DNA of 51,035 nt from an uncultured SAR116 cluster alpha proteobacterium (GTDB lineage Bacteria > Pseudomonadota > Alphaproteobacteria > Puniceispirillales > Puniceispirillaceae). How positions within the stretch are numbered: position 1 is the first letter of the stretch; each line of letters opens with the position of its first letter. The position numbers were made by a program, and so were the translations under genes. Below the pieces are notes generated by a model, which saw only the letters and a program-made list of their open reading frames with translations, was not told where the DNA came from and did no database searches. Below are positions 1-51,035 of this stretch, in pieces. The DNA lies in NCBI GenBank assembly GCA_902559985.1, contig CACEJY010000011.1, positions 1 through 51,035 of the forward strand, in the 5' to 3' direction.

Positions 1-9
1 AAAGCAGTC

Positions 10-318
10 ATGGAAACCCAGAATATCAGAATTCGATTGAAAGCATTCGACCATCGTATTCTCGATCAGTCCACGGCGGAAATTGTGAACACGGCCAAGC
101 GTACAGGAGCCGAAGTGCGTGGGCCAATCCCGCTGCCAACTAATTTGCGCCGTATGACTGTGCTGCGTTCGCCGCATATCGATAAAAAGAGCCGTGAGCA
201 GTTTGAAATTCGTACACACAAACGGCTACTGGATATTATAGACCCAACTCCACAAACCGTTGATGCGTTGATGAAGCTAGATCTCGCGGCTGGTGTGGAC
301 GTTGAGATTAAACTCTAG
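10..318 (+). CDS. rpsJ: 30S ribosomal protein S10
   Basis: S10 is a small-subunit head protein and, as NusE, also joins transcription antitermination complexes. The 102-residue product has the normal S10 length and the family start ([12 protein letters not shown]) and middle (GPIPLPT) motifs. It is the first gene of the S10 operon. Its ribosome binding site would lie at or before the window edge, so the upstream context (usually tuf) cannot be seen. Identity is not in doubt. Confidence 0.97.
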
Positions 319-334
319 GGAAAGGACCAGAGTT

Positions 335-1141
335 ATGCGTAGCGGCATTATTGCCCGTAAAATGGGAATGACACGCGTATTTAATGAGGCTGGGCATCAT
401 GTACCAGTCACTGTCGTTAAGCTCGATGATGTCCAAGTTGTTGCGGTTCGTAGTGAGGTTAAGGATGGTTACACAGCCGTTCAACTTGGTGCGGGAATTG
501 CTAAAGCAAAGAATGTATCAAAGCCAATGCGTGGGCATTTTGCCAAAGCCAATGTTTTGCCGAAATCAAAGCTAGCCGAGTTTGTTGTGGGGGAGGATGC
601 GATACTTGACGTTGGTGCGCAGCTGGTGCCATCACACTTTGTTCCGGGTCAGAAGGTTGATGTGGTAGGCACTACTCAGGGGAAGGGTTTTGCTGGCGCT
701 ATGAAACGTCACAATTTTGCGGGCCTACGAGCATCGCATGGCGTGTCAGTGTCGCATCGGTCGCACGGTTCAACTGGTCAGTGCCAAGATCCCGGCAAAG
801 TGTTTAAGGGTAAGAAGATGGCTGGTCAGATGGGAGCAGTAAGGAGCACCACCCAGAATATAACGGTGGTTTCTGTTGATAATGATGAAGGCGTTGTTCT
901 TCTTTGTGGCGCGGTCCCGGGACCAAAGAATGGCTGGATCCTGATCAACGATGCAATAAAGGCTGAGAGACCTGAAGAGGCTCCATTCCCTGCCGGGCTG
1001 TTAGATGACACCACTGGTGCTGAATTGACGCCAACCGAAGACGCTAAGGTACAAGAAGCCGTTCCTGCTGATACAACGCGAGCTGAGGAAGTTTCAACAG
1101 ACGTTCCTGCGGCTGCTGATGATGAAGCCGAGAAGGAATAA
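335..1141 (+). CDS. rplC: 50S ribosomal protein L3, with acidic C-terminal tail
   Basis: L3 is a large-subunit core protein needed early in assembly. I place the start at the ATG at 335 ([16 protein letters not shown]), which follows an AAAGGA ribosome binding site 17 bases after the rpsJ stop; the frame is open further upstream but that part overlaps rpsJ and is not conserved. The 268-residue product includes the conserved peptidyl-transferase-proximal loop ([20 protein letters not shown]). About 55 residues at the C-terminus are rich in Ala, Glu and Asp and extend past the usual end of L3. Such tails occur in alphaproteobacterial L3. Confidence 0.97.
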
Positions 1142-1146
1142 AGGCA

Positions 1147-1776
1147 ATGAAGCTTAATGTGAAAACAATGGACAATAAACCTGCCGGTAACATTACGCTT
1201 GCTGATGAGGTTTTTGGTGTCGCACTGCGTTCAGATATCCTTGCGCGTGTGGTCAAGTGGCAACTCGCCAAGCGGCGCGCAGGCACACACAAGGTCAAGT
1301 CGCGCTCTGAGGTGGCAATGACGACAGCCAAGATGTTCAAGCAGAAAGGCACTGGCCGCGCCCGTCATGGATCGGCTGCTGTTGTTCAGTTCCGCGGTGG
1401 AGGGGTTGTGCACGGTCCGGTTGTTCGTGATCACGGTCATGCGCTGCCAAAAAAGGTGCGCCGGCTTGGTCTACGGTCTGCCCTGTCAAGTAAGGCAGCG
1501 GAGGGAAAGCTCCTCGTTGTTGACAATCTCGCATCAACAGGCAAATCAGCTGGCAAGACTGCAAAGTTGCGGGATCAATTAATAAAGCTGGGTGCAGATA
1601 ACGCATTGATTGTTGGAGGCGCGGAGCTCGATACAGCTTTTGTTAATGCGGCACGCAATATCCCCTTAGTCGATGTTTTGCCTCAGCAAGGCATTAATGT
1701 TTACGACATCCTGCGTCGTGATGTTCTGGTACTTTCAAAGGACGCCGCGGCCCACCTTGAGGAGCGCCTGAAATGA
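1147..1776 (+). CDS. rplD: 50S ribosomal protein L4
   Basis: L4 binds 23S rRNA and its extended loop lines the peptide exit tunnel. The 209-residue product contains the tunnel-loop motif [15 protein letters not shown] and the C-terminal fold typical of L4. In enterobacteria L4 represses its own operon, but no leader is visible here because the operon start lies outside the window. Its TGA stop overlaps the rplW start as ATGA, which implies translational coupling. Confidence 0.96.
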
Positions 1777-2099
1777 GTGTTCGTGCGCGCAAGCGAGTTA
1801 CAACTGCGGTATCAAAGGCTTCTGCCTATGACACAATTCTTCGCCCAATCATTACTGAAAAGGCAACTATTGCAAACGAAAATGGGCAGGTTACCTTTGC
1901 CGTCGTTATGGACGCAACGAAGCCGCAAATTAAGGCAGCAGTTGAAATGTTATTTAATGTCAAAGTGACAGCGGTGAACACAATTGTTCAGAAGGGCAAG
2001 GCAAAAACATTTCGGGGGCGTCCCGGTCGCCGGTCTGACATGAAAAAAGCTATGGTCACATTGGCTGAAGGTCAGAGTATTGACCTGATGGGAGTGTAG
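1773..2099 (+). CDS. rplW: 50S ribosomal protein L23
   Basis: L23 sits at the exit of the peptide tunnel and docks trigger factor and SRP. The 108-residue product carries the family motifs [14 protein letters not shown] near residue 20 and [10 protein letters not shown] further on. It starts at an ATG that overlaps the rplD stop by four bases and is followed five bases later by rplB. The N-terminal 18 basic residues extend slightly past the common L23 start. Confidence 0.96.
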
Positions 2100-2104
2100 T
2101 TAAG

Positions 2105-2929
2105 ATGGCGTTAAAGAAATTTAATCCAACAACCCCAAGCCAGCGAAACCTCGTCCTTGTCGACAAATCTGGCCTCTATAAGGGCGGACCGGTTAAAACG
2201 CTGACCGAGGGTCTTGCGAAGACAGGGGGTCGTAACAATTCCGGCCACGTGACCGCTTGGCAAAAAGGTGGTGGTCATAAACGCCGGTATCGCTTGATTG
2301 ATTTTAAGCGTACTAAAACAGGAATTTTTGCGACCGTTGAGCGGGTCGAGTATGATCCTAATCGAACAGCTTTTATTGCTCTGATAACTTATGAAGATGG
2401 TGTGCAAAGTTATATCATTGCTCCTCAGCGTTTGGCTGTTGGTGACAGAGTAATGTCGGGCATAGGGGCTGATATAAAGCCTGGCAACGCTTTACCATTG
2501 GCACATATTCCTGTTGGTACATTGATCCATAATGTAGAGCTTAAGCCCGGTAAGGGGGGGCAGTTGGCGCGTTCAGCTGGAGCATATATCCAGCTTGTTG
2601 GCCGAGATCGCGGTTATGCGATTTTGCGCTTAACATCTGGAGAAGTGCGTCTAGTGCGCGCTGAGTGCATGGCCTCCATTGGGGCTGTCTCAAACCCGGA
2701 CCAGCAGAATATCAAAATCGGTAAGGCTGGCCGTAGTCGCTGGCTGGGTCGTCGTCCTCACGTTCGGGGTGTGGTGATGAACCCAGTGGATCACCCGCAT
2801 GGTGGTGGCGAGGGTCGTACTTCTGGTGGTCGCCACCCTGTGACACCTTGGGGTAAGCCAACCAAGGGCAAGCGTACTCGTTCTAACAAAAAGACTGACC
2901 GCCTAATTGTGCGGCGTCGCAAGCCATAA
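2105..2929 (+). CDS. rplB: 50S ribosomal protein L2
   Basis: L2 helps join the ribosomal subunits and supports peptidyl-transferase activity. The 274-residue product has the usual length. The universally conserved C-terminal segment is present ([17 protein letters not shown]), including the His in the HPHGGG loop near residue 230. The gene is preceded by a short AAG-rich spacer and lies in the standard S10-operon position between rplW and rpsS. Confidence 0.97.
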
Positions 2930-2944
2930 GGGTCATTCTTAATC

Positions 2945-3220
2945 ATGGCACGTTCAGTTTGGAAAGGCCCGTTTGTTGATGGGCATCTGTTGAAGAAAGC
3001 GGACAAGGTTCGCGAGTCTGGTCGAAACGAAGTTATCAAAACATGGTCCCGGCGGTCAACGATTATGCCGCAATTTGTTGGGCTTACATTCGGTGTGCAT
3101 AACGGTAACAAGTTTATTCCAGTGTCTGTCTCTGAGGAGATGGTTGGACATAAGCTTGGTGAATTTGCGCCGACACGTACGTATTACGGTCATGCAGCCG
3201 ACAAGAAAACAAGGCGATAG
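2945..3220 (+). CDS. rpsS: 30S ribosomal protein S19
   Basis: S19 forms a complex with S13 in the head of the small subunit and contacts tRNA in the A site. The 91-residue product begins [12 protein letters not shown] and contains [15 protein letters not shown] and [16 protein letters not shown], all family signatures. It sits between rplB and rplV with short spacers, as expected in the operon. Confidence 0.97.
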
Positions 3221-3229
3221 AGGGTCGTT

Positions 3230-3607
3230 ATGGGTAAACAAGCAAATCCACGTAACTTAGCCGACAGTGAAGCGATGTCCGTCGTGCGTAATCTGCGTGT
3301 CAGCCCTCAAAAGCTGAATCTCGTCGCAGCTATGATTCGCGGTATGGACGTAAATAAAGCTGTCGCAGCTTTGTCCTTCTCGCGGCGGCGTATTGCTGGT
3401 GACGTAAAAAAAGGACTGCAATCGGCGATTGCTAACGCGGAAAATAACCACTCGCTTGATGTGGACCGGTTGTTTGTCAAAGAGGCTCATGTGGGCAAAG
3501 GGCTTGTTATGAAGCGTTTTCGAGCGCGAGCGAAAGGTCGCGGCGCAAGGATTTTGAAGCCATTTTCACACCTGACAATTGTTGTCGGTGAAAGAGGAGA
3601 GCAGTAG
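3230..3607 (+). CDS. rplV: 50S ribosomal protein L22
   Basis: L22 lines the peptide exit tunnel; its hairpin is a known site of macrolide-resistance changes in other bacteria. The 125-residue product has the family core ([16 protein letters not shown]) and the C-terminal hairpin ([21 protein letters not shown]). It ends in a GAGAGGAG stretch that also acts as the ribosome binding site for rpsC one base downstream. Confidence 0.96.
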
Positions 3608-3608
3608 G

Positions 3609-4304
3609 ATGGGTCAGAAAGTTAAGCCAATAGGCCTGCGAGTTGGCATCAACCGTACGTGGGACTCACGCTGGTATGCTGGCCGCAATTATGGTCATCT
3701 CCTGCACCAAGACATTAAATTGCGTGAATACCTTATGGGGCGTTTAAAGCAGGCTGCAATTAGCCGTGTCGTTATCGAACGCCCGGCAGGCCGCGCGCGT
3801 GTTACAATTCATGCTGGCCGTCCCGGGTTGATTATCGGTAAAAAGGGTCAGGATATTGAAAAGTTACGTGTTGAACTGTCCGCTCGTATCGGCGGGGAAG
3901 TAAGCCTCAATATTATCGAGGTTCGTAAGCCTGAAATTGATGCAAAACTGGTAGCCGAAAACATTGCGCAACAGTTGGAGCGTCGGGTTGGGTTTCGTCG
4001 GGCAATGAAACGTGCTGTTCAGTCCGCAATGCGTCTTGGTGCTTTGGGCGTTCGGATCAATTGTGCTGGCAGGCTGGGTGGTGCAGAGATTGCTCGTACC
4101 GAATGGTACCGGGAAGGCCGCGTACCGCTTCATACGTTGCGTGCTGAAGTTGATTACGGTGAAGCGACCGCGTTCACCACGTATGGTACCTGCGGGATAA
4201 AAGTTTGGGTATTTAAGGGCGAGGTTATGGCGCATGATCCAATGGCCCAGGACAAACGGATGACTGAGCAGCAATCTGGTTCAGCGCCACGCGGTAACGG
4301 TTAA
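3609..4304 (+). CDS. rpsC: 30S ribosomal protein S3
   Basis: S3 forms part of the mRNA entry channel and its helicase centre. I chose the ATG at 3609 ([13 protein letters not shown]), directly after the rplV stop, because this is the universal S3 N-terminus; the open frame upstream lies inside rplV. The 231-residue product contains the KH domain motif [15 protein letters not shown] around residues 76-90 and the C-terminal S3 domain ([21 protein letters not shown], cited in part). Confidence 0.96.
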
Positions 4305-4322
4305 GCCCTAGGAGAGAAGCCG

Positions 4323-4742
4323 ATGCTTTTGCCAAAGCGCACAAAATTTCGTAAAGCCCACAAAGGTCGGATCCGCGGTCTTGCCAAGGGGGGAACGCAG
4401 TTGAATTTTGGTTCTTACGGCCTAAAGGCTGTTTCGCCTGAGCGTGTGACTGCGCGCCAGATCGAAGCGGCACGTCGTGCCATCACGCGCCACTTGCGCA
4501 GGACTGGTCGTGTCTGGATTCGTATTTTTCCTGATGTACCGGTTTCTAGTAAACCTGCTGAGGTAAGGATGGGTAAAGGTAAGGGAACACCCGAGTTTTG
4601 GGTAGCTAGGGTAAAGCCCGGCCGCATCATGTTTGAAATTGACGGCGTATCTTGGGACTTAGCAAGGGAGGCATTCACTCTTGCGGCAGCAAAACTGCCG
4701 GTAGATACGCGAATTGTTCGTCGCCTCGGCGATGTTGATTAA
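4323..4742 (+). CDS. rplP: 50S ribosomal protein L16
   Basis: L16 organises the A-site region of the large subunit. The 139-residue product has the expected length and motifs: [16 protein letters not shown] at the start and [17 protein letters not shown] around residue 80. An AGGAGAGAA ribosome binding site lies 8-10 bases before the start. Position between rpsC and rpmC is canonical. Confidence 0.97.
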
Positions 4743-4754
4743 GGGGAAGCACCG

Positions 4755-4970
4755 ATGGCAATTGTTAAGGCTGAAGCGCTTCGCGCAAAGACCGCAGATG
4801 AGCTGAAAACTCAGCTGGTAGACTTGAAGAAAGAGCAGTTCAATCTTCGCTTCCAGGCTGCTGGTGGGCAGGTGGAGAATCCAACTCGTGCTAAGATTGT
4901 GCGCCGTGAAATCGCACGTATAAAGACTGTGCTTGGTCAAATGACCAGCTCGGCAAATACTGCTAAATAG
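4755..4970 (+). CDS. rpmC: 50S ribosomal protein L29
   Basis: L29 lies near the tunnel exit beside L23. The 71-residue product is mostly two helices and has the family motif [16 protein letters not shown] and the following RRxIARIKT stretch. A ribosome binding site (AAGGGGAAG) precedes the ATG. It is flanked by rplP and rpsQ with spacers of about 12 bases. Confidence 0.95.
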
Positions 4971-4982
4971 GGAAGATTAGTT

Positions 4983-5228
4983 ATGCCAAAACGTACACTG
5001 CAGGGAATTGTTGTGAGCAACAAAGCTGATAAAACAGTTACCGTCCGTGTTGAACGTCGAATTATGCATCCTGTGTATAAAAAATTTATTACCAAATCCA
5101 AGAAATTTGCGGCGCATGATTCTGAAAACCGCTGCAAGGAAGGTGACTCTGTGCGTATTCGTGAATGCGCTCCAATGTCCAAATCAAAGGCCTTTGAAGT
5201 GGTCTATGACACCGCGGTTGAGAGTTAG
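4983..5228 (+). CDS. rpsQ: 30S ribosomal protein S17
   Basis: S17 is a primary 16S-binding protein of OB fold. The 81-residue product starts [19 protein letters not shown] and includes the [11 protein letters not shown]-like segment ([12 protein letters not shown]) and [17 protein letters not shown]. It is the last gene of the S10 block before the spc block begins with rplN eleven bases later. Confidence 0.96.
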
Positions 5229-5238
5229 GAGATTTGCG

Positions 5239-5607
5239 ATGATTCAAATGCAATCAAATCTTGAAGTCGCGGACAACTCTGGAGCCCGCCGCGTTCAATG
5301 CATCAAAGTACTTGGCGGGTCAGGCCGCAAAGTTGCGGGTGTTGGTGATGTAATTGTTGTTTCGGTCAAAGAAGCAATTCCGCGTGGGAAAGTAAAAAAA
5401 GGGGACGTTCATCGTGCGGTGATAGTGCGCACTGCGAAGGAAATTCGCCGTGCGGACGGTAGCGCAATCCGCTTCGACCGTAACGCTGCGGTCCTATTGA
5501 GCAAGCAGGATGAGCCGATCGGAACGCGTATTTTTGGCCCAGTAACGCGTGAGTTGCGTAGTAAAAAGTTCATGAAGATTGTTTCTTTGGCACCGGAGGT
5601 GCTGTAA
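5239..5607 (+). CDS. rplN: 50S ribosomal protein L14
   Basis: L14 contributes to inter-subunit bridges. The start is the ATG at 5239 ([18 protein letters not shown]), preceded by a TAGGAGA ribosome binding site; the frame is open upstream but overlaps rpsQ. At 122 residues it has the exact family length, with the signature region [18 protein letters not shown] and the C-terminal [12 protein letters not shown]. Its stop TAA overlaps the rplX ATG by one base. Confidence 0.97.
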
Positions 5608-5924
5608 TGGCTAAAAAATTTAAAATCAAAAAAGGTGACAAAGTTATTGTTGTGACCGGTCGTGATAAGGGTAAACAGGGCGAAGTCCTTGAGGTGCTTC
5701 GGGCTGAATGTCGTGTCCGAGTGCAGGGGATCAACCAGGTGAAGCGCCATCGTCGTGCGACACAGACAGATGCTGGGGGCATCGTTTCTATTGAGGCCTC
5801 ACTCCATATTTCAAATGTCGCGCACATTGATCCAGAGAGTGGCAAGGCCACCCGTGTTGGCTTTGAAGAAAAGGATGGTAATAAAATTCGGATCGCTCGT
5901 CGGTCTGGGAAGGCTCTGGCGTAA
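5607..5924 (+). CDS. rplX: 50S ribosomal protein L24
   Basis: L24 starts assembly of the large subunit. The 105-residue product opens with the KOW motif region [20 protein letters not shown] and contains [11 protein letters not shown], the family rRNA-binding segment. The TAATG junction with rplN means the two genes share one base and are probably coupled in translation. Confidence 0.96.
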
Positions 5925-5953
5925 GGCCAAGGGTAAGGAGTGAAAAAGCTGAG

Positions 5954-6499
5954 ATGAAGACGCGTTTAGAAGAACATTATCTGACGGCAGTTCGCCCGGC
6001 TCTGATTGAGAAATTTGGTTATGCCAACGTTATGCAGGCGCCAAAACTTGAGAAGGTTGTCATAAATATGGGTGTGGGTGAGGCAGTCCGTGACTCGAAG
6101 AAAGTTGAACATGCGGCCCGTGAGCTTGCTGCAATCAGTGGTCAAAAGCCGATCATTACTCGTTCAAAGAAAGCCAATGCGGCCTTCAAATTGCGGGAAG
6201 GTATGCCGATTGGTTGTAAAGTCACTTTGAGGCGTGAACATATGTACGAATTTCTTGATCGGTTAGTGAATGTTGCCCTCCCACGGGTTCGTGATTTTCG
6301 CGGGTTAAATGGCAAGAGTTTTGACGGGCGTGGTAACTATGCCATGGGTGTCAAAGAGCAGATCATTTTCCCCGAGGTTGATTATGATCAGGTGGACGAG
6401 ATCCGCGGTATGGACATCATTGTGGTGACATCGGCAAAGACGGATGATGAGGCCCGCGAATTACTCGTTGGGTTTGATTTTCCATTCGTTAAAGCTTAA
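5954..6499 (+). CDS. rplE: 50S ribosomal protein L5
   Basis: L5 binds 5S rRNA and the P-site tRNA. The 181-residue product contains [15 protein letters not shown] near residue 33, the loop [20 protein letters not shown] (about 75-95) and [17 protein letters not shown] near the end, all family signatures. A GGAG-type ribosome binding site lies just after rplX. Confidence 0.97.
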
Positions 6500-6516
6500 G
6501 AGCAAAGGGGTTAGGT

Positions 6517-6822
6517 ATGGCCAAGAAAAGCGCCGTTGAAAAGAATAATAAGCGCAAGCGCATTGTCGCCGCCCGTGGTGCGCGGCGCGCCGCATTAAAG
6601 GCAATAGTTGCAGATAAGAACGTTTCTATGGAAGAGCGCTTCCAAGCAGTGTTAAAGCTGGCCGATGAGCCACGCGATAGCGCAAAAATTCGTATCCGTA
6701 ATCGTTGTGAGGTCTCTGGGCGTCCACGTGGCTACGATCGTAAATTAAGAATGTCTCGTATCGCTTTACGTGATCTCGCCTCGGTGGGGCAGGTTCCGGG
6801 CGTTGTGAAATCGAGTTGGTAA
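6517..6822 (+). CDS. rpsN: 30S ribosomal protein S14, zinc-independent long form
   Basis: S14 is a head protein of the small subunit. At 101 residues this is the long form without the CxxC zinc-binding motifs seen in the short 61-residue paralogue. The C-terminal family motif is present ([20 protein letters not shown], then the [13 protein letters not shown] end). A GGGGTTAGGT stretch before the ATG includes its ribosome binding site. Confidence 0.96.
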
Positions 6823-6838
6823 AGAGGAGATTAAGTAA

Positions 6839-7237
6839 ATGTCTATGAGTGATCCTCTTGGCGATATGCTGACACGTATCCGAAACGGCCAGAATGCGCG
6901 CAAAAGCGTCGTTTGTAGTCCAGCGTCTCGCTTTCGTAGCAATGTTTTGGAAGTCCTAAAGCGCGAAGGCTATATCCGTAATTATTCAAGTGTTGATATT
7001 CGCCCTGGTCTTAAAGAATTGAAGATCGAGCTGAAATATCATGATGGTCAACCAGTCATTTCTGAAATTAAACGTGTATCCCGTCCGGGTCGCCGTGTTT
7101 ATTTTGGTCTTCGTGATCTGCCGCGGGTTTATAACGGTCTTGGCATTGCCATCTTATCCACTCCGCGGGGTGTCCTATCTGACAATGAGGCGCGCACAGC
7201 CAAGGTTGGTGGGGAAGTCCTCTGCCACGTGTTTTAA
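6839..7237 (+). CDS. rpsH: 30S ribosomal protein S8
   Basis: S8 is a primary 16S rRNA-binding protein and in E. coli also represses the spc operon. The 132-residue product has the N-terminal [14 protein letters not shown] and C-terminal [18 protein letters not shown] motifs. An AGAGGAGA ribosome binding site lies upstream. The ATG at 6839 is followed by a second in-frame ATG two codons on; either may be used. Confidence 0.96.
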
Positions 7238-7249
7238 GGAGTTAATCGC

Positions 7250-7783
7250 ATGTCTCGTGTTGGAAATAGTGCAATTACCATTCCACCCGATGTGACCCTG
7301 TCACAGCAGGATGGTCAGGTCATCGTTAAAGGAAAAAATGGAGAGCTTAGTGCCCAGCTTCATAGTGAGGTAGAGCTAAACGTTACGGATAATATGGCAA
7401 CCTTAAAGCCAAAGCGCAAAACAAAACTTTCTCAATCGCTTTGGGGCACTATGCGGGCGTCAATCAACAATATGGTGATTGGTGTTAATTCTGGTTTTAC
7501 CCGCAAGTTGGAAATTAACGGTGTTGGCTACCGGGCGTCAATGCAGGGTAACAAGCTAGTTTTGAGCCTTGGATTTAGCCATCCTGTTGAGATGGATGTG
7601 CCAAATGGTTTGAAAGCTGTTGTTGAGAACAATACATCAATTATCATTAGTGGAGCGGACAAGCAATTGCTCGGCCAATTTGCGTCCGAAATTCGGTCAA
7701 AGCGACCGCCGGAACCTTTTAAAGGCAAAGGCGTAAAATATGCTGAAGAGCACATTGTCCGCAAAGAAGGCAAGAAAAAGTAG
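7250..7783 (+). CDS. rplF: 50S ribosomal protein L6
   Basis: L6 sits near the factor-binding site of the large subunit. The 177-residue product begins MSRVGNSAITIP and has the duplicated L6 fold, with the C-terminal signature EIRSKRPPEPFKGKGVKYA. A TAAGGAG ribosome binding site overlaps the rpsH stop. Confidence 0.97.
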   Translation: MSRVGNSAITIPPDVTLSQQDGQVIVKGKNGELSAQLHSEVELNVTDNMATLKPKRKTKLSQSLWGTMRASINNMVIGVNSGFTRKLEINGVGYRASMQGNKLVLSLGFSHPVEMDVPNGLKAVVENNTSIIISGADKQLLGQFASEIRSKRPPEPFKGKGVKYAEEHIVRKEGKKK

Positions 7784-7792
7784 GGAACAAAT

Positions 7793-8155
7793 ATGTTTAC
7801 AGCTAAAGAACTATTCGAACGTCGCCGTCAACGAACGCGTGCCAAACTTCGCAAAAGCAACCGTGATCATCCACGGTTAAGCGTGCATCGCTCTTCTAAG
7901 CACATTTATGCGCAGGTTATTGATGATACCGCAGGCACAACATTGGCTGCCGCGTCAACGCTTGATGCAGATTTCAAATTAGAATCGAGTAAAACCGCCG
8001 ATGTTGCTGCGGCAAGTGTAGTTGGTAAATTGGTTGCAGAACGCGCAAAGGCAAAAGGCATAGACGCGGTGGTATTTGATCGCGGTGGTTATATTTTCCA
8101 TGGTCGGGTGAAGGCGCTGGCAGAGGCCGCGCGTGAAGCCGGTTTGAAATTCTAG
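7793..8155 (+). CDS. rplR: 50S ribosomal protein L18
   Basis: L18 binds 5S rRNA together with L5. The 120-residue product has [18 protein letters not shown] near residue 28 and the C-terminal motif [22 protein letters not shown]. It is followed by rpsE after a TAGGGAG ribosome binding site. Confidence 0.96.
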
Positions 8156-8167
8156 GGAGCAAAATTG

Positions 8168-8737
8168 ATGGCACGCAATAACGACAGACGGGACCGTGGC
8201 CAAGAGCGCGAAGAACCTGAATTGCTGGAGAAATTGGTTGGCATCAACCGGGTAGCAAAGGTAGTCAAAGGCGGGCGTCGTTTCGGTTTTGCCGCTCTGG
8301 TAGTGGTGGGTGATGGTAAAGGCCGCGCTGGGTTTGGCACGGGCAAGGCCCGTGAGGTGCCAGAAGCGATCCGTAAGGCTACCGAAGGTGCAAAACGAAA
8401 TATGATCCGGGTGCCGCTTCGTGACGGACGCACATTGCACCATGATAATAAGGGATTCTACGGTGCGGGTAAGGTGTTGCTTCGTGCGGCTCCAGCTGGA
8501 ACTGGTATCATCGCCGGTGGGCCGATGCGCGCTGTTTTTGAAGTCCTTGGTATTCAGGACATTGTTGCAAAATCGATTGGTAGCTCAAACCCGCATAACA
8601 TGATCAAGGCGACATTTTCTGCGCTTAATCGTATCGAAGCGCCGCGGGCTGTGGCTCAAAAACGGGGCAAGCGCGTTGGCGACATTCTTGTAAAACGTGA
8701 AGATAGGGGTGCTAGCGAAGCCGCTAATGCATCGTAA
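8168..8737 (+). CDS. rpsE: 30S ribosomal protein S5
   Basis: S5 is involved in decoding accuracy and mRNA unwinding. I use the ATG at 8168 ([10 protein letters not shown]), spaced 9 bases from AGGGAG; a TTG one codon earlier is less likely. The 189-residue product contains the S5 dsRBD-like motif [20 protein letters not shown] near residue 23 and [20 protein letters not shown] Glu/Ala-rich C-terminal tail follows the core. Confidence 0.96.
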
Positions 8738-8752
8738 CAGGAGGGACTTAAC

Positions 8753-8944
8753 ATGGCTGCCAAAACAACAGTGATAGTCACCCAGACAAAAAGCGCCATC
8801 GGCCGCAAAGCTGACCAGCGCTCGACTCTGATTGGTCTTGGCCTGAACAAAATTGGCCGGTCTCGTGAATTGGAAGACACGTCCTCAGTGCGCGGCATGA
8901 TCAACAAGGTTAAGCATCTTGTTCGGGTCGAACAACAGCAATAG
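8753..8944 (+). CDS. rpmD: 50S ribosomal protein L30
   Basis: L30 is a small large-subunit protein. The 63-residue product has the family pattern [24 protein letters not shown] (cited here in part) followed by the conserved hydrophobic end with [12 protein letters not shown]. An AGGAGGGA ribosome binding site precedes the ATG, one of the strongest in the operon. Confidence 0.95.
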
Positions 8945-8994
8945 TTTTAACAGCAGTGTGCCTTAATGAAGCGGTGCGCCAGCAGGAGCGACGA

Positions 8995-9468
8995 ATGAAA
9001 TTGAACGAAGTGAGAGACAATTCAGGCGCAACAAAAAATGCCAAGCGAGTTGGGCGCGGCGTTGGTTCTGGAACCGGTAAAACATCAGGCAGTGGTCATA
9101 AGGGCCAAAAGGCTCGGTCGGGCGTGTCAATTAACGGTTTTGAAGGCGGCCAGATGCCGATCCATCGCCGGCTGCCAAAACGTGGGTTCAACAATATTTT
9201 TCGCAAAAGCTATGCTGTAGTAAACCTCGGCCGCTTGCAGGGTGCCGTAGATGCTGGCAAACTCGACGCAAGCAAGCCGGTGGACGCTGCGGCATTGGTT
9301 GGAGCTGGTGTGATTTCAAAGGTACGCGATGGTGTTCGTATACTTGCCAAAGGCGAGTTAACGACAAAAAAGGTTGAAATTCACGCGGCAGGAGCCTCGA
9401 AGGCGGCTTTTGAGGCTGTTGAAAAAGTGGGCGGCAAGATTATCGTTTCAGCTGTTGCAGCTGAGTAG
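8995..9468 (+). CDS. rplO: 50S ribosomal protein L15
   Basis: L15 is a late-assembly large-subunit protein. I start it at the ATG at 8995 ([20 protein letters not shown]), which follows a CAGGAGCG ribosome binding site; the frame is open about 13 codons further upstream but that part is not conserved. The 157-residue product has the family glycine-rich N-terminus [20 protein letters not shown] and the [10 protein letters not shown] motif. Confidence 0.96.
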
Positions 9469-9484
9469 TTAGGTAGATCATAAT

Positions 9485-10819
9485 ATGGCATCATCGGCAG
9501 ACCGTATGGCAGCAGGCGCAAGTTTTGGGGCGTTGGCAAAGGCTGACGAGCTGAAAAAGCGCTTGTGGTTTACGGTTGGCGCGCTAATTATCTATCGGCT
9601 TGGTACCTATCTTCCGTTACCAGGTATTGATCCGAACGCTCTCTCGGACATTTTTTCACAGCAATCTAGTGGCATTTTGGGCATGTTCGACATGTTCTCA
9701 GGTGGCGCGCTTGGCCGAATGACCATTTTTGCCCTGAATATTATGCCCTACATCACGGCTTCAATTATTATGCAATTGATGACTGCGATTGTACCTTCGC
9801 TTGAATCCTTGAAAAAAGACGGTGAGGCTGGCCGTAAAATGATCAACCAATATACCCGTTATTTGACGGTTTTATTGGCATCTGTGCAGGGGTACGGCAT
9901 GGCTGTAGGGCTAGAGGCTGCCAGTGGGGTGGTTAACGACCCCGGCCTGTTCTTCCGTGTGACAACAGTGGTGACACTCGTCGGTGGTACTCTTTTCCTC
10001 ATGTGGCTTGGTGAACAGATCACCAGCCGCGGGGTTGGTAACGGTATTTCTTTGATTATTTTCGCTGGCATTGTGGCAAATCTGCCAACTGCGCTTGCTG
10101 GCACGCTAGAGCTTGGCAGAACTGGCGCATTATCATCCCTACTGATTATCCTGCTTTTGACAATGGCGGTTGCCGTGGTGGCGTTTATTGTATTTATCGA
10201 GAGGTCAGTTCGGAAGATTTTGGTGCAGTATCCAAAGCGCCAGCACGGCAACAAAGTCTTTGGCGGAGATCAGTCATTTTTGCCTTTGAAAATAAACGTG
10301 CCGGGCGTTATACCGCCAATTTTCGCGTCATCGCTATTGCTGATGCCGGTTTCGATTATTAACCTAACTGGCGGTCAGGCTGGCGGGGCTGAATGGCTTG
10401 TAACCCTTAATGCTATGCTTGGTCGTGGTCAACCACTTTACCTGTTGATCTACGTATCGATGATTGTGTTTTTTGCTTTCTTTTACACAGCTATTGTTTT
10501 TAATCCAGAAGATACTGCTGAAAATCTTCGGAAATATGGCGGCTATATTCCTGGCATTCGACCGGGTAAATCCACCGCTGATTATCTAGATTTTGTGCTG
10601 ACACGTTTAACTGTCCTTGGTGCTTCGTATTTGGCTGCTGTTTGTATTTTACCTGAACTATTGATCAGCAAATATTCAGTCCCGTTCTATTTTGGCGGCA
10701 CATCACTCTTGATTGTTGTCACCGTTTCGCTTGATACGGTAGGTCAGATTCAATCGCACCTCTTAGCGCATCAATATCAAGGGTTAGTCAAAAAGTCCCG
10801 TTTAAAAGGGCGTCGATAG
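9485..10819 (+). CDS. secY: Protein translocase channel subunit SecY
   Basis: SecY is the pore of the Sec translocon in the inner membrane. The 444-residue product has ten hydrophobic segments. Visible family features include LGTYLPLPGIDP in the first membrane hairpin, the YITASIIMQLM segment near TM2, GVGNGISLIIFAGIV around residue 185, and the cytoplasmic loop with QYPKRQHGNKVFGG, which contacts SecA and the ribosome. It directly abuts adk without a single spacer base, so the two are probably translated together. Confidence 0.97.
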   Translation: MASSADRMAAGASFGALAKADELKKRLWFTVGALIIYRLGTYLPLPGIDPNALSDIFSQQSSGILGMFDMFSGGALGRMTIFALNIMPYITASIIMQLMTAIVPSLESLKKDGEAGRKMINQYTRYLTVLLASVQGYGMAVGLEAASGVVNDPGLFFRVTTVVTLVGGTLFLMWLGEQITSRGVGNGISLIIFAGIVANLPTALAGTLELGRTGALSSLLIILLLTMAVAVVAFIVFIERSVRKILVQYPKRQHGNKVFGGDQSFLPLKINVPGVIPPIFASSLLLMPVSIINLTGGQAGGAEWLVTLNAMLGRGQPLYLLIYVSMIVFFAFFYTAIVFNPEDTAENLRKYGGYIPGIRPGKSTADYLDFVLTRLTVLGASYLAAVCILPELLISKYSVPFYFGGTSLLIVVTVSLDTVGQIQSHLLAHQYQGLVKKSRLKGRR

Positions 10820-11386
10820 ATGATTATCGCTCTGTTTGGTGCGCCGGGTGCAGGAAAAGGCACACAAGCCGAACGGCTTGTTGTAAAAAGAGGGTTAGTG
10901 CAGTTGTCGTCAGGGGCAATGCTTAGGGCGGCGATTGCTGAAGGAACCGAGCTTGGGCTGCGCGCCAAAGATATTATCGATGGTGGTGACCTGGTGTCGG
11001 ATGAAATTATTGTTGGCATGGTTGAGGCACGGATTGATGATCACGATTGTGCGCAGGGAGTTATTCTTGATGGGTTCCCTCGGACGGTGACACAAGCATA
11101 CGCGCTAGACGAAATGTTACTTGGCAAGGGACTCTCCCTTGATTACTTTATTCAAATTGAGGTTGATGATGCAGCTTTGTTTGCGCGTATCGAAAACAGG
11201 GCTGCCAAAACAGGTGGCGCCAGAGCTGATGATAATGCTGCTACGCTTCGCAGGCGCTTGGCAGTATATCACGAGAGGACAGCGCCACTCCTTCCGTATT
11301 ATGCGAAAAAAGGAGTGTTACGAAGTGTGGATGGCATGAATTCTGTTGATGAGGTCGCTGCACAAATTGATACTATTTTGGGTTAA
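10820..11386 (+). CDS. adk: Adenylate kinase, short form with reduced LID
   Basis: Adenylate kinase converts ATP and AMP to two ADP in the cytoplasm. The 188-residue product has the P-loop GAPGAGKGTQ (residues 7-16), the NMP-binding region with SSGAMLRAAI, and GFPRT near residue 85. It is shorter than the roughly 214-residue enterobacterial form because the LID is replaced by a short loop around ENRAAKTGGARADDN, without zinc-binding cysteines. Short-LID forms are known in alphaproteobacteria. The ATG follows the secY stop directly. Confidence 0.96.
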   Translation: MIIALFGAPGAGKGTQAERLVVKRGLVQLSSGAMLRAAIAEGTELGLRAKDIIDGGDLVSDEIIVGMVEARIDDHDCAQGVILDGFPRTVTQAYALDEMLLGKGLSLDYFIQIEVDDAALFARIENRAAKTGGARADDNAATLRRRLAVYHERTAPLLPYYAKKGVLRSVDGMNSVDEVAAQIDTILG

Positions 11387-11402
11387 CGCGATTGCGTTAT
11401 GG

Positions 11403-11430
11403 TTGACTGTTTCAGGTTTAGGCCTATAAT
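11403..11430 (+). promoter_or_regulatory. Predicted sigma70-type promoter for the alpha operon
   Basis: A TTGACT -35 element (11403-11408) and a perfect TATAAT -10 element (11425-11430) are separated by 16 bases in the adk-rpsM gap. Transcription would begin near 11437, leaving a leader of about 95 bases before rpsM. This would let rpsM, rpsK, rpoA and rplQ be transcribed independently of the upstream operon. The call rests on sequence match only. Confidence 0.7.
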
Positions 11431-11455
11431 TCGCCGCCGTTAGAGGGAATTACCA

Positions 11456-11500
11456 ATGAAAATGGCGAAAAATGGGTTCCGCGTCGCGGGTGACCGATGA
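11456..11500 (+). CDS. Possible 14-residue leader peptide upstream of rpsM
   Basis: A short open frame (MKMAKNGFRVAGDR, then TGA) lies in the predicted rpsM leader, downstream of the promoter. GAGGGAAT about 10 bases before the ATG could serve as a ribosome binding site. Basic composition is like ribosomal protein N-termini, so it may also be a relic. No function can be assigned from sequence alone. Confidence 0.25.
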   Translation: MKMAKNGFRVAGDR

Positions 11501-11531
11501 AGACAGTCGTGAGTGAAAAAGGAGCCGAGCT

Positions 11532-11900
11532 GTGGCACGAATTGCTGGTGTAAATATTCCGACCAAAAAACGAGTCGAGATCGCACTGACTTATATCCAT
11601 GGTATTGGGACAACCAGTGCCAAAAAAATCTGTGCAAAGGCGGGTGTTCCTGATGAGCGTCGCGTAAATGATTTGTCAGAAGAGGAATTAACCCGTCTCC
11701 GCGACATCATTGATGGCGATCAACTTGTAGAGGGCGATCTCCGTCGTCAGACATCAATGAATATAAAGCGTTACCTTGATCTTGGTTGTTTGCGCGGGCT
11801 ACGTCATCGCCGCAACCTCCCAGTTCGAGGGCAACGCACCCATACCAATGCGCGCACCCGCAAAGGCCCTGCAAAGGCCATTGCTGGTAAGAAGAAATAG
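11532..11900 (+). CDS. rpsM: 30S ribosomal protein S13
   Basis: S13 is a head protein that contacts the P-site tRNA and S19. The 122-residue product starts [20 protein letters not shown] and ends with the [15 protein letters not shown] motif. The start codon is GTG, with AAAGGAG placed about 9 bases upstream; no ATG gives the conserved N-terminus. It opens the alpha operon after a 145-base gap from adk. Confidence 0.97.
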
Positions 11901-11927
11901 CAACGCGGATTTTAGGAGACTAATAGA

Positions 11928-12323
11928 ATGGCAAAACAACCTGGCCAAGGCCGTGTTCGTCGTCGCGAGCGCAAGAACATCACTAACGGCGTTGCTCATG
12001 TAAACTCAACGTTTAATAACACAATGGTGACTATAACAGATGTGCAGGGCAACACAATTGCCTGGGCATCTGCTGGCGGAATGGGCTTTAAAGGCTCAAG
12101 GAAGTCAACGCCATTTGCAGCTCAACTCGCGGCGGAAGAGGCGGGCAAAAAAGCGGCGGAGCACGGAATGAAGGCGCTTGATGTTCAAGTGCGCGGCCCA
12201 GGATCGGGGCGCGAGTCGGCGCTTCGTGCTCTGCAATCTGTTGGATTCAATGTCACGTCAATTCGCGACGTGACTCCAATTCCACATAACGGGTGCCGGC
12301 CGCGGAAACGTCGCAGGGTATAG
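11928..12323 (+). CDS. rpsK: 30S ribosomal protein S11
   Basis: S11 forms part of the platform near the mRNA exit. The 131-residue product contains [18 protein letters not shown] and the C-terminal signature [29 protein letters not shown] ribosome binding site precedes it. As is usual in alphaproteobacteria, rpsD does not follow and rpoA comes next. Confidence 0.97.
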
Positions 12324-12404
12324 TGGCCTCATTATCGCTGGATTTATTACCCCTGTCCGCATTGATGCAGGATATGGGATCATCTCGAATAAAAGGATAT
12401 CGCC

Positions 12405-13418
12405 ATGATTGAGAAGAATTGGCTAGACCTCAAAAAGCCTGACGAAATGGAAATAAAGGTTTCCGAATATAACCCGAGCCAGGCTGTTGTTGCAGTTGGG
12501 CCTTTTGAGCGTGGTTTCGGTGTGACCATTGGTAACGCGTTGCGTCGGGTTTTGCTATCGTCGCTGCAGGGTGCTGCTGTCACGTCAGTGCAGATTCAAG
12601 GCGTTGTACACGAGTTTTCTTCAATTCCCAGCGTTCGTGAAGACGTCACCGATCTGGTGCTGAATCTTAAAGGGATTGCGGTTCGCATGGAAGAGGAGGG
12701 GCCAAAGCGCCTTCGTCTTGCCGTTGATGGTCCTGCGACGGTAACCGCGGGTATGATCACCGAAACCGCCAATGTGGATATTATGAACCCAGATCATGTT
12801 TTGTGCCATCTCGATAAGGGTGCAAAGTTGGCTATGGAACTGACGGTTGATACAGGCAAGGGTTACGTCCCAGCTAGCGTGCACCGCACCGAGGACTCGC
12901 CAATAGGTCTGATTCCCATTGATGCAATTTTTAGCCCTGTTCGTCAGGTTGCATACAAGGTAGAAAATGCTCGAATTGGTCAGATCACTGATTATGACAA
13001 ATTGTTGTTGACCATCGAAACAGATGGGTCAATTTCTCCTGAAGACGCAGTGGCTTATGCGGCTCGCATTTTGCAGGAGCAGTTGCAGACTTTTATCAAT
13101 TTTGAGGAGCCGAAAGGTGACCCAACACCTGCAGAGCCAGAATTGCCGTTTAGTCGTAATCTGTTGCGAAAGGTTGATGAACTTGAACTGTCAGTCCGTT
13201 CGGCAAACTGTCTAAAGAACGACAATATCGTGTACATTGGTGATCTGGTTCTAAAGACTGAGCATGAAATGCTGCGGACACCTAATTTCGGTAGAAAGTC
13301 GCTTAACGAGATCAAAGAAGTTCTCAAGGGTATGAATCTAGAGCTGGGGATGGATATTACTAACTGGCCACCAGAAAATGTGGAAGAATTGGCGCGGCGC
13401 CTGGATGAACCGTTTTAA
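12405..13418 (+). CDS. rpoA: RNA polymerase alpha subunit
   Basis: The alpha subunit nucleates RNA polymerase assembly and contacts UP elements and activators. The 337-residue product has the N-terminal dimerisation domain ([20 protein letters not shown] near residue 38, and [13 protein letters not shown]) up to about residue 235, a linker, and the C-terminal helix-hairpin-helix domain ([17 protein letters not shown], then [13 protein letters not shown]). An AAAGGATAT sequence before the ATG is the likely ribosome binding site. Confidence 0.97.
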
Positions 13419-13460
13419 CGGCACGCCTGTCTCGCTTCATAGAAACTTGGGAGAAATATC

Positions 13461-13895
13461 ATGCGTCATCGAAATGCCGGTAGAAAACTGAACCGCACCT
13501 CACAGCATCGCCAAATGTTGTTCCGCAACATGGCTCAGGCATTAATAAAGCACGAACAGATTGTAACAACCTTGCCAAAAGCGAAGGAACTACGCCCTGT
13601 TGTTGAGCGTTTGATCACGCTCGGCAAGCGCGGTGATTTGCACGCTCGCCGTCTTGCTTTTGCCCGAATTCGCGATGAAGCTATGACAAAGAAACTCTTT
13701 GACGTTCTTGGTCCACGTTATAATGAACGAGCTGGTGGTTATACACGAGTTTTAAAAGCGGGGTTTCGTTATGGTGACTCTGCACCAATGGCCGTTATTG
13801 AGTTGGTTGACCGTGATGAAGATGCGCGCGGTCAGGACTCCGGTCCAGTTGAAATGGATGAGGCAACTGACGTTGAGGCAGGTGCTACGGCCTGA
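13461..13895 (+). CDS. rplQ: 50S ribosomal protein L17
   Basis: L17 lies near the tunnel exit of the large subunit. The 144-residue product starts [18 protein letters not shown] and has the [20 protein letters not shown] motif. A roughly 20-residue Asp/Glu-rich tail extends past the core. It is the last gene of the alpha operon and is followed by an intrinsic terminator. Confidence 0.97.
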
Positions 13896-13939
13896 TCTCC
13901 AGCAAAAACCACTGCTTAACCAAATTATAAACGATTACC

Positions 13940-13967
13940 GGGCCTACTTTGAGTGGCCCTTTTTTCT
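13940..13967 (+). terminator. Intrinsic terminator after rplQ
   Basis: GGGCC (13940-13944) pairs with GGCCC (13955-13959); inside it ACT and AGT can extend the stem with one bulged base, leaving a TTG loop. A run of six T and then CTTT follows directly. This is a textbook rho-independent terminator and ends the ribosomal super-operon. Confidence 0.85.
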
Positions 13968-14004
13968 TTGCACCAATGGGCTGGTTAGGCAAGTATAGCG
14001 TGTT

Positions 14005-15303
14005 ATGAACGAACTTGATCTTGACTCTGGTCCGGCGGTCCCGCTCGCTGAAATGTTGCGTCCGAGAACTTTGGATAGTGTAGTTGGTCAGGAACAGCTT
14101 CTTGGCCCGCAGGGTAGGCTACGTTTGATGCTGGCCTCCAATGCGCTGGCATCAATTATTTTCTGGGGGCCACCGGGGACGGGTAAAACCACAATTGCCC
14201 GTCTACTTGCCGATGCTGCTGATATGGCCTTTGAGCCGGTATCGGCGGTGTTTGACGGGGTTGGCGAATTACGCAAGGTCTTTACCCGTGCTGAACAGCG
14301 TCGCCTGCAAGGCTGTCGGACCCTACTTTTTGTTGACGAGGTTCACCGGTTTAATAAGGCCCAGCAGGATGGGCTTCTGCCACGGGTTGAAGATGGGACG
14401 GTAACCCTTGTCGGTGCGACCACAGAGAATCCTTCATTTGCGTTGAATAGGGCTTTATTGTCACGCGCGCAGGTCCTCGTTTTGGAACGGCTGGACAATA
14501 AGGCGTTAGAGATGATCCTAGCGCGTCTTGAGGCGCATATAGGAGGTAATTTGCCACTTGATGCCGATGCGCGGACCGCGCTTATTGGGATGGCGGATGG
14601 AGATGGACGGTATTTGTTGAATATGGCAAGCCTTCTTATAGGACTGCCAGCATCACCAAAGATAGATAGCAGCGCATTGGCCAAACTGGTGGCGGGCCAC
14701 GCACAAGCATTTGATCGAAAAGGGGATCAGCATTATAATCTTATTTCGGCGTTGCATAAGACGTTGCGCTCATCTGATGCGGATGCTGGGCTTTACTGGC
14801 TAGCTCGAATGCTGGCAGGTGGGGAGGACCCACATTTTATTCTCCGGCGGCTAACTCGTTTTGCTGCCGAAGATATTGGCCTTGCCGAACCCGAAGCCCA
14901 ATCCCGTGCATTGGCGGCATGGCAGGCCTATGAACGACTGGGTAGCCCAGAAGGCGACCTTGCAATTGCCGGGTTGGTGGTCTACTTGGCAACCGCGCCA
15001 AAATCAAACGCATCTTATATTGCATTCAAGGAAGCAAGCCGGGTGGCGGCTACAACCGGATCCTTGAGCCCGCCCGCGCATATTCTGAATGCCCCAACCA
15101 AATTGATGAAAGAGCTTGGCTATGGGGCCGGTTATGCGTATGACCATGATGACGCGGCCGGTTTTTCCGGACAGAATTGTTTTCCCGATGGGATGGCACG
15201 ACAACGGTTTTACCAACCGGTTGAACGGGGCTTTGAACGTGAAATTGCCAAGCGTATGGCCTATTGGGACCGATTGCGGATAGAGAAGGGAATTAAGGAT
15301 TAG
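14005..15303 (+). CDS. rarA: Replication-associated recombination protein RarA (MgsA)
   Basis: RarA is a clamp-loader-like AAA+ ATPase acting at stalled replication forks. The 432-residue product has the family start (LAEMLRPRTLDSVVGQEQLL), Walker A GPPGTGKTT at residues 55-63, Walker B LLFVDEVHRF around 108-116, and sensor-1 GATTENPSF. The C-terminal half contains the tetramerisation-type region with DAGLYWLARMLAGGEDP. It is the first gene after the terminator and begins a housekeeping block whose order (rarA, crcB, rluC, ATP12) is common in alphaproteobacteria. Confidence 0.95.
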   Translation: MNELDLDSGPAVPLAEMLRPRTLDSVVGQEQLLGPQGRLRLMLASNALASIIFWGPPGTGKTTIARLLADAADMAFEPVSAVFDGVGELRKVFTRAEQRRLQGCRTLLFVDEVHRFNKAQQDGLLPRVEDGTVTLVGATTENPSFALNRALLSRAQVLVLERLDNKALEMILARLEAHIGGNLPLDADARTALIGMADGDGRYLLNMASLLIGLPASPKIDSSALAKLVAGHAQAFDRKGDQHYNLISALHKTLRSSDADAGLYWLARMLAGGEDPHFILRRLTRFAAEDIGLAEPEAQSRALAAWQAYERLGSPEGDLAIAGLVVYLATAPKSNASYIAFKEASRVAATTGSLSPPAHILNAPTKLMKELGYGAGYAYDHDDAAGFSGQNCFPDGMARQRFYQPVERGFEREIAKRMAYWDRLRIEKGIKD

Positions 15304-15312
15304 CGTTCGATA

Positions 15313-15712
15313 ATGGCAACAATGACGATTATGGCTGCTGTGGCGGTTGGTTGTAAGATAGGAGCAGTACTGACGCTATAGTGTCAGCCTTGCAACAAGG
15401 GCCAGCATTTCTGGGGTCAACGGCCCATTGGTAACCTTGGTTGTGATTGGCGTTGGTTTGCCTTTTATGGGCTGCCTTGCTAGTCGTATTGCCGCAGGTA
15501 TGGTTCTGCTCTAAGGATGCCTTAGCTTTCTGGTCGTTAAGGTGCTTGGTGCCTTGACGACATTTTCTAACTTTACTAGGGATGCTGACCAATTATGGCA
15601 AACAAAAGAGGTTATAATGGCTGCTGTTTATGTTGTGTTACCGTTTGTGCTGTCAATGGCGGCGCTTGGGGTAATGTTTGTAGCCGTTCGGCATAGCGGG
15701 ATTTGGCACTGA
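15313..15712 (+). pseudogene. crcB: Decayed crcB (Fluc fluoride channel) remnant
   Basis: This roughly 400-base stretch has no intact gene, but translation gives three pieces matching CrcB in order: an N-terminal membrane start in frame 1 (MATMTIMAAVAVGCKIGAVL, then a stop), a middle in another frame (PLVTLVVIGVGLPFMG, where the family has GTLxVNxxGxFxxG), an in-frame TAA at about 15513, and a C-terminal part with LGALTTFSNF, the CrcB phenylalanine-box motif. The conserved Asn of the middle motif is replaced. The final TGA still overlaps the next gene's ATG, as in an operon. CrcB exports fluoride; this copy should be inactive. Confidence 0.72.
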
Positions 15713-16746
15713 TGGATAAAACGTCTAAAAAAGGCCTCGCTGCTAGTAGACCAAAGCCTAAATTCAAAGCTAAATCTGGCAATGAGGCGTGGCATTTTGA
15801 AAATGTGCCTGCCCGTGAAGATGGCACAAGATTGGATAGGTTTTTACGTCGTATAGTCCCCGGGCTCAGGCAAGGACAGATAGAAAGAATGGTGCGCAAT
15901 GGTTTGATCCGCCTTGATGGGGCCAAGACTAAAGTAGCAACAAGGATTCAAACCGGGCAGGTAGTCCGGCTGCCATCAGCGATGCCTGAAATTGCACCGG
16001 CCCGATTAGTGCCTACGCCGCGCATCGTGGCCAGTGCTTCACTGCGCCACAAGCTTGACGATATGTTTCTAGCCGAGGGCAAAGGTTGGCTGGCCCTGAA
16101 TAAACCCAGCGGACTTGCGGTGCAGGGCGGCACTGGTACCCATCAGCACATTGACGGTATGCTAAAGGCGATTAGCGATGATGCCGAAAGCCGATTAAGG
16201 CTTGTCCATCGGATTGACAAGGACACAAGCGGTGTTTTGTTGCTGGCCAAAACAATGGAGGCGGCCCGCAGTTTGACTGAAGCTTTTCAAAAACAACGGC
16301 TGGAGAAGACCTATTTGGCCTTGGTGATTGGTCTGCCGCCAGAGACTGGAAGCATCCGGGTACCTATCCTAAAGAATAGCGGCAAAGCTGGCGAGAAAAT
16401 GCAGGTCCATGAAGACGGGCAAAGCGCGTATACCCTGTATCGGCGGTTGGATCATGCGGGGCGTAAAATTGCGCTGATGGCGCTTCGGCCGTTAACTGGC
16501 AGAACGCATCAATTGCGTGTTCATATGGCATATCTTGGTAACCCAATTTGCGGCGATGGAAAATATGCTGGCGATAATGCCCATCCAGGGGGGCTTATTG
16601 CGCGCCGCCTTCACCTTCATGCGTGGCAATTGAAGCTAGCCGATGGCAAAGTGGTTACCGCCCCCATTAGTTCCCATATGAAAGCCAGTCTTGACGATCT
16701 TGGCATGGTCGTTCCTAGCTTGGGTTGGCGGTTTCAGGATTTTTAA
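15712..16746 (+). CDS. rluC: RluA/RluC-family 23S rRNA pseudouridine synthase
   Basis: The enzyme isomerises specific uridines in large-subunit rRNA. I use the ATG at 15712, which overlaps the crcB remnant stop; a TTG three codons upstream also exists. The 344-residue product has an S4-type RNA-binding domain (RLDRFLRRIVPGLRQGQIER, about 40-59) and the catalytic motif HRIDKDTSG at 166-174 with Asp169 as nucleophile. RTHQLRVHMA is also present. Assignment to RluC rather than another RluA-family member rests on the S4 domain and gene order. Confidence 0.88.
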   Translation: MDKTSKKGLAASRPKPKFKAKSGNEAWHFENVPAREDGTRLDRFLRRIVPGLRQGQIERMVRNGLIRLDGAKTKVATRIQTGQVVRLPSAMPEIAPARLVPTPRIVASASLRHKLDDMFLAEGKGWLALNKPSGLAVQGGTGTHQHIDGMLKAISDDAESRLRLVHRIDKDTSGVLLLAKTMEAARSLTEAFQKQRLEKTYLALVIGLPPETGSIRVPILKNSGKAGEKMQVHEDGQSAYTLYRRLDHAGRKIALMALRPLTGRTHQLRVHMAYLGNPICGDGKYAGDNAHPGGLIARRLHLHAWQLKLADGKVVTAPISSHMKASLDDLGMVVPSLGWRFQDF

Positions 16747-16790
16747 GACCAGCAGCGGAGTAATTACCATGAAAAAGGGTTTAATGCGTT

Positions 16791-17498
16791 ATGGTAGCTA
16801 AAAAGCGGTTTTATGACTCAGTTGAGGTGACCACAAATGATGACGGGTATTCGGTTCAGCTTGATGGAAGGGAAGTAAGGTCACCAGCAGGCAGTTTACT
16901 GCACTTGCCAAAATTTGCGCTTGCCACAGCGATTGCCCATGAATGGCGAGTCCAGGGCGATAAAATTGACCTGGCTAGCATGCCGCTATTCAGTCTTGCG
17001 GTAACCGTGGTGGACCGGGTTACCCCTCAACGCGATGTCATAATTGCGGAACTTTCAGCTTATGGCGGAAATGATCTTTTGTGCTACCGTGATGATCAGG
17101 ATGATCTGGCGAGTCACCAGCAGGAGCAGTGGCAGCCATGGCTAGATCGTCTAGCTAAAAACTGGGGTATTGTCCTCCAAATTGTTACCGGCGTCATGCC
17201 AATTTCTCAACCAGATGCGATCAAATTTCCTAAGCTGATCGCTGGCTATGATGATTGGCGGCTTGGCATGCTGCACCGTGCAACCAGCCTTTCGGGATCG
17301 CTTGTGCTGGGGCTTGGTTTTGTTGATGCGGTGATTGATGATGAGAAGATTTTCACACTAGCTTTTCTGGATGAGCTTTGGCAGAACGAAAAATGGGGTA
17401 CCGATTTTGAAGCGACAGACCGGCACGGGTTTTTACGCAAGGAATTGCAGGATGTGTCGCGCTTTCTTGCGCTTCTGGGAGATACGGCGCTAGCTTGA
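16791..17498 (+). CDS. ATP12-family F1-ATPase assembly chaperone
   Basis: ATP12 proteins help assemble the alpha subunit of F1-ATPase in mitochondria and alphaproteobacteria. The 235-residue product shows the family pattern: KRFYDSVEV at the start, an LDGREVRSPAG segment near residue 24, AIAHEWRVQGDKID, and a C-terminal helical part. A 10-codon frame starting at an ATG at 16770 overlaps its start region and has the better ribosome binding site (GCGGAG), which may affect initiation. It follows the rluC-like gene after 44 bases and is probably in the same operon. Confidence 0.88.
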   Translation: MVAKKRFYDSVEVTTNDDGYSVQLDGREVRSPAGSLLHLPKFALATAIAHEWRVQGDKIDLASMPLFSLAVTVVDRVTPQRDVIIAELSAYGGNDLLCYRDDQDDLASHQQEQWQPWLDRLAKNWGIVLQIVTGVMPISQPDAIKFPKLIAGYDDWRLGMLHRATSLSGSLVLGLGFVDAVIDDEKIFTLAFLDELWQNEKWGTDFEATDRHGFLRKELQDVSRFLALLGDTALA

Positions 17499-17539
17499 TC
17501 ATTAAATAGAGCACGCCTGAATATAAGGAACAATCAATA

Positions 17540-17965
17540 ATGGTGAAAAAGGTGATGAAGGCGAGACAAACCGGGAAGGGCATACAAGATGCCGTATTGC
17601 GACGATTATCATGCTTTGATGCTACTGATCTTGGTCCGCATGCAACCGCCCTTTTCCACGAACTCACTTACACCGCCGCCGCCGGATTGCCGCTTGCCAC
17701 GGTGATTCTTGCCGCCTCGATTGTCGATGTGGTACAGCGTGAGTGGGTTGGGCCAGTCAGTTGTCTGGATGCCGCTACCTTTTCTCAAGCTGGCAGTACA
17801 GCGAGTTTAAGCTGGCTGCGTGGGCGGCGCAACCATCTTGTGCATCATGTGGGGCCAAGTGATGGCTTGATGGGTGAAAGTGATGCGGGGCTCTGGCTTG
17901 CCGATGATGCTGAGCGTGCGATCATAACATTGCTCGATTTTCTGGATGATTTACAATTGTCGTAA
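17540..17965 (+). CDS. Small helical protein with HEPN-like RNxxxH motif
   Basis: The 141-residue product matches no named family that I recognise. It has an Ala-rich helix (AAGLPLATVILAASIVDVVQ, about 47-66) and then WLRGRRNHLVHH, in which Arg97-Asn98 and His102 form the RNxxxH pattern of HEPN domains, which are often RNases or their inactive relatives. The helix ending in an acidic residue before this motif also fits HEPN. No toxin-antitoxin partner adjoins it. An AAGGA sequence lies 11 bases before the ATG. It is convergent with lipB. Confidence 0.6.
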   Translation: MVKKVMKARQTGKGIQDAVLRRLSCFDATDLGPHATALFHELTYTAAAGLPLATVILAASIVDVVQREWVGPVSCLDAATFSQAGSTASLSWLRGRRNHLVHHVGPSDGLMGESDAGLWLADDAERAIITLLDFLDDLQLS

Positions 17966-18013
17966 TAGGTACGTGCTCTCGTAAATTAGGCCAAAGTTTT
18001 TGTTGGCGCTTAG

Positions 18014-18688
18014 TTAGAGAAGTGATGGAAAGAATTTTGGAAACTGTTCTTTTAGTGCTTGGTCAAGGTCATCCATACTGGCAAAGACACCCAAATTGGT
18101 AAACGATGTCACACCACCATCGGTGATCCCGCAAGGAACAATTGCGTCATAGGCGGCTAGATTTGGGTTTAGGTTAATGGCGATGCCGTGCCAAGTTACC
18201 CACCGACTGATACGAATACCAATTGAAGCAATTTTATCAAATCCACTTCTTCCGTTACCAGTATTAACCCAGATACCAGGAAGGTTGTCGCGCCGAAGGC
18301 CGCTAATGCCAAACTGTTTAAGGCTGGCAATAATCCACTCTTCCAAGCCATGCACTAGCGAGCGCACATCTTGACCGCGGCGACTAAGGTCTAACATGAC
18401 ATAAACAACCCGCTGCCCGGGGCCGTGCCAGGTCCACTGTCCGCCGCGCCCTACATGGATAAAGGGCACAGGTCCCGGCGCCAGTAAATCTTCATTTTTT
18501 GCGGACGTGCCTCCAGTATAGATGGGAGTATGTTCGAGCAGCCATACGGCCTCGCTTGCACCGTCACGGCGAATGGCGGCGACAGTCACTTCCATTTTGT
18601 CTAATATAGGCTGATAGGGTTGCAACCCACCAAGGCATTGCCAATCAAGCTTTTGGGCGGTGTCAAACTGGCTTGATGGTGCGGGCAT
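18014..18688 (-). CDS. lipB: Octanoyl-[acyl-carrier-protein]:protein transferase LipB
   Basis: LipB transfers octanoate from acyl carrier protein to lipoyl domains of E2 subunits and the glycine cleavage H protein, the first step of lipoate synthesis. The 224-residue product has GRGGQWTWHGPGQ (80-92), the catalytic Lys at 152 in DKIASIGIRISRWVTWHG, and the catalytic Cys at 186 in VPCGITDGGVTS. Length and motifs are complete. It is transcribed toward the HEPN-like gene. Confidence 0.95.
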   Translation of the reverse strand: MPAPSSQFDTAQKLDWQCLGGLQPYQPILDKMEVTVAAIRRDGASEAVWLLEHTPIYTGGTSAKNEDLLAPGPVPFIHVGRGGQWTWHGPGQRVVYVMLDLSRRGQDVRSLVHGLEEWIIASLKQFGISGLRRDNLPGIWVNTGNGRSGFDKIASIGIRISRWVTWHGIAINLNPNLAAYDAIVPCGITDGGVTSFTNLGVFASMDDLDQALKEQFPKFFPSLL

Positions 18689-18849
18689 CGGGCCTTAATC
18701 CTGATACGGTTGAAATAGAACTTTTTGGTTGTTCTAGCTTAGCCTGACAAGCAGTTGTTGGCTATACCCCTAAAATTTGGGTGGTAAAAAACGGGTTTGG
18801 TTTAATTTGATTGGGGCTATCCATTTTTACAGCCCGTTTACAAAACAGC

Positions 18850-18878
18850 TTGATAATTGTGGATCAAAATGACATACA
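18850..18878 (+). promoter_or_regulatory. Possible promoter of tRNA-Leu
   Basis: TTGATA (18850-18855) and CATACA (18873-18878) are separated by 17 bases and end 17 bases before the mature tRNA. The -10 match is weak, so this is a tentative call based on position. Confidence 0.4.
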
Positions 18879-18895
18879 GTAGGCCGTCTAAGCGT

Positions 18896-18982
18896 GCGGC
18901 CGTGGCGGAATTGGTAGACGCGCAGCGTTGAGGTCGCTGTGGGCTAACCCCCGTGGAAGTTCGAGTCTTCTCGGCCGCACCA
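18896..18982 (+). tRNA. tRNA-Leu (anticodon GAG)
   Basis: The 87-base gene folds as a class II tRNA. The acceptor GCGGCCG (18896-18902) pairs with CGGCCGC (18972-18978), the anticodon stem CAGCG/CGCTG encloses the loop TTGAGGT with anticodon GAG at 18930-18932, and a long variable arm follows. The T loop is TTCGAGT and the CCA end is encoded at 18980-18982. It reads CUC and CUU codons. A truncated integrase starts 78 bases downstream, which marks the gene as a likely integration site. Confidence 0.95.
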
Positions 18983-19059
18983 ACTCCTTAGAGATACTCA
19001 TAGTTAACCTATTGATACTCAAGCATACATTTGCAATGTAGCGAGTATGGGTAGGTCAC

Positions 19060-19308
19060 ATGGTATACCACAACAGTGCCTCTTATCTGTGGATCAAGGG
19101 TCAAACGTACTACTTCAATAGAAGAGTACCTAAAGACATTCAGTCTTATTATTCATCATCTAGAATAGTTATCTGCTTAAAGACCAGTAGAATAGACAGT
19201 GCTCTACGTACTGCTAGGTCTATTGCTCAGAGACTTGAAGATTATTGGATGTCATTGAGGTTAGCTAATGTCGATATACCAGCCTTGCCTATTTTAATGA
19301 TTGCATAA
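19060..19308 (+). pseudogene. Truncated tyrosine recombinase (N-terminal part only)
   Basis: The 82-residue frame starts in the manner of integrases of marine alphaproteobacteria: YLWIKGQTYYFNRRVPKDI near residue 9, then a segment with VICLKTSRIDSALRTARSIA, typical of the SAM-like/N-terminal region. It stops at residue 82, where a full protein would be several hundred residues, and runs into the 3' end of the opposite-strand EamA gene. No core-binding or catalytic domain follows. Its position just after tRNA-Leu fits an integrase left behind after rearrangement. Confidence 0.72.
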
Positions 19309-20158
19309 CAATTTCTCTGTGCCAGATGTAAAGGCCAGACAAAATTGTTAAAGCACTGCCAATTAGCATAATTGCATTTACTTGTTCACCAAGAATAAAG
19401 ATGCCAGCAGCCATGGAAAACAGAAGCCTTGTGTAACGGAAAGGGATAACAACAGACATATCACCTAATCTCACAGCCTCAGTCATAAAGAAGAAACCCA
19501 GACAACCAGCTACAATCATTGCTGTAAGTATGAAGATATTTTCTAAACCGGGTACGCTGGGGTCGCCTTTAATAATGAGTAGAATACTACCGCTGAAAAT
19601 AAAGAGAAAACACGAGTAAAATGAAAGAAGCAGAGTTGAAAAATTTTCACGAACCAACTTGGTAGCGATATCCCGCAAGGCCATACCTATTGCAGCAATA
19701 AGTACAAGGGTTGCTGTAATGTCGAAGGTGACAGCACCTGGTTGGATGATTAATAAAGTTCCCAAAAAACCAATGAAAATGGCTGATAGACGCTTCAGGC
19801 CCACTTTTTCTCCAAGAAACAAAGCTGCGGCAGCGGTGACCATTAGTGGTACAGCCTGGATCACTGCCCCAATTGTGGATAAGGGAACATAGACCAAAGC
19901 CAGGAACATACTGTTCATTGCAATTAGGTCACCAACATTTCTCCAAATCACTGCTGGATTGGTGAGGGGCGATAGCTGAATAGACTCACCTTTAATACGC
20001 AACAGCCCCCAAAAAACTACTAACGCACCTACGCCATAAAATATCATTACCTGCCCCGTGGGTAATGTTTGGCTGACAATTTTGATAAGCATATCAGTCA
20101 AGGTTAAACAACCCATCGCAATTACCATCAGCATTATGCTTTTCAAATTTGCACTCAT
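19289..20158 (-). CDS. EamA-family (DMT superfamily) metabolite transporter
   Basis: The 289-residue product has about ten hydrophobic helices in two EamA halves (GCLTLTDMLIKIVSQ near the start; a second repeat beginning near VLIAAIGMALRDIATK). Such proteins export or import small metabolites across the inner membrane, but the substrate cannot be read from sequence. The C-terminal 20 bases overlap the integrase fragment on the other strand, so one of these two ends is at a rearrangement junction. Confidence 0.85.
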   Translation of the reverse strand: MSANLKSIMLMVIAMGCLTLTDMLIKIVSQTLPTGQVMIFYGVGALVVFWGLLRIKGESIQLSPLTNPAVIWRNVGDLIAMNSMFLALVYVPLSTIGAVIQAVPLMVTAAAALFLGEKVGLKRLSAIFIGFLGTLLIIQPGAVTFDITATLVLIAAIGMALRDIATKLVRENFSTLLLSFYSCFLFIFSGSILLIIKGDPSVPGLENIFILTAMIVAGCLGFFFMTEAVRLGDMSVVIPFRYTRLLFSMAAGIFILGEQVNAIMLIGSALTILSGLYIWHREIVMQSLK

Positions 20159-20270
20159 ATTTTTTTATAAGCCTGTGACGGCACCTTTTATAGGTTTAAT
20201 GGTTGTGTTTTTCATTTGTTTAGAACATGACACAAATGGCAAGAATGACAGCTAACGTATCTCCCACCAC

Positions 20271-20309
20271 CCAACCCATACATCTCCTGATAACATCATC
20301 ATTATGAAC
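20271..20309 (+). repeat. Leader module copy A (start codon followed by stop)
   Basis: This is one of four related stretches with the pattern CATCTCCTGATAACATCATC then ATTATGAAC. Here the ATG at 20304 is followed by AAC and TAG, so the signal peptide seen in copies C and D is lost. It lies about 40 bases before the start of the small protein gene at 20348. Confidence 0.6.
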
Positions 20310-20347
20310 TAGTGTTAATCAATAAACTAGAAAGCGAGAAGAAATTC

Positions 20348-20653
20348 ATGACCGAAGGAGTGGAGTTATGTGCATTTCTGACAACCCGTTATTTGAATAG
20401 TAAGCTAATGGGTCCAGCCTACGACTGGGTGGCGGCTAATATGCCTGATTTACCCCGGGGAGTAATTAGAATGAGGTCTTTTCATATGGCTCCAGATAGG
20501 GGCATGACAATTATGTGGTTTAACAACCAAAAAAACTTGGATGAAGCTTTTCCCGGATTAAAAGAATTCCAAAACGCCTTGGCCTCAAGATTTGAGGCTC
20601 GCTGTGATGCCCAAAAAAGTATCACGAGCAAGGAGTTTGATTTTGGTGACTGA
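20348..20653 (+). CDS. Small protein, possible dimeric alpha/beta-barrel (ABM-like)
   Basis: The 101-residue product (start ATG at 20348; a GTG 12 codons earlier is less likely) has alternating strand-helix composition, with a strand-like RGVIRMRSFHMA and a later TIMWFNNQKNLDEAFPGLKEF, which is the typical strand-helix order of small ABM/Dabb-like ferredoxin-fold dimers. I do not recognise a specific family. Copy A of the leader module precedes it. Function is unknown. Confidence 0.55.
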   Translation: MTEGVELCAFLTTRYLNSKLMGPAYDWVAANMPDLPRGVIRMRSFHMAPDRGMTIMWFNNQKNLDEAFPGLKEFQNALASRFEARCDAQKSITSKEFDFGD

Positions 20654-20730
20654 CAAAAAACAAGATTAACTGAAATGGTTATCCGTTCGATGTTCTGGGA
20701 AAGTGGTTGCGCAAGCTATAAGATGTAGAC

Positions 20731-21444
20731 CTATGAGAACTCATGATTATCATCTTTGTAGAGGTGGGGCTTGTTTAATCCTGTCAGAGAAACTCTGGGA
20801 ACACCTCCATCCGTGAAGTTCTTACTGCTAAGATATTTCTCAAAACGCGTTTTCAAGTCTGGCCATTCTTTGTCTATCGCGGCAAACCAAGCGGTATCTC
20901 TATTACGCCCTTTGCTCATAGTGGCTTGTCTAAATACACCTTCATAGGACAACCCAAGTCTTTGGGCCGCCTTACGAGATTTTAAATTCAACGCATTGCA
21001 TTTCCATTCATATCTTCTGTAGCCAGCCTCAAACGCCCAACGCATCATTAAAAACATTGCTTCAGTTGCTTCAGTTGTCCGCTGAAGAGTTGGTGAAAAG
21101 TTAATATGGCCAACTTCAATCGTTCCATCCTCTGGATTAATGCGAAGATAACTTGCAACACCAACGGCACGTTGGTCTGAAATTCTGATAATTGCAAAAA
21201 AACATGGGTCGGCTTCTGATTGAATTTTGTTTAGCCATTGATGATAGTCTTTTTCAGTATCAAATGGTCCGTATGGCAAATAATCCCAATTCTCATGACC
21301 GCCGGGTTCCATATTAGCCATAAAAAGCTGTTTGCTATGTTTGTAAGAATCTAATGGCTCTAACCTCACGTAATCGCCGATTACAGACAGGCCTTTTGGG
21401 TGAGGAGGCCTCACAAAAGAGGTGACTTTCTCACCCAGTTTCAT
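20731..21444 (-). CDS. GNAT-family N-acetyltransferase (RimJ/RimL-like)
   Basis: The roughly 237-residue product (start ATG at 21444) has the arrangement of RimJ/RimL-type acetyltransferases: DYVRLEPLDSYKHSKQLF at the start, AVGVASYLRINPEDGTIEVG in the middle, and the acetyl-CoA-binding end WKCNALNLKSRKAAQRLGLSYEGVF (cited in part) containing the Asn and RLGF/L-type motif. These enzymes acetylate amines such as protein N-termini or small molecules. The substrate is unknown. Its upstream region is one copy of the R2 repeat. Confidence 0.85.
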   Translation of the reverse strand: MKLGEKVTSFVRPPHPKGLSVIGDYVRLEPLDSYKHSKQLFMANMEPGGHENWDYLPYGPFDTEKDYHQWLNKIQSEADPCFFAIIRISDQRAVGVASYLRINPEDGTIEVGHINFSPTLQRTTEATEAMFLMMRWAFEAGYRRYEWKCNALNLKSRKAAQRLGLSYEGVFRQATMSKGRNRDTAWFAAIDKEWPDLKTRFEKYLSSKNFTDGGVPRVSLTGLNKPHLYKDDNHEFS

Positions 21445-21448
21445 TTTG

Positions 21449-21554
21449 TTACACACCAATCGTCATTCAGACACGCGTAGCGAAGCATTTCCATTGGTTA
21501 CATCAAATACGATATAGGATATGATGCGGCCGCGAAGTAGGTCTGTGCTACACT
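21449..21554 (+). repeat. Diverged repeat R2, copy 1
   Basis: Starts TTACACACCAATCG and shares about two thirds of its bases with 28771-28889, including CATTGGTT and a later CAGACC/GTCTG-like segment. It covers the upstream region of the GNAT gene. The identity is an estimate by eye. Confidence 0.5.
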
Positions 21555-21660
21555 AAGGCACCATTACCAATGGAAATGCACTAATACAAACAGTTTACGT
21601 GAAGGTAACTCACTGTCAATGCGCACAGATGTTTCTCAGTATGTCTCACAGTGATTAGAA

Positions 21661-21829
21661 ATCTTCGGGTAATAGAATAAACCTATTTATCCTTATCGTT
21701 ATCTTTATAGAGCAAGTGATACATTTAGATGTCTTTAATAAATACCAAAGATGGATAGGCAGGAACCATACCCACCTACTTATCAATTATATATATGCTG
21801 TTACTCAGATTAGGTGTGATAGCTATTGA
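21661..21829 (+). repeat. Diverged repeat R1, copy 1
   Basis: Starts ATCTTCGGGTAAT and matches 28083-28249 in order: GATGGATAGGCAGG, CATACCCACC, TTATATAT, GCTGTTAC and CAGATTAGG. Together with R2 it fills the 21445-21981 gap between the GNAT gene and the AIPR fragment; I see no gene in it. Confidence 0.6.
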
Positions 21830-21981
21830 CTAGTACTACTTGTAATTCAAGTGTTGTAAGAATTTCTATCTTAAACTTGGACCAACCTTTCGCCGTCGTT
21901 TTTGACAGCAATGTTAAAAGTAATTTCTCGTTGTACTTGTTAATTTCATTACCAAATCAATACTGTTAGGAGAACGTTGTT

Positions 21982-22557
21982 ATGACCAACAGTTTAGAGG
22001 AAAATCATCCTGACGAAGTTAGAATCAAATTGGGGACAGGTGGATTTCTTGATGTAGAGGGTCTGGAGAATCACATGACGTTTGTCATTCAGGGAACACA
22101 ACTCAATAAAATTTTTACCCACCATCAAAATAGCCTCTTTAATTGGAATATTCGTAAATTTCTTAAACATGGAAGCAGCATCAACAGAAGAATATACGAA
22201 ACAATAGTTAATTCACCAGAGACATTCTACTATTTGAACAATGGGATATCAGCACTTTGCGACAATTTTGAGTTAAATAAGGTCAACAGAGAACTAATAA
22301 TCAAAAGATTACAAATTGTTAACGGTATGCAAACTATTGGCGCCATTGGCAGCATAAGTGTGCAAGACTATTTCTCCCAATTAAGCAAAACTCAGGTGTT
22401 AGTGAAACTCACTGCAGTAAAACAAGCATCCAACGAAAAAATAATAGCTGGAGCAATTATCCGTGCTAACAACACGCACAATTTAATTACTCCAAGCCAA
22501 AAGCAGCATTGGGAAGAAATTTATATGACAGGAAAAGACCACATGAGCACTGTATAA
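21982..22557 (+). pseudogene. AIPR (abortive infection phage resistance) domain fragment
   Basis: The 191-residue frame contains the core of the AIPR domain: LFNWNIRKFLKHGSSINRRI near residue 52, FYYLNNGISALCDNFE, the block LQIVNGMQTIGAIG, and a later IIRANNTHNLITPSQ, matching the NxR..., NNGI, IVNGxQT and xNxQN blocks of the family. Known family members are much longer, so both a longer N-terminus and most of the C-terminus are missing. A good ribosome binding site (GTTAGGAGAA) precedes the ATG. It may be a relic of a phage-defence gene; retained function is doubtful. Confidence 0.68.
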
Positions 22558-22610
22558 AGCTATTAAGAAATGGATGGGTTTTGCAATAGCCGTTTACTAG
22601 CACACCCACT

Positions 22611-22678
22611 GCCAAACCCATACATCTCCTGATAGCATCATTATTATGAATAAGGTCTCTAGAAAATTATTGGTTTAG
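22611..22678 (+). repeat. Leader module copy B (11-codon frame)
   Basis: Similar to copies A, C and D: AACCCATACATCTCCTGATA, then ATG at 22646 and MNKVSRKLLV followed by TAG, compared with MNKVFGILLV in copies C and D. The signal-peptide frame is therefore cut short. It lies about 130 bases before the small protein gene at 22811. Confidence 0.6.
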
Positions 22679-22810
22679 GCCCAGTAAAGTGTTTTAAATT
22701 TCATGAATTTTTACAATTTACACGAATGAAGTTTATAATGACGGACAAAACTCTTGGGACATGATACGAACAAGGCACAAAAAGACCTATTGATATGACT
22801 GGAGTTGAAT

Positions 22811-23128
22811 TTGCTGGTTAATATAACGATTCAATCATTTAAGAGCGAAAATGAATTAGAGCTAAGTCTTCTGAAATGGGATTCAGTGAAGGATAAGTTC
22901 ATGCCTCGCTTGGACAGAAAGGGTTTAAAGCGTTATTCAATTACCCGCATTTGGAATAAAAAGGACCAATTTCAACTCGGGCATATATTTGAGTATAAGG
23001 ACGAACAGGCGATGAAAGAATGCCTCCCAATATGGAAGGACATAGAACACGAATTTAAAGAAAAGATTCCGAATATAGCCGTTGGGTATAGAGGCATCCT
23101 ATTAGACCAGTATGAATCTAAAAGTTAG
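22811..23128 (+). CDS. Small protein, paralogue of the 35408 gene
   Basis: The 105-residue product has probable TTG start at 22811, six bases after GGAG; a TTG two codons earlier is also possible. It shares motifs with the product at 35408-35740: NITIQSF at the start, a segment ending in a Tyr and IWNKKDQF, then KECLPIWKDIE and AVGYRGI. The strand-helix pattern fits a small dimeric alpha/beta barrel, but no named family is recognised. The two may be duplicates within the accessory region. Confidence 0.55.
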   Translation: MLVNITIQSFKSENELELSLLKWDSVKDKFMPRLDRKGLKRYSITRIWNKKDQFQLGHIFEYKDEQAMKECLPIWKDIEHEFKEKIPNIAVGYRGILLDQYESKS

Positions 23129-23149
23129 TTTATAGAAACCCACATCTCC

Positions 23150-23299
23150 TCACACAGGCTCATTAACACCCCTCAGTAACTCTGTATGGCTGTTAACCAT
23201 TTCAATTGCCCCTAAAGAATTCATGACTGGGTGTGGTAGTTGAATGGGTTCCGAAAAAGCTTTTTTAGCTTCAGCATTAACACCATAAAATACTGCCAT
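23150..23299 (-). CDS. Possible 49-residue protein
   Basis: An intact frame encodes a 49-residue peptide beginning MAVFYGVNAEAKKAFSEPIQ and containing NSHTELLRGVNEPV. It starts five bases past the end of the broken methyltransferase on the same strand. A related SHTESLRGV-coding stretch lies near 28262-28350 on the other strand, so part of it is a repeat. No ribosome binding site is evident, and the call is weak. Confidence 0.3.
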   Translation of the reverse strand: MAVFYGVNAEAKKAFSEPIQLPHPVMNSLGAIEMVNSHTELLRGVNEPV

Positions 23300-23303
23300 C
23301 TTA

Positions 23304-23799
23304 TTATTTCTTTTCTCCAATTATTTCCATCATAATGAATTGGCTGATTACCCGGACCAGAAATGTTCCAACAAGCGGAATTTTTGGAGACAGCGCTAAC
23401 AAACGCCGGAGTCGCGCCGGGCCATCGTAGTATTCAAAATTACTGACCGCTCTAAATCGTTGTTCGGTAGTCAATTGATAATTACCAAAGTGCCCAAATA
23501 TTTTCTTTTTCAACGTCTACACCAAAAATGTTGGTGTAACCGATTGCAACGAGGTAGAGTAGGGTAAGGGCCATACCACACCCATGATCAAGAATTTTGA
23601 TTTCGTTTCTATTTTTATCAAGCGCCTGAAGTTTATCGAGTAACAATTTAATGTGATACGGAGTGGGGTTTTGGTTTACTTCGTTAACAAAATTTGTCCA
23701 GCTTTCCTGCAATACTTCGTCATCGCTTAGAGAATTGAAAAGATCAAAGTGTGCTTTCTTGATTCGCGACCAACTCATGTCAAACTTCCACTGATGCAA
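23304..23799 (-). pseudogene. Broken SAM-dependent methyltransferase
   Basis: The 5' part (start near 23799) encodes about 105 residues ending after the SAM-binding motif LDHGCGMALTLLYLVAIGYT and VDVEKENIWALW, then stops. A second frame (from about 23513) continues with KIFGHFGNYQLTTEQRFRAV and a hydrophobic end LVGTFLVRVISQFIMMEII, which looks like the C-terminus of the same protein. A frameshift and probably an internal deletion separate the two, removing the catalytic middle. The gene should be inactive. Confidence 0.6.
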
Positions 23800-23889
23800 T
23801 TGTCACGGGGAACAGCACGACTATACACTTTTGAGCAATCACCACAATTTAAATTTTTTTGATTACGATGATTTTTTGGAGAGGTTAGG

Positions 23890-24261
23890 TGAGGGTTCTG
23901 GTCTATTGAAGGAGGACATCAAACTAGATGAGTCTATTCCGCACATCGACCTTAAACCTCATCCACGGAGGTGTCTGAAAACTAAAGGCAGTCAAAGGTC
24001 ATTCCCCTGATCAAAAAGGCTCTGTGCACTTCCAAGAGGCTTATAAAGGCTAACAGTGATAGCATATTTGCGCTTCCCAGATACTGCAATGAGGCATGCT
24101 GTAAAGCTAGTTCTGCCATTGGTAGGTTGAATAAATGGCTGCATCAGTTCATGCCTGACAATTGCGTCATCCAGAGCTTCAGAAATTGTCTAAGAGGTAG
24201 GTTAAGAGCAGTAGAATGTCCCAGTGATATTGTTGATGCTTATTGGAGGATGGAGCAACTC
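23890..24261 (+). pseudogene. Decayed tyrosine recombinase, catalytic-domain part
   Basis: Translation gives LGEGSGLLKEDIKL, then PHPRRCLKTKGSQRSFP, a +1 frameshift, and then LNKWLHQFMPDNCVIQSFRN with the segment RLRAVECPSDIVD. These match the catalytic domain of the same integrase type as the pieces at 19060 and 27309. The conserved catalytic histidine (HSFRH in the other copy) is replaced by QSFRN, and the tyrosine end is absent. The stretch is inactive. The remaining 24262-24789 gap is AT-rich with no gene I can support. Confidence 0.7.
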
Positions 24262-24789
24262 TGAAGTAGGCTTTACACTGTGTCTTGGCCGTACCATTTC
24301 TTGTTTCAAACACCGGGGCAACCCTCGAATTTTTCTGTCAATTTAGTTGGCGGTGATACATTTGGGGATTCAAATGTATAAAATTAATGCGCTCTGTTTA
24401 ATGCGGAAAAAGGACATATTTTACCAGCAAAAGCGCTTTCCTTTTTTTGTAGCAGGGTTTTCATATTTAATTTGTTTTACTGTATGCGTTGTTCTTTGTG
24501 ATTTGAGCTAAAGGTGGTCAACCAGTACCGTTGATCAATTTTTGGTTTATTGCTTAAAGCTTTCGATCTAGCTTTGTGTTTTTCTTTTCAAGAAAAGAGT
24601 GGTTAATTCGATTTGTCCGCAACAGAAGAAGCCCCCACAAAGATTAATAGCTTAAAGTTGAGAACTGCTTAAACAGTTAGCATTGAAATAGTCACTTACT
24701 AAAAAGTTGTTAATGATTTTTTATTAGATATGGTTTTTTAATGTTTGCAATTGGACATAGACTGTTTTTTTTTAGATATCGAGGCTCAT

Positions 24790-26196
24790 TTGCTTTTTAA
24801 TTCCCAGCTCTTTTTAGCGCTTTTCTTGCCATTAGTACTCATTACTTATTTCTTTTGCGCCAACTTCCTATACAAAGTCCCAGCGGTAAGGCACATCATT
24901 TTGCTTATCGGTTCATGGGTTTTTTACGGGTGGTGGGATATCAGATTTCTCCCGCTTTTAGCTGGCTCCATTATTTTTAATTGGCTGATAGCTGCACTGT
25001 TCCGCAATTGCCCCAAGACAGTTTTTGTTGGCATCGGTTTAACATTCAACCTGGCACTTATTGGGTATTTTAAATACAGAAATTTCTTCATTGAAATACT
25101 CGCACCTTTTTCCAACTTTGAAGGCGCCGTTAATCCACTCATATTACCCATTGGCATAAGCTTCTTTACATTCCAACAAATCTCGTACCTGTTAGATTTG
25201 AAAAGGGGGCAAGCGCCACTTTATAACTTAATCGAGTATGCGCTTTACGTATCATTTTTCCCTCAGTTAATCGCTGGCCCAATCGTCCGGCATGGTGAGT
25301 TTATTCCACAGCTTAAAAACAATCCATGTCGTCAGGGTTTATGGGAGAGGTTTTCACGTGGTCTAACACTTTTTACAATCGGTTTGGTAAAAAAGGTGCT
25401 TATCGCGGATACTCTTGGTAAACATGCCAATTCAGTTTTTGAGGCCGCCCTGAGTGTTCCACCGTCTTTGATGGAAAGTTGGACAGGTGTAATTGCATTT
25501 TCGCTACAAATCTATTTCGATTTTTCAGCCTACTCAGATATGGCGATTGGACTTGGATTAATTTTTGGCTTTACTTTGCCACTTAACTTTAACTCTCCCT
25601 ACCGCGCACGTTCACTTCAAGATTTTTGGCGTCGTTGGCACATGACCTTATCAAGCTTTCTTCGTGATTACCTATATATACCCCTCGGTGGAAGCCACAA
25701 TGGAGTAAAAAGGCAAATTTGTGCAACTATTATAACGATGGGATTATGTGGACTTTGGCATGGTGCAGGATGGACATTTATAATCTGGGGATTTTGGCAT
25801 GGGTTTGGATTGATTGTAGGCATGTTCTGGAAAATTCTCCGTTTAAGGCTCGGGACATTTAATATTCCTTTTCTTATTTCATGGGCTCTTACTATGCTTT
25901 TCGTGGTACTTGGTTGGGTGTTTTTTCGTGCAGAAAATTTTCAAACGGTTGGTCATATGTTTCAAGCTATGTTTGGTCTTGAGCCCAGTGGCTCCAATCT
26001 TGTCCACCCTGTTAAAACCTGGCATTTAGCGATAGGTCTTTTTGTAGTCTTTCTTATGCCAAATTCGCAAACGCTAGCTCTGGAAAAGCTTCGAAGTAGT
26101 AGTTTAATAGCTGCATTACTTGGACTGATCCTAGGAGTGATTTTTTTTGAATTGGGTAAGGGTAGCATAGAGGAGTTTATATACTTTGAATTTTAG
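24790..26196 (+). CDS. MBOAT-family O-acyltransferase (AlgI-like)
   Basis: MBOAT proteins move an acyl group across the inner membrane onto polysaccharide or another target. I take the TTG at 24790 as start (LLFNSQLFLALFLPLV gives the family N-terminus), five bases after GAGG; the frame is open 15 codons further upstream. The 468-residue product has about ten membrane helices, YFDFSAYSDMAIGLGLIFG, FWRRWHMTLSSFLRDYLYIP, and the catalytic-type His in LCGLWHGAGWTFIIWG. The partner SGNH-like gene overlaps its 3' end by 11 bases. Confidence 0.85.
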   Translation: MLFNSQLFLALFLPLVLITYFFCANFLYKVPAVRHIILLIGSWVFYGWWDIRFLPLLAGSIIFNWLIAALFRNCPKTVFVGIGLTFNLALIGYFKYRNFFIEILAPFSNFEGAVNPLILPIGISFFTFQQISYLLDLKRGQAPLYNLIEYALYVSFFPQLIAGPIVRHGEFIPQLKNNPCRQGLWERFSRGLTLFTIGLVKKVLIADTLGKHANSVFEAALSVPPSLMESWTGVIAFSLQIYFDFSAYSDMAIGLGLIFGFTLPLNFNSPYRARSLQDFWRRWHMTLSSFLRDYLYIPLGGSHNGVKRQICATIITMGLCGLWHGAGWTFIIWGFWHGFGLIVGMFWKILRLRLGTFNIPFLISWALTMLFVVLGWVFFRAENFQTVGHMFQAMFGLEPSGSNLVHPVKTWHLAIGLFVVFLMPNSQTLALEKLRSSSLIAALLGLILGVIFFELGKGSIEEFIYFEF

Positions 26197-27256
26197 AGGA
26201 ATCGCATCCGCTTTGCTGAATTCAATAACTCGAGAAAGAGGCTGGCGTTCATACATGATCTGGTTTTTTAGCACTCTTTTTGCATTAATTGCCAGCAGCG
26301 TAATAATCATCTTTATTGCCAACCCATATCGTAATATTCCTTTTGCACCCTGGAAAAACAGTCCAATAATGGACATCGAGCAACGATTCCATTATCCGGC
26401 CTTGGCACGTAGCCCCCATTATAACAGTTCTGTATTTGGTACATCAACTGGCCGTTTATTACGACCAGCAAAACTGAATGATGCCCTGACGGGTTCTTGG
26501 GCACAGATGTCAATGAATAACGCTACTGCCTACGAACAATATCGTCTTGCTAAATTATTTTTGCTCCACCACCCACAAGCACAACACATCTTACATACGG
26601 TGGATGGTACGTGGTGTGGCATTGGAGAGACTTATCAAAAATTTACGAACCGTCGATGGCCAGAATGGATGTTTGACGAAGACCCATGGAATGATCTTCC
26701 ACAGCTATTAGACAGTAAAACAATCGAAATAGCAGTTAGGGCGTTTGGATATATTTTGGGAAAGAACAAAGTACGTTTGGGCAATGATGGATATAGTGAT
26801 TTCACACCTGAAAATACTCACTATGACCTTGGTAAGGTTCTGAAAAACCTATACGGGGAACAAGGAAAACGTGATCCTAAGCCCGATAATTTACAATATT
26901 CAGAAGGCCAGTTAGCGGCCTTCAAGTTTCCCACTCACGGGTTGCTCAAAGAACTGTATGTAAACAAAAATGCCAACACAAAGCTCACGCTAGCTTTTAT
27001 GCCATATCATTATTTTATTCAGGGCGCGGAAGAGGGCAAAATTTACCAAGTTCGAACAGAGTGCAAGAAACGTTTGGTGGAGATGTTTAGAATGGTCGAG
27101 AACGTGGATGTGGTCGATTTTATGTTTCATTCTCCAATCACTAAAAACGATCTCAATTACTGGGACTCTCTTCACTATAAAAGAGAAGTGGCAGATCTCA
27201 TTGTCCGTGAAATAGCTGAAAATTCACAGACAGAAAATATGAGAGTTTTGAAATGA
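26186..27256 (+). CDS. Membrane-anchored SGNH-like partner of the MBOAT protein
   Basis: The 356-residue product has an N-terminal membrane helix (about residues 22-45) and then a periplasmic domain. SVFGTSTGRLL at 82-92 resembles block I of SGNH/DltD-type enzymes with Ser in GTSTG, and WDSLHYKREVADLI near 327-340 resembles the Asp-x-x-His block V. Start is TTG at 26186, ten bases after AGGAG. The overlap with the MBOAT gene fits an AlgI/AlgJ- or DltB/DltD-like pair that O-acetylates an envelope polymer; the actual substrate is unknown. Confidence 0.7.
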   Translation: MNFRGIASALLNSITRERGWRSYMIWFFSTLFALIASSVIIIFIANPYRNIPFAPWKNSPIMDIEQRFHYPALARSPHYNSSVFGTSTGRLLRPAKLNDALTGSWAQMSMNNATAYEQYRLAKLFLLHHPQAQHILHTVDGTWCGIGETYQKFTNRRWPEWMFDEDPWNDLPQLLDSKTIEIAVRAFGYILGKNKVRLGNDGYSDFTPENTHYDLGKVLKNLYGEQGKRDPKPDNLQYSEGQLAAFKFPTHGLLKELYVNKNANTKLTLAFMPYHYFIQGAEEGKIYQVRTECKKRLVEMFRMVENVDVVDFMFHSPITKNDLNYWDSLHYKREVADLIVREIAENSQTENMRVLK

Positions 27257-27308
27257 TGTCTACCCTACCTAGTGTTATTTCGCAGCGTATCTATTCAACA
27301 AAAATAAA

Positions 27309-27599
27309 ACAATAAGAACCAGCGCCTTTACGCGTGCTAATGGGATCAAGTTTCTATTTTCAAGATATAATCGTGGTTCATCTAGCAATGCTAATTCTGC
27401 ATCTGCCGCTATCAACAATTGGCTAAAGCCCAGAGTGCCAGATAATTACGTCATCCATTCTTTCAGACACCCCATACGAGATAGGCTTCGTGCAGTAGAG
27501 TGTCTAGCAGACGAAGTTGATGTAATGGGTGGATGGCAAACTACTAGACTATCGCGGAGATATGGCACGGGGTGGCCAATAGGGGTTAAAGCTAAGTAG
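27309..27599 (+). pseudogene. Tyrosine recombinase C-terminal fragment with intact catalytic motifs
   Basis: Translation reads TRANGIKFLFSRYNRG, ASAAINNWLKPRVPDNYVI, HSFRHPIRDRLRAVEC, and then GGWQTTRLSRRYGTGW to a TAG at 27597. These are the C-terminal boxes of tyrosine recombinases: HxxR, the second histidine/tryptophan position and the catalytic tyrosine in RRYGTGW. There is no start codon and no N-terminal or core-binding domain. It is the best preserved of three integrase pieces in the region. Confidence 0.75.
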
Positions 27600-27894
27600 A
27601 TGGGCCAATTTGTTGACCAAGATTGAGAATACGTTCCCCCTCAAGCATTCTAATCTTGTTGGAACCTTTAATCTCGTTAAGTTCAGCCTTCATAATAGAC
27701 ATAATTTTGTCAGCTTCAGATTTTGAAGTGAAACGTGAAACAACAAAACATGAATTTGAGCCGGTTCTGAATATTTCACCACTCAATTGCCCAGCGGCAA
27801 TGTTTTTTGGTAGTAAGTCTTTCTCAACGAAAGCCATTAGCATCTTGAATTGAAGGTCTGACTGAGCCGTAACTTCAGCAATTCTTACATACAT
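27592..27894 (-). CDS. Small protein, probable dimeric alpha/beta barrel (ABM-like)
   Basis: The 100-residue product (ATG at 27894, five bases after AGGTGA) begins MYVRIAEVTAQSDLQFKMLM and contains GSNSCFVVSRFTSKSEADKI and GERILNLGQQIG. The strand-helix-strand pattern is like small ABM-type proteins, which often act as dimers, but no function is known. It is the intact member of a family with two decayed relatives at 28961-29250 and 34123-34430. Its end overlaps the integrase fragment. Confidence 0.6.
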   Translation of the reverse strand: MYVRIAEVTAQSDLQFKMLMAFVEKDLLPKNIAAGQLSGEIFRTGSNSCFVVSRFTSKSEADKIMSIMKAELNEIKGSNKIRMLEGERILNLGQQIGPST

Positions 27895-28082
27895 AATGTT
27901 CACCTAAGTTAACTGCTGAAAATAATATGCTTGCAAATCAATTGAGCAGTTCAATTGGGGCACAAAAAATAGTGCGGCTGAGAGATAGTTATGCACCACT
28001 TATAATGCCATACAAGCAACAGCCTAGATTCTTATATCTGCTGGTTCATGTCAACATGCACATATTTGTCTGCCCATCAAAA

Positions 28083-28249
28083 ATCTTCGGGTAATGGTAT
28101 AAAACTATATATTCTCATCGTTAACAATACAGAATGAGTGATACCCCCAGATCTCTTTAAAATACTGAAGATGGGTAGGCAGGGGACATACCCACCCACA
28201 TAACTATTATATATGTGCTGTTACACAGATTAGGTTGAATAGCTGTTAA
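28083..28249 (+). repeat. Diverged repeat R1, copy 2
   Basis: Counterpart of 21661-21829. Shared words in order are ATCTTCGGGTAAT, GATGGGTAGGCAGG, CATACCCACC, TTATATAT, GCTGTTAC and CAGATTAGG. It ends in a GTTAAC palindrome followed by a stretch related to 23150-23200. The 27904-28365 gap holds only this repeat; I see no gene. Confidence 0.6.
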
Positions 28250-28365
28250 CCATTTTAATCAGCCATACAGAGTCACTAAGAGGTGTCAGTTTAAGTGAGT
28301 CATGGATATGGAAATGGTTACCCATCAGAGGGGCTTGGTAGGTGGATGAATGCTTTGGATGAAGC

Positions 28366-28707
28366 TTAAAATTGGATCATGAAAACATAATTCAGACCAT
28401 CATTCTTCAAACCAAGAATTTGGTTTGGGTCAATTCTATACTGCAAACTTTTCAGTCCTTTGATTTTAAAGCCAGAAGAACCTGATTTGTTGCTCTTATA
28501 CGCATATTTTGGACTGAAGTTCGCTGGCGAGTCAGTTGCAGCAAAAGAACTAAATAAAGTTTCGTTTAAGAATTTGTCGACTTTGTACACCTTGGCTACG
28601 GATTCGATTGCCTTGTTAACATCATCAGTCGCAAATGCTTGTGGCGATATGAAAAGAGGTACACCTGATAGAAGCACCGCCAACATTTTTATACAAAAAA
28701 GTTTCAT
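28366..28707 (-). CDS. Small secreted protein of unknown function
   Basis: The 113-residue product starts with a clear Sec signal peptide (KMLAVLLSGVPLFISPQAFA, cleavage near residue 27) followed by TDDVNKAIESVAKVYKVDKF. The mature part of about 86 residues has no recognised domain, no cysteines and no obvious repeats. A periplasmic location is likely. Confidence 0.5.
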   Translation of the reverse strand: MKLFCIKMLAVLLSGVPLFISPQAFATDDVNKAIESVAKVYKVDKFLNETLFSSFAATDSPANFSPKYAYKSNKSGSSGFKIKGLKSLQYRIDPNQILGLKNDGLNYVFMIQF

Positions 28708-28770
28708 CTTATCTCTGGTTGGTTAGTTTTGACGTTAGCCTAACAAAAGATTGGGCAAATAAAAAACAAA

Positions 28771-28889
28771 TTACACACCAATCGCCATGTAGACAGATGA
28801 AATCAGTATTTCAATTGGTTGCGTCAAATGTGATATCGAGAAAGATGCCGCAGATAAGTACAGACCTAATTCTTGACCACACCACTTTC
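28771..28889 (+). repeat. Diverged repeat R2, copy 2
   Basis: Starts TTACACACCAATCG like copy 1 at 21449 and follows it with CAATTGGTT and AGTACAGACC. Here it is not in front of a gene start but in the gap between the secreted protein and the decayed small gene. Identity is estimated by eye at about two thirds. Confidence 0.5.
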
Positions 28890-28960
28890 CATTTCACATT
28901 TGGACTACTGCAATTGATTTGCAGTGATTTTATTCGTATCAGTCAAGGTGGGCAGACAAT

Positions 28961-29250
28961 AGGTATATAAGAATTGCTGAGGGTGCAGCTCAATCAGGCC
29001 TTTAATTCAAGTTGCTGATGGCTCTCATTAAGAGGCAAATTAACAAAAGTTTTTGCTGCTGGGCAATTGAGTGGTGAAAAATTCGGAATCATCTCAAATT
29101 CATTTTTGTTTGTATCACGTTTTACTTCAAAAAGCTGACGCTAACAAAATCATGCCTATCATGAAAGACGAACTTAATGAAACTATTGGTTCTAAAAAAA
29201 ATCAGAGACATTGAAGGTGACCGCATTCTTAATCTTGGTCGAAAGGCAGG
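28961..29250 (+). pseudogene. Decayed relative of the 27592-27894 small gene
   Basis: On the + strand the sequence encodes IRIAEGAAQSGL, a stop, FKLLMALI, then after shifts GQLSGEKFGIISNSFLFVSR with FTSKADANKIMPIMKDELNE and RILNLG, following the order of the intact protein. The start codon has become AGG and there are at least one stop and frameshifts. It is a pseudogene in opposite orientation to the intact copy. The rest of the 28890-29312 gap shows nothing else. Confidence 0.65.
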
Positions 29251-29312
29251 CTTTTTCATTTTGCTTTGACCTCATTACTCCCACGGAGTTTGCCATGAGC
29301 AACGAGGGAGTT

Positions 29313-30704
29313 TTAGGGAAAAAATTTGTGTTTGAGTTTGTTATATATTTCTGCCACTGCGAACGCTTGAAACAAAATCAGCACTGGTTCAATTGGTATT
29401 CGGTATTTTGCACTACCAACGGGACCGCTAACTAGTAGGAAATACAGTACGAAGAGTGTTCCAAATAATGCCAGCCAAATATGGTGTCTTAGCAGCGCTA
29501 TTAAACCAAACATCTGAAGAAAAATACAAAGCATGCTAACTATCACACCGCTCAAAAGAAAAAATGTATAGGCTGGGTTATTGTTGGAGAGGAAATGTAT
29601 TGCTCGGTCAAATATATTTGTCCCCCGTGAATTATAAAAACTATTTATATTTAATTTTCTGACCCTTGGGTCAAGCGCCACTGCAGGTGAAGCCAGACTA
29701 TTAATCGTTCCATAAACCCAGCCTTTAGCTATTGAGCTTAGTGGCATTATCTTCAGTTCTTCAAAAGCTAGTTCAAGTCTTTGGTTGGAACTCTCGAAAG
29801 GTGAAAGGACGGTACCTTTACCAAATTTTTTTAGAATTTTGGCCTCGTATTGTTCATTCAATTCTTTTGAAACCGCATCAAAACCTTTTCCACTCTCTAG
29901 CGACTTAGTAAGCCCTACAACCCAATTTAGCATATGGACACCTGTTTGATTGGTGAGTTGTGGGGTGTCAAATTGCGACAAGTTTCGGTGAATAATTGGT
30001 GCTAGAGGAAGTGCAGTAAATAGCAGCAAGAGCAGTGCCGCAACAAAACCTGATGTCCAACTACCACGACAATATCTGCTAATGAAAGGAGCAGCAACTG
30101 CCATAGCCAAAGGCATTAGTAGGACCAAGGTCCGAGTCATGATTGCTAACCCACAAAATAGGCCAGCCAAACTGGCGTCCAGTAATCGGCGGCGGTTTAA
30201 ATACCTCGCTGCAAAAAATAACATTGAGGTAATAAGAAATAGAAATATTGTTTCACTTATTATCAAACTTGAATGTAGTATCAGATTAAAAGATAGCGCG
30301 GCAAATAAGCCTGCAAATAGCCCTGTTTTTTTATTGAGCATATCACCTAGCATAGCGATGATGACACATGTAATTGAATCAAAGACCGCCTGCGCTAATA
30401 ATGGAGGCAACAAAACGTCTCCAAATATCCAACGAAATGGAACCAAAAACATGTGGTATATTGGAACACGTTCTGTTTCAGGCAAATACGATCCAGAATT
30501 GAAAACTGAAAAAAAACCAGACTCAATCCAGTAGCGTGCGCCATTCCAATAAATGGGAGAGTCTTCAATTAAAGCATGAGCAGCATAGTTATCAATAAAT
30601 GCCAAGTTAACTAATCGTAATATTAAGGCTCCGATAAAAATTCCTGTGAGTACTTTCAGTGATAGCTTAGCTTTTATATCATTTTTAAGTAGGGTATCGG
30701 AAAT
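29313..30704 (-). CDS. GT-C family membrane glycosyltransferase (GT39/ArnT-like), probable AUU start
   Basis: The product is a polytopic membrane protein with an N-terminal Asp-containing loop (IDNYAAHALIEDSPIYW), YLPETERVPIYHMF, and about ten helices, as in undecaprenyl-phosphate-sugar or lipid-linked glycosyltransferases of the GT39/ArnT type. The first TTG at 30605 would remove the first helix. In-frame sequence upstream encodes that helix (LKVLTGIFIGALILRLVN) and reaches an ATT codon at 30704-30702, seven bases after a strong GAGGGGAG ribosome binding site. No ATG, GTG or TTG gives the same start. The gene would then encode about 463 residues. Confidence 0.72.
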   Translation of the reverse strand: MSDTLLKNDIKAKLSLKVLTGIFIGALILRLVNLAFIDNYAAHALIEDSPIYWNGARYWIESGFFSVFNSGSYLPETERVPIYHMFLVPFRWIFGDVLLPPLLAQAVFDSITCVIIAMLGDMLNKKTGLFAGLFAALSFNLILHSSLIISETIFLFLITSMLFFAARYLNRRRLLDASLAGLFCGLAIMTRTLVLLMPLAMAVAAPFISRYCRGSWTSGFVAALLLLLFTALPLAPIIHRNLSQFDTPQLTNQTGVHMLNWVVGLTKSLESGKGFDAVSKELNEQYEAKILKKFGKGTVLSPFESSNQRLELAFEELKIMPLSSIAKGWVYGTINSLASPAVALDPRVRKLNINSFYNSRGTNIFDRAIHFLSNNNPAYTFFLLSGVIVSMLCIFLQMFGLIALLRHHIWLALFGTLFVLYFLLVSGPVGSAKYRIPIEPVLILFQAFAVAEIYNKLKHKFFP

Positions 30705-30919
30705 GATAGTGCTCCCCTCAAATAGGCAAGATTGATTTTTATTAGCGCGTACTTGCTTCTACATTGATTGACAAACCATCTGAGAGGGGGCGTAGCATAT
30801 CAGGACAGTGACTTAGAGGTTTACCATTGTCTTGGTTATGCAAACAGTACCCTCCCGATGATAGAACATTTATGAGAGCTTCTATACTTTTCCACCCGCT
30901 CATCTCGTGTATGGGGAGC

Positions 30920-31080
30920 TTACATCATAATAATAGCAGGCCTATGGTTTTCAAAAAAATTAACGCTACCACGAAGAGCTACAACTTCAAAGCCACCAAC
31001 CCCTATTTTTACGAGTTTTACCTTTTCAATGCCATTTGAAAAAAATAGTCGGTTAAGGTTAAAGGCTATGCATGGTTATG
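30920..31080 (-). pseudogene. FkbM-family methyltransferase fragment
   Basis: The complement encodes GIEKVKLVKIGVGGFEVVAL followed by RGSVNFFENHRPAIIM, which matches the DVEGxE region and the following RPxI of FkbM methyltransferases, with the conserved Asp and Glu of DVEG replaced. Nothing else of the gene is intact. The surrounding 30705-31299 gap also contains a GCGGCT/AGCCGC hairpin at 31082-31097 but no other gene. Confidence 0.55.
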
Positions 31081-31299
31081 AGCGGCTTCTCAGCCGCATC
31101 ATTTCTCATATAGCCACACACACATCACTTTGATTAGTAGGTATTTAACGTGTTTATAGGTATATGTTGATGCACAAAATAATGTGCATGAATAATGTCT
31201 CATTATTAAGTCCCTAGAAACCGTTTAAATCGCGGCAACCATTTTAGTTGTCTTTTGTGATACCTATACGAGTAGGCAATGTGTTAATTGAACAATAGG

Positions 31300-32352
31300 T
31301 CAAAAATTACAGCCTTTTATCACTTCAGGACCTGTCACATCCAGGAACCTATTGTCATCCATTTTACCATGTCCAAAATTGGGGATTATCTTTACTTTTA
31401 TGTGTTGATATCCTCTCAAACCATCAATCAAATCTTGGTATCCAGAGTTCCTTTTTGGCTCACGTTCACCAATCAAAACAGTAAGATTTTTGGCGAGATT
31501 TACATCATTTACTTGCTCTTGAAAGTACGTTCCCTTCCAGGTGTATGGTGTGTGAATGATGCCTGGTGATATTGAGACGTGATGGCCCCTTAAAAAGACA
31601 GAGGAATAATAGACCGATGCACCGCCTTCGGACATGCCCGCATAGCAAATTTTAACATTTTCACCATGTAATTTTCGTACATGTTTTGTCATATGATGAA
31701 AAACTTCTACGGCCTCAACAGACCGACCATAATTGGCACGTCTGTCAGATTTTAGTGAGGGAGTTTTTCTGAGAACAGCGTAGCAACTAATTCCTTTTGC
31801 GCTATACCAATCACATTTTTCTTTTAGACCTTTTTTACGCCCCTTATGTTGGCCAATACCATAACCATACTCCCTATAGTGTTTTTTCCTGCCTCCGTGA
31901 CCATGATTGTAAATAATCACCTTATTGGAACCCTCAACTATTGACGACGCATATCGCCAACCTGGTCCCTTCCTTTCACGTTCCACTGCTGCAATGTTGG
32001 TAGGTTCGGAAAATTCACTCATGACAGCGTTTGGCTCCTTGAATACCTTTTCAATCCCGTAAATAACTGAGTCTTCTAGGGATAAAGCACCAGTTTTCTT
32101 TTTGCCTCCCCAGTTAGTATTGACGCAATCATCAATTAGCCTTTTCTTTAATTCCTTCTTGAGCAATGATTTATATTTGAGGTCTTTAGAGTCAGTGTAA
32201 AGTTTGCAAAGGTCTCTGGCTAATAGGTTTAGGACTTTACTGCTGAGACCACTCGTTTCACCTGTGTTCCAGTTTTTAGCCAGAACGGTTTCAGAGTTCC
32301 ATGCAAAGAGAACCAAAAACCCAACCAATAATATTCCAAAGACCTTGTTCAT
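31300..32352 (-). CDS. Secreted alpha/beta-hydrolase-like protein
   Basis: The 350-residue product starts at the ATG at 32352 with a signal peptide (MNKVFGILLVGFLVLFAWNS) identical in its first ten residues to that of the cytochrome c' gene. The mature part has an oxyanion-type loop IIYNHGHGGRKK (147-158), a nucleophile elbow YAGMSEGGASVY with Ser241, and a late His338 in PNFGHGKMDD, fitting an alpha/beta hydrolase catalytic triad. It has several Cys residues that may form disulfides. The natural substrate is unknown. Confidence 0.68.
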   Translation of the reverse strand: MNKVFGILLVGFLVLFAWNSETVLAKNWNTGETSGLSSKVLNLLARDLCKLYTDSKDLKYKSLLKKELKKRLIDDCVNTNWGGKKKTGALSLEDSVIYGIEKVFKEPNAVMSEFSEPTNIAAVERERKGPGWRYASSIVEGSNKVIIYNHGHGGRKKHYREYGYGIGQHKGRKKGLKEKCDWYSAKGISCYAVLRKTPSLKSDRRANYGRSVEAVEVFHHMTKHVRKLHGENVKICYAGMSEGGASVYYSSVFLRGHHVSISPGIIHTPYTWKGTYFQEQVNDVNLAKNLTVLIGEREPKRNSGYQDLIDGLRGYQHIKVKIIPNFGHGKMDDNRFLDVTGPEVIKGCNF

Positions 32353-32379
32353 AATGATACCACTATCGGAAGACACGTA
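32317..32379 (-). repeat. Leader module copy D
   Basis: On the - strand: GTCTTCCGATAGTGGTATCA, then TTATGAACAAGG and the first codons of the hydrolase signal peptide (MNKVFGILLVG). It is related to copy C at 32582-32655 on the + strand, so the two genes form a diverging pair joined by inverted copies of the same module. Confidence 0.65.
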
Positions 32380-32581
32380 GATTAGATGAAAATTTTAGTT
32401 TGTTGACACCTTTTGTCAAACCCAATTGCACAAGAAATGCTGAGTCTAGGGCTGTTAAAATTAATGAAGTTTTTTTATTTCAAAGTTAATGGTTGCCCTT
32501 TTTTGTTCGGGTCAACGAACAGCAAACGCCAAATCACGGATAAACCTGCTGTTAAATTAATAGATACATCGCTCTAGCACT

Positions 32582-32655
32582 ACCCAACCCAAATGTCTCC
32601 TGATAATATCATCGTTATGAACAAGGTCTTTGGAATACTATTGGTCGGGTTGACT
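32582..32655 (+). repeat. Leader module copy C
   Basis: ACCCAACCCAAATGTCTCCT, then GATAATATCATCGTTATGAA, with the codons for MNKVFGILLVGL. Copies A (20271) and B (22611) share the 5' part; copy D shares both parts in opposite orientation. The match includes non-coding and coding bases, so it is not just a signal peptide resemblance. Confidence 0.65.
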
Positions 32656-33066
32656 GCCGTGCTTTTTAACAGCAACTCAATTGGTTCTGTCTCTGTTGAG
32701 GATGCTATTCAAAAAAGAATTGAGATGTTTAAATCATCCAAGGCAAATATTAAAAACCTTAGAAAACTTATTCGGGCTGATGATACCACTGAGGCAGTTC
32801 AACTATTGGACTTTCATATCAAGTGGTCAGAGGAGATGCCGCTGTTATTTCCACCTGGTAGTGAAGCATCAACGTCGAACGGTTCTGATGCTAGTTCAGA
32901 TATCTGGGATAACCCAATCGGTTTCCAAAATGCGATAAAGCAATATAACTTGAAGTCTAAGGACTTAAGAAAGTCTCTACGAAGTGCGGACTCTGCGTCA
33001 ATAAATGAAAACTTTAAAAATTTTGCTGGTACTTGCAAAGGTTGCCACAAACAATTCCGAAACTAA
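32617..33066 (+). CDS. Cytochrome c'-type protein with signal peptide
   Basis: The 149-residue product starts at the ATG at 32617 with a signal peptide, followed by a helical domain and a C-terminal heme motif CKGCHKQFR (Cys140-His144). This motif at the very C-terminus is typical of cytochromes c' (four-helix bundles with a five-coordinate heme that bind NO), and the length fits. A Ser/Asp-rich loop interrupts the middle. The protein would be periplasmic. A copper-transport-like membrane protein follows. Confidence 0.75.
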   Translation: MNKVFGILLVGLTAVLFNSNSIGSVSVEDAIQKRIEMFKSSKANIKNLRKLIRADDTTEAVQLLDFHIKWSEEMPLLFPPGSEASTSNGSDASSDIWDNPIGFQNAIKQYNLKSKDLRKSLRSADSASINENFKNFAGTCKGCHKQFRN

Positions 33067-33454
33067 ACCTAATGCTCCGTGAGTGACTCTGTTTGAAAAC
33101 GTAATGTTGGAAAGAAACGCATTGCGAACATTAAAGGTGAAATATTAAATCAAAAAATTTTGCCAAATCATTATCAAAGGCAATTCGTAGCTGCCAATCT
33201 CTATTGCAACCTCTTAAGGACAATCGGATGTCTTTGTAAAATTTTGGGTTAGAATTTAGCTGGGTGTAATAAGCGTGCGCTTCAGGTCACCGTGATGGCA
33301 ATGGCGTTGCTTCCACAATGCAGTTAGAAGCAGTATTATTACCAAAGGCTGGATAATAACAAGAGGCCATATTTTTATTGCTTTATAAATGGTATCAAAA
33401 TAATAGGCTAAACATATGTCTAGGCCTGTTAAGTCTAGAAGAAAGGATTTTAAA

Positions 33455-33886
33455 GTGACTACAGTTGTTGTATTGAAAGTCCTACATTACGTATCGCTAT
33501 TTTTGGCAGGTGGGCTGGGTGTTGCAAATGTGATGCTTTTTAAGAATCATCAAATAGCGGGGGTGCCACCTGCACCGCCAGTCAAAAAAACAATGATGAC
33601 GTTAGCGAGACTTGGCTTAATCGCAATCGTCATGCTTTGGATAACTGGTATACCTTTAACCTACAAAGTATATGGCGGCTTTGATTTAGGCTGGCCATTC
33701 CATCTAAAGCTATTAGGTGCGACTTTCCTAATCAGCGCAGTGGCTTTTTTGAACTTTCATTTAACAAAACAATCCAAAGACGGTAACCCGCCTAATCCAA
33801 AAGTAATGAAAATCGTTCCTCCAATAGCTAGGGTATCGCTTATTATTGTTCTTGTAGGAGTGGCTGTCTTAACCACATCCGCGTAA
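33455..33886 (+). CDS. Small four-helix membrane protein
   Basis: The 143-residue product (GTG at 33455, seven bases after AAAGGA; an upstream ATG at 33416 lacks a good site) has four hydrophobic segments: VVLKVLHYVSLFLAGG, a segment with LARLGLIAIVMLWITG, one with LKLLGATFLISAVAFL, and a C-terminal one. A conserved-looking His in the first helix and a His before the third (WPFHLKL) could bind heme or metal, as in CopD/DUF2269-like proteins, but this is a guess. It lies downstream of the cytochrome c' gene. The 33067-33415 gap shows no gene. Confidence 0.55.
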   Translation: MTTVVVLKVLHYVSLFLAGGLGVANVMLFKNHQIAGVPPAPPVKKTMMTLARLGLIAIVMLWITGIPLTYKVYGGFDLGWPFHLKLLGATFLISAVAFLNFHLTKQSKDGNPPNPKVMKIVPPIARVSLIIVLVGVAVLTTSA

Positions 33887-33940
33887 CCACATCGCCAACA
33901 CATCCTTTGAAATAGCCAAATTCTATCTGGGAAACATAAA

Positions 33941-34155
33941 ATGAAATTTAATGAAATGACCGCTGAGGTAACTGCTGGTACAAGTGGTATCATTGGTCTA
34001 TATACGATGCACATACAAAAGAGGAGGCCTCATTAGCTTTAGTTGAGAAAAATGTTGATGATGCTAATACGTTTGTCACTAACATTGAGAAAGAAAGTGA
34101 TAGGGGCATTTTTGAAAAAGCTCAGTGGATGATCCAACTTCTTGGCCAAGATTGA
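33941..34155 (+). pseudogene. Frameshifted small gene
   Basis: A start with MKFNEMTAEVTAGTSGI is followed in the next frame by SIYDAHTKEEASLALVEKNV and a further 30 residues to a TGA at 34153. A ribosome binding site (TGGGAAA) precedes the ATG. The composition is like the small ABM-type proteins of this region. One frameshift separates the two halves. Confidence 0.4.
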
Positions 34156-34430
34156 GAACAGGTTCGCCCTCGATAAGTTTGATTTTATTTGTTCCCCTTG
34201 TCTCATTCAGTTTAGCTTTCATACTAGATATAATCTTGCCAGCTTCTGATTTTGAGGTGAGTCGTGATATTAAAAAAATGAGTTTGAAGATGTACTGAAT
34301 ATCTCATCGCTCAGTTGTCCAGTAGCGATTTTCTCTGGCAGCAAGTCTTCCTCAATCAAAGCTATTAACATTTTGAATTGAAGGTCAGTGAAGGGCTTTT
34401 TGTTTTGATTTTAGATTACACCAACCCTTA
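34123..34430 (-). pseudogene. Second decayed relative of the 27592-27894 small gene
   Basis: The complement reads DLQFKMLIALIEEDLLPEKI, then ATGQLSDEIFSTSSNSFF, a stop, ISRLTSKSEAGKIISSMKAK, and GEPVLNLGQEVG, parallel to the intact protein. The 5' end has no start codon. It overlaps the frameshifted gene on the other strand by about 30 bases. Confidence 0.68.
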
Positions 34431-34498
34431 AAATGTGGCTTCATGGAGTAATTGGAGGCCCATGCGTACATCGAATTATATTCCAGCCAACTAAATTT

Positions 34499-35074
34499 TT
34501 ACAAATACGACACGATGGTCTCGAAATTAGGTCTAGTACGCTCCATCGGCGCAGTTACCTTTTCTCCAATATATATGAAGCCGGCAATTTGCTCTCTACC
34601 TGGTTCTCCACCTAAAGTTTTGAGCATTTCTTGATTGTAAGAATACCACTCAGTGAGCCACTGCGCCGCATAGTCTAAAGATTGAGCCGCGTACAGTAAT
34701 GTTGTGCAAACCGCACCTGCTGATAGCTGCATTTCCCATTTTGGAATGCTCTTGTGTTGCACTGGTGATGAGATAACAGCAATGACGACATCAGCTCTTT
34801 GTAATCGTGTCTTTTCCATCGAATGGTTTTCAGCGCTTGCGTGAGGATTTGCTTTGATGAATTCAGGAAAGATTACCTCTTCATCAATTTGCTTTCGCTT
34901 TGCTCCAGTGATTACAACTAAACGCCAGGGTTTCAACGCCCCATGATCCGGTACACGGATGCCCACTGACAAAATTTGTCTCAGATGATCCCTATTGATG
35001 TTACCTCTTGCCATTTTTTTTGCGGTTACAGAGCGTCGATTTCCTAAAAAATCTATAAATGAATTTTGTGCCAT
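34499..35074 (-). CDS. Nitroreductase-family flavoprotein
   Basis: The 191-residue product (ATG at 35074 after GAAAGG; upstream ATGs at 35089 and 35119 are possible) has the FMN-binding start SFIDFLGNRRSVTAKKM, the loop VPDHGALKPWRLVVITG, and C-terminal GEPGREQIAGFIYIGE. This is like the YdjA/small nitroreductases, which use NAD(P)H to reduce various acceptors. The physiological acceptor is unknown. Confidence 0.85.
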   Translation of the reverse strand: MAQNSFIDFLGNRRSVTAKKMARGNINRDHLRQILSVGIRVPDHGALKPWRLVVITGAKRKQIDEEVIFPEFIKANPHASAENHSMEKTRLQRADVVIAVISSPVQHKSIPKWEMQLSAGAVCTTLLYAAQSLDYAAQWLTEWYSYNQEMLKTLGGEPGREQIAGFIYIGEKVTAPMERTRPNFETIVSYL

Positions 35075-35407
35075 TTTTAAACCTTTCATAATCCAGTTTC
35101 CTATCGCTCGTGTTAACATAGCCTTCTAAATTTTGGCTATTCTCTGTATGCAGCTAGTAAGAAGATATAAACTCATAAATGATCAAGCTAATCATCGTAT
35201 CCATATTCTCTATCGCACTCGCAATATTTGCAATGCGGTTCCTGCCAATATTGCGTTTCCAAATTCAACACCTCTTGCAAAACACTCTCGTACGAGCAAT
35301 CCTATTCAAAGGGTTGTGGTGATTGATTAGGCTGCCGTTGTTTAGACGGTGAAATAAGGCAGCCAGTTTGCAATAATATTCTGGAAATCATTATTTGGAG
35401 AGTTTTT

Positions 35408-35740
35408 ATGGATAAGGAAAATAGCGTTCTTACAAATATAACACTCCAGACTTTTGCTAGTGAGGGTGACGCTGCACTGATAGACCAACGCTGGGAGGAA
35501 AAAGGTCCTGTTTTTTTAAAACGTCTATTTGCTGCTGGCCTTTTGTCATATGAAAAAGGCCAGATTTGGAATAAAGACAGCAAACTAATGAGGTTTGTTA
35601 TTTTTAAATATAGCAGCCCTGAAGCACTGAACAAATGCCTACCAATATGGAAAGAAGTTGAAAAACATATTTTCCAGAATGCGACAATTAAAGCCACCGC
35701 TTACAGGGGTATTACTTCGGAGTATTGGGAAGCGAATTAA
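35408..35740 (+). CDS. Small protein, paralogue of the 22811 gene
   Basis: The 110-residue product begins MDKENSVLTNITLQTFASEG and shares with the 22811 product the strand NITLQTF, an IWNKDSKL segment, NKCLPIWKEVE and TAYRGI. An ATG with GGAGAG seven bases upstream gives a good start. It resembles dimeric alpha/beta-barrel folds; function unknown. A gap of 394 bases (35741-36134) follows; only a 33-codon frame (MNFSLASIPATIDALSSFER at the start) is visible there. Confidence 0.55.
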   Translation: MDKENSVLTNITLQTFASEGDAALIDQRWEEKGPVFLKRLFAAGLLSYEKGQIWNKDSKLMRFVIFKYSSPEALNKCLPIWKEVEKHIFQNATIKATAYRGITSEYWEAN

Positions 35741-36134
35741 CTCCAAAAAATCTTCATAAACACAGTGCGAAGACTTATTAATGAATTTTTCGTTGGCCAG
35801 CATTCCGGCAACCATAGATGCCCTCTCTTCTTTTGAGAGAAAATTACCTGATTTGTGGAAAGCAACAGTAAAATCTTTGTGAAGGAGGTTTAAATATGGA
35901 TCTATGTCTCTGTTGGCGATAGTTCATTTCAGTTTGTAATGCAGTTTCATTATCCAGTTTCTTCTTAAAAAATAAGGATGATATATTTGCCGGTTCACTG
36001 ATGACAATACTAGCACTACTCAAACTACTCATACCCAGATAGTGTTATTATTGTACACAGAGTCTTTGGGGAATTTTCTTCCAACTACTTTTTGAAAGAA
36101 CCATATTTTCAGCTGATGTAATTAGGGGGTAATT

Positions 36135-36590
36135 ATGAGGGTAAAGTATATTGTAGTCTTGTTTGTCATTATGTTTTTCGGTATCACACCCAAATCAAAA
36201 GCTAATGAACTCGACAACGCTGCTGCTTGCTCAGGTGTTGTGCTTGGTAATGCAGCAATAGACTATAGCTTGGGTGATGAAACTAGTTTTAATGAGGGAG
36301 TGAGGATAGCAATTACCGCATATTTGAGCGAAGTTATACAGAGTTCTGCTGCAAAAGTGGATATAGAAATTGCCGACCAAATACTTGCAACCAACACAGA
36401 TCGAATTATTAATGCGGCAAACACCGAAACATTTGATGCAAATGTCTACGAAGACGTAGTCAAATGTTATCGCAGGGTAGCAGGCCTTTTGCTAAAAAAT
36501 CGAGAAACTATTGAGCAAAATATTAAGAAGATAGAATCGCTAATTACTCAAAGAGTGAAATTACTAAAACGTTTTTTGTCAGCTGGTTAA
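36135..36590 (+). CDS. Secreted protein of unknown function
   Basis: The 151-residue product has a Sec signal peptide (YIVVLFVIMFFGITPKSKAN) and a helical mature part with two cysteines (Cys32 in AAACSGVVLG and Cys110 in VVKCYRRVAG) that could form a disulfide. The final part has a coiled-coil-like IEQNIKKIESLITQRVKLLK. A GGGGG ribosome binding site lies seven bases before the ATG. No family recognised. Confidence 0.55.
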   Translation: MRVKYIVVLFVIMFFGITPKSKANELDNAAACSGVVLGNAAIDYSLGDETSFNEGVRIAITAYLSEVIQSSAAKVDIEIADQILATNTDRIINAANTETFDANVYEDVVKCYRRVAGLLLKNRETIEQNIKKIESLITQRVKLLKRFLSAG

Positions 36591-36697
36591 CCTATGTTAG
36601 GTCTAATTAGTATAACAGCACATATGATTAGATACTTAGGTTGTTATGGTTATCGGTTGCCCACCTTTGTTATTAAAATTCACCATTTATGAGGGTA

Positions 36698-37114
36698 TTA
36701 TTCTTGGTGGCGTCGGGAGGCAACAAAAAGTGACAATAATGACAAGATGCCAAAAAAAATAAGCATGAATACGGGGACGTTCGCCTGTTCAGACATCCTT
36801 GTGTGCAGCAATGTTCCAAACATGAAGAGAAAACCTGCTGCCGAAGAAAAAAGTAATCTCTGGGCAGTATATTTTGAACTGTCCTGACAGGAAAATAATA
36901 CTGCTCCAATAAATACACAGCCAGCACCCATGATTTTCCTGAGTGTGACGGCAACAGCGATGGCAGTTTCATTGCCTAGAATATGTGGAAACATTGCGAG
37001 TGTAAAGAATTCTGGCAAGATCCAAAAAGATCCACCAAGAACAATCAGCAGCCCACCATTTAAAGCCAATACAGCTCTGGAACTGTGCAGAATAGTTTTT
37101 AGACCGTACAACAT
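36698..37114 (-). CDS. Small membrane protein, DUF4345-like
   Basis: The 138-residue product (ATG at 37114; another four codons upstream) has four hydrophobic helices, including NGGLLIVLGGSFWILPEFFT and IMGAGCVFIGAVLFS, and polar short loops. Length and pattern are like DUF4345 membrane proteins of unknown function. The 37115-37617 gap after it is AT-rich and shows no gene I can support. Confidence 0.5.
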   Translation of the reverse strand: MLYGLKTILHSSRAVLALNGGLLIVLGGSFWILPEFFTLAMFPHILGNETAIAVAVTLRKIMGAGCVFIGAVLFSCQDSSKYTAQRLLFSSAAGFLFMFGTLLHTRMSEQANVPVFMLIFFGILSLLSLFVASRRHQE

Positions 37115-37617
37115 CCCGATACGCAATTTACCTTTTTACTGAAAGCCGCTAAGGTAACGGCCTTGATCACATGAATATGATTGCTCCAACAAATATATTT
37201 TGCAATAGCCATTGATTAAATGAACGAGGCCGCCAGCACCTCTAAGCCAGTTCGGATATGGGGCTTAGGAGACGCTCAAAGCCTAAACCACCAAAAACAA
37301 AATGATGCTATTCACTCTAATTTCCATGGTTTTACAATTCTTTCCTAAAAAATTAATTCAAAGAATTTGAGAAAGATGAATGGAGCAGTAGATTAACAAA
37401 TAATTAAATTACCGTCAGCAGCTGCTCTCAATAAAACGTTACTTAACGGTAATTGCAGGGTAGATTGAGTGGGTCTTTGTGAATAGAGTCTGCGCAGTTC
37501 TTGACAATTCTAACATTCATATTTTGACAGAAAAAGAAAACTTGATAACTTTATTTAGGACTTCAACAGTCGAATGGGGATTAGTTTTGCCCGCCTTGAT
37601 TTTCAACAAACGCTGAT

Positions 37618-38274
37618 TTGTCCAGCCAATTGATCGGAGTAAAGTTCAATTTTAGATCTGTTAAAGCCAAAAGCATTAATGAACACGTCTCTGTTAACGA
37701 TAGGTGTATTTTGATTTTCTCTAAACACAAAAAACAAGGAGCTGAAGTTGGTAGAGCTATCAAAAAAACCTTGTTAATGGGAACTGAGGCTCATATCACT
37801 AAGAAAAACAATAAATTACCTGCTGCCGCTATAAATGACCGATATATTGTTGGTTTTATAATTTACTTTTCAGCGATGTCGATAGATATGGTCTTTAAGG
37901 GCGCTTTCTGGAAAAGTAAAAAACGTATGGAGTTTCTTATTAGGTGTTGGCAAGAGGTCGGCATCCCAATGAATAATATATATGATTTTTTAAAAGTAAT
38001 GGGTGATCCCATTAAGGAAGGTATTTGGGATAAAGATGGACAATATTCCCAAGGGAAAAATGCTGCTGCACTTGTCCTTACTTCGGCATACGGGGTCTTG
38101 AATCGTGAAGAACTGCAAAATGATATAATTGTTTTGGCTCAAAAAATAGCAAAAAAAAGAATGCAAATCAGTGTTGAAAACAATTCTGATCTTTTTGAGA
38201 ATTCTGCTTTGGCAGCAGCAATTTGTGAGGTCACGATTCAAAGACATATGAAAAAATATTACTCAGAGCTCTAA
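37618..38274 (+). CDS. Hypothetical protein
   Basis: A 218-residue frame with TTG at 37618 (no strong ribosome binding site). It is rich in Lys and has ALAAAICEVTIQRHMKKYYS near the end and an internal motif MGDPIKEGIWDKDGQYSQGK. I do not recognise a family. The length and lack of stops support a real gene, but the start is uncertain. Confidence 0.4.
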   Translation: MSSQLIGVKFNFRSVKAKSINEHVSVNDRCILIFSKHKKQGAEVGRAIKKTLLMGTEAHITKKNNKLPAAAINDRYIVGFIIYFSAMSIDMVFKGAFWKSKKRMEFLIRCWQEVGIPMNNIYDFLKVMGDPIKEGIWDKDGQYSQGKNAAALVLTSAYGVLNREELQNDIIVLAQKIAKKRMQISVENNSDLFENSALAAAICEVTIQRHMKKYYSEL

Positions 38275-38696
38275 ATAATGACGAGTTTAAGAATGAAGCT
38301 ATCAGCTGTAAGCTTAAGAGGCCTCGCTCTCAGAACTATTAGATCTTTTGATGTTTTGGGTTTTGTTATCGATCGAGCTGAAACTAGTCTGGAATAGGCA
38401 ACGTCACTTTTATGGTTCAGTTTCCCAACTGCTATTTTACAGTGTTGGCCAAAAACCTCATATATCTCTCTAACCACACCCGCGGGAATGTTATGTTGTA
38501 AGGCGAGCCAATAGCTCCATTAGTTGGAGAGACACCGTGGGCACGTTCCAGAGCGGTTGGGAACGTTACGGAAATTTCTCTGACATGTCTTTGTTAAGCG
38601 CTGTAATGCAAAATTTGCAGTTACACCTAGACTCAGTCCTTGGTATATTGTCTCAGGCAGTGTCCTAGGCACAAAAGCGCCAAGCCCATGAGGATA
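38275..38696. other. Gap with possible broken gene
   Basis: About 420 bases between the hypothetical protein and the repeat protein. On the - strand a frame encodes VREIYEVFGQHCKIAVGKLN and continues for about 68 residues without a good start, followed by a stretch related to conserved protein coding sequence but with stops. I cannot name it. It may be a decayed gene. Confidence 0.25.
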
Positions 38697-39875
38697 TCAA
38701 CTACCGACGCGTTTGATTAACAGAACACCGACTGGCTTATTATTGATATTGCGAACAGGTTCAGTAGTTGGGCCAAAAGCAACGGTCTCAATCCCAAAGT
38801 TATCCCTGACCACAGCTCGAGCGCGGATTTTCATCCCTACAAGACGCTGGTTCAATAATACTCTGTCTGCGTTTGCAGGTAGAGATATTCTATCCCAAGT
38901 TTGCCCATCAATTGATGCTTCCCAAAATAAATTTATACTTTCGATGCCATCGTAATCCGAGAGACTACTTGTGCTAGCGACAAGCTCACTGCCTTCAACA
39001 GCTTGCCCTCGCATGATTAAATCACCCTCGAGAGGGTTGTCAACGTTTGCGATTACCTCACTGGGCTCGGTAACAAGCGTCTCACGAGTACCAAAGCCGT
39101 CAATGTAACTGATTGAGGCGCGGTAACTATATCCCACGTCAGCTTGGACGATCCGGAATCCCTGCGCCATCTTATCGCTGATAGTTTCCCAATCTGTTTT
39201 TGTTCTTGACCTTTGCCAAGCGTAGCTTATTGCCCCTATGCCGTCTTCATCGTTTACTCTGCTGGTATCGATGGTAAAACTCGAGCCCTCTCGAGCATCA
39301 CCGATTATTGCAGGCGATCCGACTGGGGTATCGTTCACGTTTTCGACAGCTAAGGAGGATGGGCTATTAATTAGCTCAGGATTACCTTGGCCGTCTATGT
39401 AGGACACTTGGACACGAAGAAATTTTCCCACCTGTTGATCTCTCGGGGTGAAAGCCTCTGAAACAGCTCCTGGTATCACCATCCAGTCGTCGCCGTTTTC
39501 AGATATCTGCCACTGTAACTGCACTTCACCAAGCCCATCCCCGTCACGCAACTGAGAACTATCGATAACTAATTTCTCGTCTTCTATGGCTCTAAAACCT
39601 GCGGGTGCACGGACTTCATCATTCGCTTGCAATTGTTGGACTTTTTTTGATTTGGCTGCTGAAGCTTTTGTAATTCTTTTTGCAACCTTTTTCGCTGCCA
39701 ACGATTTGGCTTTAGCCGCCTTCCGGGCCTTGGTTGGGGCTGCCGCTGCGCTAGTTTTGGTGTTTTCAGACGGGTTTGCCTCGGTTGGCAAGTCCGTTGG
39801 AACGCCGCCAGCAAACGCTAACGTTGAAAAGCTCAACATGCTCGGAATGATCATCCACCTCATTGGCTTAAGCAT
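38697..39875 (-). CDS. Secreted multi-domain repeat protein
   Basis: The 392-residue product has a signal peptide (MIIPSMLSFSTLAFAGG), a 40-residue Lys/Ala-rich stretch (KARKAAKAKSLAAKKVAKRI region, about 48-85) and then three repeats of about 95 residues, each with a DxDGxG start (DGDGLGEVQLQWQISENGDD; DEDGIGAISYAWQRS; DYDGIESINLFWEA), VDxS and ISYIDGxG units. The DxDGxG pattern suggests calcium-binding Ig/cadherin-like domains of a surface or secreted adhesin. An AGGGAG site lies before the ATG. Confidence 0.65.
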   Translation of the reverse strand: MLKPMRWMIIPSMLSFSTLAFAGGVPTDLPTEANPSENTKTSAAAAPTKARKAAKAKSLAAKKVAKRITKASAAKSKKVQQLQANDEVRAPAGFRAIEDEKLVIDSSQLRDGDGLGEVQLQWQISENGDDWMVIPGAVSEAFTPRDQQVGKFLRVQVSYIDGQGNPELINSPSSLAVENVNDTPVGSPAIIGDAREGSSFTIDTSRVNDEDGIGAISYAWQRSRTKTDWETISDKMAQGFRIVQADVGYSYRASISYIDGFGTRETLVTEPSEVIANVDNPLEGDLIMRGQAVEGSELVASTSSLSDYDGIESINLFWEASIDGQTWDRISLPANADRVLLNQRLVGMKIRARAVVRDNFGIETVAFGPTTEPVRNINNKPVGVLLIKRVGS

Positions 39876-40143
39876 AATTGCGGGCTCCCTATCTTTTGCT
39901 CACTGCATTTGTTGTATGTTTCAAATCCAAAATACGTAATACAAATACAACAAAACCATCCAAAATTAAATTTATCGATGATAACGGATACAAATGTCAT
40001 CTAAACTCGAGTAAAAATCAATAAAAAACCAAAATCTAACTCAATTCTTGAATTTAGTTACGACTAAAGTCAGTAAAGATAGAGTTTTTATGATAAATAA
40101 AATGTAAACCGTGCATTTTTTTCTGTATTTTTAATTGAGGCTA

Positions 40144-40392
40144 CTATCCTAAATTAAGAAATCGAGGAAACAAATTTCTTATGGACTTTATCCCTTGGCT
40201 GGGAGCTGATGAAAATCGCCGCTGTATTCCAAACTCAGATAATAAAACAGTGTTTCCAGTTACCACTGATTTCAAATGGTGGTGATTTATATCGTTTAAC
40301 AGCACGCTTGACAATTTGACGAATTTTTCGCCAGTATTTTTGTCAAAGAAATAAACCTGCTCATCGAAATCAATATTTTTTTTTGAAGTCAC
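40144..40392 (-). CDS. Hypothetical 82-residue protein
   Basis: GTG start with GAGGTGA upstream. The product begins MTSKKNIDFDEQVYFFDKNT and is rich in polar residues, with no membrane segment. No family recognised. It may be a regulator or a short ORF; support is only the ribosome binding site and length. Confidence 0.35.
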   Translation of the reverse strand: MTSKKNIDFDEQVYFFDKNTGEKFVKLSSVLLNDINHHHLKSVVTGNTVLLSEFGIQRRFSSAPSQGIKSIRNLFPRFLNLG

Positions 40393-40800
40393 TGTGTCAC
40401 CTCGTCAACTAAATGACTGGCCTTTTTTTAAAGTGGGCTCGTGACCGACCACTGCTATGTGTTTTATAAATTTTCAGTGTTTATTTCAAGCAAAAATTAA
40501 ATTTTAAATCTTACCCTTTTCACGATTATCAGTATCAACTTTTCAATACCAGGTTTGGTGTGCTGAGAAGATGGGTGAACAATCCGCGAGAATACCGTTT
40601 GGGTGAATAGTTAGGCGACAAATTTACTTGTCTGTGTTAGTTGTTTTCGGCAATGGCAACTTTTCTGAAATCTTATTCCAAAAATGAACATTATTCCATA
40701 ATTTATCAGATAAACGATAAAAACGGAAATATGTTCAGCTTTCGGTTTGTCGGCGGGTAGATTTTTAACTAAATCAAATAAGCATAAATCCATCTGAGCC

Positions 40801-41013
40801 GTGTCAAAAAATGCAAAAATTAAGTCACCGGATCACGATCGAACAAATGAGGAGATTTATGTATTGAAATTGTTCCAACTTTACAAAAGAAAAAGCAGCT
40901 TACTTGACGAAAAGGCTGTGGCAAGCATGCTGTCACTTTGTGTACCCCTTCCGATTTTCGAGCAACTAATCAACGTGAAAAGTACGGTTTCAAGGCCGAG
41001 GATTGGTACATGA
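40801..41013 (+). CDS. Possible small protein
   Basis: A 70-residue GTG-start frame (MSKNAKIKSPDHDRTNEEIY at its start) in the gap between the 82-residue protein and the metY fusion. It has no convincing ribosome binding site. The rest of 40393-41096 shows no recognisable gene. Confidence 0.25.
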   Translation: MSKNAKIKSPDHDRTNEEIYVLKLFQLYKRKSSLLDEKAVASMLSLCVPLPIFEQLINVKSTVSRPRIGT

Positions 41014-41096
41014 AGGAAACTATTCTTCCCAACTGTTAACGTAATTTAAGACTGAGAAAATTGAGTCATAACAATATAAGCTCAAGTGAGGAATAA

Positions 41097-42896
41097 ATGC
41101 CTGACGATAATTTAAAAATTGTTGAAGTTCTCTCCTCAGCAAAATCTATCGCTGTTGTGGGTGCGAGTGACGATTGGAGAAGGCCTTCATTTTATGTAAT
41201 GAAATATCTCCAAAAACAGGGCTATCGCATTGTGCCAATCAATCCCAGGTTAGAGGGCAAATCAATACTTGGTGAGACTGTTTACAAAAATATCGGCGAA
41301 GTCCCATGTCCTATCGACATTGTAGATGTATTCAGACCGCCCAAGGAATGTCCTGAAATAGCGGAGAATGCTGTTGCAATAGGTGTCTCCTGCCTTTGGA
41401 TGCAAATTGGGATTAATAGTGAGGAGGCTGCCTCAATTGCTGAGGCTGCTGGTTTGATAGTAATTATGAACAGATGCCCAAAAATTGAACATTCAAGGTT
41501 GTCCGGGCTTCTTGGGAATGGTGGGTTTGTTTCTGGTCTATTGTCAGCAAGACGTCAAACTGTCCCAAATCCACCTCGTCCGCTCCGCAACGGCGGATAT
41601 ATTGAATCTAATAATCCAGAGACGCTCGCGGTGCATGCCGGAACACGCCCCGATGGTGCTACCGGGGCTCGGATTACGCCGTTGTATCAAACGGCTTCCT
41701 TTACCTTTGATGACGCAGACCATGCAGCTAGCCTATATGACTTGCAGGAGCCCGGTAATGTCTATGGTCGGCTGTCCAACCCCACAACTGCAGCTTTAGA
41801 ACAAAAAATTGCTTCTTTAGACGGGGGTTTGGGGGCTTGTTGCGTTGCCTCTGGGCATGCCGCTCAACTTGTAGCGCTGTATCCACTGATGGCACCAGGT
41901 CGTAAAATAGTGGCTAGCAAGCAATTATACGGTGGATCGATAACACAATTTACCCAAGCATTTAAGAATTTTGGGTGGGAGGCTGAGCTGGTTGATATCC
42001 ATGATCTTGACGCAGTTAAAAAGGCAATATTGAAGCCTGAGGTTGCCGTTTTGTTTTCTGAGAGTCTATCGAATCCAGATGGCTCAATCACTGATATAGA
42101 GGCTTTATCAAAACTAGCGAAGAGTTCTCAGATTCCACTTTTCATAGATAACACTATGGCCACGAGCGTGATGTGTAAGCCCGGTATTTTTGGTGCAGAC
42201 GTAGTTTTATATTCAACCACAAAATTTATGTCTGGACATGGAAATGCATTGGGTGGCGCGGTTGTCGACATGGGTAGCTTCGACTGGATGAATGCCCGCC
42301 ATTCTTCATTGTTGTCGGATGCTAACCCTGCCTATCATGGTATTCGTTTTGCTGAGACATTTGGTAAGCTCAGTTATATTACGTTTTGCCATGCTAGCGT
42401 ACTGCGGGACCTTGGGCCAACTATGGCGCCAATGAATGCCTTCTTAACATTAACCGGTATAGAAACTTTACCGCTTAGAATGCGTCAACATAATGAAAAT
42501 GCTGAAAAAGTTGCGCATTTCCTGAGAGACCATCCGGCAGTCATTAATGTTTCGTGGGCTGGGTTTTCAGATAGTCCTCATTATGATCGGGCGAAAAAAT
42601 ATTTGGCTTTTGGCGCTGGATCAGTATTCACCTTTGAACTTAAAGATGGTTACCACGCGGGACAAAAATTAGTTGAAAATTGTAATTTGCTCTCCCACCT
42701 AGCAAATATTGGCGATACGAGAAGTTTGATTATTCACCCTGCAAGCACGATCCATCGCCAATTAACTGACACTCAGAGGGAACAAGCTGGCATTGGAGCG
42801 GGTACAATTAGAGTGTCAATTGGAATTGAAAATCCCAATGATATTATCGCGGATCTCGAGGGTGCACTAGAAGTCGTCAATGGAAATAAATTATAA
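41097..42896 (+). CDS. CoA-binding domain fused to O-acetylhomoserine sulfhydrylase-like enzyme
   Basis: The 599-residue product has two parts. Residues 1-145 form a Rossmann CoA-binding domain (AVVGASDDWRRPSFYVMKYL, VPINPRLEGKSILGET, and NRCPKIEH with a conserved Cys). From about 173 onward it is a Cys/Met-metabolism PLP enzyme (ETLAVHAGTRPDGATGARIT, FDDADHAASL, NVYGRLSNPTTAALEQKIAS, and LYSTTKFMSGHGNALGG with the PLP Lys376), closest to O-acetylhomoserine aminocarboxypropyltransferase. It would use sulfide or a thiol to make homocysteine. The two domains are separate genes in some relatives, which I infer from general knowledge. A GAGGAA site precedes the ATG. Confidence 0.82.
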   Translation: MPDDNLKIVEVLSSAKSIAVVGASDDWRRPSFYVMKYLQKQGYRIVPINPRLEGKSILGETVYKNIGEVPCPIDIVDVFRPPKECPEIAENAVAIGVSCLWMQIGINSEEAASIAEAAGLIVIMNRCPKIEHSRLSGLLGNGGFVSGLLSARRQTVPNPPRPLRNGGYIESNNPETLAVHAGTRPDGATGARITPLYQTASFTFDDADHAASLYDLQEPGNVYGRLSNPTTAALEQKIASLDGGLGACCVASGHAAQLVALYPLMAPGRKIVASKQLYGGSITQFTQAFKNFGWEAELVDIHDLDAVKKAILKPEVAVLFSESLSNPDGSITDIEALSKLAKSSQIPLFIDNTMATSVMCKPGIFGADVVLYSTTKFMSGHGNALGGAVVDMGSFDWMNARHSSLLSDANPAYHGIRFAETFGKLSYITFCHASVLRDLGPTMAPMNAFLTLTGIETLPLRMRQHNENAEKVAHFLRDHPAVINVSWAGFSDSPHYDRAKKYLAFGAGSVFTFELKDGYHAGQKLVENCNLLSHLANIGDTRSLIIHPASTIHRQLTDTQREQAGIGAGTIRVSIGIENPNDIIADLEGALEVVNGNKL

Positions 42897-43035
42897 ACCC
42901 GGTTGTACTAAACCGTATTACGCTGTGGTGGCTATTTTGTTGTAATCTTTGTGGCTGTCCTCATCACGCGCAATTGACCTTATCAGTTATTTACAGGCTT
43001 TTTGTGAAGCGGAACGACAATTTTAAATTTTGTCT

Positions 43036-44229
43036 TTAAATTGCGGCATATCCTTTGCGCAAGCGGTTGAACAGCCAAACCAATATTGCAAGGTTAAATA
43101 CATTCCATAAAATTCCATTCAAAAAAGCTATTTGATAACTACCCGTTTGATCAAATATCCATCCAGACATCCACCCACCAATAGCCATACCAAAAATAGT
43201 AAGCATCAACACAATGCCAATTCTCTGACCAGCTTCTTGTGCTGGCAAAAACTCTCTGACGACTATGGTATATGATGGAACTATGCCACCTTGCGATAGC
43301 CCAAAGATTGCACTCACGACGTAAAGAGACACCATTCCATTAAATGGAAGAAACAGAAACAATGAGAGCATCTGCAAAGTTGAGCTGAGAATAAGGGTGT
43401 AGAGTCCTCCCAGTCGGTCCGCACAAATTCCGAAAGAAATGCGGCTTATGACGCCACACGCAAGCATCAACGACAGCATTTCAGCCCCAACAGTAGGCCC
43501 ATACCCCAACCCCACGCAATAGGCGACGATGTGTACTTGGGGCATTGCCATTGCAATACAGCATCCAACACCGGCTAGTCCTAGAAAAAATTGAAGCTGT
43601 CTTCCCGAAATAGCAATTTTCGGTGTCTTAAGGTAATTCTTTATGTCATTAGGTGCAGATCGAATTTCGGTCGGTTTTTCACTTAGGTAGAAGGACAATG
43701 GAATAACCACAAAAGATATTACTAGTGAAAGGATTAGGTAAATCTCACGCCAATCGCCGCTAGTAAGAATAATAGCTATAACTGGAGACCAAATCATGCC
43801 CGAAAGATAATTGCCGCTCGCAATTATTGCTACTGCTATTCCCCGTTTTTTGGAAAACCAATGAGAGATGTCCGCGATCAGGGGCCCAAAGCCTGCCGCA
43901 GTTCCTAAGCCTAAAAAAAAGTGTGAAAATATTATTGAAAACAGGCTGCCGGAGAGGGCACAAAATAAAAAGTTGGCTGAAATCAACAAAGACGCAGTTA
44001 TGAGGGATTTTGTTACGCCAAATCGATCAACCAAATAGCCAATAAAATAGTTACCAATGGCAAATCCTAACAAAGTTAGGGTGTAAGGCAAAGCTGCAAC
44101 TCCACGACTTGAGTTAAACTCTGCCTCGATTGAGGGGAGGACGACAACAACTGACCAGATTCCTACATTGGCCACTAACGCAATTAAAAGTGCTACCAAT
44201 AAGCGCCGCCATGATTTTCCGCTATCCAT
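43036..44229 (-). CDS. Major facilitator superfamily transporter
   Basis: The 397-residue product has about twelve membrane helices in two six-helix halves. The MFS motif A-like loop is YLVDRFGVTKSLITA after helix 2, and a second-half loop GICADRLGGLYTLILS is the repeat of it. Proteins of this type carry small organic solutes. The substrate is unknown. It is convergent with the CoA-MetY fusion gene. Confidence 0.85.
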   Translation of the reverse strand: MDSGKSWRRLLVALLIALVANVGIWSVVVVLPSIEAEFNSSRGVAALPYTLTLLGFAIGNYFIGYLVDRFGVTKSLITASLLISANFLFCALSGSLFSIIFSHFFLGLGTAAGFGPLIADISHWFSKKRGIAVAIIASGNYLSGMIWSPVIAIILTSGDWREIYLILSLVISFVVIPLSFYLSEKPTEIRSAPNDIKNYLKTPKIAISGRQLQFFLGLAGVGCCIAMAMPQVHIVAYCVGLGYGPTVGAEMLSLMLACGVISRISFGICADRLGGLYTLILSSTLQMLSLFLFLPFNGMVSLYVVSAIFGLSQGGIVPSYTIVVREFLPAQEAGQRIGIVLMLTIFGMAIGGWMSGWIFDQTGSYQIAFLNGILWNVFNLAILVWLFNRLRKGYAAI

Positions 44230-44447
44230 ATGAATCCATTTGCCTTTTTAAATTTTCAGAACAACATTCAGGCTGACTGAATCTCTCCAGAACAACGTGT
44301 TTTGGGAGCTGCCTAAAGGTGAAGGGAAACAACAAAACATGCTTTTAACAGTCAAAACCACAATTACTTTTGTGTCGACAACAAACTGATCACAATTCAC
44401 TGGTTTGGTCGCCGGTATTATTACTTTAATTCGGAGCACCTTTGCAA

Positions 44448-44489
44448 TTGAAAGGGGTAGGCAATTGCTTGAAAGGGGTAGGCACTTGC
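44448..44489 (+). repeat. Tandem 21-base direct repeat upstream of the RND gene
   Basis: TTGAAAGGGGTAGGCAATTG at 44448-44467 plus C, and the same with one change (CACTTGC at the end) at 44469-44489. The spacing is exact and the copies are in a gap without a gene, 235 bases before the RND gene. This looks like a double binding site or a small local duplication; no known binding motif is recognised. The rest of 44230-44723 shows no gene. Confidence 0.55.
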
Positions 44490-44723
44490 TAGCTTTCATC
44501 CGTTTAGGTTACTCACAAAAAAAGATTTCTGTAACGGGTGATGTGATTTTTGCATTGATATTGAAGATTTATAAACCTATGCCACGGCCAACGCTTGACA
44601 TAATTTGGGTTAAGCATTACCGGTGCGACGTTAAACGATTTTTAGTCAGATCTGACAAACGATTACCTTCACTTTGTTACCCAACCAATCCCGTCATCCG
44701 ATGCAGCGCCTGGAGTTTATCAA

Positions 44724-47700
44724 ATGGACCGTCTTGCTGATTTTATTGTTAATCACCGTATCAAGGTTGCCATTATAACACTATTGATGGCCTTTACTGT
44801 CTTTGCTGGCATTCCAAATTTGAGGCTCGATACTGATGGTCGGGTATTTATGGCGAATGATAATCCAGATAAAATCTTTCTCGATAAATTCGAACAGGAG
44901 TTTGCCAAAGACGATAACCTCGCGATCGTTATAGTGCCAAAAAACGGTGATGTCTTTACACCACAAACACTTGGTGCGATTGGCGAGCTTACTGAAGATT
45001 TGTGGAACTTGCCCTACGTTAGGCTTGTTAATTCAATTACAAGGTTTCAAAACACCTACGCAAACGGGGATATGATGGTGGTAGAGGATTTGATCCCTGA
45101 TCCATCGATGGTGACAGAAAGTGAAGCCTCTGCAGCTAAAAACGTTGCTTTGAACCGGATTGAGATACGCAACAGCCTTATCAATGATGATGCGTCAGCG
45201 ACTGCCATTTCAGTCATATTTCGCCTTCCTGGAATTGATTTAGCCTCAGAAATCCCAAAAATCAGCGCTGAGTCTGAGCCTCTCCTCGAACGCTATAGAA
45301 CCAAATATCCTGCAATAACATTCAAGGCCAGTGGGTCAGTAGCTATAAGTCAGGCCTTTGCTACAGCTAGCCAGAAGGATGGTGGCACGCTAACACCGGC
45401 AATGCTTTTTGCCATGTTAGCGATCGTTGGGGTGTTGCTTCGCTCTGCTACTGGTTCACTGCTGATCCTTATGCTTGCCGCACTGTCTGCCCTTGTTTCG
45501 CTTGGGGCGCTCGGTTGGACGGGTATTCCAATTAATTCTGCCACCGCAGTGGCTCCATTAATGGTCATTACCCTTGCGGTTGCCAGCAGTGTGCATGTGC
45601 TGTCCTCGATCAGACAGACAATGCAGAAGACTGTTGACCGCACGATCTGGGCACGACACGCAGTCTCTGATCATGGACTTGGCATTACCGTGGCAGTGTT
45701 TACTACCGCAATTGGTTTCCTGTCCTTAAACTTCTCAATCTCACCCCCATTTCGCCAACTTGGTAATATGGTAGCCGCTGGCATGATTGGCGTCTGGGTA
45801 TTTACACTTTTTCTTCTTCCTGGATTGATTTGTTGGTTACCAATAAAACAGAATCGAAAGCCGGCATTGGTTGACCAAATTATGGTTGCGATTGGTGAAT
45901 TCGTCATCCGATATCAAAAGCGACTTCTCCTCGGTATTCCTGTGATCATTATAGGTTTTGCTGCTGGCATCTCACACATTAAGCTCGAAGATGACTTTTT
46001 GCGTTATTTTGATGAGAGTTTTGAGACTAGGCAGGCCACTGATCTCTACGAAACTGAACTTGGCGGGTTGAATGTCTTAGAGTACTCGGTTGATACAGGT
46101 ATTGAAAGTGGCATAACTTCAGTTGCCTATCTCCAGAAGCTTGACGAGCTGTCTAATTTTCTGCGCGCGCAGCAAGAAGTTAGTCACATACGCTCGCTTA
46201 GCGACACGATCAAGCGCTTAAATATGAACATGAATGCCGATAATCCAGCTTTCTACCGCATTCCAGAAACTGATGAAGAGGCATCGCAGTTTTTATTCCT
46301 TTATGAATTGTCACTTGGCTACGGCATGGACCTTACCGACCAGATCAATGTCGATAGGTCATCAACTCGGGTGTCGGCTTTTGTTCGCTACGCTACCACG
46401 CGCCAATTATTGGCATTGGATGATAAAATTCAGCATTGGTTTGATGAAAACGCGCCCGAGTTGAAAAGCCCAGTCACAGGCCAAACTCATGTATACACCA
46501 TGATTTCAGCACGCGACGTTCCTTCAATGTTGAAGGGGACTACTTTGGCGCTGATATTTATCTCGTTCGTCATTTTCCTCGTACTTCGTAATCTGAAGCT
46601 TGGACTCATCTCGCTAGTGCCAAATCTGCTACCAGCCATAATGGGCTTTGGCTTGTGGGGTTACTCGGTTGGCAGCGTAACGCTCGCGGTATCAATTGTT
46701 GTGGCAATGACGCTTGGAATTGTTGTCGATGACACGGTGCATTTTATGCTAAAGTACGCTAATGCGCGTAAACGAGGAGAAAGTGCAGAGGACAGCGTGC
46801 GCCACGCCTTTCGTTCGGTTGGCATGGCGTTAACCGTTACCTCGCTCGGTCTTGTTATTGGCTTTATTGTTCTTGGGCAGTCGGGTTTTGCAGTAAATAG
46901 AGATATGGCTCGACTGACAGCGATCACTCTTGCTTTCGCCATCTTAGTTGATTTTTTCTTCCTTCCTCCACTTCTGATTTTCTTAGACAGGGTAAAAAAC
47001 ATGAATAGCAAAGCCACAGCATCCGCCTCGCTCACGCTTATGTTTAGCTTTGTTACGACGTTTTTGGTTATGCAATCTCCTACGTCAGTTAACGCTTCAA
47101 ACGATAAGGGCATTGCAATAGCCACTGAGGTTGACAACCGCGATAAGGGTTGGGGTGATGTCACTGTTGAGGGCAAAATGACTCTCAAGAACAAGGCAGG
47201 TAGGGAATCAATTCGTCAGTTCCGTTCAACTATTTTGGAAGCAAGTAGCGTAGGCGAAGGGGACCAGTCGATCATTACGTTTTCAAAACCACGCGATGTC
47301 AGGGGCACAGCTTTGTTGACGCATTCCAAGATTGAGCCGGAGGATGACCTTCAATGGATTTTTTTGCCAGCGGTGAAGAGAGTAAAGCGAATTTCCTCAT
47401 CAAACCGCACAGGCAAATTTGTTTCCTCAGAATTTTCCTATGAGGATCTGGGGTCCGAAGAAGTGGCTGATAATGATCACATATGGATTGAAGATAGGTC
47501 ATGTGTGCATGATGCCGGGATAACTTGCGCGGTTGTGGAGAGCCGACCAAAAAATAAAAGATCAGGCTATTCAAAGCGGATTTCGTTCGTTGATCTTGAC
47601 GAATACCGGGTACACCAGATCGATTTCTATAATCGACGTGGTGATCTAGAAAAAACATTGAAATTTTTTGATTTTCGTCGGTATGAGAATCGTTTTTGGC

Positions 47701-47834
47701 GCGCTCATGTCATGGTCATGGTCAACCTACAGACAGGAAAATCAACACGTCTTTCATGGGGTGATTACAGGTTTAGAAATGGCCTAACGCAGCGTGACTT
47801 CACCCCTCAGGGGCTAGCCAAAGCCAGTCGATGA
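44724..47834 (+). CDS. RND/MMPL exporter fused to an outer membrane lipoprotein-sorting-like domain
   Basis: The 1036-residue product has two parts. Residues 1-759 are an MMPL-type RND exporter with about twelve membrane helices, two periplasmic domains, and motifs such as PLMVITLAVASSVHVLSSI and VVAMTLGIVVDDTVHFMLKY in the two sterol-sensing-like repeats. At Met760 (47001) a signal-peptide-like stretch (SLTLMFSFVTTFLVMQSPTS) starts a domain of about 275 residues typical of outer membrane lipoprotein-sorting proteins (VRGTALLTHSKIEPEDDLQW; KRVKRISSSNRTGKFVSSEF; SYEDLGSEEV). In relatives the two are adjacent genes (family knowledge). The outer membrane protein gene follows with a 4-base overlap. 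Confidence 0.82.
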   Translation: MDRLADFIVNHRIKVAIITLLMAFTVFAGIPNLRLDTDGRVFMANDNPDKIFLDKFEQEFAKDDNLAIVIVPKNGDVFTPQTLGAIGELTEDLWNLPYVRLVNSITRFQNTYANGDMMVVEDLIPDPSMVTESEASAAKNVALNRIEIRNSLINDDASATAISVIFRLPGIDLASEIPKISAESEPLLERYRTKYPAITFKASGSVAISQAFATASQKDGGTLTPAMLFAMLAIVGVLLRSATGSLLILMLAALSALVSLGALGWTGIPINSATAVAPLMVITLAVASSVHVLSSIRQTMQKTVDRTIWARHAVSDHGLGITVAVFTTAIGFLSLNFSISPPFRQLGNMVAAGMIGVWVFTLFLLPGLICWLPIKQNRKPALVDQIMVAIGEFVIRYQKRLLLGIPVIIIGFAAGISHIKLEDDFLRYFDESFETRQATDLYETELGGLNVLEYSVDTGIESGITSVAYLQKLDELSNFLRAQQEVSHIRSLSDTIKRLNMNMNADNPAFYRIPETDEEASQFLFLYELSLGYGMDLTDQINVDRSSTRVSAFVRYATTRQLLALDDKIQHWFDENAPELKSPVTGQTHVYTMISARDVPSMLKGTTLALIFISFVIFLVLRNLKLGLISLVPNLLPAIMGFGLWGYSVGSVTLAVSIVVAMTLGIVVDDTVHFMLKYANARKRGESAEDSVRHAFRSVGMALTVTSLGLVIGFIVLGQSGFAVNRDMARLTAITLAFAILVDFFFLPPLLIFLDRVKNMNSKATASASLTLMFSFVTTFLVMQSPTSVNASNDKGIAIATEVDNRDKGWGDVTVEGKMTLKNKAGRESIRQFRSTILEASSVGEGDQSIITFSKPRDVRGTALLTHSKIEPEDDLQWIFLPAVKRVKRISSSNRTGKFVSSEFSYEDLGSEEVADNDHIWIEDRSCVHDAGITCAVVESRPKNKRSGYSKRISFVDLDEYRVHQIDFYNRRGDLEKTLKFFDFRRYENRFWRAHVMVMVNLQTGKSTRLSWGDYRFRNGLTQRDFTPQGLAKASR

Positions 47835-49045
47835 CTTTAAAAACCATTATTTTTCGTACCGCAGCTCTAATACCGGCGGTTTTTGTTTACCTAGCCGCTT
47901 TAAAAGCGCCTGTTGCTGCCGCGAGTACTGTGGAGCAACGTGGCGAGGCGACTTTTGAAGCAAGCTGGTATCCGCGATCAGCTGCTTTTGATGGCCAGAA
48001 AAACAGCTTTTTTCATGCCGAGGTAAAACCTGAATTATCAGTTTTTGACGAGGCCACTGAATGGATTTTACAGCCCCGGATCAGTGGTGGTACAGCAGGG
48101 GTTGGTGTATTTGACTTTCGTGAAGCGCATGTCACTAGCCGCATTGGAGAGATAGATGTGTTGGTTGGCAACACTATTCTATTTTGGGGTAAGGTTGAAA
48201 GCTACAATCCAGTAGACGTCGTTAATAGCCTCGATTATAGCCGTGGCTTGATGCGAAGTAAGAAACTTGGTGCGCCAGTCTTACAGGTCTCCTTGCCGAT
48301 TGGCTCTGGGCAGTTGGACTTGTTCGCCTTAGATTTTGTCAAAAACATATATCCAAGCCAAACACTTCGAGAACATGTCGGGACAAGGTTTGGGGAGCAG
48401 GTGAGCTTTTCCGGTGGTGCTTCTGAAAGTGATATTGGACAGGCGGCGCGATGGTCAGCTTACTATAGAAATGTCGATCTCGGACTCAGTTGGTTCCGTG
48501 GCATTGGCAATGCGCCTCGTCTAATGTCTCAATCTAATGGCACTCTCCAACCTGATTACAGCCGTATCAATCAATTGGCACTGGATATCCAATATCTGCA
48601 GGGTGATACTGCTTTTAAGGGTGAGCTTATCCGTCGCAAAGGCCAATATGATAGGCTTGGCGCTGCTAAAAGCTATCGTGCAGGGGTGCTAGGGCTGGAA
48701 CATAGTTTTTACGACTTTGCGAACAGTGGAAGTGATCTGGTTCTCGTTACAGAATATGCCTTTGACAGTCGAAATAGCTTATCGCATAGCGGCTTTCAGA
48801 ATGATTTGACCATCGGTTTGCGCTGGTTAAAGAACGATATTGATGATACTGAGGCGTTGACGCTTCTTACTCAAGACTTGGATCATAAATCGCAACTCTT
48901 AACCATTAGATTTGATAGACGGATTAGTGACCGTGTTACTTTTCAAACCAGCGTGCGTCTTCCATCACGCTTTCATCGCGATCCTAATAGTTCAGTGTTG
49001 GCAAAAGATGCAGCAATTATTGCAGCGTTTACTTATAGATATTAG
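47831..49045 (+). CDS. Outer membrane beta-barrel protein linked to the RND exporter
   Basis: The 404-residue product has a signal peptide (FRTAALIPAVFVYLAALKAP region, cleavage near residue 31) and alternating polar/apolar strands with aromatic girdles throughout, ending in AAFTYRY, with a C-terminal aromatic residue expected for outer membrane barrels. It overlaps the RND gene by ATGA and is the usual third member next to such exporters. It may export or bind the transported substrate across the outer membrane. Confidence 0.72.
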   Translation: MTLKTIIFRTAALIPAVFVYLAALKAPVAAASTVEQRGEATFEASWYPRSAAFDGQKNSFFHAEVKPELSVFDEATEWILQPRISGGTAGVGVFDFREAHVTSRIGEIDVLVGNTILFWGKVESYNPVDVVNSLDYSRGLMRSKKLGAPVLQVSLPIGSGQLDLFALDFVKNIYPSQTLREHVGTRFGEQVSFSGGASESDIGQAARWSAYYRNVDLGLSWFRGIGNAPRLMSQSNGTLQPDYSRINQLALDIQYLQGDTAFKGELIRRKGQYDRLGAAKSYRAGVLGLEHSFYDFANSGSDLVLVTEYAFDSRNSLSHSGFQNDLTIGLRWLKNDIDDTEALTLLTQDLDHKSQLLTIRFDRRISDRVTFQTSVRLPSRFHRDPNSSVLAKDAAIIAAFTYRY

Positions 49046-49134
49046 GAGTTACTGGATTGGTCTATAATTGTTTACGTAAATAAGAAATATAATTTGGATG
49101 GATTAAAATTTAGAGTCTTAGAGGACATGTAACG

Positions 49135-49959
49135 GTGCAACCAACGGCTAAAGTTGAAATGCTAGCCCTGCAACGAGCGAGGGGTGAGATTGATCTTGCT
49201 GTGGTGGCAGGAAAGCTCGTTCGTTTCTATCAATCAGGCTCATCAAAGATATTTCTGCCAAAAACCTATGCGACAACACTTGAGGCGGTGTTGGTTAATA
49301 CGGCAGGTGGGCTTACCGGAGGTGATGAATTTGATGTGAAGCTGGCAGCTTACGGCGACACGCACTTGACTGTCTCTACTCAAACAGCCGAGCGTGTGTA
49401 TAGGGCGTTAGGCCCTGATACTGCGAAAATGCGGATTGAAATTACACTGACTGGACCCGCCACCCTGCATTGGCTTCCGCAAGAAACAATAATGTTTGAT
49501 GGCGCTGGATTTTCTAGGAACTTAGATGTCAAAATGGATCAGGACGCCAGCTTTTTTGCTAGCGAAATTATGGTGTTTGGGCGGACAGCAATGCGCGAAA
49601 CGGTAACAAAAGGGCGTGTCTTTGATCAATGGAGGATCCACCGCGGTGGCAAATTAATTCATGCTGAAGCCCTTCGTCTAGAAGGAGATATTGTTGGCAA
49701 ATTAGATCATCTAGCGAGTGCAGCTGGTTGTGTCAGTTTTGCAACAACAATATTTATCGGCCGTCATTCTGATGAAAAAGCCAGTGCAGTGCGTGAGTTT
49801 TTCAAAACTTATCATGATATAAAAACGGCTGTCTCGGCATGGGATGGTAAATTGGTAGTCCGAAGCGTTGGCGGTGATACGGCTCGGCTCAAAAAGGTGA
49901 CAGCAAGATTTATCGAGCAATTTCGTCAGATAGCGAACCCCCGCGTTTGGAATTACTGA
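49135..49959 (+). CDS. ureD: Urease accessory protein UreD
   Basis: UreD (UreH) is part of the UreDFG complex that inserts nickel into urease. The 274-residue product starts at GTG 49135 and has the family features LEAVLVNTAGGLTGGDEFDV near residue 46 and TAERVYRALGPDTAKMRIEI, then LHWLPQETIMFDGAGFSR. It begins the urease operon; ureA follows after 55 bases. Confidence 0.93.
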   Translation: MQPTAKVEMLALQRARGEIDLAVVAGKLVRFYQSGSSKIFLPKTYATTLEAVLVNTAGGLTGGDEFDVKLAAYGDTHLTVSTQTAERVYRALGPDTAKMRIEITLTGPATLHWLPQETIMFDGAGFSRNLDVKMDQDASFFASEIMVFGRTAMRETVTKGRVFDQWRIHRGGKLIHAEALRLEGDIVGKLDHLASAAGCVSFATTIFIGRHSDEKASAVREFFKTYHDIKTAVSAWDGKLVVRSVGGDTARLKKVTARFIEQFRQIANPRVWNY

Positions 49960-50014
49960 TTCCATATTTTGGAATTATCAAACCATAGGGTTATTAAGCA
50001 AGGAGAGTTAGCAA

Positions 50015-50323
50015 ATGAAATTAACCCCACGTGAAAAAGACAAATTACTGGTCAGCGTTGCAGCCATGGTTGCAAGGGGAAGACTGCAACGGGGCGTCAA
50101 GTTGAACTACCCTGAAGCAATTGCCTTAATCACAGATTTTGTTGTAGAAGGTGCGCGTGATGGCCGCAGTGTTGCCGATTTAATGGAAGCAGGTGCACAC
50201 GTCATTAGTCTTGGTGACTGTATGCCTGGTGTTGCTGAAATGATCAATGATGTTCAGGTTGAAGCAACGTTTCCCGATGGCACCAAACTCGTAACGGTTC
50301 ATCACCCGATCCGCAAAGCATAA
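50015..50323 (+). CDS. ureA: Urease gamma subunit
   Basis: UreA is the small gamma subunit of the urea-splitting enzyme. The 102-residue product has the family start [20 protein letters not shown], the [20 protein letters not shown] helix and the [20 protein letters not shown] end. Length is normal. An AAGGAGAG ribosome binding site precedes it. Confidence 0.96.
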
Positions 50324-50358
50324 CCTATTGCAGATAAAAAATGATGAGAGGAAATCGC

Positions 50359-50664
50359 ATGATACCCGGAGAAATTATCGTTGCGGATGGCGATGTCATC
50401 CTGAATGAGGGGCGCTCAGCCATTACCCTTAGTGTTGCAAATACCGGTGATCGGCCGGTGCAAATTGGAAGCCATTATCATTTTGCTGAAGCCAACGCGG
50501 CACTTGATTTTGATCGAAAGAGTGCACGCGGCATGAGGTTGGATATTGCTGCTGGAACAGCGGTGCGATTTGAACCGGGCCAGCTGCGCGATGTTCAATT
50601 AATACCAATAGTGGGTGGACGCCGGGTCTTTGGCTTTAACGCCCAGATCATGGGAGATCTTTAG
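50359..50664 (+). CDS. ureB: Urease beta subunit
   Basis: UreB is the beta subunit of urease. I start it at the ATG at 50359 ([20 protein letters not shown]), six bases after AGAGGA; an ATG six codons upstream is open but does not match the family start. The 101-residue product has [19 protein letters not shown] and the [19 protein letters not shown] end. Its stop is immediately followed by the ureC start. Confidence 0.96.
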
Positions 50665-51035
50665 ATGCCAGCAAAAATTTCGCGAAAAATCTATGCCGAC
50701 ATGTATGGGCCAACCACCGGTGATAAAGTGCGGCTTGCGGATACTGACTTGATCATCGAGGTTGAACGCGATTTGACGCATTATGGTGAAGAAGTGAAGT
50801 TCGGTGGTGGTAAGGTTATCCGAGATGGTATGGGTCAATCGCAAGTGACACGAGTTGATGGCGCAGTTGATACCGTTATTACCAACGCGTTGATCGTCGA
50901 TGTATCCGGCATCTATAAGGCCGATGTTGGGCTCAAGGACGGAAAAATTTGTGCCATTGGCAAGGCTGGTAACCCCGATACTCAGCCGGAAGTTGATATA
51001 ATCATTGGCCCGGGAACTGAGGCAATCGCGGCCGA
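50665..51035 (+). CDS. ureC: Urease alpha subunit (partial, cut by window end)
   Basis: UreC is the catalytic subunit with the nickel centre. The visible 123 codons begin [20 protein letters not shown] and include [40 protein letters not shown] and [16 protein letters not shown], which match UreC from its start. The ATG abuts the ureB stop (TTAGATG). The gene continues outside the window; the nickel-binding residues are not visible here. Confidence 0.96.

Follow-up and report, generated by a model that had tools for sequence, protein, structure and literature searches.

Does an open reading frame that joins an RND pump to a LolA-like periplasmic protein yield one tethered product or two separate ones? 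The question is raised by the plus-strand ORF at 44724-47834 of a 51,035-nucleotide stretch of DNA (hereafter, the window) from a SAR116 cluster alphaproteobacterium. The genome is incomplete (1.7 Mb), and a 92% identical locus was found in a SAR116-cluster bacterium. The ORF runs for 1036 codons without a stop, and its single frame encodes a HAE3/MMPL-like RND transporter (residues 1-751) followed by a LolA_like domain (PF17131). The reading we prefer, with a probability of roughly 0.6, is that of a two-in-one gene, in which one frame would yield both the pump and a free periplasmic carrier, via cleavage and an internal start. The features of the locus are as follows.

44712-44715, plus strand: GGAG, probable ribosome-binding site of the full-length ORF, read from the sequence
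44724-46976, plus strand: RND (MMPL/HAE3-like) transporter part, residues 1-751 (Pfam MMPL; best NCBIfam match TIGR00921)
46989-46992, plus strand: AGGG, internal Shine-Dalgarno-like site, with AGG as codon 756 (AGG in 16 of 17 clade members; synonymous constraint)
47001-47003, plus strand: ATG760, probable internal start of the free carrier (16 of 17 clade members; weak mRNA structure)
47001-47096, plus strand: predicted internal signal peptide, residues 760-791 (A791-S792 invariant in 10 representatives; motif in 28 of 28)
47097-47831, plus strand: predicted mature LolA-like carrier domain, residues 792-1036 (PF17131; PDB 3bk5)
47831-49045, plus strand: probable outer-membrane beta-barrel partner (a homologue follows immediately in all 28 fused loci)

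Domains of the fused ORF

An earlier note on this DNA described an exporter and a LolA-like domain in one continuous 1036-codon frame, and the domain searches bear this out, with both families above their cut-offs. Pfam MMPL (PF03176) matches two stretches (80.6 bits against a cut-off of 20.5), LolA_like matches residues 847-1032 (172.1 bits against a gathering cut-off of 30), and there is also a partial match to DUF1329 (PF07044; 53 bits against 23.1). The pump part is HAE3-like only, falling short of the curated cut-off of HAE3 (TIGR00921), its best NCBIfam match (165.5 bits against 351.9). The second part is, by sequence, a close relative of PDB 3bk5, titled 'putative outer membrane lipoprotein-sorting protein', which matches residues 793-1029 (E 6.6e-58). 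LolA of the Lol pathway takes up lipoproteins from LolCDE and delivers them to LolB or the outer membrane; here, the gene partner of the LolA-like domain is an RND pump, not LolCDE, and 'lipoprotein sorting' is a family name. The AlphaFold model of the fused protein (mean pLDDT 38.3, from an alignment of 4 sequences) is too poor to inform. A minus-strand ORF over the joint (46661-47194) has no Pfam match, and a role as a defence system was considered and rejected, with no PADLOC match.

Spread and age of the fused frame

Among 136 genomes of the order, 31 contain a match with an E-value no higher than 1e-200, and the frame is stop-free across the joint in 28 of these; a stop is present in the other three, which are at 39% identity. 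Because 28 genomes share the same stop-free frame, sequencing error and chimerism are rejected, and the fused frame is genuine rather than a product of chance or error. With the frame genuine and the orthologues fused, the two objections raised in the earlier note, a read error and a split state of all orthologues, are both ruled out.

The fusion is old and conserved. In a pump tree of 48 sequences (27 fused members of the clade and 21 others, with L009 left out as nearly identical to L008), the 27 fused pumps are monophyletic (support 0.96), and their sister is a split pair, L033/L034 (55% identity, support 1.0). In this pair, the stop of the pump gene overlaps the start of the carrier gene as ATGA, and AGGA lies seven bases upstream of the ATG; the pump stop is close to the carrier start in all 17 split pairs that were read at the DNA level.

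When the sampling was widened to 385 genomes of the class and 398 of the phylum, only three more single ORFs spanning the joint were confirmed, L082, L107, and L108 (about 24% identity), which are distant fusions that arose separately. A joint open frame suggested fusion in G300, G816, G557, and G782 as well, and these candidates were rejected, with a stop found between the genes. The 1207-residue ORF of G339 (L081, 1891-5511) combines a related RND pump with a class I/II aminotransferase domain and is no carrier fusion. Eight further genomes (G571, G542, G608, G649, G675, G758, G708, and G356) encode distant pumps (22-26% identity) whose open frames, at 913-938 residues, imply C-terminal extensions.

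In the window's genus, the gene is intact in only 2 of the 16 genomes. In G009 (L095, 3562-4009), the sequence encoding pump residues 1-44 lies only 8 bp from that encoding residues 302-404 of the outer-membrane protein, an apparent operon remnant that looks as if a single deletion took out the rest. In G008 (L094, 6554-6820), just pump residues 1-89 are left, beside the same MFS gene.

Cleavage and start signals at the joint

RND transporters end in the cytoplasm, and therefore, a helix placed after the pump would export the domain that follows it. Such a signal-peptide-like helix begins at Met760 (47001), as the earlier note correctly read; its hydrophobic core spans approximately residues 770-784, and the predicted cleavage site lies between VNA and S. 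The linkers of all 28 fused proteins have a positive n-region, a hydrophobic h-region, and small residues at -3 and -1, and the signal peptidase I motif A/V/S-x-A is likewise kept in every one. Across ten representatives, no residue in 752-790 is invariant, and A791 and S792 alone are invariant between 752 and 795. This is the position where the N-terminal signal peptides of the split relatives end and where the solved relative 3bk5 begins to match. The distant fusions L082, L107, and L108 have ASA, AQA, and AAA motifs.

These observations bear on a proposal of the earlier note, namely, that the LolA-like domain is permanently tethered to the pump. The hydrophobic stretch would then be an uncut 13th transmembrane helix that holds the domain at the pump mouth. 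The stretch is hydrophobic enough for this role (mean Kyte-Doolittle 2.1-3.0 over 12 residues), it follows the cytoplasmic end, so that the topology is right, and the frame stays open in all 28 genes. However, a permanent anchor would have no need of the -3/-1 pattern, and we consider tethering improbable because the signal peptidase I motif persists in 28 of 28 proteins while the rest of the linker has diverged; the presence of internal start signals also speaks against it. The best reading is rather that the carrier would be released into the periplasm by internal initiation and signal peptide cleavage. Under the latter route, translation from the start at 44724 would produce a 1036-residue polyprotein, in which a 12-helix RND transporter with a cytoplasmic C-terminus runs straight into the internal signal peptide; the signal peptide would export the LolA-like domain, and signal peptidase I would cut after Ala791, freeing the carrier. 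Bradyrhizobium japonicum fbcH encodes a comparable cytochrome b/c1 polyprotein, a membrane protein and a periplasmic protein that is cut after an internal signal peptide. As proposed for the present gene, fbcH combines a polytopic membrane protein, an internal signal peptide, and a freed periplasmic protein, although the proteins are unrelated, and fbcH is not known to have an internal start.

With regard to initiation, the earlier note erred in finding no ribosome binding site break at the joint: AGGG at 46989-46992, inside the joint, ends 8 nt before ATG 47001. This Shine-Dalgarno-like element, a possible ribosome-binding site at the joint, resembles those preceding other ORFs in the window. 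In the window's clade, which comprises 17 of the fused sequences (the other 11 belong to g7, g11, and f2), codon 756 is AGG in 16 sequences and codon 760 is ATG in 16; both are lost in L065, which has ATA at 760. AGG accounts for only 3-16% of the arginine codons in each gene of this clade, and among the 40 columns that are all-arginine in the sequences present, just two keep a single codon (16 sequences).

Synonymous constraint was assessed with a window test designed after the AGG codon had been spotted. L065, having neither AGG nor ATG760, is left out of the 16-sequence scans and included in a 17-sequence rerun. By same-codon pairs, the best 7-codon window is 754-760 in both (rank 1 of 1006 with 16 sequences and 1 of 1004 with 17), and with window lengths from 4 to 15, the peak is always at 749-756. 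By parsimony, codons 753-759 underwent 5 synonymous changes against 15.8 expected (P 0.0013 for 17 sequences; P 0.0006 for 16); ranked by parsimony difference, this window comes only 8th of 990 (16 sequences), and the window of the second clade 30th of 964. A second peak of synonymous constraint in the window's clade, at codons 670-676 inside the pump (46731-46751), outranks 753-759 by parsimony difference.

The mRNA structure around the internal ATG was analysed in 26 genes (16 from the window's clade and 10 from the second, without L065). In all 26, this structure is among the weakest 1-21% of the gene, and in 21 it is weaker than in synonymous-random versions; 3 of the 16 and 2 of the 10 sequences show no such excess. 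Three control positions gave mean z values of -0.46, +0.27, and -0.67 in the same test. The linker is rich in K and M and yields AT-rich RNA, which counts against this line of evidence.

In the second clade, formed by the other 11 fused sequences, ATG757 takes the place of ATG760, AGG is lacking, and no clear Shine-Dalgarno site precedes ATG757. The constraint peak in these sequences (scanned without L009, nearly identical to L008) lies just upstream of ATG757 and is high by pair counts and modest by parsimony (P 0.017). Thus, an ATG at codon 757 or 760 is present in all 28 fused genes; the idea that Met760 is an ancestral start kept everywhere was rejected, this residue being absent in 12 of the 28. 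The complete set of internal start features, that is, a Shine-Dalgarno-like site, its spacing, a kept start, and constraint, was found in the window's clade only (16 of 17). The internal start at 47001, which the earlier note offered as an option, has accordingly gained synonymous constraint and weak mRNA structure in its favour, and the case is strong only in the window's own clade, where ATG 47001 is the probable internal start of the free carrier. Overall, the earlier interpretation is partly supported.

In this clade, ribosomes would also start at ATG 47001 using the AGGG 8 nt upstream, and the carrier so made would have a conventional N-terminal signal peptide that likewise ends at Ala791. 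The two routes would then converge on the same mature carrier, and the internal start could raise the level of the carrier over that of the pump. In-frame internal starts that give a long and a short product from one frame occur in the genes of CheA (short form) and ClpB; in those cases, the shorter protein is a truncated version of the longer one, whereas here it would be a complete partner protein in its own right.

Is the read-through product itself kept? Conceivably, ATG 47001 is the only source of the carrier, and read-through from the pump is accidental, has no role, and is simply tolerated. The synonymous constraint and the ribosome-binding site fit this explanation, as does the sister pair, an ordinary translationally coupled overlap. 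However, the sequences have on average 1.32 one-step nonsense neighbours in codons 757-759, and with a fourfold-site tree length of about 14 substitutions per site and a third of the rate taken per change, harmless nonsense mutations should have arisen there about 6 times, a rough, uncorrected estimate that leaves aside constraint on the ribosome-binding site; none is seen, and no stop has been regained, among the 28 sequences. Moreover, the gene is still fused in L065 and the second clade, where the AGG/ATG760 pair is missing. We therefore regard an exclusive internal start as unlikely. The opposite explanation, that all carrier comes from signal peptidase cleavage of the polyprotein and the AGG756 region is kept for some other reason, for example, a pause of the ribosome at the last helix of the pump, appears equally doubtful. 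It would suit the distant fusions L107 and L108, which have the cleavage motif and no plausible start before the hydrophobic core, but not the presence, in every one of the 28 genes, of an ATG at codon 757 or 760, or the weak mRNA structure around it. With the two-product reading preferred, it is possible, and proposed here only tentatively, that selection keeps both the read-through polyprotein and the internal start, such that one frame sets the pump to carrier ratio and the routes converge via signal peptidase.

The downstream gene and a probable transport role

The next gene starts at 47831, where its ATG and the stop codon of the fused ORF share an ATGA overlap. A homologue of this gene directly follows all 28 fused loci and is also found after most of the split relatives examined. 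None of the 15 homologues scanned has a Pfam match, to the DUF1302 outer-membrane component or any other family, and profile comparison of the protein with PDB produced nothing credible; its AlphaFold model is beta-rich and of low confidence (mean pLDDT about 47, from an alignment of 3 sequences). From the signal peptide, the strand pattern, and the gene position, we infer that the product is a probable outer-membrane barrel. The unit suggests a pump-carrier-outer-membrane system for a hydrophobic compound, in which the carrier would probably shuttle such a molecule between the RND pump, driven by protons, and the outer-membrane product of the downstream gene. Urease genes, from UreD onward, lie directly downstream of the unit (49135-51033), and the neighbourhood differs in other genera. 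Elsewhere in the window, a CoA-binding domain (PF13380) is fused to an O-acetylhomoserine sulfhydrylase-like enzyme (41097-42896).

Because three systems have comparable parts, we consider it somewhat more likely than not that the unit moves a hydrophobic compound between the inner and outer membranes, driven by protons. Castellaniella defragrans AmeABCD consists of a HAE3 RND pump, a LolA-superfamily (DUF1329) periplasmic protein, and an outer-membrane protein (PMC6394551), and thus shares the pump, periplasmic, and outer-membrane parts with the present unit; however, it is encoded by separate genes and includes a DUF1302 outer-membrane protein and an extra periplasmic protein, AmeC (PMC6394551), whereas here, pump and carrier are fused and the outer-membrane candidate has no Pfam match. 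In Pseudomonas putida, PP_0765/PP_0766/PP_2018/PP_2019 form a proposed transport system needed for growth on Tween 20, with a beta-barrel, a DUF1329 protein, a periplasmic protein, and an efflux transporter (PMC10866462); unlike the present gene, these are unfused and split over two loci. In Thalassolituus oleivorans MIL-1 (TOL_3187/TOL_3188), an MMPL+LolA-like protein is encoded beside a porin, and TOL_3187 is 42-fold up on n-C28 alkane (PMC6304351). TOL_3187 is likened to this clade by description, not by sequence, and the accessible portion of its account mentions neither an internal start nor an internal signal peptide (PMC6304351). A Borrelia system (PMC13078400) was set aside as a comparison, being ABC-type.

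The MMPL+LolA-like architecture is thus already in print (TOL_3187, PMC6304351), and what appears to be new here is the conserved internal start together with the conserved cleavage site at the joint; in the open-licence papers searched, no RND-LolA gene is described as having either an internal start or an internal signal peptide. The locus suggests a route by which two translationally coupled genes can join in one frame with the second protein still made separately. It also calls for caution in annotation, given that a single 1036-residue 'fusion' would be called where cells may make two proteins. Finally, it groups an HAE3-like RND pump with a LolA-like carrier and a probable, beta-rich outer-membrane protein in a single unit, and is relevant to the question of how hydrophobic compounds cross the periplasm in Gram-negative bacteria.
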